Below are positions 1 through 64,000 of a stretch of 64,000 bases of DNA, in pieces. The position numbers were made by a program, and so were the translations under genes. Origin of the DNA: Buttiauxella agrestis. Lineage in GTDB: Bacteria > Pseudomonadota > Gammaproteobacteria > Enterobacterales > Enterobacteriaceae. The notes under the pieces were generated by a model, which worked only from the letters and a program-made list of their open reading frames with translations, did no database searches and was not told the DNA's origin. Each line of letters starts with the position of its first letter. Position 1 is the stretch's first letter. Location: NCBI RefSeq assembly GCF_900446255.1, contig NZ_UIGI01000001.1, positions 336,763 through 400,762 on the forward strand. The letters run 5' to 3'.

Positions 1-102
1 ATAAAAAATCAATAATTAACAGTGGGTTGTGTTTTTTGTAAATGCGTAGTTTTATTAATTAATCTTCGTTAATGTTGTCTGGTTATTTCATCTGTTACAG
101 AT

Positions 103-116
103 TTGATAAATATCGG
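103..116. promoter_or_regulatory. FNR-like site in putative feo promoter region
   Basis: The sequence TTGAT-AAAT-ATCGG matches the FNR consensus TTGAT-N4-ATCAA at 8 of 10 defined positions. E. coli feoABC is known to be activated by FNR, and synteny predicts feoA just to the left. The downstream half-site is imperfect, so this is a candidate only. Confidence 0.4.
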
Positions 117-259
117 GGCTGTTTTTAAATTGTTGCAGAAATTGATCTGCCGCAAACTTATTCTAATTGGGATGAATTGGTTAGGGTGATAACGAAATGT
201 TATTTAGACCATGCCAGCTTAAAACAAACAAATTGTGCTGAATCTGGGGTCAGGGAAAT

Positions 260-291
260 CCACCCTCCCGCCATTGAGTGGGAGAGGGTGG
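260..291 (-). terminator. hairpin downstream of tex
   Basis: CCACCCTC (260-267) pairs with GAGGGTGG (284-291), 17 nt beyond the tex stop. Only three U residues follow in the minus direction, so termination may be weak. The arms resemble the GC-rich palindromic repeats seen between nirD and nirC. Confidence 0.5.
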
Positions 292-307
292 AATTGTTCA
301 TCAATGA

Positions 308-2638
308 TTAGCGCTTTTTAAAAGCCGCTGCCAGTGCATCACTCATCGCACTGTTGCCTGCACTACTGCTGCTGGCGTTATCACGTCCGCGCGGTTTTTG
401 TTGCGGCGCCGGGCGACGTTCAGTTTGCTCACGCGGTGCGGAACCACGGCGGTTGGATTCGCCAGGTTGCTCATCCAGACGCATAGTCAGTGCAATACGC
501 TTACGCGACATATCCACTTCCATCACTTTCACTTTGACGATATCACCGGCTTTCACCACTTTATGCGGGTCGTCGATGAATTTGTCTGAAAGCGAGGAGA
601 TATGGACTAAGCCATCCTGATGCACACCGATGTCCACAAACGCGCCAAAGTTAGTCACGTTGGTGACAGCGCCTTCCAGCACCATGCCAGGCTGAAGGTC
701 GTTCATGGTTTCTACGCCATCAGCAAACTTCGCGGTTTTGAATTCCGGGCGCGGGTCACGGCCTGGTTTTTCCAGCTCTTTGATGATGTCAGTCACCGTT
801 GGCACACCAAAACGTTCATCGGTGAAATCGCGTGGGCTTAGGCCGCGCAGTGCTTCACCATTGCCCATCAAATCCTGCAATGCTTGCTCGGTTGCCGCCA
901 GAATGCGCTCAACAATCGGGTACGCTTCCGGGTGAACGGTGGAGGCATCCAGCGGGTTATCGCCGTGGTTAATACGCAGGAAGCCCGCGCATTGCTCGAA
1001 CGCTTTCGGCCCTAAACGACTGACTTTCAGCAGTTGCTGGCGATTCTGGAAGCGGCCATTTTCGTCACGCCAGTTCACGATGTTCTGCGCCATCATGCGC
1101 GTTAAACCTGCGACGCGAGTCAGTAACGGCACAGAGGCGGTGTTCAGATCCACGCCCACGGCGTTTACGCAGTCTTCGACTACGGCATCGAGTTTTTTCG
1201 CTAACTGAGACTGGCTAACATCGTGCTGATACTGGCCGACACCGATAGATTTCGGGTCGATTTTCACCAACTCTGCGAGTGGATCTTGCAGGCGACGAGC
1301 AATCGACACGGCGCCACGAATTGAAACATCGAGATCCGGGAATTCCAGTGCTGCCAGCTCAGATGCGGAATACACCGATGCACCCGCTTCACTGACAATC
1401 ACTTTCTGCGCGGTGACTTTCGGGAACTGCGCCTGCACATCAAGGAAGAAACGTTCGGTTTCACGCGATGCCGTGCCGTTGCCGATAGCCACTAATTCTA
1501 CGTTGTGCTTCTCGCAAAGTGCCGCAACAGCGACCGCCGCTTTCGCAGCTTGCCCGGTGTGCGGGTAAATAGTATCGGTGGCGACCAGTTTACCGGTGGA
1601 ATCTACCACGGCGACTTTTACGCCGGTACGCAGACCCGGATCGAGACCCATTGTCGCGCGCAGGCCAGCAGGAGCGGCCATCAGCAAATCATGCATGTTA
1701 CGGGCGAACACGTTAATCGCTTCGTCTTCGGCGCGTTCACGCACGGTACCCATCAGCTCAGTTTCGAGGTGCATCAGCACTTTGATACGCCAGGTCCAGC
1801 TCACCACGGCACGACGCCAGGCATCTGCCGGAGCATTGTTCAGGCGCAAACCGAGATGGTCGATAATGATTTGTTCGCAATAGCTTTCACGCGGTGGTTC
1901 ATCGTGCTGCGGGTCGGCATTTAGCGCGAGCTGTAAAATGCCTTCGTTACGACCACGGAACATGGCGAGGGCGCGGTGTGACGGGACGGTAGCAATCGGT
2001 TCGTGATGGTCGAAGTAGTCGCGGAATTTCGCGCCTTCTTCCTCTTTACCCGCAACAACATTGGCAACCAGGTGCGCGTTCTTCCATAAATAGTTACGCA
2101 CTTTTGCGAGCAACGCCGCGTCTTCGGCGAAACGCTCCATCAGAATATAGCGAGCGCCATCCAGTGCGGCTTTGGTATCAGCAACGCCTTTGTCGGCATC
2201 AACGTAACGGGCGGCTTCTTCTTCAGGCGTGTGGGACGGGTCGTTCCATAGCAGCTCGGCCAGCGGTTCCAGACCTGCTTCGATAGCAATTTGCCCGCGA
2301 GTACGGCGCTTTTGCTTATACGGCAAATAGAGGTCTTCAAGCTCGGTTTTACTCAGCGTGCCATTGATGGCGGCGGCAAGCTCGTCACTCATTTTACCTT
2401 GTTCGGTAATAGACTTGAGGATTGTCTGACGGCGGTCTTCTAATTCGCGCAGATAGCCCAGACGAGTTTCCAGCTGACGCAGTTGGGTGTCATCCAGACC
2501 GCCAGTGACTTCCTTACGATAGCGTGCAATAAACGGCACGGTATTCCCTTCATCGAGCAGGCGAACGGCGGCTTCAACCTGTTCATCTTTGGCCTTAAGC
2601 TCGCTGGCAATAATGCGGCAGAGTGAATCATTCATCAT
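308..2638 (-). CDS. tex: Tex family RNA-binding transcription accessory protein (YhgF)
   Basis: A 776-residue homologue of E. coli YhgF/Tex, a cytoplasmic nucleic-acid-binding protein tied to transcription and stress tolerance. The N-terminal helical Tex region covers about residues 1-190. A YqgF/RNase H-like fold begins near 330 ([17 protein letters not shown]), helix-hairpin-helix motifs lie around 490-560, and a C-terminal S1 domain near 650-720 contains [17 protein letters not shown] basic, low-complexity tail of about 50 residues follows. The start MMNDS matches the E. coli protein. It lies downstream of greB in the same direction with a gap of 120 bp, as in E. coli. Confidence 0.95.
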
Positions 2639-2758
2639 GGTTTTTTCATCTGTTTGAGTCGAAATTTCAGAGTGTAGTTATACGGATTGGAGGGTGAAAA
2701 TGCCAGCCACAGCGCCCGAGAGGTGATGAATCGGACTGTTCTGTTGCCGGCCTGTGTG

Positions 2759-3232
2759 CTATTTCACATACTCGATTTCATTGATGTACCACTGCGCTTC
2801 ACCGGCGGGCGTTTGCACGATAGCGAGATCACCCACTTCTTTTTTCAGCAGTGCACGTGCCATAGGTGAATCGATAGAAATGTAATCTTTGCGGCCAAAA
2901 ATTTCGTCATAGCCGACGATGCGAAAACGCAGTTGGTTTCCGTCATCATTTTCAATTTCTACCCACGCCCCAAAGAACACTTTGCCTTCTTGTTGTGGCG
3001 AATAATCGACAATTTTCAGCTGTTCGAGGCATTTCGTGAGATATCGCACTCTTCGATCTATTTCTCGCAGCCGTTTTTTGTTGTACTGGTAGTCGGCATT
3101 TTCACTGCGATCGCCAAGACTTGCGGCCCAGGTGACCTTTTTAGTCACCTCCGGACGTTCTTCACGCCACAAGGTGTCCTTTTCTTGTTTGAGCTTTTCA
3201 TAGCCTTCGCGGGTAATTAATGGCGTTTTCAT
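2759..3232 (-). CDS. greB: transcription elongation factor GreB
   Basis: GreB binds in the RNA polymerase secondary channel and stimulates cleavage of backtracked RNA. The protein is 157 residues, against 158 in E. coli, with the N-terminal coiled coil (about 1-75, including LGDRSENADYQYNKKR with the acidic tip) and the C-terminal FKBP-like globular domain ending in YINEIEYVK. A start two codons upstream (3238) is open, but MKTPLITREGYEKL is the conserved N-terminus, so 3232 is preferred. It is divergent from ompR across a shared 230-bp promoter region. Confidence 0.95.
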   Translation of the reverse strand: MKTPLITREGYEKLKQEKDTLWREERPEVTKKVTWAASLGDRSENADYQYNKKRLREIDRRVRYLTKCLEQLKIVDYSPQQEGKVFFGAWVEIENDDGNQLRFRIVGYDEIFGRKDYISIDSPMARALLKKEVGDLAIVQTPAGEAQWYINEIEYVK

Positions 3233-3366
3233 CGTCAAGCCTTGAATGGGTAGAACAATAAAGATGATTTAAACCGAAATATCAGGGTGATGGCAATCCT
3301 GTCGATTTGCGAAGTAAGTCATTATTCTGTGTTAAAAAGTACCTATAACCATCTGTTTAATATGCT

Positions 3367-3395
3367 TTGTAACAATTTCGACTAGAATATATACC
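3367..3395 (+). promoter_or_regulatory. possible ompR-envZ promoter
   Basis: TTGTAA at 3367-3372 lies 17 bp before TATACC at 3390-3395, and an overlapping TATATA sits at 3388. This is the only sigma70-like pair I found in the right place in the greB-ompR divergent region. The match is modest. Confidence 0.3.
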
Positions 3396-3468
3396 AGATT
3401 TGACTGGTCGTAACGCCGCAGTTTTTTAAGAATACGCACTCACTGTTCGAGCCTTTGGGAGTATAAGA

Positions 3469-5537
<2,069 letters not shown>

Positions 5538-5546
5538 GTGATAAAG

Positions 5547-5577
5547 AAAAAGCGAACCTCTTGGGGTTCGCTTTTTT
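5547..5577 (+). terminator. rho-independent terminator of ompR-envZ
   Basis: AAAAGCGAACC and GGTTCGCTTTT form a strong stem with a short loop, followed by a run of T residues, about 10 nt past the envZ stop. The A-run on the other side makes it usable in both directions for convergent pckA. Confidence 0.9.
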
Positions 5578-5598
5578 GTCGGTTGGTTTAGCGTAGAG

Positions 5599-5625
5599 GG
5601 TGGATGTCACTTGCGCTAATCCACC
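5599..5625. repeat. short palindromic repeat-like element between envZ and pckA
   Basis: GGTGGAT (5599-5605) and ATCCACC (5619-5625) form an inverted repeat around TGCGCT-type loop sequence. The arrangement recalls the short GGTGGAT...ATCCACC repeats that I remember from many enterobacterial intergenic regions. It may alternatively be the pckA terminator, since it lies 26 nt beyond the pckA stop in the minus direction. Confidence 0.4.
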
Positions 5626-5651
5626 TTATAAACTCATTCGCTATTCAAATA

Positions 5652-7271
5652 TTAGATCTTCGGCCCTGCACTCACAAGCGCTGCACCCGCTGGGGTGTCG
5701 GTGTATTTCTCGAAGTTTTCGATAAACAACTTAGCCAGTTGCTCTGACTTTTCCTGCCACTGTTCAGGCGTTGCGTAAGTCTTACGCGGATCCAGAATGT
5801 TTTCGTCAACACCTGCCAGTGCTGTCGGCACTGCAAGGCCAAAGATTGGTAGTGTGAACGTTTCTGTATCGTCCAGAGAACCATCAAGAATCGCATCAAT
5901 AATCGCACGCGTGTCTTTGATGGAGATACGTTTGCCGGTGCCGTTCCAGCCAGTGTTAACCAGATACGCCTGAGCGCCCGCAGCCTGCATGCGTTTCACC
6001 AGCACTTCTGCGTATTGCGTCGGGTGCAGAGACAAGAATGCCGCACCAAAACAAGAAGAGAAAGTTGGCGTCGGTTCGGTAATGCCACGCTCAGTACCTG
6101 CAAGTTTGGCGGTAAAGCCAGACAGGAAGTGGTACTGCGTTTGGTTTGCCGTCAGGCGTGAAACCGGGGGTAAAACACCGAAAGCATCAGCGGTAAGGAA
6201 GATGACTTTGGTGGCGTGGCCTGCTTTAGAAACCGGTTTAACGATGTTTTCAATATGGTAAATCGGGTAGGAGACACGCGTGTTTTCAGTTTTAGATCCG
6301 TCATCAAAGTCGATGGAACCGTCGGCGCGAACCGTGACGTTTTCCAGCAGCGCATCGCGGCGAATCGCATTAAAGATTTCCGGCTCGGCTTCTTTGGATA
6401 AACGAATGGTTTTCGCGTAGCAGCCGCCTTCGAAATTGAACACACCGTCGTCGTCCCAGCCGTGTTCGTCATCGCCAATCAGGCGGCGCTTTGGATCGGT
6501 AGAAAGCGTGGTTTTGCCCGTGCCAGACAAACCAAAGAACACGGCGACATCGTCTTTTTCGCCGACGTTTGCCGAACAGTGCATGGAAGCAATGCCTCTG
6601 AGCGGTAACAGGTAGTTCATGATAGAGAACATCCCTTTCTTCATTTCACCGCCGTACCAGGTGCCGCCAATTAATTGCACGCGCTCGGTCAGGTTAAAGG
6701 CGATGAAGTTTTCAGAATTCAGACCCTGCTCTTTCCATTGTGGGTTGGTGCATTTCGCGCCGTTCATCACCACAAAATCAGCTTCGAATGCTTCCAGCTC
6801 TTCGTCAGTTGGACGGATAAACATGTTCTTAACGAAATGAGCCTGCCAGGCCACTTCGGTAATAAAACGCACCGAGAGACGGGTATCAGCATTCGCACCG
6901 CAGAAAGCATCAATAATAAAGAGGCGTTTGCCAGAGAGTTGATTGGTGACGAGTCCTTTCAGATGCTGCCAGGTTTCTTCACTCAGCGGTTTATTGTCGT
7001 TTTTGCCTTTGCCATTATCCGCCCACCACAGCGTATCGCGGGTAGTGTCGTCGCGGACGATGTATTTATCTTTTGGGGAACGGCCGGTAAAAATACCGGT
7101 ATCAACAGCAATTGCACCGAGGTTTGTTTCTACGCCGCGCTCAAAACCTTCCAGATTGGGATTTAGCTCTTCATGGTACAAGGTGTCGTAATCGGGGTTG
7201 TAAATGACTTCGCTTACATCATGAATACCATAAGCCTTGAGATCTTGCGCTGTTATGCCTTTAACTCGCAT
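5652..7271 (-). CDS. pckA: phosphoenolpyruvate carboxykinase (ATP)
   Basis: Converts oxaloacetate and ATP to phosphoenolpyruvate, CO2 and ADP, the first committed step of gluconeogenesis in the cytoplasm. It has 539 residues (E. coli 540). Visible signatures are [10 protein letters not shown] near 64, the kinase-1a P-loop [11 protein letters not shown] near 247-257, and the kinase-2 region [11 protein letters not shown] just after it. A perfect CRP half-site pair lies about 120 bp upstream. The gene is convergent with envZ and ends near a shared hairpin region. Confidence 0.98.
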
Positions 7272-7388
7272 TTCACTGCTCCTTAGCCAATTTGTACTGC
7301 TTGAGATTGTAGGGTTGTTTATTGGTTGTTAACCGCGACACCTATCATAGAATTGAGCATCCACCCAAATCCATATAGCGGAAAACGC

Positions 7389-7404
7389 TGTGAAGCGAGT
7401 CACA
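7389..7404. promoter_or_regulatory. CRP-binding site upstream of pckA
   Basis: TGTGA-AGCGAG-TCACA is an exact match to the CRP consensus TGTGA-N6-TCACA, centred about 125 bp upstream of the pckA start. Catabolite control of pckA by cAMP-CRP is established in E. coli, which fits. Confidence 0.75.
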
Positions 7405-7524
7405 ACGGGGTGAGAGTATGGCAGGAAATGCTAATGAGGCAGGGAAAATATTCTGAATATGTTAAAAAATAGTGCGATTAACGGACGAGGTGTGAGCGAG
7501 AGCGCATTTATATGAAACGATGAA

Positions 7525-7551
7525 TTGCCCTTCCTTTAGCAGGAAGGGCAA
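7525..7551 (-). terminator. hairpin terminator of hslO
   Basis: TTGCCCTTCCT (7525-7535) and AGGAAGGGCAA (7541-7551) form a perfect 11-bp stem with loop TTAGC, 7 nt after the hslO stop. The downstream minus-strand sequence is only modestly U-rich. Confidence 0.75.
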
Positions 7552-7558
7552 AAGAGAA

Positions 7559-8437
7559 TTAATGCACCTGCGGGTCAGCCGGGGAGGCGTTGCTGCGGAT
7601 TTCAGCGATGTCCATAGAGTTGAACACGTAGTGATTGCCACAGTAATCGCAGTTCATGTCGATTTCACCTTCTTCGGCAATGATGCTATCCACTTCTTCA
7701 TCAGGCAGCGTTCTCAGTGCATCGGCACAACGTTCGCGGGAACAAGTGCACTTAAACTCGACGTTTTGCGGATCGTAAAGTGTCACTTCTTCTTCGTGAT
7801 ACAAACGCCACAGCACATCGTTTGCCGGTAAAGTCAGCAGTTCTTCAGCCTTGATGGTTTCAGTTAACGCCGCGAGATGATTGAAGTCATCGGCCTGCGC
7901 ATCTTGTGCTGGCAGGACTTGCAGCAACATGCCGCCAGCAGCGGGTTGGCCATCTACGTCGCCAGTACGGATAAACAGGCGCGTTGGTAACTGCTCGGAA
8001 CGTAAGAAGTAATCTTCCAGACATGCCGCGAGCGTATCGCCTTCCAGCCCAACCACGCCCTGGTAGCGTTCACCTTGTGCTGGTGTGATGGTGATAACTA
8101 GGTAGCCATTGCCCACCAGAGTTTTCAGATCCGCATCGGCAGGGATTTCACCTTTAAAGCGCGCGACACCACGCATTTGCTGGTTATTGTTACCGTTAAT
8201 CACCGCGAGAGTCATCGGGCCATCACCTTGTAATTGCACGGTAATATCGCCATCAAACTTGAGGGTTGCGGTCAGCAGGCTGGTTGCGACCAGCAATTCA
8301 CCGAGAATAGTTTTCACCGGTGCCGGGTAATCATGGTTTTCCATGATCTGTTTCCAGGTCTCGGAAACCGTTACCAGCTCACCGCGTACGGCGAAGTTTT
8401 CAAACAAATAACGGTGCAATTGGTCGTGTTGGGTCAT
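7559..8437 (-). CDS. hslO: redox-regulated chaperone Hsp33
   Basis: Hsp33 is a cytoplasmic holdase activated by oxidation. It has 292 residues, as in E. coli. The N-terminal chaperone core is followed by the redox switch: CTC near 232-234 and CDYC near 265-268, the four cysteines that bind zinc in the reduced form. It follows hslR in the same direction with a 58-bp gap and ends at its own hairpin. Confidence 0.97.
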
Positions 8438-8495
8438 AATTTTCTCTCATTCAGATGGCAGCTATACCCTTCATCTTTCAAGTTGTCGATGGGGT

Positions 8496-8900
8496 CTACT
8501 CGTTGCCACCGTGTTTAAATTTCATCAAATCGCGCCGCTCTTTTTTATCAGGGCGACGGTCGGGGTGGGGCATTGTCAGCGCATTCATTTTGCGCGCCAG
8601 CGCCACTTTCTCCCGTTTAGCGATACTTTCCGCGGTCTCTTCATACAGCTGCGAGGCATCGGTAGCGGGGCGACGTTGCTCGGTTATGGCCAGAACTTTG
8701 ACGGTTTTCTCGTCATTCCCCTGGCGTAATGTCAGCATCGCGTTTAGCTCAACGAGCTTACTCGGTTTGCTGCGTTGCCCGTTGTAATGCACCTTGCCGC
8801 CTTCAACCATTTCCCGGGCGATGGCTCGTGTTTTATAAAAACGCGCTGCCCACAGCCATTTGTCGAGACGCACACCTTCAGACGCTTTCTCTTTCATCAC
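8496..8900 (-). CDS. hslR: ribosome-associated heat shock protein Hsp15
   Basis: Hsp15 binds free 50S subunits carrying a nascent chain and helps recycle them. It is 134 residues (E. coli 133). An S4 RNA-binding domain occupies about residues 9-70 (VRLDKWLWAARFYKTRAIA) and a basic C-terminal tail follows. Its ATG overlaps the stop of yrfG by 4 bp, so both are likely cotranscribed and translationally coupled with hslO downstream. Confidence 0.96.
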   Translation of the reverse strand: MMKEKASEGVRLDKWLWAARFYKTRAIAREMVEGGKVHYNGQRSKPSKLVELNAMLTLRQGNDEKTVKVLAITEQRRPATDASQLYEETAESIAKREKVALARKMNALTMPHPDRRPDKKERRDLMKFKHGGNE

Positions 8901-9577
8901 GACTTCTTAAACATCAACTTCGGGAGTAGATGGCGGTAGTCATTCAATGCCGGATGGCGGTGATAGATTTTGTCTTCCTGGCCGGAATCTGGATTGGTGA
9001 CGCCCAGGCAATAACGAATGCCAAACTTCGCAGCAGAATCAAGAATCGGTTCGCTATCATCTATAAATAGCGTTCTGGCAGGTTCCAGCCCAGTATGCTC
9101 GGCAACACCTTGCCACAACCGCTGATCTTCTTTCGGATAACCAAATGTGTGGGTGGAAAGTAATAAATCAAGGTGCTGGGCTAAACCGGTGTGCTCCAGT
9201 TTGACCGCCAGATTATGTGGATGCGCGTTCGTGAGTAATATCCGCCGCTTACCGCAGGCTTTCAGGGCATCCAGGAACGGGACGGTGTCTTCACGTAGCA
9301 CCGCGTTTGCCCCAACCGCTGTGGTCATCGCACAAATATCCAAACCCAGACGCTCACTCCAGTAATCCAGACAGTACCAGTTTAGCGTATGTTGCACGGC
9401 GTGATATTCGTGGGCGATCAGCTGGTGCGCCTCATCCAGTGGAATATTTCTTCGCTCACTGACTGTTTGCGGCACCAGTTTTTGCCAGAAGTGATTATCG
9501 AACGCGAGATCCAACAACGTGCCGTCCATATCGAGCAATACGGTATCGACATCTTGCCAGGCAATATCAATATGCAT
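8897..9577 (-). CDS. yrfG: HAD-superfamily GMP/IMP nucleotidase YrfG
   Basis: A 226-residue haloacid dehalogenase-like phosphatase. In E. coli the homologue dephosphorylates purine nucleotides such as GMP and IMP. Motif I is DMDGTLLD with nucleophile Asp16 and Asp18, motif II is LLTNAH, and motif IV is IDDSEPILD. It lies between igaA and hslR on the same strand, with a 4-bp overlap with hslR. Confidence 0.92.
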   Translation of the reverse strand: MHIDIAWQDVDTVLLDMDGTLLDLAFDNHFWQKLVPQTVSERRNIPLDEAHQLIAHEYHAVQHTLNWYCLDYWSERLGLDICAMTTAVGANAVLREDTVPFLDALKACGKRRILLTNAHPHNLAVKLEHTGLAQHLDLLLSTHTFGYPKEDQRLWQGVAEHTGLEPARTLFIDDSEPILDSAAKFGIRYCLGVTNPDSGQEDKIYHRHPALNDYRHLLPKLMFKKS

Positions 9578-9637
9578 AGGTTCGGGCCTGATTAGAGGAA
9601 ACTGCGCGACAGGTTAGCACAACCTGCCGCGTGAAGT

Positions 9638-11779
9638 TTAGAACAGCGGGCGGACGGCGGAGATCGTCGTTAACGAGGGATTCATGCAGTTGTCGTAGTA
9701 CTGCTGGATTTGCGCCAGGCGGCTGCGGCTGCGGCGGAAGCGGCGAATCGCCAGCACTCCATTGATCAACAGGCAAGCAATCATACAGATGAGCAGCAAT
9801 GTAGTGCTGATGTAGCGCCACAGACTGCTGCTGTCCGGGATTTTGTGCAGCGTGATATGTTGTGTGCCGTTCGCATCTTGTTTAATACCGGTAATAATTC
9901 CTTCGGCGCTAAATGGCGTTTTAAGTAGCATTTCGGCCAGACGCTGGAACTCCCCCCATTGTTCTTGTGCCGGAATGTCATATAACGGAACCGGCGGGAG
10001 CGGCTGGTCTACCATGTCGCTGCCTTCATCGTTGATAATTACGTACCCGGCAGGGGCGGGGCTGTTCAACGCTTGTGCCGCGCGAGCCGTTTCACGGATA
10101 AAGAAGGGAGCCGTAGACGTGGTGACCAGGTTATCAAGCGACTCAGCACTGACCGGGCGCAGCAAGACATTCACGCCAGTGAGTTTTCCTGAATCAGCCT
10201 TTTTGGTGAGTGCATCCCAATCTTTAGTATTCCCAAGGTTTACCAGCGCATTTTTCAGACGTACACATTCGTCTGCTGCGGTACACAGCGCCTGTGTTTT
10301 CAATACAATCCCGGCAAAATCATCCAGTAACACCATGCCTGATTTCTGAATGGCATCGCGTAATTGTGGGTTCACCTTTGAATCTTCACTGGTCTGCGGG
10401 TGAATTTGCCCACTGACGGCCTGAGTCAGCGCGGTGGCTTTATCCATGATATCCGATTCAGGCACCGGCAAAGACTGCGCGGTGTTCCAGATAATTTGCG
10501 AGCAATCGAACGGCGTAAATGGGTAAGTTTGCCGCGTGATGTAGTTGCCTGGAGTATGAATGTTGCACATGCCAGTGCCGTTAACTTTCAGCGTGTCGCC
10601 AACCCGCAGCGCCGTTTTGTTGAGGTCTGCGACAGTGGTGGCTTCAATGGTTTGTGCGCCTTTCAACCAGGAGATGCTCAGTTTTAACGGCATTTCCAGC
10701 GGCACCCAAATAGTCAGCATCAGCAGAACGATTAAGCTTCCGCCTGCAATCACCAGGTTGCGTACCCAATGTTGGATAGGGAAGTTGCGCACTTCGTCAT
10801 GCAGCGATAAGAAGCGCCCCTGGCGGAGTACATGCCGATCAAGATAAATGTCGATATCCGTTTTCTGCCCGAGATCCTGAGCCACATACGGCTGCCAGTG
10901 AGCAGGGTAAATCAGGTCAATTATCCCTAATGAAATATTGTTGATTTGATCCTGATTCGACTCGCCAAACAGCCCCCAGCGCTTAGGCGTGCCGCGTAAG
11001 CAGTGGACTTCACGCAACGTATTTTTGGCAGGTGGAGCAAACAGCCCCCAAAGACTTGCTGCCAGCAGCATAAATGCGCCGCCCACCAACCAGGGCAAAA
11101 CGACAGGAGGCGTCACCAGACACAAAAACAGCATGATGAAAGCCACACAAATCAGAATCGCTTCACGTAAGCCATCGGGGCGGCTTAATGCATACTCTTC
11201 TGGTGTCTCCTGGCGGATATTCAGTAGCTCTATTTGTTCGCTTTCTTCACCGCGAATCGAAGCCTGACTATGTGGGTCTTGTTCCAGGGCGAAGCCACGG
11301 TTTTCACTGCTGTATTCAATAAGCGTGTGCCCGTTCAGGGAGATAACCAGGGGCATGGTTTCAGTACGAATTAACTCAACGTAGTTATCGTTGGTAATGT
11401 ACTGCTCCCAGAATGGCGGAAGGTGAACCTCTATAGAATCAAGGTAATAGCGCCACTTGTTGGGGTCATCTGTGGATAAACCATAACGGGTAATAGAGCG
11501 AGTAAGAGAAAGTGCCGTGTTACTGAGGGAGTTAAGAACCAGCTTTGCGGGTGCCGCACTGGCGCCAGAAGGCCCCACGATGTTTTGCGTGCGAGCTAAG
11601 GATTCAATATAGTTTTCAACTGCGGCGCGTTCATCCGCGGTCAACTTACGAGAAGTTGCACCACTAAACGATTGGGCTTGTGATAAACGAGCGCGTAAGC
11701 GCAGGCTGCGCCATACGAGCCACCCCGCAATTAAGATGCAGGCCAGCATAGCAGCTAAAAGAAGTAATAAGGTGCTCAT
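9638..11779 (-). CDS. igaA: intracellular growth attenuator membrane protein IgaA (YrfF)
   Basis: An inner-membrane protein that represses the Rcs envelope-stress phosphorelay and is essential in related species when Rcs is intact. It has 713 residues from the conserved start MSTLLLLLAAML (E. coli 711). An upstream in-frame ATG at 11797 is less likely. Membrane segments are seen at the N-terminus, as two near 200-245 (ILICVAFIMLFLCLV and WLVGGAFMLLAASLW), one near 350, and one near 655 (TTLLLICMIACLLI). Paired cysteines in the periplasmic part (e.g. GMCNI, FDCSQ) are retained. Confidence 0.95.
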   Translation of the reverse strand: MSTLLLLLAAMLACILIAGWLVWRSLRLRARLSQAQSFSGATSRKLTADERAAVENYIESLARTQNIVGPSGASAAPAKLVLNSLSNTALSLTRSITRYGLSTDDPNKWRYYLDSIEVHLPPFWEQYITNDNYVELIRTETMPLVISLNGHTLIEYSSENRGFALEQDPHSQASIRGEESEQIELLNIRQETPEEYALSRPDGLREAILICVAFIMLFLCLVTPPVVLPWLVGGAFMLLAASLWGLFAPPAKNTLREVHCLRGTPKRWGLFGESNQDQINNISLGIIDLIYPAHWQPYVAQDLGQKTDIDIYLDRHVLRQGRFLSLHDEVRNFPIQHWVRNLVIAGGSLIVLLMLTIWVPLEMPLKLSISWLKGAQTIEATTVADLNKTALRVGDTLKVNGTGMCNIHTPGNYITRQTYPFTPFDCSQIIWNTAQSLPVPESDIMDKATALTQAVSGQIHPQTSEDSKVNPQLRDAIQKSGMVLLDDFAGIVLKTQALCTAADECVRLKNALVNLGNTKDWDALTKKADSGKLTGVNVLLRPVSAESLDNLVTTSTAPFFIRETARAAQALNSPAPAGYVIINDEGSDMVDQPLPPVPLYDIPAQEQWGEFQRLAEMLLKTPFSAEGIITGIKQDANGTQHITLHKIPDSSSLWRYISTTLLLICMIACLLINGVLAIRRFRRSRSRLAQIQQYYDNCMNPSLTTISAVRPLF

Positions 11780-12109
11780 GCCTTCCCCATCAAACACTCG
11801 TTTTCTTATTAAAACGCAGCAAGTTGCACCCCTTACAGCATACGGGCGTAAAAATCATTATCGGCAGACCTGACCTCAAACTTGAGGCATTTTTATGTAT
11901 ATAGGCTGCTGTAACATAATGTTAGCAAAGCGACTTTGCGAGAAATATCAGCAAATTCCTATTTCATTTGCTGGCTATTGACATGTAACAGAGGTCTTGA
12001 AAAATCACTTAAAGTTGCAGGAATGTAAATAATAACCAATGTCCGTTGCGTGAGATATGTGGCATAACGCACAATGGTGCACCTGCATTTACTGTTAGCC
12101 CCTTTCACG
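11780..12109. other. igaA-nudE divergent intergenic region
   Basis: This 330-bp region separates the divergent igaA and nudE genes. It is AT-rich in the middle. The one clear structure is a palindrome, CCTCAA-AC-TTGAGG (11874-11887), followed on the plus strand by CATTTTT. Its loop is too short for a normal terminator, so it may be an operator. No gene was found. Confidence 0.5.
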
Positions 12110-12670
12110 ATGAGCAAACCATTACAAAAACCGACCATTTTACATGTTGAAACCGTGGCCCGTTCTCGGCTGTTTAATGTCGAAACGGTGGACCTGGAAT
12201 TCAGCAACGGTGTGCGCCGTGTCTACGAGCGCATGCGCCCGTCCGCGCGCGAAGCTGTAATGATAGTCCCTATCGTTGATAATCATTTGATTTTGATTCG
12301 CGAATACGCGGTTGGAACGGAATCTTATGAACTCGGTTTTTCTAAAGGATTAATCGATCCGGGCGAGACTGTTTTTGAAGCGGCAAATCGAGAGCTGAAA
12401 GAAGAGGTGGGCTTTGGAGCTAATCAGTTAACGTTCCTGAAAAAGCTGACCATGGCGCCGTCTTATTTCTCAAGCAAAATGAATATCGTGATTGCGGAAG
12501 ATCTCTATCCGGAATCTCTGGAAGGCGATGAGCCAGAAGAGTTGCCGCAAGTGCGTTGGCCGCTGGAGTCACTGCTCGATTTGCTGAATGAAGAAGATTT
12601 TAGCGAGGCGCGAAATGTCAGTGCGCTCTTCCTGGTGCGGGAATGGCTGAAAGAGCAGGGGCGTTTGTAA
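12110..12670 (+). CDS. nudE: ADP compounds hydrolase NudE
   Basis: A Nudix hydrolase acting on ADP-ribose, Ap3A and NADH-type substrates. It has 186 residues from MSKPLQKPT, as in E. coli, so the longer opening from 12074 is not used. The Nudix box is complete: G(x5)E(x7)REL(x2)EVG as GLIDPGETVFEAANRELKEE near residues 86-105. It is convergent with mrcA, and both share a strong hairpin. Confidence 0.96.
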   Translation: MSKPLQKPTILHVETVARSRLFNVETVDLEFSNGVRRVYERMRPSAREAVMIVPIVDNHLILIREYAVGTESYELGFSKGLIDPGETVFEAANRELKEEVGFGANQLTFLKKLTMAPSYFSSKMNIVIAEDLYPESLEGDEPEELPQVRWPLESLLDLLNEEDFSEARNVSALFLVREWLKEQGRL

Positions 12671-12682
12671 AACCTTTTTAAC

Positions 12683-12709
12683 TCACCCGCCTCAAAATGA
12701 GGCGGGTGA
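12683..12709. terminator. bidirectional terminator between nudE and mrcA
   Basis: TCACCCGCCTCA (12683-12694) and TGAGGCGGGTGA (12698-12709) form a perfect 12-bp stem with a 3-nt loop between the convergent stops of nudE and mrcA. In the minus direction it is followed by GTTAAAAAGG, and in the plus direction by CGTCTCGTTCT, so U-tracts are weak on both sides. Confidence 0.75.
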
Positions 12710-12718
12710 CGTCTCGTT

Positions 12719-15271
12719 CTAGAACAACTCGTGGCTTTCGCCGTTATCAATTATCGTGGTTCCCACTTCATGCACCGCCTGCTGCGTCGGTTGGGTGCCC
12801 TCAATAAAGAACTCAGGACGGCTACTTCCACCATTCGCCAACTGGCCGGTATAACGGTCAATATTTACCGTGACGATACCTGGCGGTGGGGTTAAGGGTT
12901 CTTCTGGTACGCCTTCCAGAGCCGCTTTCATGAAATCATCCCACGCCGGTTGAGCACTCTTCGCGCCACCTTCGTAACCTGAGATCTGATCTTTGATTGC
13001 ACCTGATGCGGAGGTTCGTCCAAGGTCACGGCGATGATCGTCAAAGCCAATCCATACCGACGTCACAACACCAGGCCCATAGCCTGAGAACCAGGCATCT
13101 TTCGAGCTGTTGGTGGTACCGGTTTTACCACCGATATCATTACGCTTCAGGTCACGGCCAGCACGCCAGCCGGTACCTTGCCAACCTGGCTCGCCGTAGA
13201 TATTCGAGTTAAGCGCGCTTTTAATCAGGAACGCCAGCGGCGTGTTGATGACATGTGGTGCATACTCCGGCGGGCTGCTTTGGGCAACCAGCTCGCTGTT
13301 AGCTTGTTCAAGCTTCGGCATTGGAACGCTGGCATTCTGTGTTTCCTGAGACTGCGCGACGTCTTCAACATCCTTATTTTCCAAAACGTTAGACTTCTGC
13401 GTTTCGCCGTAAATCACTGGAATATCACAATCTGCGCAGGCGACTTTCGGTTTCGCTTCGAAGATGGTGCCACCAATTTCATTCTCAATTTTTGAGATGT
13501 AATAAGGGTCAACCAGGAAACCGCCGTTAGCCATGACCGAGTATCCGCGCGCGACCTGCATCGGTGTGAATGATGCTGAACCTAAGGCAAGGGACTCGGT
13601 ATGCACGATGTTTTGCGCAGGGAAACCAAAGCGTTGCAGGTATTCCGCCGCGTAATCAACGCCCATAGCACGCATCGCGCGCACCATCACAACGTTTTTC
13701 GACTGACCAAGACCCTGGCGTAATCTGATTGGGCCTGCATACTCCGGTGGCGAGTTTTTCGGACGCCAGTCGGAACCGGCACCGGCATCCCAGCGGGAAA
13801 TCGGCACATCATTGAGCACGCTCGCCAGCGTCAAACCTTTGTCCATGGCTGCGGTATACAGGAACGGTTTAATGTTGGAGCCAACCTGGCGCAATGCTTG
13901 TGTAGCGCGGTTAAACTTGCTCTGGTTGAAATCAAAACCGCCCACCAGCGCCACAACGGCACCGTCATGCGGGTTAATAGAAACCAGGGCGGAGTTCACG
14001 TCCGGGACTTGTCCAAGCCACCAGCTTTCGTCAACTTTGCGCACCCACACTTGCTGACCGGCTTGCACCACGTCGGTCACTTTGCGTGGCGTTGGGCCTT
14101 GCGCGGTATCAGAGCGGTACGGTCGTGCCCAGCGCATACCTTCCATATTCAGGGCAACAGCGCTGCCATCGGCCAGCAATGCCGTGGCTTCAGTTGGCGA
14201 AGTCTGGGTAATCACGGCCGGGAATAAAGGACCATAAACCGGCAGGTTCTTTAATGAATCGACAATTTTGGTTTTATCCCACGCCGTTTCGCCCACCTTC
14301 CACAACACATTTGACGGGCCGCGATAACCGTGGCGCATGTCATAAGCCATAACGTTGTTACGAACAGCTTGTTGTGCGGCTTGCTGCGTCCTACGGGTGA
14401 TGGTGGTGTAAACCTTGTAGCCATCTTCGTAAGCCTTCTCTCCGTATTTGGCGACCATATCCTGGCGCACTAATTCAGAAAGATACGGCGCAGAAAACGC
14501 GATTTCCGGGGCGTGATAATTCGCATCGATTGGCTGATTACGCGCTTCGTCATATTGCGCCTGGGTAATGTAGTTTTCGCTCAACATGCGCGAGAGCACC
14601 ACATTACGGCGGGAAGTCGCTCTATCCATCGAGTAAAGCGGGTTAAATGTTGACGGCGCTTTTGGCAAGCCGGCAATCACCGCCATTTCACTGAGTGTCA
14701 GTTGATCAACGGACTTACCAAAATAGACTTGTGCTGCGGCACCCACGCCATAAGCGCGATAACCGAGATAAATCTTGTTGAGGTACAACTCGAGGATTTC
14801 GTCTTTGGTCAGTAGCTGTTCAATACGAATCGCAAGGAACACTTCCTTAATCTTACGCATCAGCGTGCGTTCAGGGCTTAAGAAGAAGTTACGAGCCAGC
14901 TGTTGCGTGATGGTACTTGCACCCTGCGAGGCATGGCCTGAAAACAGAGCCACACTGGCGGCGCGGAAAATCCCGACCGGATCAACGCCATGGTGTTCGT
15001 AGAAACGGCTGTCTTCGGTCGCAATGAACGCTTTCACCATCACAGGTGGAATTTGTTCGAGCGTTACCGGAATACGACGTTTCTCACCGTATTGAGCGAT
15101 TAGCTCGCCATCAGCGCTATAAACCTGCATTGGAATCTGGAGTCGCACATCTTTAAGCGTGGCGACATCAGGCAATTGCGGCTCAATAAATTTGTAGAGC
15201 CCGAAGATCGAGCCTGCTCCCAGCAGAATGCAACATACTGCAAGGATTAATAAATACTTTACGAACTTCAC
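12719..15271 (-). CDS. mrcA: penicillin-binding protein 1A
   Basis: A bifunctional class A PBP that polymerises glycan strands and crosslinks peptides at the periplasmic face of the inner membrane. It has 850 residues. An N-terminal membrane anchor (residues 6-26) precedes the GT51 domain with EDSRFYEHHGVD and GASTITQQLARNFF. The transpeptidase domain has SNIK (active serine near 470), SKN and KTGTT. The ending (TTIIDNGESHELF) matches E. coli closely. It is divergent from hofM, an association conserved across enterobacteria. Confidence 0.98.
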   Translation of the reverse strand: MKFVKYLLILAVCCILLGAGSIFGLYKFIEPQLPDVATLKDVRLQIPMQVYSADGELIAQYGEKRRIPVTLEQIPPVMVKAFIATEDSRFYEHHGVDPVGIFRAASVALFSGHASQGASTITQQLARNFFLSPERTLMRKIKEVFLAIRIEQLLTKDEILELYLNKIYLGYRAYGVGAAAQVYFGKSVDQLTLSEMAVIAGLPKAPSTFNPLYSMDRATSRRNVVLSRMLSENYITQAQYDEARNQPIDANYHAPEIAFSAPYLSELVRQDMVAKYGEKAYEDGYKVYTTITRRTQQAAQQAVRNNVMAYDMRHGYRGPSNVLWKVGETAWDKTKIVDSLKNLPVYGPLFPAVITQTSPTEATALLADGSAVALNMEGMRWARPYRSDTAQGPTPRKVTDVVQAGQQVWVRKVDESWWLGQVPDVNSALVSINPHDGAVVALVGGFDFNQSKFNRATQALRQVGSNIKPFLYTAAMDKGLTLASVLNDVPISRWDAGAGSDWRPKNSPPEYAGPIRLRQGLGQSKNVVMVRAMRAMGVDYAAEYLQRFGFPAQNIVHTESLALGSASFTPMQVARGYSVMANGGFLVDPYYISKIENEIGGTIFEAKPKVACADCDIPVIYGETQKSNVLENKDVEDVAQSQETQNASVPMPKLEQANSELVAQSSPPEYAPHVINTPLAFLIKSALNSNIYGEPGWQGTGWRAGRDLKRNDIGGKTGTTNSSKDAWFSGYGPGVVTSVWIGFDDHRRDLGRTSASGAIKDQISGYEGGAKSAQPAWDDFMKAALEGVPEEPLTPPPGIVTVNIDRYTGQLANGGSSRPEFFIEGTQPTQQAVHEVGTTIIDNGESHELF

Positions 15272-15390
15272 CTTAAATTTCCCATTACGTTTCCATTGGG
15301 CAGTTTATAAACAACCGCGCGGTAGTATAAAGGCAAGCCAGTGGCATTGGTATGGCATTTTCCGTAACCGGCGATAAGGAGATCGTAAAC

Positions 15391-16215
15391 ATGGTGTTCA
15401 CAACCTGGCAAATTGGCCTGGATATTCAACATGAAAGTATTCGTGCTGTGGCGGTACAGCGTCAACGGCAAGGATGGCAGCTTCGGCACTGGTGGCAATT
15501 TTCACTGCCCGAAGGCACCTTTCGTGATGGTTTGTTAATTAATACTGAAGCGCTGACTAACGTCTTGTCAGCGTGGCGAAAAGAATTACCGTTGCGTCAT
15601 CAATTACGCGTCTCTTTTCCTACCCAGCGAACGTTGCAACGCCCGGTTCCAATCCCCGATAAACGCCTTAGCGAACCGGCAAGCGAAGCGTATATCGCCT
15701 CAGCAACTGCCCGCCAGTTACAAATGTCGCCAGCCCAATTGTGTTGGGATTATTTAGCGTCACAAGATGTTGCAGACGCGCATGTGATTGTTGCTGCTCG
15801 GCAGACAGATGCCGCGTTATTGCTAAAGAGCTTAGCGCAGTTACGGCTCTTCCCCGCAACATTAACCCCAGGAGCCAGTGCATTGCCGGCGCTCATTACG
15901 CCGTGCCATCTGGAGAAATGCCAATATCTTGTCCATCGTGAGCACAACCACTGGCTGTGGGCCTCGACAGAGGTGATGCCGCGTTGGGGGTGGGCCGATA
16001 CGGATGCCGTCCCGACGATTTTAGATTTGTGTCAGCAACTCAACACCGAGCCACAGTTTGTCGCTTTGAGTCATTCTCAGCCTGAGCCACTCCCGCCTGG
16101 AGCAATGATTATGGATGCGTGGCAAGCGTTGTCACGTTTACAGCCTCCATTACCGCGCCATGGAGGGGCATTTACGGTAGCCATTGGGCTTGCCATCGGC
16201 GGGTTGTGCAGATGA
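15391..16215 (+). CDS. hofM: DNA-uptake pilus assembly protein HofM (PilM-like)
   Basis: First gene of the hofMNOPQ run, needed in E. coli for use of DNA as a nutrient and homologous to PilMNOPQ. The start at 15391 follows a good ribosome site (AAGGAGAT); upstream ATG 15352 lacks one. The protein has 274 residues and an N-terminal WQIGLDIQ typical of the actin-like PilM fold. Similarity to E. coli HofM is low, but WQIG, RELP/KELP, FP-RTLQR, QPPLP and the C-terminal GLA-GG pattern align. It is cytoplasmic by family and should bind the HofN N-terminus. Confidence 0.85.
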   Translation: MVFTTWQIGLDIQHESIRAVAVQRQRQGWQLRHWWQFSLPEGTFRDGLLINTEALTNVLSAWRKELPLRHQLRVSFPTQRTLQRPVPIPDKRLSEPASEAYIASATARQLQMSPAQLCWDYLASQDVADAHVIVAARQTDAALLLKSLAQLRLFPATLTPGASALPALITPCHLEKCQYLVHREHNHWLWASTEVMPRWGWADTDAVPTILDLCQQLNTEPQFVALSHSQPEPLPPGAMIMDAWQALSRLQPPLPRHGGAFTVAIGLAIGGLCR

Positions 16216-16766
16216 CGCCGCTCATTAACTTACTCCCCTGGCGTCAGAAGCAGCGTCAACAACGCGCTCAACGCTGGGGCGCATGGCTGGCGCTGATTTT
16301 AATCATTGTCCCGCTACTCGTCGCTTGCGTGAGGCAATTTTCAACCTGGGAAATTAGCCAACAGCAGGTGAATAAAGAGTATCTGGGCAACATGTTGCCC
16401 GCATTAAAAAACATCTACCAGAAGCGGTTGTTAGCGCAGGCAAAAAATCAAAAACTGCTGCAATTACAGCAAACCCGCGCGCAGCAACAGCGGGCCATTC
16501 AGGTCTGGGATGGACGATTAATACAGTTGGCTGGCCTTTTACCTCCCGGCGTGTGGTTGTCTGCTTTAACGCTGCAAAAAAATCAGTTCGTTATCAAAGG
16601 GCATGCAGGTTTTCTGGACGACGTGCAGGCACTGGAAAAGGAGCTGGCTCAGCTTGGGGGTGTAGCCACAGTCCGTACCGGAGCAGTTCAGTATGAAGCG
16701 CAGGGCGGGATGAATTTTGTTTTCACTTTAACGTTGTCCGAGGTGGCGAATGCTCTGGCTAATTGA
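16212..16766 (+). CDS. hofN: pilus assembly protein HofN (PilN-like)
   Basis: A 184-residue inner-membrane protein of the DNA-uptake apparatus. The N-terminal PilN signature INLLPWRQKQRQQR, which binds PilM in the paralogous systems, is followed by one membrane helix (about 22-42, WLALILIIVPLLVACV) and a periplasmic part with a Gln-rich coiled coil. Its ATG overlaps the hofM TGA (ATGA), which fixes the start despite a longer opening from 16119. Confidence 0.85.
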   Translation: MTPLINLLPWRQKQRQQRAQRWGAWLALILIIVPLLVACVRQFSTWEISQQQVNKEYLGNMLPALKNIYQKRLLAQAKNQKLLQLQQTRAQQQRAIQVWDGRLIQLAGLLPPGVWLSALTLQKNQFVIKGHAGFLDDVQALEKELAQLGGVATVRTGAVQYEAQGGMNFVFTLTLSEVANALAN

Positions 16767-17217
16767 ACGCTGGTTTCGCGGGGGCGTATGGCTGCGCATC
16801 GCTTCACTTCTTGCGATAGGCGCGCTAGCCGCACTCGTGGCGTGGTTATGCCTCATCCGTCCGCAATATTCTTTGTTGGAGCAATTGCAAAAGGGCAATG
16901 AGCTAACGAGCCAGCAACTGGCAGATGTGCGCCACAAAATAGGCAAACTGACACCGCTCAGTACACCGCTTGAGCCGTCAAATGCTCCCTTTTTTTCTGT
17001 GGCGGAGTTTGTTGGGCAAGCTCAGGGGAAACTATTGAAATGGCAGCCAGACGAGAAGCAGGGAACTCTTGAGATGCTGTTGCCATGGGAAAAATTGCCA
17101 GAGTCATTTTCCCGCCTCGCTGAGTATCGCGTCGTGGCCGGTCACTCATTCACCATCACGGCACAAGGGGAATTACTCAAACTTGTTCTGGCCATGGAGT
17201 TTGCTGATGAACCGTAG
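16750..17217 (+). CDS. hofO: pilus assembly protein HofO (PilO-like)
   Basis: A 155-residue protein with a single N-terminal membrane helix (about 14-36, RIASLLAIGALAALVAWLCL) and a short periplasmic domain, as expected for PilO-like partners of PilN. It overlaps the end of hofN by 17 bp. Sequence similarity to E. coli HofO is weak (for example FTRLAE/FSRLAEYRV), so position in the operon carries much of the identification. Confidence 0.78.
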   Translation: MLWLIERWFRGGVWLRIASLLAIGALAALVAWLCLIRPQYSLLEQLQKGNELTSQQLADVRHKIGKLTPLSTPLEPSNAPFFSVAEFVGQAQGKLLKWQPDEKQGTLEMLLPWEKLPESFSRLAEYRVVAGHSFTITAQGELLKLVLAMEFADEP

Positions 17218-17593
17218 CGTGTGGTTGGGGTTATTCATGGTGATGTCTTGCGCACATGGGATGCCTGCAAACCCTTTTCTGCCACGGGTTTCTCCTTGTG
17301 AAAAATTAAGCGCACAGCTTGCAGGCTGGGTTTTGCAAGGCGTGATTGGTTCATCAGCAGCAAACACGGCGCTGATGCTGAGCCCTCAAGGAGTCTGGCG
17401 TCGAATCAAGGTCGATAACGAGCTCGCGCCTGGTGTGCGAATTGAAAGTGTGAATGAAGCGGGGGTGTCGGCAAAAATTGACCTGACCTGCCAGCCCGCA
17501 ACTTATCGTTGGGAAATAAAAGGAAAAAATCATGCCATGGATACGAGTACTGCTGCTGGCGCTGCTACTGCCCTTCACAAGCCGGGCCGATAA
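17207..17593 (+). CDS. hofP: pilus assembly protein HofP (PilP-like)
   Basis: A 128-residue secreted protein. Residues 1-18 (MNRSVWLGLFMVMSCAHG) look like a signal peptide, followed by NPFLP and GWVLQGVIG, which fit the PilP pattern of linking the inner-membrane complex to the secretin. The start overlaps hofO by 11 bp; the longer opening from 17069 lies inside hofO. The C-terminus overlaps hofQ by 62 bp and is probably unconstrained. Confidence 0.75.
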   Translation: MNRSVWLGLFMVMSCAHGMPANPFLPRVSPCEKLSAQLAGWVLQGVIGSSAANTALMLSPQGVWRRIKVDNELAPGVRIESVNEAGVSAKIDLTCQPATYRWEIKGKNHAMDTSTAAGAATALHKPGR

Positions 17594-18779
17594 AGGTGTT
17601 TCTCTGATACTGGACAACGCGCCGGTCGCGCAAGTTTTACAGGCGTTGGCTGAGAACCAAAATATCAATCTCCTCATTGCGCCGGGTGTTGAAGGGATGT
17701 TGTCGCTTAACTTGATCAACGTGCCCTGGAAGCAGGCATTTCAACTTGTGTTGAATACTGCGGAATTGAGCCAGCAGAGAGACGGGAATGTCATTCAGGT
17801 GATGCCAAAGGCCCGGCAACGCGAGCAGCAAGCGCAGGCTTTAGAATTACGCAAGCAACAAGTGCTTGAGCAGCCTATGCTCTATCAGGTCTTTGCTCCC
17901 CATCATGCAGATGCTGAGGAGCTCTCGGCGGCATTAAAATCATCGGGGAATAAGATCCTGAGTCCGCAGGGTAACATGACGGTTGATAAGCGAACGAACC
18001 GTCTTATTGTCAGAGACAATAAGACGGTACTGAAGCAGGTCGCAGACTGGATGAGCGAAATGGACTTACCGATAGGGCAAGTCGAAATCGAAGCCCATAT
18101 CGTCACTATTAATCAGGACAAGCTTCGTGAACTGGGCGTGAAGTGGTCTGCAGCAGAGCAAGCGGGTGACAGCAAGCTCTACCAGCCGACGGGAATTTCG
18201 GCGGATCTTTCTGTGAGCAATGCATCTACAAAAGTTGGGTTTAATATTGCCCGCATTGACGGGCGTTTGCTGGAACTTGAGTTATCGGCTCTGGAGCAGC
18301 AACAGCAATTAGAAATCATCGCCAGTCCGCGTTTGATGGCGGCTCATCAACAACCCGCAAGCATCAAACAAGGCACTGAAATTCCCTATCAGGTTTCCAG
18401 CGGAGAAAGCGGGGCGACGTCCATCGAGTTTAAAGAAGCTGTTCTGGGGATGGAAGTGACCCCCACGATTCAGCCCCATGGAAACATTCGCTTAAAATTG
18501 CGCATCAGCCAAAACATGCCGGGGAGAAGTATTCAGCAAGCGGATGGCGAAGTGCTGGCGATAGATAAACAGGAGATAGAAACGGTGGTCGCGGTGAAAA
18601 ATGGTGAAACCCTCGCACTGGGTGGGATTTTCCAGCAACATAACAAAGACAGTAGTGATAGTGTTCCCATTCTCGGCTCAATACCGTTGGTGGGTAGCCT
18701 GTTTCGCCACGACGCAAAAAATCACCAGCGTCGCGAATTAGTTGTCTTTATTACGCCCAGACTTATCCCTATTCCGTAG
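17532..18779 (+). CDS. hofQ: DNA-uptake outer-membrane secretin HofQ
   Basis: A 415-residue secretin (E. coli 412) that would form the outer-membrane pore for DNA uptake. Residues 1-19 are a signal peptide (VLLLALLLPFTSRAD). N-domains follow (APVAQVLQALAE, MTVDKRTNRLIVRDNKT). The secretin core from about 200 contains the conserved IASPRLMA, GTEIPYQVSSGESGATSIEF, VLGMEVTPTIQ and ELVVFITPRL segments. It is the best conserved member of the run. The start lies inside hofP. Confidence 0.93.
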   Translation: MPWIRVLLLALLLPFTSRADKGVSLILDNAPVAQVLQALAENQNINLLIAPGVEGMLSLNLINVPWKQAFQLVLNTAELSQQRDGNVIQVMPKARQREQQAQALELRKQQVLEQPMLYQVFAPHHADAEELSAALKSSGNKILSPQGNMTVDKRTNRLIVRDNKTVLKQVADWMSEMDLPIGQVEIEAHIVTINQDKLRELGVKWSAAEQAGDSKLYQPTGISADLSVSNASTKVGFNIARIDGRLLELELSALEQQQQLEIIASPRLMAAHQQPASIKQGTEIPYQVSSGESGATSIEFKEAVLGMEVTPTIQPHGNIRLKLRISQNMPGRSIQQADGEVLAIDKQEIETVVAVKNGETLALGGIFQQHNKDSSDSVPILGSIPLVGSLFRHDAKNHQRRELVVFITPRLIPIP

Positions 18780-18945
18780 CGTTTTCGTTCATCAGCGCTG
18801 AGTTTTTCTTTGAAACGATGCCCAGGTGTTTGACGGCAGAGAGGAATTAGCTTACAAGGTGTACCGTTTCGAGAGGCTAGACGCTCAAGTTTGTGACAGA
18901 TAATCCTGATTTATGCATTTTCTCCTTCACGAGAACGCTGGGGAA

Positions 18946-18951
18946 TATAAT
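18946..18951 (+). promoter_or_regulatory. candidate -10 element for aroK-aroB
   Basis: A perfect TATAAT lies about 150 bp before the aroK ATG. No good -35 is present at 16-18 bp upstream, so an activator or an extended element would be needed. Confidence 0.35.
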
Positions 18952-19031
18952 CGGTTGCCAAACCACCTTGAGTATTGAGATAATTTTCAGTCTGACTCTC
19001 GCACTATCGCTTATGAGGTTTCAGTTCATGT

Positions 19032-19064
19032 CCCGCTGCACCTGGTTTTAACAGGGCGGGTTTA
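19032..19064 (+). promoter_or_regulatory. leader hairpin before aroK
   Basis: CCCGC (19032-19036) pairs with GCGGG (19056-19060), and CCTG (19041-19044) with CAGG (19052-19055), giving a two-part stem followed by TTTAT. It sits 34 nt before the aroK start. It may be a weak terminator or a leader structure. Confidence 0.45.
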
Positions 19065-19097
19065 TCATCAACGAATTGTCTTAGTAGTACCGAAAAA

Positions 19098-19619
19098 ATG
19101 GCAGAGAAACGCAATATCTTTCTGGTTGGGCCTATGGGTGCCGGCAAAAGCACTATTGGGCGTCAGTTAGCTCAGCAACTCAATATGGAATTTTTCGATT
19201 CTGATCAAGAGATTGAGAAACGTACCGGAGCTGATGTGGGCTGGGTATTCGACGTTGAAGGCGAAGACGGCTTCCGCGATCGCGAAGAAAAAATCATCAA
19301 CGAACTCACTGAAAAACAGGGCATTGTGCTGGCAACTGGCGGCGGCTCTGTGAAGTCTCGTGAGACCCGTAACCGTCTCTCCGCCCGTGGAGTTGTGGTG
19401 TATCTTGAAACCACAATTGAAAAACAGCTTGCCCGTACTCAGCGTGATAAAAAGCGCCCATTACTGCAAGTTGAGACTCCACCGCGTGAAGTTCTTGAAG
19501 CCTTAGCTCAAGAACGCAATCCTCTTTATGAAGAGATTGCTGATGTGACGATTCGCACTGACGACCAAAGTGCCAAAGTGGTTGCTAACCAGATTATTAA
19601 TATGTTGGAAAGCAACTGA
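19098..19619 (+). CDS. aroK: shikimate kinase 1
   Basis: Phosphorylates shikimate at the 3-hydroxyl with ATP in the aromatic amino acid pathway. It has 173 residues, the E. coli length. The P-loop is GPMGAGKS (11-18), followed by the shikimate-binding FDSDQEIE (residues 32-39) and ATGGGS. It is the first gene of the aroK-aroB-damX-dam-rpe-gph-trpS order, which E. coli transcribes as a superoperon with internal promoters. Confidence 0.97.
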
Positions 19620-19679
19620 TTCTGGCTTAATCGATAAAAACGCCTGCGGGCTAAGCAACATCAAGGTGGACTTCGCGTT

Positions 19680-20768
19680 ATGGAGAGGTTAACAGTCACT
19701 CTCGGGGAACGTAGTTACCCTATCACCATTGCTGCTGGGTTATTTAGTGACTCGGCATCTTTTGGGCCGCTGAAAGCTGGCGACCAAACGATGCTGGTGA
19801 CCAATGAAACCCTGGCGCCGCTCTACCTGGATAAGGTGCGTGGCGTGCTTGAGCAGGCGGGCGTTAAAGTCGATTCCGTCATCCTTCCGGATGGCGAACA
19901 ATTTAAAAGCCTCGCCGTATTAGACACGGTCTTTACTGCGTTGCTTGAAAAGCCACATGGTCGTGATACGACACTTATCGCCCTTGGTGGCGGTGTCGTT
20001 GGAGACCTGACTGGCTTTGCTGCGGCGAGCTATCAACGCGGCGTGCGTTTTATTCAAGTTCCAACCACATTGCTTTCGCAAGTGGATTCTTCTGTCGGCG
20101 GAAAAACAGCCGTTAACCACCCTCTTGGTAAAAATATGATTGGCGCGTTCTATCAACCGGCTTCGGTGGTGGTGGATCTCGACTGTCTGAATACGTTACC
20201 GGCGCGGGAGTTAGCATCTGGCCTGGCAGAGGTGATTAAGTACGGAATTATTCTCGACGGTGAATTCTTCAACTGGCTTGAGGAAAACCTGGATGCCTTG
20301 CTGGCGCTTGATGGTGAAGCTATGGCCTGGTGTATCCGCCGTTGTTGTGAGCTTAAAGCGGAAGTTGTTGCCGCCGACGAGCGCGAAAGCGGCTTACGTG
20401 CTTTACTGAATTTGGGCCACACCTTTGGTCACGCTATAGAAGCTGAAATGGGCTATGGCAATTGGCTGCATGGTGAAGCTGTTGCCGCAGGTATGGTAAT
20501 GGCAGCACGAACAGCTCAGCGTCTTGGAAACTTCAGCGAAGCCGATGTACAGCGAATCATTAAGTTGTTGCAACGTGCTGGGCTGCCAGTCACCGGGCCG
20601 AAAGAAATGTCAGCCGACGCGTATATGCCCCACATGATGCGTGACAAGAAAGTTTTGGCTGGTGAGCTGCGCTTAGTGCTGCCACTGGCAATCGGGAAGA
20701 GTGAAATGCGTGGCGGAGTGCCACACGATGTCGTTTTGTCCGCCATTGCTGATTGTCAGCAGGCTTAA
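19680..20768 (+). CDS. aroB: 3-dehydroquinate synthase
   Basis: Cyclises DAHP to 3-dehydroquinate, using NAD and a divalent metal. It has 362 residues. Visible are the NAD-binding [14 protein letters not shown] near 103-116, [10 protein letters not shown] near 138, and the metal ligands in the region [14 protein letters not shown] and GHTFGHAIE. It begins 60 bp after aroK. Confidence 0.97.
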
Positions 20769-20865
20769 TTATTAGAAATTTCGGTCGCTGCTGTCAGGCG
20801 ATTTTTAACTTCGGGTGATGTGCTGAGTTTGAATCGCTGGCATAAGCCTTTGAGTGGGGTGTTAA

Positions 20866-22182
20866 ATGGATGAGTTTAAACCGGAAGACGAACTGAAACC
20901 CGATCCAAGCGATCGCCGTTCAGGTCGTACCCGTAGAGCTGATGAGCGTGAAAGTGAACCGCAAATCAATGTCGATGATGTTGAGTTAGATGCCGACGAA
21001 CCTCGTCCAGCGCGTTCCCGCCGTACTCGTGATGAAGAAGAGTATGAGAGCGATGATAACCTGCAAGTTGACGCAGAAGAACGTCGCCCGGCGCGCGCCC
21101 GTAAGAAATCCGCTAAGCCTAAAGTTCCAGTATCCCGCCAGCATCTGATGATGGGCATTGGCATTCTTGTGCTATTGCTGTTGATCATTGGAATTGGTTC
21201 GGCGCTTAAAGCCCCATCTACCGACACCGAAACTGTAAATCAGCAGCCGGGTGCGGAGAAAAACATCGATTTATCTGGCTCCAGTGGCAGCCCAGCCGAT
21301 CAAGCTAACGGTGCACAGCCACAACCAGGTAATACCGCTGCGACTAATCAGACAGAAAATGCAAGTAACCCACAAGAAGTGACGCTTCCAGCCATTTCTT
21401 CAACACCCACTGAAGCACAGACTCAGCCTGCACCTCAGGGCCAGCAGCGTGTGGAAGTCCCGGGCGACTTGAATAATGCACTGACGCAACAATCTGGTCA
21501 GATTGATAACGCAGTGAACAGCTCGACATTACCAACGGCCCCAGCGACCGTTGCAGCAGTAGCTGGCAGCAATGGTGCGACTCCAGCGCCGCGTCCTGTT
21601 GCGAAATCAGAGCCGGTGAAGCAAGCCGCACCTCGTCAGGAACGTAAAACTGCAGTCATTGAGCCACAACACAAAGCTCAGCCTGCTAAACAGCCTGCCG
21701 TGAAAGCAGAACCAAAACCGGTTGCGACAGCTAAACGTAGCGAGCCTGTTGCTGCTCCAGCACCAACAGCGACCGCACCAGCGAAAGCTCCGGTTACTGC
21801 AACTGCAACTGCGCCGAAAGCAACCGAAACCGCAGCCGCACCTGCACCGAAAGCCGCTGCCGCTGCACCAGTAACAGCAGCAACAGGTGCCGTAGCCGGT
21901 GATGCTGGCGCAATCAAAGGCGCGCCGGGTAGTCATTACACTTTGCAGCTTAGCTCTTCTTCAAACTCAGCAAATTTGAATGCCTGGGCGAAGAAAGAGA
22001 ATCTGCAACACTATATGGTTTACCAGACGGTGCGAAATGGCCAGCCGTGGTATGTTTTGGTTAGCGGTATCTATGCCAACAAAGATGAGGCAAAACGTGC
22101 CGTTGCAACATTGCCAGCTGATGTTCAGGCCAAGAACCCATGGGCAAAACCTATCCATCAGGTGCAGTCTGATCTGAAGTGA
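20866..22182 (+). CDS. damX: cell-division SPOR-domain protein DamX
   Basis: A bitopic inner-membrane protein that localises to the septal ring by binding denuded glycan. It has 438 residues (E. coli 428). An acidic and basic cytoplasmic N-terminus (1-90) precedes one membrane helix (about 92-113, [20 protein letters not shown]). A long Ala/Pro/Lys/Thr-rich periplasmic linker follows (about 120-350), then a C-terminal SPOR domain (about 355-430, [20 protein letters not shown]). The low-complexity linker explains several long shadow openings. Confidence 0.95.
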
Positions 22183-22246
22183 TGAACAAGCGCAGCCGCT
22201 GTTGGAACCTTTCCACAGCAGGAAAAGGTGTAAATAGTTAGGCAGC

Positions 22247-23065
22247 ATGAAAAAAAATCGCGCTTTTCTGAAATGGGCGGGGGGGAAATACCCCCTGCTC
22301 GAAGACATTAAAAAGTATCTGCCGAAAGGTGATTGTCTGATTGAGCCGTTCGTCGGTGCCGGCTCAGTCTTTCTGAATACTGATTACTCCCGCTATATCC
22401 TCGCAGATATCAATAGCGATCTGATTAACCTCTATAACATCGTCAAAACCCGCACAGATGAGTACGTTCAGGAGTCCCGAAAACTTTTTACTGCTGAACA
22501 AAACGACGAGCAGTCGTTTTATCTCAATCGTGCCGAGTTTAACCAGTGCAAAGATGAATTTCGTCGTGCGCTGCTGTTTTTATATCTGAACCGCCATTGT
22601 TACAACGGCCTGTGTCGTTATAACCTACGTGGTGAATTCAATGTCCCGTTTGGCCGCTATATCAAACCCTACTTCCCTGAAGAAGAGTTGTATCATTTTG
22701 CCGAACGAGCACAAAACGCGACATTCCTGTGCCAGTCGTACGATGTCAGCATGTCGGATGTGAGTGCCGGGTCAGTTGTCTATTGCGACCCGCCGTATGC
22801 GCCTTTGTCTGCAACGGCTAATTTTACTGCATACCACACCGATAGCTTTAACATGGTGCAACAGCAACATCTGGCGCAGCTTGCGGAAAACCTGCGGGGA
22901 AATCGCATTCCCGTATTGATTTCCAATCACGATACTGAACTCACTCGGTTGTGGTATCACCAGGCAAAACTGCATGTTGTACAAGTGCGTCGCAGTATTA
23001 GCCGAAATGGTGGAGCACGAAACAAGGTGGACGAACTGCTGGCGCTGTATAAAGTCGGTGCCTGA
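22247..23065 (+). CDS. dam: DNA adenine methylase Dam
   Basis: Methylates adenine in GATC, guiding mismatch repair, SeqA control of replication and some promoters. It has 272 residues (E. coli 278). The AdoMet motif FLKWAGGKYP is at about 8-17, EPFVGAGSVF follows, and the catalytic motif CDPPY has its Asp near residue 181. The shorter length arises at the C-terminus, which ends ALYKVGA. Confidence 0.97.
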   Translation: MKKNRAFLKWAGGKYPLLEDIKKYLPKGDCLIEPFVGAGSVFLNTDYSRYILADINSDLINLYNIVKTRTDEYVQESRKLFTAEQNDEQSFYLNRAEFNQCKDEFRRALLFLYLNRHCYNGLCRYNLRGEFNVPFGRYIKPYFPEEELYHFAERAQNATFLCQSYDVSMSDVSAGSVVYCDPPYAPLSATANFTAYHTDSFNMVQQQHLAQLAENLRGNRIPVLISNHDTELTRLWYHQAKLHVVQVRRSISRNGGARNKVDELLALYKVGA

Positions 23066-23110
23066 GACGTTTCGTCCGCAGTCGTTTTTGATTTGCAATT
23101 GGAGAAGCGG

Positions 23111-23788
23111 ATGAAACAGTTTTTGATTGCCCCCTCAATCCTCTCAGCCGATTTTGCCCGCCTGGGTGAAGATACGGCTGCGGTGCTGGCTGCTGGTGCG
23201 GATGTCGTCCATTTCGATGTTATGGATAACCATTATGTACCGAATCTCACCATCGGGCCGATGGTGTTAAAGTCGCTGCGTGATTACGGTATTACTGCTC
23301 CTGTTGATGTGCATCTGATGGTGAAACCCGTTGACCGTATCATTCCGGATTTCGCCGCCGCAGGTGCCAATATCATCACCTTCCACCCGGAAGCGTCAGA
23401 ACACGTTGACCGTTCCCTGCAACTCATCAAAGAACACGGCTGTAAAGCCGGTCTGGTATTCAACCCGGCAACCTCTCTGAGTTGGCTTGATCATGTCATG
23501 GATAAACTGGATGTCATTTTGCTGATGTCTGTGAACCCAGGTTTTGGCGGCCAGTCATTTATTCCTCATACGCTGGAAAAACTGCGTCAGGTGCGTGAAC
23601 GCATCGATGCTTCCGGCTATGACATTCGCCTGGAAGTTGACGGTGGCGTGAAGGTCGACAACATTGCTGAAATTGCCGCAGCAGGTGCAGACATGTTTGT
23701 TGCGGGTTCCGCAATCTTTAACCAGCCAAATTACAAAGCCGTTATTGACAGTATGCGCAGCGAGTTGGCAAAGGTAAGTCATGAATAA
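23111..23788 (+). CDS. rpe: ribulose-phosphate 3-epimerase
   Basis: Interconverts ribulose 5-phosphate and xylulose 5-phosphate in the pentose phosphate pathway. It has 225 residues from MKQFLIAPS, the E. coli start and length, preceded by GGAGAAGCGG. TIM-barrel signatures include [39 protein letters not shown] and EVDGGV. Its end overlaps gph by 8 bp. Confidence 0.97.
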
Positions 23789-24494
23789 GTTAAATAAAAT
23801 TCGCGGTATCGCCTTCGACTTAGACGGTACGCTGGTAGACACAGCACTGGGTCTGACGCAAGCAATGGACCAGGCGCTGTATGCGCTGGAATTGCCGACC
23901 GCCGGTGAAGATAAAGTTGAGAAGTGGATTGGTAATGGGGCTGATGTTCTGGTTCAGCGTGCGCTGACCTGGGCATTAAAAGGCGAAGAGCCTGAAGCCG
24001 ACAAATGCCGTATCGCGCGTAAACTGTTTGATACCTTCTATGCTCAAACGGCGCAAGAGGGCAGTTTCCTGTTCCCAGAAGTGCTAAACACATTGGCGGC
24101 ACTGAAGGAAAATGGCCTGCCGATGGGGCTGGTGACGAATAAGCCGACGCCATTTGTCTTACCGATGCTGGAAAAGTTAGGCATTGCGCATTACTTCAGC
24201 GTCATTATTGGCGGCGACGATGTGGAAAACAAAAAGCCACATCCAGAAGCACTGCATAAAGTGATGGAGCAGCTGAACCTCGGCGCAGATGAGCTGCTGT
24301 TTGTCGGTGATTCTCGCAACGATATTCTGGCGGCTCAAGCTGCCGGGTGCTGCTCAATTGGCCTGACTTACGGTTACAACTACGGTGAGTCTATCGAGCT
24401 GAGCAAACCGGATTACGTGTTTGACCACTTCAACGATTTACTGCCCGCATTAGGGCTATCTAGCAAAGAACATCAGGAATCAGAACATGAGTAA
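23781..24494 (+). CDS. gph: phosphoglycolate phosphatase
   Basis: A HAD phosphatase that removes 2-phosphoglycolate formed during DNA 3'-end repair. Motif I is [11 protein letters not shown] with nucleophile Asp13; motif II is LVTNKPT; motif IV is FVGDSRNDI. It has 237 residues against 252 in E. coli. The difference is a missing insertion of roughly 15 residues in the cap domain after [10 protein letters not shown]. It overlaps rpe and trpS by 8 bp each, indicating coupled translation. Confidence 0.95.
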
Positions 24495-25491
24495 ACCCAT
24501 TGTCTTTAGTGGCGCACAGCCATCAGGTGAATTGACCATTGGTAACTACATGGGTGCGCTGCGTCAGTGGGTCCATATGCAAGATGATTACGACTGCATT
24601 TACTGCATCGTCGATCAGCATGCGATTACCGCGCGTCAGGATGCGACACAATTACGCAGCCGTACTCTCGATACGCTGGCGTTGTATCTGGCTTGCGGTA
24701 TCGACCCGGCTAAAAGCACTATCTTTGTACAGTCCCACGTGCCAGAACATGCGCAATTGGGTTGGGTGCTTAACTGCTACACCTATTTCGGTGAACTGAG
24801 CCGTATGACTCAGTTTAAAGACAAGTCTTCCCGTTATGCGGAAAACATTAACGCCGGTCTTTTCGATTACCCGGTGCTGATGGCCGCAGATATTTTGCTG
24901 TACCAGACCAACCTGGTGCCGGTCGGCGAAGATCAGAAACAGCACCTGGAACTGAGTCGCGATATCGCTGCACGTTTCAACGCGCTGTACGGTGATGTGT
25001 TCAAAGTGCCTGAACCGTTTATTCCGAAATCCGGTGCTCGTGTGATGTCTCTGCTTGAGCCGACCAAGAAAATGTCTAAATCAGACGATAACCGTAATAA
25101 CGTTATTGGCCTGCTGGAAGACCCGAAAGCCGTCGTGAAGAAAATCAAACGCGCAGTAACCGACTCCGACGAGCCGCCTGTTGTGCGCTACGATACTGCC
25201 AGCAAAGCGGGCGTCTCCAACATGTTGGATATTCTTTCCGGTGTGACGGGTAAATCCATTACTGAGCTTGAGCAGCACTTCGAAGGCAAAATGTATGGTC
25301 ACCTGAAAGGTGAAGTTGCTGAGGCGGTTTCTGGCATGCTCACTGAATTGCAGGAGCGTTTCCACCGTTTCCGTAATGACGAAGCCTATTTGCAGCAAGT
25401 GATGAAAGATGGCTCCGCGAAAGCTCGTGCGCACGCCAGTGCCACGCTGAAAAAGGTCTATGAAGTTATTGGGTTTGTTGCACATCCATAA
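24487..25491 (+). CDS. trpS: tryptophanyl-tRNA synthetase
   Basis: Class I aminoacyl-tRNA synthetase charging tRNA-Trp. It has 334 residues. The HIGH-type motif is in [20 protein letters not shown] (9-28), and KMSKS occurs near 195 ([12 protein letters not shown]). It is last in the aroK run and ends at a clear terminator hairpin. Confidence 0.98.
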
Positions 25492-25506
25492 TCGTTAAGA
25501 TCTTCT

Positions 25507-25532
25507 AATCCCTCTTCTCCGGAAGAGGGATT
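25507..25532 (+). terminator. hairpin terminator after trpS
   Basis: AATCCCTCTTC (25507-25517) pairs with GAAGAGGGATT (25522-25532), an 11-bp stem with loop TCCG, 15 nt past the trpS stop. The following sequence is TTGTCC, so the U-tract is short. Confidence 0.75.
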
Positions 25533-25596
25533 GTCCAGTTTCTCCCGCTCCTCATTAATTCCCCCGCTAAATATCTTTTGTGACCCCATTCTCTTT

Positions 25597-25625
25597 TTGC
25601 ATATTTCACGTTTGCCATTTATATT
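25597..25625 (+). promoter_or_regulatory. sigma70 promoter of the yhfZ operon
   Basis: TTGCAT (25597-25602) and TATATT (25620-25625) are separated by the ideal 17 bp. The predicted start point is near 25632, within the first palindrome of the paired operator. This is the best sigma70 match in the trpS-yhfZ gap. Confidence 0.6.
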
Positions 25626-25661
25626 CATTTTAATGAAGATATAACCATTCAATAAAATGAA
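25624..25661. promoter_or_regulatory. paired 14-bp palindromic operator before yhfZ
   Basis: TTCATT-TT-AATGAA (25624-25637) and TTCA-ATAAAA-TGAA (25648-25661) share TTCA-N6-TGAA and are 24 bp apart centre to centre. Both are followed by GAT. The first overlaps the -10 and predicted start; the second lies in the early leader. This is a repressor-type layout, probably for the adjacent regulator YhfZ. Confidence 0.5.
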
Positions 25662-25669
25662 GATTAATT

Positions 25670-26572
25670 ATGAGCCGTAGCTTTATCAAGAAAGAAGGTG
25701 TCGCCCAGGCGAGCCTGGCACGTTATTTACTGGGTGAGAAAAACGGTAATCGACTGAAAACTATCGACGAACTTGCAACAGAATGTCGATTCTCAGTCGG
25801 GCTGATTCAAGCCGCATTAAAAACTCTTGAGAAAGCGGGGGCGGTATCCGTTGAACGCCGTGGGCGAAATGGCAGCTATCTGGTGAGCATGGATAACAAA
25901 GCCTTATTGGCTTTTGCTGATATTGGCAATGTAGTGTGTGCCATGCCGTTGCCCTACACCCGGCTTTACGAAGGTTTAGCCAGCGGTTTGAAAGCGCAGT
26001 TTGATGGTATTCCGTTTTATTACGCGCATATGCGTGGCTCAGATGTCCGTGTCGAATGCTTGCTCAATGGCGTTTATGACCTGGCGGTCGTTTCCCGGCT
26101 GGCCGCGCAAAGTTATCTTGATAACACTGATGTTTGTATGGCGCTGGAGCTTGGCCCACACACCTACGTCGGAGAGCACAAGCTGATTCGCCGTGCAGGC
26201 GACCAAGAGATTAAGCGTGTTGGGTTGGACTCACGTTCTGCTGACCAGCGCATCATGACCGAGATTTATTTTTCTGGTCAGCCGGTTGAGATACTTGATG
26301 TGCCTTATCACGAGTGTATTAACCGCATCGCGAAAGGTGAAATTGATGCCGTTATCTGGAACGTGGGCGGCGAGCCCGATTTGGAATTGCTCGGTCTGGT
26401 GGCACAGCCGTTAAACGGCGACTCGCGTTACGTGCAGGCCTCCGAAGCCGTGGTATTGACGCGTGCAGAGGATGTCCCCATCCAGCAATTGCTGCGTACG
26501 GTGGTGAACAAAAGTGAGCTGCTTGCCCATCAACAAAGAGTGTTACAGGGCGAGCAGGAGCCAAGTTACTAA
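25670..26572 (+). CDS. yhfZ: YhfZ, probable transcriptional regulator of the yhf operon
   Basis: A 300-residue protein (E. coli 301). The N-terminal 75 residues form a GntR-like winged helix (TIDELATECRFSVGLIQAALKTLEKAGAVSVERRGRNGSYLV). The remainder resembles a periplasmic-binding-protein-like effector domain (GLASGLKAQFDGIPFYYAHM, YDLAVVSRLAAQSYL, GEIDAVIWNVGGEPDL). No membrane or secretion signal is seen. It is first in an eight-gene operon, next to a palindromic operator pair, so autoregulation is likely. The effector is unknown. Confidence 0.9.
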   Translation: MSRSFIKKEGVAQASLARYLLGEKNGNRLKTIDELATECRFSVGLIQAALKTLEKAGAVSVERRGRNGSYLVSMDNKALLAFADIGNVVCAMPLPYTRLYEGLASGLKAQFDGIPFYYAHMRGSDVRVECLLNGVYDLAVVSRLAAQSYLDNTDVCMALELGPHTYVGEHKLIRRAGDQEIKRVGLDSRSADQRIMTEIYFSGQPVEILDVPYHECINRIAKGEIDAVIWNVGGEPDLELLGLVAQPLNGDSRYVQASEAVVLTRAEDVPIQQLLRTVVNKSELLAHQQRVLQGEQEPSY

Positions 26573-26594
26573 GTTTTATTAAGAGGTAAGGGCA

Positions 26595-26951
26595 GTGGAA
26601 GAGCGGCTAAATCTATTGTGTGATGCGGGGATTATCGACCGGGATATTTGCAACGGTATGCTCGGAGTGGTTGAGCAGCTAGAGAACGTATGGGCGATCC
26701 CGGTGCGAAATGAGCAAGGAGAAATGGCTATCACGCACATGGCGAACGCTTTGATGCGCAGCCGCCGTGGTGAGGAAATCGGCCCGCCTGATGACGAATT
26801 GCTTGAGGAAATTGTCATGTCGCAGGCTTATCCAGAACTTCTGCCGATTCATCGGGCAATGCTGGCACCGTTTGATGTCACGCTTCATCCCAATGAAGAG
26901 GGCTATCTGCTGGCCAACCTGTTTAGCCTGTGGATGGTCAGTAAAAGCTAA
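26595..26951 (+). CDS. yhfY: YhfY, PRD-domain protein
   Basis: A 118-residue protein resembling a single PTS-regulation domain. It starts with GTG at 26595, preceded by AAGAGG at 26581. The PRD histidine region is partly present (MAITHMANALMRSR), but the second conserved His position appears to be replaced in EEGYLLANLFSLW. It could be a free-standing regulatory module for a PTS-like process. Function has not been established. Confidence 0.82.
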   Translation: MEERLNLLCDAGIIDRDICNGMLGVVEQLENVWAIPVRNEQGEMAITHMANALMRSRRGEEIGPPDDELLEEIVMSQAYPELLPIHRAMLAPFDVTLHPNEEGYLLANLFSLWMVSKS

Positions 26952-26978
26952 ATCTTTTTTTATTCGTTCACTGCTTTG

Positions 26979-27016
26979 CTTTAAATATTCAAAAAAATGA
27001 TTATTTAAAGTTTTTT
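26979..27016 (+). terminator. AU-rich hairpin with U6 between yhfY and yhfX
   Basis: CTTTAAATA (26979-26987) and TATTTAAAG (27002-27010) are perfect inverted repeats with a 14-nt loop and are followed directly by TTTTTT (27011-27016). The stem is AU-rich, so it could be a weak terminator or attenuator inside the operon. Confidence 0.4.
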
Positions 27017-27042
27017 GCATCATGGAGTCAAGAGGCAAGGGC

Positions 27043-28218
27043 ATGTTTATTGAAGCACTCAAGGCACAAAATCCGGCGCTGATTGAGGCCGCAATAAGGT
27101 TATGGCGTCAGGGCGATATTCTGCCGGATACCTGCGTTATCGACGTTGACCAGGTTATGGAGAACGGTCGTCGTCTGCTGGAAATCGCCCAAAGCCACGG
27201 CATCACGCTGTATCTGATGACCAAACAAATCGGGCGTAATCCGAGGATGGCAAAACGACTGATCGAACTTGGTTTTCACGGCACCGTCGCAGTGGATTTT
27301 AAAGAAGCCCGGACGCTGCGCAATGCTGAAGTGCCCGTCTCGCACGTGGGCCATTTGGTGCAGACACCGACCAGCCTGGTCACAGAAAATGTCGCCGCTT
27401 CGACGGAAATGATCACCGTTTTTTCGCTGGAGAAGGCGCGTGAAATCTCAAATGCAGCGCAGCGCTTCGGGCTTATCCAACCCATTATGCTGAAAGTCTT
27501 CGATGAGAAAGACAAACTTTATCCGGGGCAGGAAGCAGGATTCCCGCTATCCGATCTTGAGAATATCGTCGTCGCCATCGGCAAAATGCCTGGTGTGAAA
27601 ATCTCAGGGCTGACCCATTTCCCGTGCTTGCTGTGGGATGACGAATTACAGAAAACTTTGCCTACGCAGAATCTGCATACGCTTTTGCAGGCTCGCGACC
27701 AACTTCGTAGCCTGGGTATTGAAGTTGCTCAACTGAATGCGCCATCAGCGTCAAGTTGCAGCACGTTGCCGCTGCTCGCCGAGTATGGCGTAACACATGC
27801 TGAACCCGGCCACGCGCTAACCGGGACGATCCCCGCCAACCAGCGTGGCGACCAGCCAGAACGCATCGCTATGTTGTATCTCACTGAAGTATCACATCAA
27901 TTTCAGGGGGATAGTTACTGCTTTGGCGGTGGCTACTATCGTCGGGGTCATGCTCAAAATGCGCTGGTTTACCCGGTATCGGGCGGCGTTCCTTTCCGCG
28001 CAAACGTATTGCCGATGGATGACAGCAGTATTGATTATCACATCGGGCTGGAAGGTAAATTCCCGGTCGGTGCACCGGTCGTGATGTGTTTTCGCACGCA
28101 GGTATTTGTAACGCGCAGCGATGTGGCTCTGGTTTCTGGAATCAGTCACGGAAACCCAGTGCTCGAAGCGTTGTATGACAGTCTCGGTAACCCCATTTGC
28201 GGAGGTCTACGTGAGTAA
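27043..28218 (+). CDS. yhfX: YhfX, PLP-dependent alanine racemase-like enzyme
   Basis: A 391-residue fold-type III PLP enzyme related to alanine racemases and D-amino acid dehydratases. The PLP lysine is likely Lys61 in [10 protein letters not shown]. Other conserved stretches are [32 protein letters not shown] and [14 protein letters not shown]. The chosen start ([10 protein letters not shown], as in E. coli) follows AGAGGCAAGGGC; a start at 27022 would add seven residues. It overlaps yhfW by 8 bp. The substrate is unknown. Confidence 0.88.
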
Positions 28219-29446
28219 GTTTGTGGTGGTGGTGATAGACAGTTTTGGCGTGGGCGCTATGGATGACGTTCCGCAAGTCAGGCCAGAAGATATCGGTGCA
28301 AATACCTGTGGGCATATTTTGCGGCATTTCCCGCAATTGCGTTTGCCTGTGCTTGAAAAACTCGGCCTGATTAATGCGTTGGGTTTTACCGAAGGCGTCA
28401 TGCGTCCTTCGTTAAACGCAGTTTACGGGACGGCAGCATTGCAACATGAAGGTGGCGATACTTTCATGGGACACCAGGAAATACTTGGAACCCGGCCTCA
28501 AGCCCCGCTGCGTATGCCTTTCTCAGAGGTTATTGATGAAGTTGAGCAAGCATTAAAAGCCGATTGTTGGCAGGTCGAACGGATGGGCGATGAGCTGCAA
28601 TTTTTGTGGGTGAATCAGGCAGTTGCGATTGGCGATAATCTCGAGGCCGACCTTGGTCAAGTGTTTAACATCAGCGCTAATTTAAACGCCATCTCTTTCG
28701 ACGAAGTACGCGCCATCGGTGAAATCGTGCGTCACTGTGTGCAAGTCGGGCGGGTGATTGCTTTTGGCGGACTACTGGAAAGCAGCCAGCAACTTCTTGA
28801 TGCAGCCGAAGAAAAACAAGGCACTTATATCGGAATTAACGCGCCGCGATCGGGAGTTTATCAGCAGGGCTTCCAGGTTGTGCATATGGGTTTTGGCGTG
28901 AATGGTCGCGTGCAGGTGCCGCAAAAATTACATGACGCAGGCGTCAAAACGGTGTTAGTCGGTAAAGTCGCAGATATTGCTCTTAACCCGCACGGCATCA
29001 GTTATCAGAACCTCGTTGATACCCAACAGATCATGGATATCACGCTTGAGGAAGTACAAAAGCCGGGTGATGTTTTTATCTGCACCAATATTCAGGAAAC
29101 TGATTTGGCCGGTCATGCCCAGGACGTTGCGCGTTATGCTGAGCGCCTCGAAGTGGTCGATAAAAATCTCGCGCGCCTGATGAATGCACTACAACCCGGC
29201 GATTGTCTGGTGGTTATGGCCGATCACGGCAACGACCCGACTATCGGCCATAGCAAGCACACCCGTGAAAATGTCCCGCTTCTGGTCTGGCAACCTGGAA
29301 TAACCCATTCCTGTCTTGGTGCCAGAAAAACGCTGTCTGATGTTGGTGCGACGGTCTGTGAATTCTTCGCGGCAAGCGCACCACAAAACGGCACTTCATT
29401 CCTGTCACTTCTCAATACTTCCAATACCGGAGGCAATCATGGCTGA
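28211..29446 (+). CDS. yhfW: YhfW, phosphopentomutase-like metalloenzyme
   Basis: A 411-residue member of the alkaline-phosphatase-like superfamily, related to DeoB. Metal-binding motifs include [12 protein letters not shown] at the N-terminus, [10 protein letters not shown], and [18 protein letters not shown] near the C-terminus. The start is GTG at 28211, five bases after GGAGG; longer openings run through yhfX. It overlaps both yhfX and the next gene by 8 bp. Natural substrate is unknown; a phosphorylated sugar is plausible. Confidence 0.88.
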
Positions 29447-30329
29447 ACCGCTGCGAATTGACGCGTCGGGTTATACCTATGCTCACGAGCATCTGCATAT
29501 CGACTTGTCGTCATTCAAAAACAATATTGATTGCCGCCTGGATCAATACGACCTGATTTGCGCGGAAATGAAAACGCTTTACAGATTAGGCGTGCGCAAC
29601 ATCATTGAGATGACTAACCGCTACATGGGGCGTAACCCGCAGTTTATGCTCGATATTATGCGTGACACCGGCATGAACGTAGTCGCCTGCACCGGTTATT
29701 ACCAGCATGACTTCTTCCCCGATCACGTTGCCAGTACCAGCGCAGAAAAACTGGCGCAGGAGATGATCGACGAAATCGAAATCGGCATTGAAGGCTCTGA
29801 GCTTAAAGCGGGAATCATTGCTGAAATCGGCTCGAGCGTGGACGTCATCACGCCGAATGAAGCAAAAGTGTTTTCTGCTGCGGCGATGGCACACCGTGAA
29901 ACAGGGCGTCCAATTTCGACGCATACCTCCTTTAGCACCATGGGCCTGGAACAACTGGCGTTACTCAAAAGCTACGGCGTGGATCTCTCCCGCGTGGTTG
30001 TCGGCCATTGTGACCTGAAAGATAACCTCGACAACATTCTGCGCATGATTGGGCAGGGCGCGTATGTCCAGTTCGATACCATTGGCAAAAACAACTATTA
30101 CCCGGATGCGAAGCGCGTAGCGATGCTGCAAGAAATCGCCAGCCGCGGCTTACTCGACCACGTCATGCTCTCTATGGATATTACCCGCCGCTCGCATTTA
30201 AAAGCCAACGGCGGCCTCGGTTTTGATTATTTGCTGACAACGTTTGTGCCTTTGTTGCTGGAGGCGGGTTTCTCTCAGGCCGACGTTGATTTGATGTTAC
30301 GTGACAACCCCTCTGTCTTCTTTAAATAA
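29439..30329 (+). CDS. php: phosphotriesterase homology protein (YhfV)
   Basis: A 296-residue amidohydrolase-superfamily TIM barrel (E. coli Php 292). Binuclear metal ligands are visible: HEHLHID near 16-22, a central Glu (GIIAEIGSS) replacing the carbamylated lysine, [17 protein letters not shown] and [10 protein letters not shown]. By family these are lactonases or phosphoesterases rather than true paraoxon hydrolases. The ATG at 29439 overlaps yhfW and follows ACCGGAGGC. Confidence 0.92.
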
Positions 30330-30338
30330 GGATTTCCC

Positions 30339-30692
30339 ATGAAAAAGATCGGTGTTGCTGGCTTACAGCGCGAACTTATTAAAAAAACTATCGAGACGTC
30401 CGCACCTGACTGCTTTGAAGTGTTTATTTACAACGATATGGAAGCGGCTATGAAAGTGAAATCAGGCCAGCTCGATTACTACATTGGTGCCTGTAATACC
30501 GGCGCTGGCGCGGCACTGTCGATTGCCATCGCCGTGATTGGCTACAACAAAAGCTGCACGATTGCGAAACCAGGTATTAAGGCGAAGGAAGAGCAGGTTG
30601 CCAAAATGGTTGCGGATGGGAAAGTCGCCTTTGGCCTGTCGGTGGAGCATATCGAACATGCCATCCCGATGCTTATTGCTCATTTAAAATAA
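30339..30692 (+). CDS. yhfU: YhfU, small DUF2620 protein
   Basis: 117 residues, the E. coli length. It contains a Gly-rich segment (GACNTGAGAALSIAIAVIGYNKS) and a hydrophobic core but no convincing membrane segment. The size, the position just before a membrane transporter gene, and the PRD protein upstream suggest a PTS EIIB-like or transporter accessory role. This is inference only. Confidence 0.88.
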   Translation: MKKIGVAGLQRELIKKTIETSAPDCFEVFIYNDMEAAMKVKSGQLDYYIGACNTGAGAALSIAIAVIGYNKSCTIAKPGIKAKEEQVAKMVADGKVAFGLSVEHIEHAIPMLIAHLK

Positions 30693-30702
30693 AGGCAACG
30701 CT

Positions 30703-32007
30703 ATGGATTTCTATATTCAGATAGTTGTGGTGGCTTGCCTGACCGGGATGACGGCGCTGCTGGCGCATAAGTCAGCGGCAGTGTTCCACGATGGTATTCG
30801 CCCCATCCTGCCTCAGCTTATCGAAGGCAATATGAATCGCCGCGAAGCAGGCAGTATCGCTTTCGGCCTGAGTATTGGTTTTGTGGCCTCGGTTGGGATT
30901 TCATTCACGCTCAAAACCGGTTTGCTGAACGCCTGGCTGTTATTCCTGCCGACCGATATTCTCGGGGTATTAGCGGCAAACAGCCTGTTGGCGTTTGGTA
31001 TGGGAGCGGTCTGGGGTGTGTTGATCCTGACTTGCCTGATCCCGGTTAACCATCTGCTGACAGCCCTGCCGGTGGATGTGCTCGGGTCGCTTGGCGAGTT
31101 AAGCTCTCCGGTCGTTTCCGCGTTCGCTCTGTTCCCGCTGGTAGCCATTTTTTACCAGTTTGGCTGGAAGAACAGTCTGTTTGCGGCGTTTGTGGTGTTG
31201 ATGACCCGTGTGCTGATTGTGCGTTTCTTCCCACATCTCAACCCTGAATCTATCGAAATTTTTGTCGGCATGGTGATGCTGCTGGGGATTGCGATTGCTC
31301 AGGATCATCGTACCCGTGATGAACGCGAGCACGATGACGGAGGGCTTTCTGTCTTTGAAGAGCGCACCTCGCGCATCATCAAAAACCTGCCGTTTATCGC
31401 GATTGTCGGCGGGTTGATTGCGGTGGTAGCCAGCATGAAGATCTTCGCCGGTTCTGAAGTGTCGATCTTTACGCTTGAGAAGGCCTATTCAGCCGGTATT
31501 ACACCGGAACAATCGCAAACGCTGATCCATCAGGCGGCACTCGCCGAATTTATGCGCGGGCTTGGGTTTGTTCCGCTGATTGCCACTACGGCTCTGGCGA
31601 CGGGTGTTTACGCGGTGGCAGGTTTTACGTTTGTCTATGCCGCAGGATATCTCATCTCCAACCCGCTATTAGCTTTTGTTGTGGGGGCGGTAGTGATTTC
31701 AGCCGAAGTGTTGCTGTTGCGTTCCATCGGCAAATGGCTGGGACGTTACCCGTCTGTGCGGAACGCATCGGACAACATTCGTAACGCGATGAATATGCTG
31801 ATGGAAATGGCGCTGTTGGTTGGCTCTATTTTTGCGGCTATCAAAATGGCGGGTTACACCGGCTTTACCATCGCGGCGGCGCTCTATTTCCTGAACGAAG
31901 CTTTGGGTCGTCCGATTCAGAAAATGGCCTCTCCAGTCGTCGCGGTGCTGATCACCGGTATCGTGCTGAATATTCTCTATTATTGCGGCCTGTTTGTTCC
32001 GGTCTGA
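30703..32007 (+). CDS. yhfT: YhfT, polytopic membrane transporter
   Basis: A 434-residue very hydrophobic protein with about ten to twelve membrane segments (for example IQIVVVACLTGMTALLAH, MGAVWGVLILTCLIPVNHLL, FIAIVGGLIAVVASM). It is homologous to E. coli YhfT. It would import the substrate of this operon. A cytoplasmic charged loop near 205-225 (DHRTRDEREHDDGG) divides the protein. It starts 10 bp after yhfU. Confidence 0.9.
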   Translation: MDFYIQIVVVACLTGMTALLAHKSAAVFHDGIRPILPQLIEGNMNRREAGSIAFGLSIGFVASVGISFTLKTGLLNAWLLFLPTDILGVLAANSLLAFGMGAVWGVLILTCLIPVNHLLTALPVDVLGSLGELSSPVVSAFALFPLVAIFYQFGWKNSLFAAFVVLMTRVLIVRFFPHLNPESIEIFVGMVMLLGIAIAQDHRTRDEREHDDGGLSVFEERTSRIIKNLPFIAIVGGLIAVVASMKIFAGSEVSIFTLEKAYSAGITPEQSQTLIHQAALAEFMRGLGFVPLIATTALATGVYAVAGFTFVYAAGYLISNPLLAFVVGAVVISAEVLLLRSIGKWLGRYPSVRNASDNIRNAMNMLMEMALLVGSIFAAIKMAGYTGFTIAAALYFLNEALGRPIQKMASPVVAVLITGIVLNILYYCGLFVPV

Positions 32008-32019
32008 TTTCTCTCTTTG

Positions 32020-32043
32020 CCCACGGCCCTAACGGGCGGTGGG
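32020..32043 (+). other. intercistronic hairpin between yhfT and yhfS
   Basis: CCCAC-G-GCCC (32020-32029) pairs with GGGC-G-GTGGG (32034-32043) around loop TAAC, with one G-G mismatch. It is followed by TTTC and the yhfS ribosome site. It may protect upstream mRNA or limit yhfS expression. Confidence 0.45.
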
Positions 32044-32061
32044 TTTCACGGAGTGCATAAA

Positions 32062-33147
32062 GTGAAAACCTGGCCTTTGCAGAGCCTGACGATGGAACAG
32101 GCGCAGCGTAAGCAGTTCCAACTGGTGGATATTATTTGCCGCCATTTTCCCGGCAGTGATTTTCTTAGCGCCGGAGACCTGGGTTTAGTGCCTGGTCTCA
32201 ATCAGCCGCAAATGACCCAGCGTGTGGAGTCGGTACTGGCAGATTTCTTTGGCGCACCCGCCGCGGCTATGGTGCAAGGTGCAGGCACGGGCGCCATTCG
32301 CAGCGGTTTAGCCGCTTTGTTGAAATCCGGTGGGAGTTTACTGATTCATGATGCGCCTCTTTATCCGACCACCGCTGTCATTGCGGAACAAATGGGCTTG
32401 CAGCTTATTCGTGCCGATTTTAATCAGCTTGAAGAGGTGAAAAGGGCGATAGAAGAGCACCGTCCGCAAGCGGCACTGATTCAACACACACGCCAGAGCA
32501 TCAATGATTCGTATCATTTGCGGGAGGTTATCGCCTGTTTTAATCAATACAATTTGCCATCGCTCACGGATGATAATTATGCCGTGATGAAAGTGGAGAG
32601 GATTGGTTGTGAATGCGGCGCCACTCTTTCGACTTTCTCGTGTTTCAAACTTTTCGGCCCGACGGGCGTTGGCGTTGTGGTTGGGGCGGAAAATGCAGTG
32701 AATGCAGTGCGCCAGAGTATGTATTCAGGCGGTAGCCAGATTCAGGGTTTTCAGGCCATGGAAGCGTTACGCGGATTAGTGTTCGCACCAGTGATGCATG
32801 CGGTTCAGGCTCAGGTAAACGACAGCCTGGTTGCAGAGTTAAATGCTGGAGCGGTGCCGCAAGTTAAAGATGCGTTTATCGCTAACGCGCAATCTAAAGT
32901 TCTGCTGGTTGAGTTTCATCAGCCCATCGCTGAACAGGTTCTGGCGAAGGCACAGCAGCTTGGTGCATTGCCTTATCCGGTGGGCGCTGAATCGAAATAT
33001 GAAATTCCGCCGCTATTTTACCGGGTATCTGGCACGTTTCGGCAGTCAGATCCCACGCTTGAGCGGCGTATGATTCGAATTAATCCAAACCGCAGTGGGG
33101 CGCAGACGGTGCTGAGAATATTGCGTGAGAGTTGCGAGGGGTTATAA
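32062..33147 (+). CDS. yhfS: YhfS, PLP-dependent aminotransferase-like enzyme
   Basis: A 361-residue fold-type I PLP enzyme with the same length as E. coli YhfS when started at GTG 32062, eight bases after GGAG. The PLP lysine is Lys196 in STFSCFKLFGPTGVG, and DDNYAVMK supplies the cofactor Asp region. GAGTGAIRSGLAALL binds the phosphate. It closes the yhf operon and ends at a long hairpin. Substrate is unknown. Confidence 0.9.
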   Translation: MKTWPLQSLTMEQAQRKQFQLVDIICRHFPGSDFLSAGDLGLVPGLNQPQMTQRVESVLADFFGAPAAAMVQGAGTGAIRSGLAALLKSGGSLLIHDAPLYPTTAVIAEQMGLQLIRADFNQLEEVKRAIEEHRPQAALIQHTRQSINDSYHLREVIACFNQYNLPSLTDDNYAVMKVERIGCECGATLSTFSCFKLFGPTGVGVVVGAENAVNAVRQSMYSGGSQIQGFQAMEALRGLVFAPVMHAVQAQVNDSLVAELNAGAVPQVKDAFIANAQSKVLLVEFHQPIAEQVLAKAQQLGALPYPVGAESKYEIPPLFYRVSGTFRQSDPTLERRMIRINPNRSGAQTVLRILRESCEGL

Positions 33148-33184
33148 AAATAACCTTACCCCAATTAAAAGGGTGAGGTTATTT
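33148..33184. terminator. bidirectional terminator between yhfS and yhfL
   Basis: AAATAACCTTACCC (33148-33161) pairs with GGGTGAGGTTATTT (33171-33184), 14 bp with one wobble pair and a 9-nt loop. The A- and T-rich flanks provide U-tracts in both directions, suiting convergent yhfS and yhfL. Confidence 0.85.
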
Positions 33185-33192
33185 AATCAATC

Positions 33193-33372
33193 TTATTTAA
33201 CGGGTTGAGCAGTCGCAGGACCGCAGCCGCCAATGATTTTAGAGATAGAAATTGCTGGGTGTAAGAAATAGTCATAACCACAGCTTTTGTCTTTATTTTC
33301 AACGTGACCGGTACATGCAGTCAGAGAAGCTAAAATAACAAACACAGACGTAATCTTTACGAGCTTAATCAT
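33193..33372 (-). CDS. yhfL: YhfL small outer-membrane-type lipoprotein
   Basis: A 59-residue lipoprotein recognised by translation of the minus strand. Residues 1-19 form a signal sequence (MIKLVKITSVFVILASLTA) with a lipobox LTAC and lipidated Cys20. The mature part has three further cysteines and a motif DYFLHPAISISKIIGGCGP that matches E. coli YhfL (55 residues). It lies downstream of cysG in the same direction. Function is unknown. Confidence 0.88.
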   Translation of the reverse strand: MIKLVKITSVFVILASLTACTGHVENKDKSCGYDYFLHPAISISKIIGGCGPATAQPVK

Positions 33373-33491
33373 TGATATTCCCTATCATTAGTGGATTTTG
33401 AGTTATAAAAAAGGCTGCTCAGTATATGAGAAGCCTTAATTAATGCTAAGTCCGAATCCTGACAGGGATCAGGCGAGATTTATGTTGCTTA

Positions 33492-34865
33492 TTAGTGGTT
33501 TGAAAACCAGTTTAATTTCTCACGTAACGCAACGACTCTGCCGACAATAATAAGTGCAGGGCTTTCAACCTGGGTTGATAATTCACCCAGGTCACTTAAA
33601 ACACCACTCACAACCCGCTGTTTAACCGCAGTGCCATTTTCGACCAGCGCGACGGGCATTTGAGCCGACATTCCATGCTCAATAAGTTTTTCCTGAATGG
33701 CAGGCGCCTGGTTCAAGCCCATATAAAATACCAGCGTTTGTTTTTCAGCAGCCAGATTTTGCCAATCCAGTTCGCCGCCTGTTTTAAGGTGGCCCGTCAC
33801 CAGACGCACGCTTTGCGCATAATCGCGGTGCGTTAGCGGAATGCCTGAATAAGCGGAACAGCCTGATGCCGCAGTAATTCCAGGTACGACGGAAAACGGA
33901 ATGCCGCCTTCGCACAAGGTTTCTAACTCTTCGCCGCCACGACCAAAGATAAACGGATCGCCACCTTTCAAACGCACCACGCGTTTACCGCTTTGCGCTT
34001 CACGCAGCAGGATCTGGTTAATCTCTTCTTGCGGGACGCAGTGAAAACCCGCGCGCTTACCCACGAACACGCGGTCAGCATCACGGCGTACCAGGTTCAT
34101 AATGTCATCTGATACCAGACGGTCATAGACCACTACGTCAGCCTGCTGGATTTGCTGTAATCCTTTGAGCGTCAACAACCCGGCATCCCCAGGACCTGCA
34201 CCGACCAGCACCACTTCGCCACGATGATCGAGTGGTGTGGCGAACATGGATTCGGTTTCTTGGTCGATAGCTTGTTTGTCTTCGTTCGCTAAATACTGTG
34301 CAAGGCGATCGTTAGTGAAGAACTTTTCCCAGAAGCGACGGCGCTCGCCCATGGTTTTGAAATTGGCTTTTACCCGGCCACGTAGCGTACCGGCATAAGA
34401 GGCAATTTTCCCCAGATGCAGCGGCAGAATAGCTTCGAGTTTTTCGCGCAGCAGACGAGCAAGAACAGGGGAGGTGCCGCCGGAAGAAACGGCAACCATC
34501 AACGGTGAGCGGTCGATAATCGATGGCATGATGAAGCTTGCCTGTTTAGGCGCATCAACCACGTTACAGAAAATACGGCGGGATTCAGCAGCGTCGCTGA
34601 CTTGCTGGTTTACTGCATCGTTGTCGGTTGCGGCGATGGCCAGCCAACAAACATCGAGCAGTGCGGGATTAAATTCACCCTGAGCCAAAGTTATCATGCC
34701 CTGTTCCGCCCACACATGGAATTGCGGGGAGAAGTCCAGGGCATTCACAGTGACCAGTGCACCTGCCTCCATCAACAAACGCGCTTTACGTTCTGCAACG
34801 TCGCCACCACCAACAAGCAAACAGGCACGACCTTGCAATTGACAAAATATAGGCAGGTGATCCAC
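33492..34865 (-). CDS. cysG: siroheme synthase CysG (trifunctional)
   Basis: Makes siroheme from uroporphyrinogen III for nitrite and sulfite reductases. It has 457 residues. The N-terminal dehydrogenase/ferrochelatase part has a Rossmann motif [14 protein letters not shown] (18-31) and the Ser-rich [19 protein letters not shown] (about 124-142) with the active Ser. The C-terminal methyltransferase begins near 216 with [18 protein letters not shown]. It is last in the nirBDC-cysG operon, 16 bp after nirC, matching its role in supplying NirB cofactor. Confidence 0.98.
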
Positions 34866-34881
34866 GGGTAATCCTCAAAAA

Positions 34882-35688
34882 TTAATGACGTGCAGTCTCC
34901 GGCGTGGCGATTCGCTCAGGCTGTGGACGCTCGGATTTCGGAGTAGCATACCAATAACCCAGACCCATGAATACTACGCCAGAAAGGGTATTCCCAAGCG
35001 TTACCCACAGAAGGTTGTGACCGATACCAGCCATCGTGTATGCATCGCTGTGATGACCAAACCAGGACAGGGCAAACAGCGTCATGTTCGCGATGGAGTG
35101 CTCGTAACCTGAAGCGATAAACGCCAGCAGACACCACCAGATTGCGATGAATTTCGCCGCGCCTTCAGTACGAACAGCCATCCAGATTGCAAGACAAACC
35201 AACCAGTTACACAGTGCGCCTTTGAAGAACAACACCATTGCCGGAGCGGTAGTTTTTGCCAGCGCCGCGGTGTGAACCAGGCTGGTATCTAACGGCAGCA
35301 GGCTACCGCCACCCCATTTGTACAGCAGGGCCACAAACACCGAACCGACCAGGTTACCTAACCAGGTTTGCGGCAAAATACCCCACATCTGACCGTGAGA
35401 AATCGTGCCCGCTTTCACACCGAACGTCAGGAACATAGTGTGTCCGGTGAATAGTTCGGAGCCTGCGATGATGACCAGCGTCAGGGCAATACCGAAAGTC
35501 GCACCCATCACAAGTGGGCGATATGCAGGGTCAACCAGGTTCCCCAGTGTGAAAATCAGGATGATGCCAAGCCCTACATAAGCACCCGCCATTGCGGAGC
35601 TAATCCAGAAACCAAGCGGGTTATTTTTTGACAATCGGGCAATGCGAGCGGCATTCGCCGCACATTTATTAATGGTATCGGTGAACAT
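34882..35688 (-). CDS. nirC: nitrite channel NirC
   Basis: A 268-residue FocA/NirC-family pentameric channel of the inner membrane that imports nitrite for NirBD. Six membrane helices are seen, with the family signatures KNNPLGFWISSAMAGAYVG and GYEHSIANM. It lies between nirD and cysG. A double palindromic repeat separates it from nirD by 144 bp. Confidence 0.97.
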   Translation of the reverse strand: MFTDTINKCAANAARIARLSKNNPLGFWISSAMAGAYVGLGIILIFTLGNLVDPAYRPLVMGATFGIALTLVIIAGSELFTGHTMFLTFGVKAGTISHGQMWGILPQTWLGNLVGSVFVALLYKWGGGSLLPLDTSLVHTAALAKTTAPAMVLFFKGALCNWLVCLAIWMAVRTEGAAKFIAIWWCLLAFIASGYEHSIANMTLFALSWFGHHSDAYTMAGIGHNLLWVTLGNTLSGVVFMGLGYWYATPKSERPQPERIATPETARH

Positions 35689-35737
35689 TTTTGTTATCCC
35701 AACAAATTAAAAGAAAAAATAAATAACTGAAATTTCT

Positions 35738-35820
35738 CCCTCACCCCGACCCTCTCCCTGAGGGAGAGGGGGAAAACCGAGTTAATTCCCTCTCCCTCAG
35801 GGAGAGGGTTAGGGTGAGGG
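35738..35820. repeat. paired inverted palindromic repeats between nirD and nirC
   Basis: Two 33-bp units lie head to head (35738-35770 and 35788-35820). Each contains CCCTCTCCCTGAGGGAGAGGG-type palindromes flanked by CCCTCACCC or GGGTGAGGG. The units are reverse complements with two or three differences and are separated by 17 bp. This is a BIME-like arrangement. Such elements usually recur many times in a genome and can act as mRNA stabilisers or partial terminators. Confidence 0.85.
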
Positions 35821-35832
35821 TTGTTTTAAGAC

Positions 35833-36159
35833 TTAAGCTTTAATCTGAACCTGGCCGTCTTGTACGCGCGCTGGGTAGTGCGCGATTGAGCGGCTCTCGT
35901 CTTCCATGCACAGTCCGTCTCGCAGTCTGAAACGCTGCTTTTTCAACGGGCTGGCAACCCAAAGTTCATTCTGGTGCTCGGCAATCAGGCCACGCGACAG
36001 CACGCTCGCTTCAAAGAACGGGTCAATGTTGCTGATGGCAAACACCTGGTCGTCGTTGCACGGACGGAAAATCGCAATTTGCTTATTGCCCACTAGCGCA
36101 CAAACTCCGGTAGCGGGCAGGATGTCGTTTAACTGGCAAACGGTAGTCCACTGGCTCAT
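35833..36159 (-). CDS. nirD: nitrite reductase (NADH) small subunit NirD
   Basis: 108 residues with a Rieske-like fold (VCALVGNKQIAIFRP, FAISNIDPF, ASPLKKQRFRLRDGLC) that lacks the usual two Cys and two His cluster ligands, as known for NirD. It is needed for NirB activity. Its start overlaps the nirB stop by 4 bp. Confidence 0.97.
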   Translation of the reverse strand: MSQWTTVCQLNDILPATGVCALVGNKQIAIFRPCNDDQVFAISNIDPFFEASVLSRGLIAEHQNELWVASPLKKQRFRLRDGLCMEDESRSIAHYPARVQDGQVQIKA

Positions 36160-38708
36160 ACATTTTCCTCCACTTCTTCTACCAGGGTGACCGGGATACG
36201 CTCGTATGGCGTTGCCGGGCGATGCTGCTCACGCTCAGGGACGATTTGTACATTCGGATCGCGCACCGGGCTGTTGATGAAGTGCTTGAAGCGAACCTGA
36301 GCTTCCGGGGTATTTACCGTTTCAGTCCACTCGCAAATCACTTTCTCGCGCAGACGTTCCAGCTCGGCTTCGAGTTGATCGTTCAGACCCAGTTTGTCTT
36401 CGATGATGACTTTTTTCAGATACTCGATGCCGCCTTCCAGGCTATCTAACCATGGAGCGGTACGCGTCAGTTTGTCGGCAGTACGGATGTAGAACATCAT
36501 GAAACGGTCGAGATATTTGAGAAGCGTTTCGCGGTCTAAATCTGCGGCCAGTAAATCGGCGTGGCGAGGTTTCATGCCGCCGTTTCCGCACACATACAGG
36601 TTCCAGCCTTTTTCAGTCGCGATGATGCCGACGTCTTTACCCTGTGCTTCCGCACATTCACGGGTACAGCCCGACACACCAAACTTCATTTTGTGCGGGG
36701 TGCGAATGCCTTTGTAGCGGTTTTCCAGCTCAACACCGAAGCCAACGCTGTCGCCAACACCGTAACGACACCAGGTGCTGCCCACGCAGGTTTTCGCCAT
36801 GCGCAGTGCTTTCGCATAGGCGTGGCCCGTTTCAAAACCGGCTTCAATCAGCTGGCGCCAGATTTCGGGTAAATCGTCTTTCTGCGCACCAAACAGGCCG
36901 ATACGCTGGGAACCGGTGATTTTGGTGTAGAGATTGTATTCGCGAGCGATACGGCCGACTTCCATCAAACCTTCCGGTGTGATTTCTCCGCCTGCGGAAC
37001 GTGGAATGACAGAGTAAGTCCCGTCTTTCTGAATGTTGCCGAGGAAGTTGTCGTTAGTGTCCTGAAGCGGCGTGTGCTGTGGCGCCAGCACATAGTCGTT
37101 CCAGCAAGAGGCCAGCAAAGAACCGACGGTCGGTTTACACACTTCACAGCCATAGCCTTTGCCGTATTTTTGCAGCAGCTCGTCGAAGGATTTAATGCCT
37201 TCCACACGAATCAGGTGATACAGCTCCTGGCGAGAGAACGCAAAGTGCTCGCACAGATTATGGTTAACTTCGATACCTTGCTTGCTCAGTTCGGCATTCA
37301 AAACTTGAGTAATCAAAGGAATACAGCCGCCACAGCCGGTGCCGGCTTTGGTTTCTGCTTTCAATGCAGCGACAGTATGGCAGCCGTTGTTGATGGCTTT
37401 AACCAGATGGCCTTTAGTGACATCAAAGCAGGAGCAGATTTGCGCGCTGTCCGGCAGCTTATCAACACCAATCGCTGGCTTACTGGAGCTGGCGTGCGCA
37501 GGCAGAATCAGCGCGTCCGGGTTTTCTGGCAGTTCGATATTATTCAGAACCAGTTGCAGAAGGTTGCCGTAATCGCTGGTATCGCCCACCAGAACTGCGC
37601 CGAGCAGGGTTTTGTTGTCTGCGCTAACAATCAGTCGCTTATAAACTTCTTTGCTTTCGTCGAGATAAACATAGCTGCGGCATTCTGGTGTGCGGCCATG
37701 CGCGTCACCAATCCCGCCCACATCCACGCCGAGCAGTTTCAGCTTGGCGCTCATATCAGCACCTTCGAAGGCGTTTTCTGTACCGAGCAGGTGGTCAGCC
37801 GTGACCTGGGCCATTTTGTAGCCAGGGGCGACCAGGCCGAATGTGCGATTGTTCCAGCTCGCGCATTCGCCGATAGCGTAGATGTCCGGATCAGAAGTCT
37901 GGCAGCTATCATTCACCGCGATACCGCCGCGTTGCCCTGTTGCCAGGCCGCATTGTGTCGCCAGCTTATCGCGCGGACGGATACCGGTGGAGAAAACGAT
38001 GAAATCTACTTCCAGGTCTGTGCCGTCAGCGAAACGCATGGTCTTACGCGCTTGCGTACCTTCCTGCACGATTTCCAGCGTATTTTTGCTGGTATGTACG
38101 CGCACGCCCATGCTTTCGATTTTATTGCGCAGCTGCTCGCCGCCCATGCGGTCAAGCTGTTCGGCCATCAGCATTGGCGCGAATTCAATAACGTGAGTTT
38201 CGACGCCGAGGTTTTTCAATGCACCTGCAGCTTCAAGACCTAACAAACCACCACCGACCACGGCACCGCGTTTACTGCGGCGGGCACAAGCTTCGATGGC
38301 ATTCAAATCTTCAATGGTGCGGTAGACGAAACAGTCTTGTGTTTCGGAGCCTTTAATCGGCGGGATCCACGGGTATGAACCGGTCGCCATGACCAGTTTG
38401 TCGTAATACACGGTACGGCCAGTATTCGAGTGAATGACTTTTTCCTGGCGGTTAATGGTGATGGCGCGTTCGCCAACCAGCACTTTTACACCGTGTTTCT
38501 CATAGAAACCGTCACGAACAAGGGATAATTCTTCAGCGGTATGATGGGAGAAATAGGAAGATAAATGCACGCGGTCGTAGGCTTTGCGTGGCTCTTCACA
38601 AAAAACGGTGATATCGAATTGGCCTGGCTGGGCTTTATCAAGTAAGTCTTCGATAAAGCGATGGCCGACCATGCCATTACCGATGATTGCGATTTTGACT
38701 TTGCTCAT
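36156..38708 (-). CDS. nirB: nitrite reductase (NADH) large subunit NirB
   Basis: Cytoplasmic NADH-dependent reduction of nitrite to ammonium. It has 850 residues (E. coli 847). The FAD motif IAIIGNGMVGHRF is at the N-terminus, NADH binding at GAVVGGGLLGLEAAG, and a BFD-like [2Fe-2S] region has CSCFD...GCGGCIP near 425-465. The siroheme-[4Fe-4S] module has CRYGVGD and SGCTRECAEAQGKD near 640-690. Its promoter has exact FNR and NarL/NarP elements. Confidence 0.98.
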   Translation of the reverse strand: MSKVKIAIIGNGMVGHRFIEDLLDKAQPGQFDITVFCEEPRKAYDRVHLSSYFSHHTAEELSLVRDGFYEKHGVKVLVGERAITINRQEKVIHSNTGRTVYYDKLVMATGSYPWIPPIKGSETQDCFVYRTIEDLNAIEACARRSKRGAVVGGGLLGLEAAGALKNLGVETHVIEFAPMLMAEQLDRMGGEQLRNKIESMGVRVHTSKNTLEIVQEGTQARKTMRFADGTDLEVDFIVFSTGIRPRDKLATQCGLATGQRGGIAVNDSCQTSDPDIYAIGECASWNNRTFGLVAPGYKMAQVTADHLLGTENAFEGADMSAKLKLLGVDVGGIGDAHGRTPECRSYVYLDESKEVYKRLIVSADNKTLLGAVLVGDTSDYGNLLQLVLNNIELPENPDALILPAHASSSKPAIGVDKLPDSAQICSCFDVTKGHLVKAINNGCHTVAALKAETKAGTGCGGCIPLITQVLNAELSKQGIEVNHNLCEHFAFSRQELYHLIRVEGIKSFDELLQKYGKGYGCEVCKPTVGSLLASCWNDYVLAPQHTPLQDTNDNFLGNIQKDGTYSVIPRSAGGEITPEGLMEVGRIAREYNLYTKITGSQRIGLFGAQKDDLPEIWRQLIEAGFETGHAYAKALRMAKTCVGSTWCRYGVGDSVGFGVELENRYKGIRTPHKMKFGVSGCTRECAEAQGKDVGIIATEKGWNLYVCGNGGMKPRHADLLAADLDRETLLKYLDRFMMFYIRTADKLTRTAPWLDSLEGGIEYLKKVIIEDKLGLNDQLEAELERLREKVICEWTETVNTPEAQVRFKHFINSPVRDPNVQIVPEREQHRPATPYERIPVTLVEEVEENV

Positions 38709-38766
38709 AATTGCCTCAATTTCTTTTCTATTACTGCCTACCTTAACGATTCAGCAATGGCGATTA

Positions 38767-38780
38767 TTGATACAAATCAA
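38767..38780 (-). promoter_or_regulatory. FNR site of the nirB promoter
   Basis: TTGAT-ACAA-ATCAA matches the FNR consensus exactly. By analogy with E. coli nirB, where FNR binds at -41.5, the start point would be near 38732, giving a leader of about 24 nt. This makes nirBDC-cysG anaerobically induced. Confidence 0.85.
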
Positions 38781-38793
38781 ATACACCTTTATA

Positions 38794-38809
38794 TACCTCT
38801 TAATGGGTA
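38794..38809 (-). promoter_or_regulatory. NarL/NarP 7-2-7 site of the nirB promoter
   Basis: TACCTCT-TA-ATGGGTA (reverse strand TACCCAT-TA-AGAGGTA) is a NarL/NarP inverted heptamer pair with 2-bp spacing. Its centre lies 28 bp upstream of the FNR centre, the same as the -69.5/-41.5 arrangement in E. coli nirB. It would give nitrate and nitrite control. Confidence 0.8.
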
Positions 38810-38936
38810 TATTGCTGATTTTAGTGGGTTTTTATAAGTGACGGAAATGTTTAGCTATTCGCTGGAAGACAATAAATGCTCTGATTTTGCCTGGTCGTGC
38901 TATGAAATAGGGGCAGCTAATCAACAAGGGGTGGGT

Positions 38937-40220
38937 ATGAGCAAGTTGGCATTGGAGTTAATTCAGAATGTGCGTCTGGTCGGGCGTGAAGGCTTGTGGC
39001 AAATAGCCATCGAAAATGGGCGCATTAACGCCATAAAACCCATGGATGATACCCAACTGGAAAGCGAGCAGATTCTAAACGGGCGAGGCGGTCTGGCGAT
39101 CCCGCCATTTATTGAGCCTCATATCCACCTTGATACAACGCAGACCGCGGGCCAACCGAACTGGAACCAGTCGGGCACTTTGTTTGAAGGCATTGAGCGC
39201 TGGGCTGAACGCAAAGCGCTACTGACGCACGAGGATGTGAAACAACGCGCCTGGCAGACGCTGAAATGGCAGATTGCGAACGGCATTCAATATGTTCGCA
39301 CGCACGTAGATGTTTCAGACCCGACGCTGACCGCGCTAAAAGCGATGCTTGAGGTGAAACAAGAAGCCGCGCCATGGATTGAGGTGCAAATCGTGGCGTT
39401 TCCGCAAGAAGGTATTCTCTCTTACCCCAACGGTGAAGCCTTGCTTGAAGAGGCGTTGCGCCTCGGAGCCGACGTGGTGGGGGCGATCCCACATTTTGAG
39501 TTCACCCGCGAGTACGGTGTTGAATCGCTGCATATAGCTTTCGCACTGGCGAAAAAATACGACCGCCCGCTGGATATTCATTGTGATGAAATTGACGATG
39601 AGCAGTCGCGTTTTGTCGAAACCGTTGCCGCTCTTGCGCTGCGCGATGGCATTGGCGAACGTGTTACCGCCAGCCATACCACGGCGATGCATTCGTACAA
39701 CGGCGCTTACACCTCGCGCTTGTTCCGCCTGTTAAAGCTTTCCGGAATTAACTTTGTCGCGAATCCGCTGGTGAATATTCATCTGCAAGGTCGGTTTGAT
39801 AATTACCCGAAACGTCGGGGCGTCACGCGCGTCAAAGAGTTACTTGAAGCGGGCATTAACGTTTGTTTTGGTCATGACGATGTGTTCGACCCGTGGTACC
39901 CGCTGGGGACGGCCAATATGTTGCAAGTGCTGCATATGGGGCTGCACGTCTGCCAGATGATGGGGTATCAGCAGATTGACGAAGGTTTAAAGCTGATTAC
40001 GGAAAATAGTGCGCGCACATTCGGGGTGAAAGAGTACGGGATTGCTGAGGGAAATGCGGCGAACCTGATTATTCTTCCGGCGCAAAGTGGTTTTGATGCG
40101 GTGCGTCGGCAGGTGCCAGTGCGCTGGTCAATACGCGCAGGGAAGGTGATTGCCACCACGCAATTGTCACAAACCTGGGTGATGTTGGATGAAGCAGAAG
40201 AGATAAAATTCGGCGGGTAA
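38937..40220 (+). CDS. codA: cytosine deaminase
   Basis: Hydrolyses cytosine to uracil and ammonia. It has 427 residues, equal to E. coli CodA and very similar throughout. Iron ligands include His62 and His64 in [22 protein letters not shown] with the catalytic Glu and following His region ([12 protein letters not shown]), and Asp in [11 protein letters not shown]. The start at 38937 follows AAGGGGTGGGT; the longer opening from 38838 enters the nir promoter. There is no codB permease beside it. It lies between nirB and tsgA, which are adjacent in E. coli. Confidence 0.95.
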
Positions 40221-40232
40221 ATAGACCCGCCG
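40211..40232 (+). terminator. hairpin overlapping the codA stop codon
   Basis: CGGCGGGT (40211-40218) pairs with ACCCGCCG (40225-40232). The left arm includes the last codons and the first base of the codA stop. TTAGCTTT follows. It probably ends codA and may also serve tsgA from the other side. Confidence 0.55.
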
Positions 40233-40250
40233 TTAGCTTTGCGGCTGCGG

Positions 40251-41435
40251 TTAGTTTACCGCTGCCACCGCGTTATGCTGGCGGTGCTTAGTCACCAGAC
40301 CCAGAATCAGGCACATGATGAACACGACAGCATACAGCGCATTTGCGGTTTGTAACGCCGCATGCGGGCCGCTGTGTGCCACAATCGGGCCGGTGACCAC
40401 GAAGGTCAGCATGGTGCCGATAGTGCCGCAGGTCAGAACGAAGTTAACCAGTTTTGGCGAAGCCACTTTGGTCTGCAATGAACCGAGCGTGATAACCGAG
40501 GTGTAGATTGCGCTGGAGAAGAAACCGAGCGCCAAAATAAACCACGCCAGATGGGCAGGTTCACTTTTGTTGAAGAAGTACATCAGAACGGTCGCGGCAC
40601 CTGCCAGGACAGTCAGAATGCGTTGTAGATCGAAGAAACGCAAAATGAAGCTAAATGCCCACATGCCAAACATATAAGACATCCAGAAATCGCTGACTAA
40701 CTGGCCTGCATCATTCAGGTTCATACCCAGGCTTTTTGCGTATTCAGGCACCCAAGAGATAAAGCCAAGCTGGCCTAAGATGTAGCACAGAGCTGCAATT
40801 GAAAGGAACAGAACACCCACGCCCCATTTTTCTTTTTCAGCAACGTGTTCAGTTTTCGGTGCGTGTTTGCCCAGTGCCGGGAAATCACAACCGATAGTCA
40901 GAATGAAAATCGCGACATAGACCAGGCCGATGCAGACGTAAACCCAATACCAGTTGATGCTACGCGCCAGCAAAATTGCCGCCACCATTGGGAAAATCAT
41001 CCCCGCCATACTGAAGAAGGAGTCGGTAAACAGCAGACGTGAACCACGCTGGCGGCCTTCGTACATGTGGGTGATCAGGAAGGTACCAATCGACATGGTG
41101 ATACCGCTGACCAGCCCGAGCACAAACATCGCGACGGAGAAGATGGTCAGGTTATCGCCGAAGACAAGCCCGGCCACCGCCAGAATCATCAATATAAATC
41201 CGAAGCGCAGCTGGGTTTTGAGCGGCACGATTTCCATCAACCAGGCGTTCAGGAAGATAGAAATCAGAATGCCTGCGTTCAGGAAGGTAAAGGTATTACT
41301 CATGCTGGAAACGGGAACGTGGAAGTATTCGGCAATATTGCCCATCACCATCCCGGTGACAATTACCAACGCGCCAGTGAGGGCGTAGGAGAAGAAGCTG
41401 ATCCATGTGAGCTTAATGCGGTTGCTGTTAGTCAT
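40251..41435 (-). CDS. tsgA: MFS transporter TsgA
   Basis: A 394-residue major-facilitator protein (E. coli 393) with twelve predicted membrane helices (for example [38 protein letters not shown]). The family is related to fucose/glucose permeases. The substrate is unknown; in Salmonella the gene is linked to tellurite, selenite and gold response. It is convergent with codA. In E. coli it sits directly upstream of nirB. Confidence 0.94.
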
Positions 41436-41556
41436 GACGAGCCTGTGAATAGAAATGTAAAGTGCTTTGACAGCACTCGAGAAGAATGGATTTTAGTCAA
41501 AAACGTGATTCATTCATACAATTTATAATTCATTTGCAGCAACAGACTGGTTATAG

Positions 41557-41572
41557 AGTGATTTTGATCACA
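41557..41572. promoter_or_regulatory. CRP site between tsgA and ppiA
   Basis: AGTGA-TTTTGA-TCACA matches the CRP consensus at nine of ten core positions. It lies about 144 bp before ppiA and 122 bp before tsgA, which are divergent. E. coli ppiA is known to be under cAMP-CRP control. Confidence 0.65.
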
Positions 41573-41658
41573 ATAAAGATCGCCATCCATTAATTCATTC
41601 ATTTAACTTATTGATTTGTGTGAAAGTAAAAAACCGTAAATGGCTGGCGCAGAGTTGA

Positions 41659-42288
<630 letters not shown>

Positions 42289-42296
42289 AAAATTCC

Positions 42297-42321
42297 TGCG
42301 CGGGTTTCCTCCACCCGCGCA
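42297..42321 (+). terminator. hairpin after ppiA
   Basis: TGCGCGGGT (42297-42305) pairs with ACCCGCGCA (42313-42321), a 9-bp stem with a 7-nt loop, 9 nt past the ppiA stop. The following sequence has few T residues. Confidence 0.6.
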
Positions 42322-42356
42322 TTGACTTCCTTCCTGCACTTCCCCCGATTGCTGCT

Positions 42357-42374
42357 TATACTTGTGGCAAGTAT
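42357..42374 (+). promoter_or_regulatory. sigmaS-like -10 and inverted repeat before the yhfG-fic gene
   Basis: TATACT (42357-42362) within TTATACTTG resembles a sigmaS -10 element. It overlaps a perfect inverted repeat ATACTTG-TGG-CAAGTAT (42358-42374). E. coli fic is known to be sigmaS dependent and stationary-phase induced. The repeat could bind an autoregulator. No good -35 is seen, which fits sigmaS. Confidence 0.45.
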
Positions 42375-42398
42375 GGGTCGTCACGTTAGGGAGGCATC

Positions 42399-43001
42399 AT
42401 GGCAAAGAAACTGACCGATAAACAAAAGTCCCGCCTTTGGCAGCAATTGCGCAGCCGTTCGTTTCAGGCCAGTTCCCGGCTGGATATCCTTGAGCCTCAT
42501 GCGCAAGATGAGATTATCGCGCAGCGTGTAGAAACGATTGAACTTGGCCCGTTGCATCGCGGATTACCCTGGCTGTGTGCCATCCATCAGCAGCTTTTTC
42601 AGGATGTTTTCGACTGGGCAGGCGAGCTACGAGATGTTGATATTTCCAAAGGGGAGATACAGTTCTGCCATTTCGAGTACATCGAAAATGAAGGCAACGA
42701 TCTGATGCAAGAAATGGAGGACGAGCATTATCTGGTCGGACTTTCCAGAACTGAGTTTGTTCAGCGACTGTCGCATTACTATTGTGAAATTAACGTACTT
42801 CATCCGTTTTTTGTTGGCAGTGGTCGGGCGCAGCGCGTGTTCTTCGAGCAGTTAGCGATTCATGCCGGTTACATCCTCGATTGGAAAGACGTCTCGCCTG
42901 AAGCTTGGGCAACGGCCAATCAGACCGGGGCGCTGGGTGATTTGACGCTGCTCAACGAGATTTTCACTAAAGTGGTGAGTGAAGCGCGCGAAAGCGAATA
43001 G
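42399..43001 (+). CDS. fic: YhfG-Fic fusion: antitoxin N-terminus joined to Fic AMP-transferase
   Basis: One open frame of 200 residues preceded by AGGGAGG. Residues 1-28 (MAKKLTDKQKSRLWQQLRSR then SFQASSRL) match the E. coli YhfG antitoxin, not the E. coli Fic N-terminus. From about residue 43 the protein is Fic (ETIELGPLHRGL, FDWAGELRDVDI). The catalytic motif is HPFFVGSGRAQR at 135-146, with Val and Ser where canonical Fic motifs have Asp/Glu and Asn; as I recall, E. coli Fic is similarly degenerate (HPFRVGSGLAQR) but lacks the Arg. The inhibitory motif [S/T]xxxE[G/N], SRRLEG in YhfG, reads SSRLDI here (25-30). No separate yhfG is present between ppiA and this gene. It may be self-inhibited, relieved of inhibition, or decaying. 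Confidence 0.85.
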   Translation: MAKKLTDKQKSRLWQQLRSRSFQASSRLDILEPHAQDEIIAQRVETIELGPLHRGLPWLCAIHQQLFQDVFDWAGELRDVDISKGEIQFCHFEYIENEGNDLMQEMEDEHYLVGLSRTEFVQRLSHYYCEINVLHPFFVGSGRAQRVFFEQLAIHAGYILDWKDVSPEAWATANQTGALGDLTLLNEIFTKVVSEARESE

Positions 43002-43034
43002 AATAGCGCGGTTCTTTTTTACCCTGGAGCCGCG

Positions 43035-43598
43035 ATGCTACTGCTTATCGACAACTACGACTCATTCACCTGGAACCTTTATCAGTACTTTTGCGAATTA
43101 GGTGCAGAAGTGGTGGTGAAACGTAACGATGAGCTGACCCTTTCTGATATCAGCGCGTTAGCCCCAGAAAAGTTGGTTATCTCGCCAGGTCCCTGCACCC
43201 CCACCGAAGCAGGGATTTCTCTGGCGGCGATTACGCATTTTGCCGGACAGTTGCCGATTCTTGGGGTTTGTCTTGGTCATCAGGCGATTGCCCAGGCGTT
43301 TGGTGCGACGATTGTGCGTGCTGAAAAAGTGATGCATGGCAAAACCTCCGCTATTACGCATAACAATTCTGGCGTGTTCCACGGCCTGAACAATCCCCTT
43401 ACCGTCACGCGCTATCACTCTTTGGTTATCGATCCTGCAACATTACCCGACTGCTTTGACGTGACCGCCTGGACGGATAAGCAAGAGATTATGGGGATCC
43501 GTCACCGCGAGCTTGAGCTGGAAGGGGTGCAATTCCACCCGGAAAGTATTCTCAGTGAGCAGGGGCACCAGCTGTTAGCCAATTTCCTTAATCGTTGA
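43035..43598 (+). CDS. pabA: aminodeoxychorismate synthase glutamine amidotransferase subunit
   Basis: Supplies ammonia from glutamine to PabB for 4-aminobenzoate and folate synthesis. It has 187 residues. The class I triad is visible: Cys79 in GVCLGHQ and His/Glu in VQFHPESI near 168-172. It begins 33 bp after fic, the order known in E. coli where fic and pabA are cotranscribed. Confidence 0.97.
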
Positions 43599-43614
43599 TT
43601 TTTTATTGCCAGAT

Positions 43615-44906
<1,292 letters not shown>

Positions 44907-44913
44907 TCGCCCG

Positions 44914-46998
44914 TCAATTTGAGCGCCGTAAGCGGTTCAGCCAGATACCGTGATGTGGCCGCTGGCGCCATGCAACCGATGAAATGGTATGCATGGTGCT
45001 GAGGTGGCCCAACACCCGCTGTAAATGTTGCTCCATGGTACTTAGCGGCCCGCTCGGAAGCCCTTCAAGCGGGTCGAGAATATTCGCATCATTGGTTTCC
45101 CCTGGCCCATCATATTGAAGCCGCTGCTGGCATCGTTGCAGCGCAATTTCACACGATTGCAAATAACGCTGGGCGAGATCCGGCGTAAGCATGTTGTGCT
45201 CGCGGGCGAGCGTGGTCATCGCATTGATGTGTTCGACGATAAACTGGCTGTGCGTCACCCACAGTTTCATATCGGCAAGATAGTGCGAGTTAAATCCAGG
45301 TTCCTGCATCGCCTGGTTGAGCGAGTTGAATAAGGCATTGTGCGCCTGGTTGACCCTCATTCGCGAATACGCCAGCGGCGTGGGTTCCGGGTCACTGCTC
45401 AGAATCAGGCGAATCGCATCTTGATCGCGCTCCAGAGCATCGTGGGCGTTCTGGCGCAGCAAACCACTTTGCCACTGTGGCCACAGCCATACCATGCCAC
45501 CAAAGGCAATCAGGCAGCCGAGCAACGTATCTATTAAGCGCGGGACGATGTACTGCTCGGCGCTGAGGGTGATCAGTTGCAGGGTGTAAACCGCCGTGAC
45601 GGTAAAGCCAATTGTCGCCCAGCCGTAACTCTTACGAATGAACAAATAGCTGACCAGCGTAATGACCAACATCGCGGCCAGCGCGATATCTTGCGGAAAG
45701 TGGAAGTGCAGTGCGATGCCCGCTATCGCCAAACCTGCAATCGTGCCTGCCGACCGGTGAAGAATTCTCACCCGGGTCGCGCCATAGCCGTTTTGCGTCA
45801 CAAACATTACCGTCATCAAAATCCAGTAAGGTTTGGGCAGATGTAAAAACCCCCCCAAAATACTGGCGATGGTCAGCATTACACCTAATCTGGCGGCGTT
45901 ACGCAGCGCGGCGGATTTCAAAGACAAATAGCTTTTCAGTGCTGCCCAAAGTGGCAAACGACGCTGCCGGTCTTCCATCAAATCACGGATATATAACGGG
46001 CGCTGGGTGCGTAAAACACGGCCAATCCGACTGAAGTGGTAATGACAAAATTGCCCAACCGGGTTATCCGGATTTTGACGTGCGATTTTCTCGAGGGCAT
46101 CAATCTGTTTATCCATCGTGAAACGCTGTGGGAACCGATGATAAAGAATGTCATCAGCCAGCACACGTAAACGCGCCGCAATGGTCTGCGCGTTCCAGCG
46201 AATCACGGCTTCAGCGTGGCTTTTCTCAACCAGTTTTTGCACTTCGGCAGGTTGGTGAAGGCTGACGGAAATGTGTTCTTGTAAATCCAGAGCGACCTGA
46301 AACGCACGTAACAAGCGTTTGTAGCCATTTTGCTGGTTCGCCGCCAGCATGTGCAATTGCTGGTAGCAGACCGTGATCAGGTCAACGGCTTTTTGCTGCC
46401 GCTCCAGGAGCGGAGGCAGCGCTTTTTCAGGATCGGTATGCTGCGTGAGCATCCCGTATTTGGCTTCGCAGTACTCTGCCAGTTGGCGATAGAGCAGGCT
46501 TAATGATTCACGCAGTGGCTGCTCGCGCCACATCCAGAACCAAAACCAGTTAAACACGCCGTACCAAATTGTACCGCTGACATACAGCAGCATGGGCTTC
46601 CAGATGGGCATATTCCCGGCCATGCTGAGTGTAAAGATGGCGGCAATGAGTGAGGCGGGAAGCAGACGAGCGTGCAGGGAGCTGATTTCGGCTGTGACGC
46701 CCAGCAATAGCGCCATCACGGCCAATATCACCGGCAACGGCACGGAGGTATAAAGCAACAAAAGCTGCATGATCAAACTGCTGACGGCAAACAGACTACC
46801 GCCGACGATCAGGCGTTTGAAGAAGCGTTTATGGGGGGTATCAAGCCCTGCAATGTTGCAGCAGGCAGGGACTAAAGAGAAAAGCAGGCCGGACTGGAGA
46901 TTGCCAAAGAGCAAACCTACTGCCACCGGAAGGCACAGCACCAGCGTTTGCCGCAGTGCGTAGTTAACTTCAGGATGGTAGATAAGCCGACGCCACAT
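44914..46998 (-). CDS. yhfK: YhfK, FUSC-family inner membrane protein
   Basis: A 694-residue protein (E. coli 696) with two hydrophobic blocks of about five to six helices each, at roughly 15-150 and 365-500, each followed by a long cytoplasmic helical region. The repeat layout is that of fusaric-acid-resistance/YccS-like proteins. Transport substrate and role are unknown. It sits between argD and crp on the crp strand. Confidence 0.92.
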   Translation of the reverse strand: MWRRLIYHPEVNYALRQTLVLCLPVAVGLLFGNLQSGLLFSLVPACCNIAGLDTPHKRFFKRLIVGGSLFAVSSLIMQLLLLYTSVPLPVILAVMALLLGVTAEISSLHARLLPASLIAAIFTLSMAGNMPIWKPMLLYVSGTIWYGVFNWFWFWMWREQPLRESLSLLYRQLAEYCEAKYGMLTQHTDPEKALPPLLERQQKAVDLITVCYQQLHMLAANQQNGYKRLLRAFQVALDLQEHISVSLHQPAEVQKLVEKSHAEAVIRWNAQTIAARLRVLADDILYHRFPQRFTMDKQIDALEKIARQNPDNPVGQFCHYHFSRIGRVLRTQRPLYIRDLMEDRQRRLPLWAALKSYLSLKSAALRNAARLGVMLTIASILGGFLHLPKPYWILMTVMFVTQNGYGATRVRILHRSAGTIAGLAIAGIALHFHFPQDIALAAMLVITLVSYLFIRKSYGWATIGFTVTAVYTLQLITLSAEQYIVPRLIDTLLGCLIAFGGMVWLWPQWQSGLLRQNAHDALERDQDAIRLILSSDPEPTPLAYSRMRVNQAHNALFNSLNQAMQEPGFNSHYLADMKLWVTHSQFIVEHINAMTTLAREHNMLTPDLAQRYLQSCEIALQRCQQRLQYDGPGETNDANILDPLEGLPSGPLSTMEQHLQRVLGHLSTMHTISSVAWRQRPHHGIWLNRLRRSN

Positions 46999-47051
46999 AA
47001 GTCTTATTTAATCCCTTTTTACCGCAGGGGTTAGATTTTAGAGACAAAAAA

Positions 47052-47074
47052 GGCGTGTTATGAAGCAACACGCC
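47052..47074 (-). terminator. rho-independent terminator of crp
   Basis: GGCGTGTT (47052-47059) and AACACGCC (47067-47074) form an 8-bp stem with a 7-nt loop. In the minus direction it is followed by TTTTTT, 17 nt past the crp stop. Confidence 0.85.
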
Positions 47075-47090
47075 ATTTTTGAGACGGAGA

Positions 47091-47723
47091 TTAACGAGTG
47101 CCGTAAACGACGATCGTTTTACCGTGAGCAGAGATCAGATTTTGATCTTCCAGCATTTTCAAGATACGACCAACGGTTTCGCGAGAGCAACCCACGATCT
47201 GACCGATTTCCTGACGGGTAATTTTAATCTGCATACCGTCCGGGTGGGTCATTGCATCAGGCTGTTTAGCCAGGTTCAGCAGTGTCTGCGCGATACGACC
47301 AGTCACATCAAGGAATGCCAGGTTACCGACTTTCTCAGATGTCACTTGCAGACGGCGAGCCATCTGGGAAGACAGGCGCATCAAAATGTCTGGATTGACC
47401 TGAATGAGCTGGCGGAATTTTTTATATGAAATTTCAGCCACTTCGCAGGCACTTTTAGCACGAACCCAGGCACTACGTTCCTGACCTTCTTCGAACAGCC
47501 CTAACTCGCCAATGAAATCGCCCTGATTCAGATAGGAGAGGATCATTTCCTTGCCCTCTTCATCTTTGATCAGAACAGCCACAGAACCCTTGACGATGTA
47601 ATACAGCGTCTCAGCCTTTTCACCCTGGTGAATCAGTGTGCTCTTCGATGGATACTTATGAATGTGGCAATGGGACAAGAACCATTCGAGAGTCGGGTCT
47701 GTTTGCGGTTTGCCAAGCACCAT
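47091..47723 (-). CDS. crp: cAMP receptor protein CRP
   Basis: The global catabolite regulator. It has 210 residues and appears identical to E. coli CRP as I remember it. The cAMP pocket includes [18 protein letters not shown] (about 72-89) with Glu73, Arg83 and Ser84. The recognition helix is [13 protein letters not shown] near 180-192. A CRP-like site in the leader region indicates autoregulation. It is divergent from yhfA. Confidence 0.99.
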
Positions 47724-48037
47724 GCGCGGTTATCCTCTGTTTTATAACTGGCTACCAACGACAGGACGCTAAACATCCTGTCTGGCGTTGCAAGTATTAG
47801 AATATTCCCCACCTTGGGGAGATGGCATGCAAGTCATTCTTGCTGCCTGTAATTAGTGATGTCCTCTGCATACATGCATAACGTCAATGTATCGATGTAG
47901 CATCTGGATTGTTTTAGCATAGCTTTTGACAAGTGTCTCCTATTGTCTCGTTTCAGCTTGACGCAGGTCGCCTTCCATTGCCAGATTTGCTGAATCTGCG
48001 TACTCTGAAAGACAATTTTTTCAACGGGAGAAGTAAC
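47724..48037. other. crp-yhfA divergent regulatory region
   Basis: 314 bp between divergent crp and yhfA, without a gene. It holds the crp leader with ribosome site (CAGAGGATAAC), a CRP-like site at 47855-47870, and a TTGACA at 47926-47931 facing yhfA for which no -10 is found at the proper distance. The minus-strand sequence closely resembles the E. coli crp leader. Confidence 0.6.
47855..47870 (-). promoter_or_regulatory. CRP autoregulatory site in the crp leader
   Basis: On the crp strand the sequence reads TGCAGAGGACATCACT, close to the autoregulatory CRP site of E. coli crp (TGCAAAGGACGTCACA by memory). It lies about 130 bp before the crp start codon. Confidence 0.6.
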
Positions 48038-48442
48038 ATGCAAGCACGAGTGAAGTGGGTTGAAGGGTTAACCTTCCTTGGGGAGTCCGCTTCTGGACAC
48101 CAGATTCTGATGGACGGTAATTCTGGCGATAAAGCACCCAGTCCGATGGAAATGGTTCTGATGTCCGCTGGTGGTTGTAGCGCAATCGACGTGGTTTCTA
48201 TTTTGCAAAAAGGCCGCTACAACGTGACGGATTGTGAAGTGAAACTGACCTCTGAGCGCCGCGAAGAAGCCCCGCGTCTGTTCACACATATCAATCTGCA
48301 TTTCATCGTGACAGGCAAAGAGTTGAAAGATAATGCGGTTTCACGCGCTGTAGACTTGTCTGCTGAGAAGTACTGCTCTGTTGCGTTGATGCTGGAAAAA
48401 GCCGTAAACATCACCCATAGCTACGAAGTGATTGAAGGCTAG
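48038..48442 (+). CDS. yhfA: OsmC-family protein YhfA
   Basis: 134 residues from MQARVKWVEG, the E. coli start. It is an OsmC/Ohr-like fold with GNSGDKAPSPMEMVLMSAGGCSAIDVVSIL and a second cysteine in SAEKYCSVALML, the usual two-Cys arrangement for hydroperoxide reduction. A role in peroxide metabolism is inferred from the family. A longer opening from 47933 is rejected because it enters the crp regulatory region. Confidence 0.94.
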   Translation: MQARVKWVEGLTFLGESASGHQILMDGNSGDKAPSPMEMVLMSAGGCSAIDVVSILQKGRYNVTDCEVKLTSERREEAPRLFTHINLHFIVTGKELKDNAVSRAVDLSAEKYCSVALMLEKAVNITHSYEVIEG

Positions 48443-48472
48443 AGTGAAGTAAAAGGGCGGTGTTTAGCCGCC

Positions 48473-49345
48473 CTAATTATTGATATTCCGACCTTCCGCC
48501 AGGCGCTTAACTAACGGCGTCATGATCAACTCCATTGCCAGTCCCATCTTGCCGCCCGGCACCACCAATGTATTGATGTGGGAAATAAATGAGCCTTGCA
48601 GCATGGCGAGCAAATACGGGAAATCGATATCATCCAGACCGCGAAAATGAATCACGACAAAGCTTTCATCTAAAGATGGAATACCGCGTGCGGCAAACGG
48701 GTTAGAGGTATCTACCGTCGGTACACGCTGGAAGTTGATATGCGTGCGGGAAAATTGCGGTGTGATGTAATTGATGTAATCGTCCATCGAACGCACGACG
48801 GAATCCATTACCGCTTCACGGGAATGACCGCGCTCGCTGGTGTCGCGCACCAGTTTTTGAATCCACTCCAGGTTGACAATCGGTACTACGCCAACCAGTA
48901 AATCGACGGCATTGGCGACGTCGTGCTGCGGGGTAACGACACCGCCATGCAAGCCTTCATAAAACAAAACATCAGTCGGTTCTGGTAACGGTTGCCATGG
49001 AGTAAACGTGCCGGGAATCTGATTCCAGGGTACGGCTTCGTCATAGGTATGAAGATATTTACGTGATTTACCTTGCCCGGTTTTGCCGTATTCAATAAAC
49101 GTTTGTTCAAGTAAGCCGAAGTCGTTGGCTTCCGGCCCGAAGTAGCTGATATGGCGGCCAAGGTCACGCGCTTTACGAATCGCCATATCCATTTCAGGAC
49201 GGGTGAAACGATGGAAACTGTCGCCTTCAACTTCAGCTGCACGTAGGTTTAATTGCTGGAAGATTTTACGAAAGGCGATGCTGGTGGTGGTCGTTCCCGC
49301 GCCGCTGGAACCTGTTACGGCAATAACCGGATGTTTGGCTGACAT
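48473..49345 (-). CDS. prkB: phosphoribulokinase-like protein PrkB
   Basis: A 290-residue P-loop kinase homologous to bacterial phosphoribulokinases; its physiological substrate in enterobacteria is not known. The P-loop is GSSGAGTTTT at 12-21. Other conserved parts are EGDSFHRFTRPEMD and FYEGLHGG. It is convergent with yhfA and precedes crp on the same strand. Confidence 0.92.
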   Translation of the reverse strand: MSAKHPVIAVTGSSGAGTTTTSIAFRKIFQQLNLRAAEVEGDSFHRFTRPEMDMAIRKARDLGRHISYFGPEANDFGLLEQTFIEYGKTGQGKSRKYLHTYDEAVPWNQIPGTFTPWQPLPEPTDVLFYEGLHGGVVTPQHDVANAVDLLVGVVPIVNLEWIQKLVRDTSERGHSREAVMDSVVRSMDDYINYITPQFSRTHINFQRVPTVDTSNPFAARGIPSLDESFVVIHFRGLDDIDFPYLLAMLQGSFISHINTLVVPGGKMGLAMELIMTPLVKRLAEGRNINN

Positions 49346-49417
49346 AAGGCAACAACTCCATGGGTAGTAGCAAGTTTGGTTGGGTGAAGGCAGTTGTATT
49401 ATGCAGTATAGGCAGGC

Positions 49418-49636
49418 TTAGCCGCGAAATTGCCCGCGAGCCATGATATTCACCGTTTCATGAAGTTCTGACCATACCAGTACCGCTTCACCACTTTGCA
49501 GTTGGCGCTTAACATCAGCCACCTTTTGCTCAAGTGAGCGCTCTTGTTCACCATAATCTGTGCCTTCGCGTAATACAAAGGATTCAATCAGATTATCAAG
49601 CGTTTCGGGAGGCAGGTCTTGCCAGGGAATCATCAT
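49418..49636 (-). CDS. yheU: YheU, UPF0270 family protein
   Basis: A 72-residue cytoplasmic protein (E. coli 72) starting [20 protein letters not shown]. The longer opening to 49735 lies in yheT. It starts one base after the yheT stop, so the two are translationally linked, with prkB downstream. Function unknown. Confidence 0.93.
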
Positions 49637-49637
49637 A

Positions 49638-50654
49638 TTACTGGTCCAAAAATTGAGACAGCCATTGCGGGATGCGTTGCTCAAGCCACATTTCAGGGCG
49701 GCGTAACGTGCCCCCCACAAACCCAACATGCCCACCGTAGCGCGTAAGTTGGTATTCGATATTAGCAGGCAATATGGCTTTATCCGGGATCACATGATGA
49801 TCCATAAACGGGTCATCTTTGGCGTGGATGATGAGCGTCCGGGTTTTGATTTGTGGCAGTAATGGCATCGCGCTGCATTGACGGTAGTAGTCGATAGCAT
49901 CAGCAAAGCCGTGAATCTTTGACGTAATCAAATCATCAAACTCGCGCAGACGGCGCATTCCTTTAAGCTGACGCATATCAACAGGGAGAGTCCCCGGATA
50001 GCTTCTGAGCTTACGTGCGGCATTTTTCTTCAGCAGATTCAAAAGATAGTGCTGATAAACGCGGGAGAAGCCTTTTTCGATATGCGCGCTGCAATGTTCC
50101 AGCATCAGAGGTGCTGACACTATGACACCGGCCTGTAGCGTGCAGTCAGCACCTTGTTTAGCCATTAAACAAGCGAGCATATTCCCGCCGAGGGAAAACC
50201 CCACTGCCGCCGTCGGCACTTTGCCATAACGGGTACTGAGCCAGTCCAGGAAGTAGCTACCGTCTTCAGTTTCGCCCGAGTGGTAAATGCGCTTCATGCG
50301 ATTTGGCACACCGCTACATCCACGGAAATGCATGACTACGCCCAGCCAGCCTTGCTTGCTGGCGGCCTCAATTAAGCCGTGAGCGTATGGGCTGTGCAGG
50401 CTGCCTTCGAGACCATGAAAAACAACTAACCGTGGTTTATGCAATGCCTGGCGTGGGTCTTCGCTCCAGGCAAGATCGACAAAATCCCCATCCGGCATGT
50501 CCAGACGTTGCCAATGAGGTTTGAAATTGAGGCGACGGCGAATCAAACGCGGAAGCATGGTTTGCAGGTGCGGATTACTGACACCCTTCAACGGACGAAA
50601 TTGATCATCTTCTTCGTGATTAAAATTCAATACTGCGGGACTTGTCGTAGCCAT
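49638..50654 (-). CDS. yheT: alpha/beta hydrolase YheT
   Basis: A 338-residue hydrolase of the YheT/ABHD family (E. coli 340). The nucleophile elbow is GFSLGG with Ser154; the oxyanion region is [15 protein letters not shown] near 79-93; a catalytic His is expected in [10 protein letters not shown] near the C-terminus. The substrate is unknown. It is divergent from the LysE-type gene. Confidence 0.93.
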
Positions 50655-50716
50655 ATCACACTGTTAGTTTCATTTAGTTTGCTAATTAACTTTACCGGGT
50701 GTGGAGCACCCATTTC

Positions 50717-51316
50717 ATGGAAACGCTTTTCTTCTCAATGCTTGGTTTTCTTTGGGTCGCGGCTATTACACCCGGCCCGAACAATATGTTACTGACTTCT
50801 TCCGGCGCCAATTACGGCTTTATGCGCACCATTCCGTTGATGATTGGCATCATGCTTGGGATGCAATGCATCCTGTTGCTGGTGGCCTTTGGCGTCGGTA
50901 GCTTAATCCTTTTGTATCCTGCTTTGCACCTTATCCTGAAGATTGCCGGGAGTGCTTACCTATTATGGCTGGCATGGAAAATCGGCACCGCGACCTATGA
51001 AAAACTGGAAACGGATGCGGCGCCTCCGGCTCCTATTCCATTCTGGCAGGGCGGTTTACTACAGGTTATCAACCCTAAAGCCTGGTTGATGGCACTGGGT
51101 GCAGTGGCAAGTTTTAGCCTTGCCGGTGCTCAGTACCTGCATTCCGTGGCGTTAATCAGTATCGGAATTGCGCTGGTTAACATTGTTGCAGGTATTATCT
51201 GGATTGCGTTTGGCAGCATGATCGGCAAACTGTTGCGCAGTCGCCGCTCCTGGACAATTTTCAATGTCTTTATGGGATTGCTGACCGCAGCATGTGCCCT
51301 GTTGATTTGGCATTAA
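50717..51316 (+). CDS. LysE/RhtB-family amino-acid exporter
   Basis: A 199-residue inner-membrane protein with about six membrane helices. The family signature PGPNNMLLTSSGANYGF is at about 19-35. It resembles the cysteine/O-acetylserine exporter EamB and other RhtB members. The chosen ATG follows GGAG; a GTG at 50699 would add six residues. It occupies the yheT-yheS gap, which is empty in E. coli, and so is an accessory insertion or a loss in Escherichia. The exact substrate cannot be told. Confidence 0.88.
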   Translation: METLFFSMLGFLWVAAITPGPNNMLLTSSGANYGFMRTIPLMIGIMLGMQCILLLVAFGVGSLILLYPALHLILKIAGSAYLLWLAWKIGTATYEKLETDAAPPAPIPFWQGGLLQVINPKAWLMALGAVASFSLAGAQYLHSVALISIGIALVNIVAGIIWIAFGSMIGKLLRSRRSWTIFNVFMGLLTAACALLIWH

Positions 51317-51363
51317 GTTCGCGGGCCTCATCCTTACTTTTCGAGAAGGGTGAGGCCAAACGG

Positions 51364-53268
51364 TTACTCGGCCTGCATCATCTGCTCTAACTGGTCGTGC
51401 GCGTCCAGCCATTCCATCTCGCACTCTTCCAGTGCTGACTTCACTTTCACCTGAGTTTGCAGACATTCAGTCATTTCTGCTTTACGACTTTGGTCGTAAA
51501 TAGCGCTGTCAGCCAGTTTTTCTTCCACTTGCGCAAGCTGGGCATTCAGCTTTTCCATCTGCTTTTCAAGCGTGGTGATTTGCTTGCGCAGCGGCTGAGT
51601 TTGCGTGCGCAATTCTGCTTCACGGCGTTTTTGATCTTTACGGGACTGTGCGCTGTTGGCGTTATCTTTTGCAGAATCGAGCGGCTGGTTTTCCTGCTTT
51701 TGCAGATCGACAAGCCACTGCTGATAATCTTCCAGATCGCCATCAAAGGCTTCGACTTTGCCGTCGTGGACCAGATACAAATCATCAGTAGTTGAACGCA
51801 ATAAGTGACGGTCGTGCGAAACCACTACCAGCGCGCCTTCAAAATCAATCAACGCTTCGGTCAGTGCCTGACGCATGTCGAGATCAAGGTGGTTGGTGGG
51901 TTCATCAAGCAGCAGCAGGTTAGGGCGCTGCCAGACCACTAACGCCAGGACCAGACGTGCTTTTTCACCACCGGAGAAACGCGCGGTTTGTTCGGTGACT
52001 TTGTCGCCACGGAAACCAAATCCGCCCAGATAATCACGCAATTGCTGTTCCAGCTCTTTCGGTGCGATACGCGCCAGATGCTGCAATGGCGATTCGTCAG
52101 CGCGTAAGTACTCGAGCTGATGCTGTGCGAAGTAACCGAGCTTAATACCTTTCGCCAGCCCGATATCGCCCTTCAACGGTTCGATTTCTTCCGCCAGCAA
52201 TTTAATCAGCGTTGATTTACCGGCACCGTTGCGGCCAAGCAGGCCGATGCGTGAGCCAGGAACCAGATTCAGTTTGATGGAATCCAGAATCACGCGTTCG
52301 CCATAACCGGCGCTGACTTTTTCCATACGCAGCAGCGGGTTTGGCAGGCTTTCCGGAGCACGGAAGCTGAAATGGAATGGGTTATCAACGTGCGCTGGGG
52401 CAATCAGCTCCATGCGTTCGAGCATCTTCACGCGGCTTTGTGCTTGTTTTGCTTTGCTGGCTTTTGCTTTAAAACGGTCGATAAAACCTTGCAGATGCGC
52501 GACACGCTCCTGCTGGCTTTCATACATCGACTGCTGTTGCGCCAGGCGAGTGGCACGTTGGCCTTCAAACGACGAGTAGTTGCCGGTGTACTCAAACATC
52601 TGCTCTTGTTCAATGTGAATAATTTTACTGACCACCGGGTCGAGGAAGTCTCGGTCGTGGGAAATCAGAATTAACGTGCCCTGATAACTTTTCAACCAGC
52701 GTTCGAGCCAGATAACCGCATCTAAGTCCAGGTGGTTAGTCGGTTCATCGAGCAGCAGTAAATCGGAACGGCAAATCAGAGCTTGTGCGAGGTTCAGACG
52801 CATACGCCAGCCACCGGAGAAATCACTCACCGGGCGCTCGAGTTGCTCATTACTGAAGCCTAAACCGTGCAGTAAACTTGAAGCGCGGGAGCGAATCGTC
52901 CAGGCATCTACTGCATCAAGCTTACCGTGAATCAGCGCAATAGCGTGGCCATCGTTGCGCTCATTGGCTTTTGCCAGTTCTGCTTCAAGCTGGCGGAATT
53001 CGCGGTCGCCATCAATAACATATTCAATGGCAGGCATTGCCAGAGCTGGCGTTTCCTGGTTTACCCAAGCCAGCGCCCAGTTTCCCGGATAGGTCATGCT
53101 GCCACCATCGGCGCTGATCTCGTTCTTCAGAAGCGCCAGCAGCGTGGATTTACCGCAGCCGTTTTTACCCACCAGACCCACTTTTTGGCCTGGATTGATG
53201 GTAGCGGTGGCGTTATCCAGCAGAACGCGTGTGCCGCGACGAATTTGTAACGAGGAGAAAACAATCAT
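51364..53268 (-). CDS. yheS: ABC-F family ATPase YheS
   Basis: A soluble protein with two ABC ATPase domains and no membrane part, 634 residues (E. coli 637). Walker A motifs are GKNGCGKST (about 34-42) and GRNGAGKST (about 345). Signatures are FSGGW and FSGGE, with Walker B LLLLDEPTNHLD twice. A C-terminal coiled coil is rich in Lys and Glu. ABC-F proteins act on ribosomes. It is convergent with the LysE-type gene and divergent from kefG. Confidence 0.95.
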   Translation of the reverse strand: MIVFSSLQIRRGTRVLLDNATATINPGQKVGLVGKNGCGKSTLLALLKNEISADGGSMTYPGNWALAWVNQETPALAMPAIEYVIDGDREFRQLEAELAKANERNDGHAIALIHGKLDAVDAWTIRSRASSLLHGLGFSNEQLERPVSDFSGGWRMRLNLAQALICRSDLLLLDEPTNHLDLDAVIWLERWLKSYQGTLILISHDRDFLDPVVSKIIHIEQEQMFEYTGNYSSFEGQRATRLAQQQSMYESQQERVAHLQGFIDRFKAKASKAKQAQSRVKMLERMELIAPAHVDNPFHFSFRAPESLPNPLLRMEKVSAGYGERVILDSIKLNLVPGSRIGLLGRNGAGKSTLIKLLAEEIEPLKGDIGLAKGIKLGYFAQHQLEYLRADESPLQHLARIAPKELEQQLRDYLGGFGFRGDKVTEQTARFSGGEKARLVLALVVWQRPNLLLLDEPTNHLDLDMRQALTEALIDFEGALVVVSHDRHLLRSTTDDLYLVHDGKVEAFDGDLEDYQQWLVDLQKQENQPLDSAKDNANSAQSRKDQKRREAELRTQTQPLRKQITTLEKQMEKLNAQLAQVEEKLADSAIYDQSRKAEMTECLQTQVKVKSALEECEMEWLDAHDQLEQMMQAE

Positions 53269-53390
53269 AAAGCGCCGTATGTTCAGAGTATGTTAAATTG
53301 TCATTATATTAAGGTAACGTGATGCTTACGGCACCGCGTCGGGCTGCATGGTAGCCCAATTTAAAGACTATGACGACGCCCTGGAGGGTA

Positions 53391-53945
53391 ATGATGTCGC
53401 AGCCGCCGAAAGTTTTGCTGCTATATGCCCATCCGGAGTCACAAGATTCGGTCGCAAACCGCGTCTTACTCCAGCCTGCGCAGAAGCTTGCTAATGTCAC
53501 TGTGCATGACCTTTATGCGCACTATCCTGACTTTTTTATTGATATCTATCGCGAGCAGGCATTGCTGCAAGAGCACGATGTCATCGTCTTTCAGCACCCT
53601 CTTTATACTTATAGCTGCCCGGCGTTACTCAAAGAGTGGCTGGATCGTGTGCTCAGCCGTGGCTTTGCCAGTGGTGTCGGAGGTACAGCTCTCGCGGGAA
53701 AGTACTGGCGTAGTGTGATAACCACCGGGGAACCAGAAGGTGCCTATCGCCACGATGGTTTTAATCGCTTTCCACTGACCGATATTTTACGGCCCTTTGA
53801 ACTGACTGCCGCGATGTGCCGTATGCACTGGATGAATCCAATGATTGTTTATTGGGCGCGTCGTCAGTCTCCCCAAGAGCTTGCCAGCCACGCGAAGGCG
53901 TATGGCGAGTGGTTGGCTTCACCAACCCTGCCAGGAGGCCGCTGA
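53391..53945 (+). CDS. kefG: KefB ancillary quinone reductase KefG
   Basis: A 184-residue flavodoxin-like NAD(P)H-quinone oxidoreductase that is required for full activity of the KefB potassium efflux system. Conserved parts are [39 protein letters not shown] and [13 protein letters not shown]. The start at 53391 has GGAGGG five bases upstream, and this gives the E. coli length. Its TGA overlaps the kefB ATG by one base. Confidence 0.95.
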
Positions 53946-55753
53946 TGGAAGGTTCGGACGTATTGCTGGCGGGAGTGCTGTTTTTGTTTGCAGCAGTGGT
54001 TGCCGTCCCTATTGCTGCCCGGTTGGGGATTGGCGCGGTGCTCGGCTATTTGCTGGCGGGAATCGCCATTGGGCCGTGGGGTTTAGGGTTTATCAGTGAC
54101 GTAGATGAAATCCTGCACTTTTCGGAGCTGGGTGTTGTGTTCCTGATGTTTATCATTGGGTTGGAACTGAACCCTTCAAAGTTATGGCAGCTCCGGCGTT
54201 CTATTTTTGGTGTCGGTGCCGCGCAGGTATTGCTCAGTGCGGTGATACTGGCCGGGTTGTTGATGCTGACGCAGTTTTCCTGGCAAGCGGCAGTCATTGG
54301 CGGAATAGGGCTGGCGATGTCCTCGACCGCGATGGCATTGCAATTAATGCGCGATAAAGGCATGAACCGCAATGAATCCGGCCAGCTCGGATTCTCTGTG
54401 TTGCTGTTCCAGGATTTAGCTGTCATTCCGGCGATTGCTTTGGTTCCGTTGCTCGCCGGAAATGGTGACGACAGCCCTGACTGGATAAAAATTGGCTTCA
54501 AGGTGTTGGCGTTTGCGGGCATGTTGATTGGCGGGCGTTACCTTTTAAAGCCTCTGTTCCGCTTTATTGCAGGCTCCGGCGTGCGGGAAGTCTTCACCGC
54601 TGCGGCACTGTTATTGGTGTTGGGTTCAGCGTTATTTATGGATGCGTTGGGCTTTTCAATGGCGCTCGGTACGTTCATCGCAGGTGTATTGCTGGCTGAA
54701 AGCGAATATCGCCACGAACTGGAAATCGCTATCGATCCTTTTAAGGGATTGTTGCTCGGACTGTTCTTTATCTCCGTCGGCATGGCACTAAACCTTGGCG
54801 TGCTTTACACCCATATTTTCTGGGTTGTCCTGGGCGTCGTGGTGCTGGTGGCGGTGAAAGCCGGTGTGCTGTATGGCCTGTCGTGGTTTTTCGGTTTGCG
54901 CAGCTCCGAGCGTTTGCAGTTCTCCGGCGTACTCAGCCAGGGCGGAGAGTTTGCTTTCGTACTGTTCTCAACCGCTTCATCACAAAAGCTGTTCAGCGGT
55001 GATCAGATGCCGCTGCTGCTTGTGACCGTTACGTTATCGATGATGACCACGCCGCTACTGATGAAAGGTGTCGATGCCATTCTTGCGCGGCGGTTTAATA
55101 TTGTTGATGACGAAAACGATGAAAAGCCCTACGTGGAGGACGATCAGCCGCAGGTGATTATTGTCGGCTTCGGACGTTTCGGGCAGGTGATTGGGCGCTT
55201 ACTGATGGCGAACAAAATGCGCATTACGGTGCTGGAGCGTGATATCAGTTCCGTGAGCCTGATGCGTAAATATGGCTACAAAGTTTATTATGGTGATGCC
55301 ACCGAACTTGAGTTGTTACGTTCGGCAGGTGCCGAGACGGCAAAGTCGATTGTGATTACCTGTAATGAACCGGAAGACACAATGAAAGTCGTTCATTTGT
55401 GTCAACAACACTTTCCACATCTGGCGATACTGGCGCGTGCCAGGGGGCGTGTGGAGGCGCATGAATTATTGCAGGCTGGCGTCACGCAATTCTCCCGCGA
55501 GACGTTTTCCAGCGCGCTGGAACTGGGGCGTAAGGCGCTGATGACGTTGGGAATGCATCCCCATCAGGCACATCGTGCGCAGCTTCATTTCCGACGCCTG
55601 GATATGAGTATGCTGCGTGAATTAATGCCGATTCATACCGATAACGCACAAATTTCCAGGGTTCGGGAAGCACGTCGTGAGTTGGAAGAGATCTTCGAAC
55701 GCGAGATGCAGCAAGAGCGTCGGCAGTTTGACGGTTGGGACGATTTTGAATAA
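53945..55753 (+). CDS. kefB: glutathione-gated K+/H+ antiporter KefB
   Basis: A CPA2-type antiporter of 602 residues (E. coli 601) that acidifies the cytoplasm during electrophile attack. About twelve membrane helices cover residues 1-380 ([19 protein letters not shown] at the start). A short linker leads to a C-terminal RCK/TrkA-N domain with the nucleotide motif [16 protein letters not shown]. The TGATG junction with kefG fixes the start. Confidence 0.97.
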
Positions 55754-55767
55754 TTAAGGTGAAGCCA

Positions 55768-55968
55768 ATGCCGGTGCGTAAACGTTTTATTGCCGGGGCT
55801 GTTTGCCCTGAATGCCAGACGCGGGATTCCCTCGCGATGTGGCGTGAGAATAATGTCGATATTGTTGAGTGTGTTAAGTGCGGTCATCAAATGCGTGAAG
55901 AGGATAAGCAACCTCGGGACCGTGCTCGCGAACAAGAGCAAGTGATCGGGATTTTTCATCCGGACTAG
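55768..55968 (+). CDS. yheV: YheV, small zinc-ribbon protein
   Basis: A 66-residue protein with paired CxxC motifs, CPEC (about 13-16) and CVKC (about 36-39), typical of a zinc ribbon. It ends VIGIFHPD, as in E. coli. The ATG at 55768 follows AAGGTGA; a GTG nine bases upstream is less likely. It begins 14 bp after kefB and is likely cotranscribed. Function unknown. Confidence 0.92.
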   Translation: MPVRKRFIAGAVCPECQTRDSLAMWRENNVDIVECVKCGHQMREEDKQPRDRAREQEQVIGIFHPD

Positions 55969-56066
55969 CGAGATGCGCCAGCTTTTTTTAAGCTTAGGGG
56001 TACACCGGCGCTAAATTCCGCTACAATCGGCGCCAGTTTTTTTCTCACGCTCGCTCAGGAGATATC

Positions 56067-56651
56067 ATGAAAGTAGCAAAAGACCTGGTGGTCAGCCTGG
56101 CTTATCAGGTACGTACAGAAGACGGTGTGTTGGTTGATGAGTCTCCGGTGAGTGCGCCGCTGGACTATCTGCATGGTCACGGCTCCCTGATTTCTGGTCT
56201 GGAAACCGCTCTGGAAGGTCACGTTGTTGGTGATCGTTTCGACGTGAACGTTGGCGCAAATGACGCTTATGGCCAATACGACGAAAACCTCGTTCAGCGT
56301 GTACCGAAAGACGTCTTCATGGGCGTTGATGAGCTGGAAGTGGGTATGCGCTTCATGGCTGATACCGACCAGGGTCCAGTACCTGTTGAAATTACCGCAG
56401 TTGAAGATGAGCACGTTGTTGTCGATGGCAACCACATGCTGGCAGGTCAGAACCTGAGCTTCAACGTAGAAGTTATCGCTATTCGTGAAGCGACTGCTGA
56501 AGAACTGGCTCATGGTCACGTTCACGGCGAACACGATCATCACCACGACCATGGTGAAGATGGCTGCTGCGGTGGTCATGGCCACGATCACGGCGACCAT
56601 GAACATGGTAAAGGTGGTTGCGGCGGTAATGGTGGCTGCGGTTGCCATTAA
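56067..56651 (+). CDS. slyD: FKBP-type peptidyl-prolyl isomerase and metallochaperone SlyD
   Basis: A cytoplasmic folding helper and nickel donor for hydrogenase maturation. It has 194 residues (E. coli 196). The FKBP domain (about 1-69 and 125-145) is split by the insert-in-flap domain. From about 147 the tail is a His/Cys/Gly metal-binding region with some fourteen His and six Cys, for example HDHHHDHGEDGCCGG. The tail begins after EELAHG. Confidence 0.97.
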   Translation: MKVAKDLVVSLAYQVRTEDGVLVDESPVSAPLDYLHGHGSLISGLETALEGHVVGDRFDVNVGANDAYGQYDENLVQRVPKDVFMGVDELEVGMRFMADTDQGPVPVEITAVEDEHVVVDGNHMLAGQNLSFNVEVIAIREATAEELAHGHVHGEHDHHHDHGEDGCCGGHGHDHGDHEHGKGGCGGNGGCGCH

Positions 56652-56676
56652 TCCGTTAAGGATGCCGTTAGGAATA

Positions 56677-56706
56677 AAAAAGGCGTGTCTGTGACACGCC
56701 TTTTCT
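56677..56706. terminator. bidirectional terminator between slyD and slyX
   Basis: AAAAAGGCGTGTC (56677-56689) pairs with GACACGCCTTTT (56693-56704) with loop TGT. A-run before and T-run after give U-tracts in both directions for convergent slyD and slyX. Confidence 0.9.
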
Positions 56707-56716
56707 TTTTGTGAAA

Positions 56717-56935
56717 TTAGTAATGCGGGGGCGGAGTTTCTTCGGCTTCTGAAGCTACCATCGAAGGTTGGCTCGCTTTTAGTTTTTCAACCAACAAACG
56801 GAAATGCTCGCGCAATTTGACCATCTCCAATTCGTGAGCCGTTACCGTCTGATTTAACTCTTCTATTGTAATCTCCTGGAAAGCGAGACGACTCTCAAGT
56901 TCTTCCAGCCGTTGTTCGGTCGATTTTTGTTGCAT
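56717..56935 (-). CDS. slyX: SlyX coiled-coil protein
   Basis: A 72-residue protein (E. coli 72) of unknown role. Residues 5-50 are a heptad-rich coiled coil ([20 protein letters not shown]). It ends with PPHY, the characteristic SlyX tail. It is convergent with slyD and divergent from fkpA. Confidence 0.94.
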
Positions 56936-57022
56936 GGCTAATGACTCCTGGCCTGCGGATGGACAATTCCTGGCGATTCTACTGAAAAATCTCTCTCGAT
57001 ACAGTGTCGTTTTGCGCTGGAC

Positions 57023-57050
57023 GAAACTTCTTTAAACAAAAAGAGTCTGA
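57023..57050 (+). promoter_or_regulatory. sigmaE promoter of fkpA
   Basis: GAAACTT (57023-57029) and TCTGA (57046-57050) are spaced by 16 bp, close to the sigmaE consensus GGAACTT-N15/16-TCTGA. fkpA is a known member of the sigmaE envelope-stress regulon in E. coli. The start point would be about 100 bp before the fkpA ATG. Confidence 0.65.
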
Positions 57051-57162
57051 ATTTGTCTCGATAAGACGCGGAGAGATTGTGTAGATTTCTTCCACGACGT
57101 TATAGTACGTCTCTTAGTTGATAATAACCTTGGGGTTAGAGGCCCCGGCCCTGGAGAAATGG

Positions 57163-57990
57163 ATGAAATCACTGTTTAAAGTAACGCTACTGGCGACCAC
57201 GATGGCCGTTGCCCTGAGCGCTCCGGCGTTCGCTGCCCCGGCTGCTGCCGCTAAAGATGCTGCAGCTCCTGCTGCTGCCAGCAACGCGGCATTCAAAAAT
57301 GACGACCAGAAATCTGCGTACGCATTAGGTGCTTCGCTGGGCCGTTATATGGAAAACTCTCTGAAAGAACAAGAAAAGCTGGGTATCACTCTTGATAAAA
57401 CTCAGCTTATCGCTGGTGTTCAGGATGCATTTGCTGACAAGAGCAAATTATCCGACCAAGAAATCGAGCAGACTCTGCAAGCTTTTGAAGCTCGCGTGAA
57501 GTCTTCTGCTCAAGCGAAAATGGAAAAAGACGCTAAAGAAAACGCGGATAAGGGCAAAGCCTTCCGTGATACTTTCGCAAAAGAGAAAGGTGTTAAAACC
57601 TCTTCTACTGGCCTGATGTATAAAATCGACAAAGCCGGTACGGGTGAAGCACCAACGGATAGCGACACTGTTGTTGTGAATTACAAAGGTACGCTGATTG
57701 ACGGTAAAGAGTTTGATAACTCTTACACCCGTGGCGAGCCACTGTCTTTCCGTCTTGACGGTGTTATCCCAGGCTGGACTGAAGGTCTGAAAAACCTGAA
57801 GAAAGGCGGGAAAATCAAACTGGTTATTCCACCAGAATTAGCATACGGAAAAACTGGCGTTCCAGGGATCCCTGCTAACTCCACGCTGGTGTTTGACGTT
57901 GAGCTGCTGGATATCAAACCAGCGCCTAAAGCAGACGCTAAACCAGATGCCGCTCCTGCTCCAGAAGCTGAAGCAGCTAAGAGCAAGTAA
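57163..57990 (+). CDS. fkpA: periplasmic FKBP-type peptidyl-prolyl isomerase FkpA
   Basis: A periplasmic chaperone and isomerase of 275 residues (E. coli 270). The signal peptide is 1-24, ending APAFA. An Ala-rich stretch and a helical dimerisation domain follow (about 40-140). The FKBP domain (about 145-255) has VVVNYKGTLIDGKEFDNSY and VIPGWTEGLKNLKKGGK. An Ala/Pro/Lys tail closes the protein. The start follows CTGGAGAAATGG; the opening from 57118 is too long. Confidence 0.97.
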   Translation: MKSLFKVTLLATTMAVALSAPAFAAPAAAAKDAAAPAAASNAAFKNDDQKSAYALGASLGRYMENSLKEQEKLGITLDKTQLIAGVQDAFADKSKLSDQEIEQTLQAFEARVKSSAQAKMEKDAKENADKGKAFRDTFAKEKGVKTSSTGLMYKIDKAGTGEAPTDSDTVVVNYKGTLIDGKEFDNSYTRGEPLSFRLDGVIPGWTEGLKNLKKGGKIKLVIPPELAYGKTGVPGIPANSTLVFDVELLDIKPAPKADAKPDAAPAPEAEAAKSK

Positions 57991-58000
57991 GGTATGATTA

Positions 58001-58029
58001 ACCGCCGCCCACAGGGGCGGCGGTTTTTT
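58001..58029 (+). terminator. rho-independent terminator of fkpA
   Basis: ACCGCCGCCC (58001-58010) and GGGCGGCGGT (58015-58024) form a perfect 10-bp stem with loop ACAG and are followed by six T residues, 10 nt past the fkpA stop. Confidence 0.95.
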
Positions 58030-58167
58030 ATTTGAGGCAGGGTATAATAAAAGCTGGAAAGCGCATCTTACGCTGTATTACCTTAGCAGACTGCGCAACA
58101 ACGAGTATGAGTCTGCCCTGACACCATTTAAGCGCGACAGGCTCTCTGTAGAGGGTGGTATCTTTAA

Positions 58168-58890
58168 ATGTCCAATTCGCTTTTAACCAATGAAACCAGT
58201 GAGCTTGACTTACTGGACCAGCGTCCTTTTGAACAAACCGACTTTGAAATATTAAAATCCTACGAAGCGGTAGTGGACGGGTTAGCGATGCTGATTGGTT
58301 CTCATTGTGAAATTGTGTTGCACTCGCTGCAAGATTTAAAATGTTCCGCCATCCGTATCGCGAATGGTGAACATACCGGGCGCAAAATTGGCTCGCCAAT
58401 TACCGATCTCGCATTACGAATGCTGCATGATATGACCGGTGCGGACAGTAGCGTTTCTAAATGCTATTTCACACGTGCTAAAAGTGGCGTACTGATGAAG
58501 TCAGAAACTATCGCCATTCGGAATCGTGATGAGCGCGTCATCGGACTGCTGTGCATCAACATCAACCTTGATGTGCCGTTCTCGCAAATTATGTCGACGT
58601 TTATTCCGCCGGAAACGCCAGAAGTGGCTTCTTCCGTAAACTTTGCTTCCTCAGTAGAAGATTTGGTTATGCAGGCGCTGGAATTCACGATTGAAGAAGT
58701 GAATGCCGATCGTAATGTGTCCAACAACGCCAAGAATCGACAGATTGTCCTCAATCTTTACGAGAAAGGCATCTTTGATATCAAAGATGCTATTAACCAG
58801 GTTGCCGACCGTTTGAATATTTCTAAACACACGGTGTATCTCTACATCCGTCAATTCAAAAACGGTGATTTCCAGGGGCAGGATAAGTAA
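58168..58890 (+). CDS. yheO: YheO, PAS-like/HTH transcriptional regulator
   Basis: A 240-residue protein with an N-terminal YheO PAS-like domain (about 25-140, [20 protein letters not shown]) and a C-terminal helix-turn-helix (about 185-230, [20 protein letters not shown]). Regulatory targets are not well known. Its stop overlaps the tusD ATG by one base, so it is cotranscribed with the tRNA-thiolation genes, as in E. coli. Confidence 0.93.
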
Positions 58891-59276
58891 TGCGTTTTGC
58901 CATCCTGGTGACAGGGCCGGCTTATGGCACGCAGCAGGCGAGTAGTGCGTTGCAGTTTTCACAGGCTGTTATCGCCCAGGGACATACGTTGGAAAGCGTC
59001 TTCTTCTACCGTGAAGGTGTTTATAACGCGAATCAGCTGACCTCTCCTGCAAGCGATGAATTTGATTTAGTGCGCGCCTGGCAACATCTGCATCAACTGC
59101 ATGGAGTCGAGCTGCATATTTGCGTGGCTGCCGCGTTACGCCGCGGCGTGACAGACGAAGAACAAGCGATTCAACTTGGTTTACCGTGCCATAACTTGCA
59201 GCCTGGTTTCACGCTAAGTGGACTGGGTGCTTTGGCACAAGCCTCTCTGACCTGTGATAGAACGGTGCAATTCTGA
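58890..59276 (+). CDS. tusD: sulfurtransferase TusD
   Basis: A subunit of the TusBCD complex that relays sulfur from TusA to TusE for 2-thiolation of U34 in tRNA for Lys, Glu and Gln. It has 128 residues. The sulfur-carrying cysteine is Cys78 in [13 protein letters not shown]. Its last base overlaps the tusC start. Confidence 0.97.
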
Positions 59277-59635
59277 TGAAGCGCGTGGCATTTATATTTA
59301 AAACACCGCCTCATGGAAGCGCTGCTGGCCGGGAAGGGTTGGATGCTTTGCTGGCAACATCAGCGCTAAGCGAAGACATCGGTGTGTTTTTCATTGGTGA
59401 TGGCGTATTGCAATTGATTCCGGGCCAACAGCCGGGACTTGTCCTCGCAAGAGATTACATCGCAACTTTTCGCGTGCTGCCGCTGTACGACATTGAACAG
59501 TGTTATATCTGTGCAGCGTCTATTCGCGAGAGAGGATTGTCTCCAGAAAGTGCCTGGGTGCTTGATGTAAAACCTCTTGAACCAGATGCGCTGAGTGAAA
59601 TGCTGCATCAGTTTGATGTAGTACTGACTTTCTGA
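59276..59635 (+). CDS. tusC: sulfur relay protein TusC
   Basis: 119 residues, the E. coli length, a DsrF-like member of the TusBCD heterohexamer without a catalytic role of its own. Conserved parts are [20 protein letters not shown] and [13 protein letters not shown]. It overlaps tusD by one base and is 6 bp before tusB. Confidence 0.96.
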
Positions 59636-59641
59636 GGCGAC

Positions 59642-59929
59642 ATGCTGCATATTTTACAACACTCACCTTTTCAAACAGATCTTGAATCGTTGCTGCGCTG
59701 TGTGAAGCCTGGCGACGATCTTTTATTGATACAAAATGCGGTCATCGCGGCGTTATCAGGGACCAAAGCCCTTGATTTACTGCTCTGCGCCCCCATTTCT
59801 ATTTACGCGCTGCACGAAGATATCGAGGCTCGTGGCTTAACTGCTCAAATTTCGAACGGCATAGGCAAGGTCAGCTATACTGATTTCGTCGGATTGACAG
59901 TTAAACACGAACAGCAGATTACCTGGTAA
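59642..59929 (+). CDS. tusB: sulfur relay protein TusB
   Basis: 95 residues, a DsrH-like subunit of TusBCD. It starts MLHILQHSPFQTDLESLL and ends TVKHEQQITW, like the E. coli protein. It is the last gene before the str operon promoter. Confidence 0.96.
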   Translation: MLHILQHSPFQTDLESLLRCVKPGDDLLLIQNAVIAALSGTKALDLLLCAPISIYALHEDIEARGLTAQISNGIGKVSYTDFVGLTVKHEQQITW

Positions 59930-59952
59930 AATCCAGGATTGTTGTATATTTC

Positions 59953-60991
<1,039 letters not shown>

Positions 60992-61013
60992 TCCCTTCGG
61001 AGTGTTAGTCACC

Positions 61014-61043
61014 AAGCGGGCGCTTCATGTGAGCTGCCCGCTT
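61014..61043 (+). other. intercistronic hairpin between rpsG and fusA
   Basis: AAGCGGGC (61014-61021) pairs with GCCCGCTT (61036-61043) with a 14-nt loop, 42 nt before fusA. Lack of a U-tract argues against termination; it may affect mRNA decay or the translation ratio. Confidence 0.55.
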
Positions 61044-61075
61044 TGGGTTACTTAAATGAACGTCCTAGGATATAG

Positions 61076-63199
<2,124 letters not shown>

Positions 63200-63228
63200 G
63201 CCCCGAGTTTAAAAAACATTGATCCCGT

Positions 63229-64000
<772 letters not shown>

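What the first reader, a model, noticed from the sequence alone, without database searches (positions are those of the whole stretch)
42399..43001. Antitoxin YhfG fused in frame to the Fic toxin in one gene
In E. coli, yhfG (FicA-type antitoxin) and fic are separate adjacent genes. Here one frame starts with about 28 residues that match YhfG (KKLTDKQKSRLW, FQAS-RL) and continues as Fic from about residue 43. The E. coli Fic N-terminus is absent and no separate yhfG lies upstream. The join falls at the antitoxin's inhibitory motif [S/T]xxxE[G/N]: YhfG has SRRLEG, the fusion has SSRLDI. Both parent sequences have an Arg-Leu at this point, so a deletion between short matching sequences could have produced it. 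The Fic motif HPFFVGSGRAQR keeps His, Gly and both Arg but has Ser for Asn. The result may be a one-piece Fic with a built-in, weakened inhibitory helix. The E. coli YhfG and Fic sequences used are from memory.
Basis: partly seen in the sequence, partly recalled or inferred. Interest (0 to 1): 0.82.

Follow-up and report, generated by a model that had tools for sequence, protein, structure and literature searches.

The report
Antitoxin helix fused onto Fic enzyme
In this bacterium and in many of its relatives a small protein that normally sits as a separate brake on the Fic enzyme has become part of the enzyme itself, and this seems to have happened several times independently, turning a two-gene toxin-antitoxin pair into a one-piece enzyme with a built-in brake.

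Summary
ORF 42399-43001 (200 aa) begins with the inhibitory-helix half of YhfG (Pfam YhfG residues 3-32, E 2e-10) and continues as Fic. The window is Buttiauxella-like, and the fusion is neither an error nor strain-specific: 12 of 12 Buttiauxella genomes have it, without a separate YhfG, as do 3 of 6, 4 of 7 and 32 of 60 matched genomes of three other genera. Junctions differ (five types). Trees of the Fic core, N-terminus excluded, place the types apart; one origin for types A-D is rejected (AU p 3e-7) and A, B and D are pairwise separable. The YhfG part is under purifying selection about as strong as the Fic core (dN/dS about 0.1). Predicted models align with class I toxins only from about residue 30, but with FICD and C. 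difficile Fic (single chain, helix N-terminal) over their whole length. Best reading: recurrent conversion of a two-gene (class I) Fic into a cis-inhibited, class II-like enzyme. 'Weakened' inhibition is unproven; activity and target are unknown. Type B looks like the published, unexplained 'Enterobacter subgroup 2'. Ten literature searches gave no description of the fusion.

The parts
42388..42394 (+). ribosome-binding-like AGGGAGG before the ATG
   Evidence: sequence; a similar GGGAGG or GGAG element precedes other fused copies shown
42399..43001 (+). fused yhfG-fic gene, 200 aa
42399..42482 (+). YhfG-derived segment, residues 1-28: inhibitory helix, predicted helix 7-26
   Evidence: Pfam YhfG 3-32, E 2.3e-10; 5jff_B 2-33; AF2 helix 7-26, block pLDDT 82/93/84
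42471..42473 (+). Ser25, equivalent of E. coli YhfG Ser24, which contacts Fic R146; invariant in the 33 fused proteins (types A-D) aligned
   Evidence: contact from PMC5033356
42477..42488 (+). junction Arg27-Leu28-Asp29-Ile30; Asp29 at the place of the inhibitory Glu
42489..42509 (+). linker residues 31-37 (LEPHAQD), no clear match to either parent
   Evidence: by-eye inference
42510..42998 (+). Fic-derived segment, residues 38-200
   Evidence: start by eye
42624..42668 (+). flap region, residues 76-90; Tyr83 of two-gene Fic is Ser here
42801..42836 (+). FIC motif HPFFVGSGRAQR, residues 135-146; R0 is Phe, N is Ser, D/E is Val; His, both Gly, R1 and R2 kept
41716..42288 (+). ppiA, conserved upstream neighbour
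   Evidence: synteny with E. coli
43035..43598 (+). pabA, conserved downstream neighbour
   Evidence: synteny with E. coli

Best explanation
A deletion joined the inhibitory-helix half of the antitoxin gene yhfG to fic, removing the antitoxin's second helix and the toxin's own N-terminal arm. The product is a single-chain Fic whose N-terminal helix packs into the groove beside the active site and, through Ser25 and Asp29, contacts the second arginine of the FIC motif, so the enzyme is made already inhibited. It can no longer be switched on by antitoxin loss and must be opened by a conformational or ligand/target signal, as in class II Fic proteins. The same architecture arose at least three times in this family (Enterobacteriaceae) and spread partly by recombination. 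Shown: fusion, distribution, selection; statistically supported: separate origins. Predicted only: helix position. Inferred: inhibition, mode of activation.
Against: The motif departs from [S/T]xxxE[G/N]: SSRLDI. No catalytic activity is known even for E. coli Fic (PMC5033356), so inhibition of what is unknown. VIA rows give only end points, not residue pairs, and I had no coordinates, so the Asp29-R146 contact was not measured. AF2 was presumably trained on these PDB entries, the alignments had 33 and 27 rows, and the other four models of each job were much less confident. E. faecalis Fic chains, called class II in PMC13327609 (class III from memory), align only from residue 32. Type E has lost the catalytic His and the acid, and its YhfG part is weak (BLAST E 0.004), so it may not count. 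B+C as one clade is not rejected (p 0.131), nor is A+C on the full columns (p 0.131). In the tree without flap and motif columns type A is not one clade.
Confidence: 0.72

Rival explanations
1. The fused helix is only a structural prop: it fills the hydrophobic groove and replaces the lost Fic N-terminus, but no longer regulates the enzyme.
For: Gly/Asn after the acid is lost in types A-D and Glu is Asp in A and D; the FIC motif is non-canonical.
Against: Ser25 and Leu28 are invariant in 33 rows and an acid is kept in 51 of 52 fused proteins; a mere prop need not keep the acid that meets R2.
Confidence: 0.15
2. Decaying pseudo-enzyme: the fusion is a by-product of fic losing its function.
For: One type A copy has an in-frame stop (G424/L098, same DNA as L043), and type E has lost the catalytic His.
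Against: dN/dS about 0.1 over both parts in 13 Buttiauxella and 30 type B genes; His kept in 51 of 52 and R2 in 52 of 52 fused proteins aligned (the stop-broken copy was left out).
Confidence: 0.08
3. One ancient fusion, shared by recombination between genera, with the junction diverging later.
For: Transfer between genera is likely: L072 and L051 have flanks most like their own genus and fic most like that of another; B+C as one clade is not rejected, A+B on full columns only at p 0.041.
Against: A-D as one clade p 3e-7; A+D and B+D p 0.005 or less; nearest relatives of A, B and D are two-gene copies; linker lengths differ.
Confidence: 0.1
4. The helix inhibits in trans, as a domain-swapped dimer, rather than in cis.
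For: Short linkers (15 residues in B, 6 in E) leave little slack; the linker of B is poorly predicted.
Against: The monomer models align over their full length with chains that carry the helix in cis.
Confidence: 0.12

Closest known systems
E. coli EcFicT/EcFicA (Fic/YhfG), class I, PDB 5JFF/5JFZ
   Same: Same locus (ppiA-pabA), same Fic domain (68.7% identity over E. coli Fic residues 38-200), same first helix of the antitoxin with Ser and an acid facing R2
   Different: Two genes there, one here; second YhfG helix, the DPY arm, R0 Arg and flap Tyr are missing here; R1 is Leu in E. coli, Arg here
Class II Fic proteins (human FICD, C. elegans Fic-1, C. difficile Fic; class of the last two recalled)
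   Same: Inhibitory helix N-terminal to the Fic core in one chain; both models align over their full length
   Different: Sequence only 11-16% identical in those alignments; motif is SxxLD[IV] or SxxLE[KE], not [S/T]xxxE[G/N]; derived from class I by fusion; no activity known
Stanger et al. 2016 'subgroup 2' Enterobacter FicT (PMC5033356)
   Same: Type B fits its description: N-terminal deletion of about five residues, no DPY, R0 not Arg, hydrophobic R1
   Different: The text that I read does not name the N-terminus as YhfG-derived; its sequence list was not available, so the identity is inferred
EzeT of E. coli (epsilon/zeta fusion; seen as passages in reviews)
   Same: Cis-acting antitoxin domain fused N-terminal to a toxin
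   Different: Unrelated kinase toxin; no repeated class conversion described in the passages seen
Pseudomonas Fic-1/AntF (PDB 8WT0)
   Same: Class I pair whose antitoxin Ser24/Glu28 contact R146; the complex is a deAMPylase
   Different: Two proteins, canonical HPFREGNGRAQR-type motif (alignment), known gyrase target

Membership tests
Fic/DOC (PF02661) | Fic domain above Pfam's cut-off | tested here: met
   56.4 bits against 24
Fic/DOC (PF02661) | HxFx[D/E]GNGRxxR adenylylation motif | tested here: not met
   HPFFVGSGRAQR: Val for D/E, Ser for Asn; His, Gly, R1, R2 kept
YhfG (PF10832) | profile match above cut-off | tested here: met
   40.6 bits against 22.6, but only profile positions 1-30 of 54
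Class I Fic (FicTA) | inhibitory helix on a separate antitoxin gene | tested here: not met
   no separate YhfG match in 12 of 12 Buttiauxella genomes or within the fetched stretch around any fused locus
Class I Fic (FicTA) | N-terminal DPY arm with R0 arginine | tested here: not met
   absent; R0 is Phe
Class II Fic | inhibitory helix N-terminal to the Fic core in the same chain | tested here: met
   sequence order and model aligned to FICD and C. difficile Fic from residues 1-4; the helix position is a prediction
Class II Fic | [S/T]xxxE[G/N] motif in the helix | tested here: not met
   SSRLDI: Ser kept, Asp for Glu, Ile for Gly/Asn
Class II Fic | auto-inhibited AMP transfer or deAMPylation | not testable with these tools
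   needs biochemistry
Type II toxin-antitoxin system | separable, labile antitoxin protein | tested here: not met
   single chain

The most novel reading that the evidence does not exclude
Enterobacterial Fic is being converted repeatedly from a two-gene toxin-antitoxin pair into a one-piece, class II-like switch enzyme. This runs opposite to the class II to class I fission cited in the literature, and the conversions dismantle the same parts (N-terminal arm and flap tyrosine in every fused type, R0 in three of five). The fused acid then works as a permanent regulatory or catalytic element, so that in these bacteria Fic is a regulated housekeeping enzyme and not a toxin.
Probability: 0.4. Interest if true: 0.85.

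Novelty: new variant of a known kind. Interest (0 to 1): 0.72.

Why it matters
Fic proteins are classed by where the inhibitory helix sits. Here the boundary between class I and class II is crossed within one family of bacteria, several times, with two-gene relatives still present as controls. That makes the evolutionary direction, the minimal antitoxin needed, and the long-unknown function of E. coli-type Fic directly testable. Permanent tethering of the antitoxin also argues against an addiction or post-segregational role for this locus. It offers an explanation for an odd published Enterobacter subgroup.

Tried and rejected
Sequencing or assembly error restoring a frame: rejected, 12 of 12 congeners have it. 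N-terminus closer to ordinary Fic N-termini: rejected; Pfam YhfG and the YhfG chain of 5JFF hit residues 2-33, the E. coli Fic chains start at 35. Intact yhfG elsewhere in the genome: not found in 12 of 12 Buttiauxella genomes. RNA family in 41500-43700: none. Promoter and terminator scans: no excess over shuffles. Fusions outside the family: no full-length match among the 74 matched genomes of other families in an order sample of 394. Correlated loss of R0 and flap Tyr as a statistical test: five independent pairs at most, which cannot reach 0.05; the three outgroup rows also have Ser at the flap position, and 2 of 80 two-gene rows lack the Tyr. Shared 8-mer at the junction: present in L052 and L054, absent from L091; an 8-nt match of some kind is seen in 104-191 of 500 shuffles over seven loci, so only its place is suggestive. 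PADLOC gives candidate families PDC-S04, not pursued. Literature: searches returned no paper that I recognised as describing a YhfG-Fic fusion; I judged most listings by title and start of abstract, opened six papers (PMC5033356 in part; passages only of PMC13327609, PMC4826407, PMC4803016, PMC5675462, PMC2701414), and many subscription papers, including Harms 2016 and Engel 2012, were not seen. Dropped rows: the main tree (135 distinct rows) uses loci fetched up to only; left out were L043 and L098 (in-frame stop), L182 (in-frame stop), L075 (from a genome given as 73% complete in 600 contigs), L028 and L029 (paralogues) and matches starting beyond Fic residue 60. The second tree used 83 rows, leaving out type E, the outgroup and near-copies. 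Alignments for the two models held 33 and 27 of the fused proteins, types A-D.

Full report
WHAT IS THERE. The frame 42399-43001 (+) encodes 200 residues, starts with ATG behind AGGGAGG, and lies between ppiA and pabA, the place of yhfG and fic in E. coli. Residues 3-32 match Pfam YhfG (E 2.3e-10) and residues 58-152 match Pfam Fic (E 5.5e-15). Of the solved E. coli complex, the antitoxin chain matches residues 2-33 and the toxin chain matches from residue 35. So the first 28 or so residues of YhfG, which form its inhibitory helix, stand where the Fic N-terminus should be; the second YhfG helix and the Fic DPY arm are gone. In E. coli genomes the two genes are separate (39 of the 40 rows listed; the 40th is only a ppiB match; 5,338 records were not listed).

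NOT AN ERROR, NOT LOCAL. The window's own assembly is not held; the nearest named relative is Buttiauxella agrestis, 99% identical in this protein. All 12 Buttiauxella genomes held have the fusion as one open frame and no separate YhfG match. Other genera of the family have it too: g89 3 of 6, g65 4 of 7, one of them with an in-frame stop, g168 32 of the 60 matched genomes, 61 searched, g51 1 of 1, g165 1 of 5 matched, 6 searched, g55 1 of 1 matched, 2 searched (its YhfG part is weak, BLAST E 0.004). Over all loci fetched up to plus the window there are 234 distinct fic DNAs: 54 fused, 164 two-gene (one is the stop-broken fused copy), 2 without YhfG and 14 distant Fic. In a sample of 394 genomes of the order, none of the 74 matched genomes outside the family has a full-length match.

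FIVE JUNCTION TYPES. A (Buttiauxella, g89, g65): SxxLD[IV], 20 residues from the acid to LGP. B (g168, one g65): SxxLE[KE], 15 residues. C (g51): SCRLEI, 32. D (g165): SLRLDD, 18. E (g55): SLQLTG, 6. In 80 distinct two-gene YhfG proteins the same place reads S in 80, L in 79 (I in 1), then E 73, D 5, Q 2, then G 75, R 3, D 2.

SEPARATE ORIGINS. A tree of the Fic core, N-terminus left out (135 rows, 151 columns), places the five types apart; A and B are each a supported clade, next to two-gene copies of g89 and among those of g168. Without the flap and active-site columns (83 rows, type E left out) one clade is rejected for A-D (p 3e-7), A+B (0.025), A+D (0.005), B+D (0.001) and A+C (0.016), but not for B+C (0.131). 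On the full columns A+B gave 0.041 and A+C 0.131. In the reduced tree type A is not one clade. The groups were named after the first tree was seen, which the test's own note warns about. I conclude at least three fusions (A, B, D), five on the best tree. Fused alleles also seem to have moved: L072 and L051 have ppiA and pabA most like their own genus, but fic nearer to the fused alleles of g168 and g89 than to the two-gene copies of their own genus (a few sequences per group). The published view is vertical inheritance (PMC5033356).

HOW TYPE A WAS MADE. In two-gene relatives L052 and L054, but not L091, the two genes share AACCGGCT in the same frame, at yhfG codon 25 and fic codon 22, and the type A junction falls there. 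A deletion between these would give RL followed by Fic's DI, so Asp29-Ile30 may be toxin-derived. An 8-base match of some kind arises in 104-191 of 500 shuffles over seven loci, so only its position is telling.

SELECTION. dN/dS (pooled pairwise counts) is 0.10 for the YhfG part, 0.12 for the linker and 0.09 for the Fic core in 13 Buttiauxella genes; it is 0.13, 0.20 and 0.11 in 30 type B genes. Ser25 and Leu28 are invariant in 33 fused proteins of types A-D; an acid follows in 51 of 52 distinct fused proteins. The helix is kept, not drifting.

CHANGES ELSEWHERE IN FIC. R0, the residue after HPF, is Arg in 80 of 80 two-gene proteins and in 0 of 49 of types A and B (C and E keep it, D has Phe). 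Flap residue 83 is Tyr in 78 of 80 two-gene proteins and in 0 of 52 fused ones. In E. coli the DPY arm binds R0 and the backbone next to the flap (PMC5033356), so losing the arm removes R0's partner. The five independent pairs are too few for significance, and three outgroup proteins also have Ser at the flap.

WHAT IS KNOWN. Stanger et al. 2016 (PMC5033356; parts 1-4 of 7 read, plus passages) describe an Enterobacter 'subgroup 2' with a five-residue N-terminal deletion, no DPY, R0 not Arg and hydrophobic R1; type B fits this. The word 'fusion' does not occur in the main text, and its S4 legend says an ecFicA homologue lies upstream of all ecFicT except in one E. albertii strain. Fic-1/AntF (PMC13327609, passages) shows that a class I complex can be a deAMPylase needing the antitoxin Glu, and cites class I as derived from class II. 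EzeT is a precedent for a cis antitoxin (PMC4826407 and PMC4803016, passages). No paper that I recognised as describing the YhfG-Fic fusion came up in ten searches.

VERDICT. Real, recurrent and selected: a class I toxin-antitoxin pair repeatedly rebuilt as a class II-like single chain. Inhibition, its strength and the enzyme's activity remain to be tested. It is not filed as class II, because the motif test is not met.

Noticed in passing
window 38838-40220 +: Amidohydrolase (looks like cytosine deaminase, codA, from memory) sits between nirB and tsgA; in the E. coli record read (L031) nirB and tsgA are direct neighbours.
   Followed up: no
L043 and L098 (fic region): A type A fused copy in g65 has an in-frame stop in the Fic part, so it looks broken; intact copies exist in the same genus.
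   Followed up: partly
L137, yhfG: Two-gene YhfG of a g165 genome has Gln in place of the inhibitory Glu (SQRIQG); 2 of 80 distinct two-gene YhfG proteins have Gln.
   Followed up: no
L072, L051: fic alleles appear exchanged between genera while ppiA and pabA stay genus-typical, against the published view of vertical descent.
   Followed up: partly
   Followed up: no
L029 (G003:C66): One Buttiauxella genome carries a second, distant Fic (27% identity) elsewhere.
   Followed up: no
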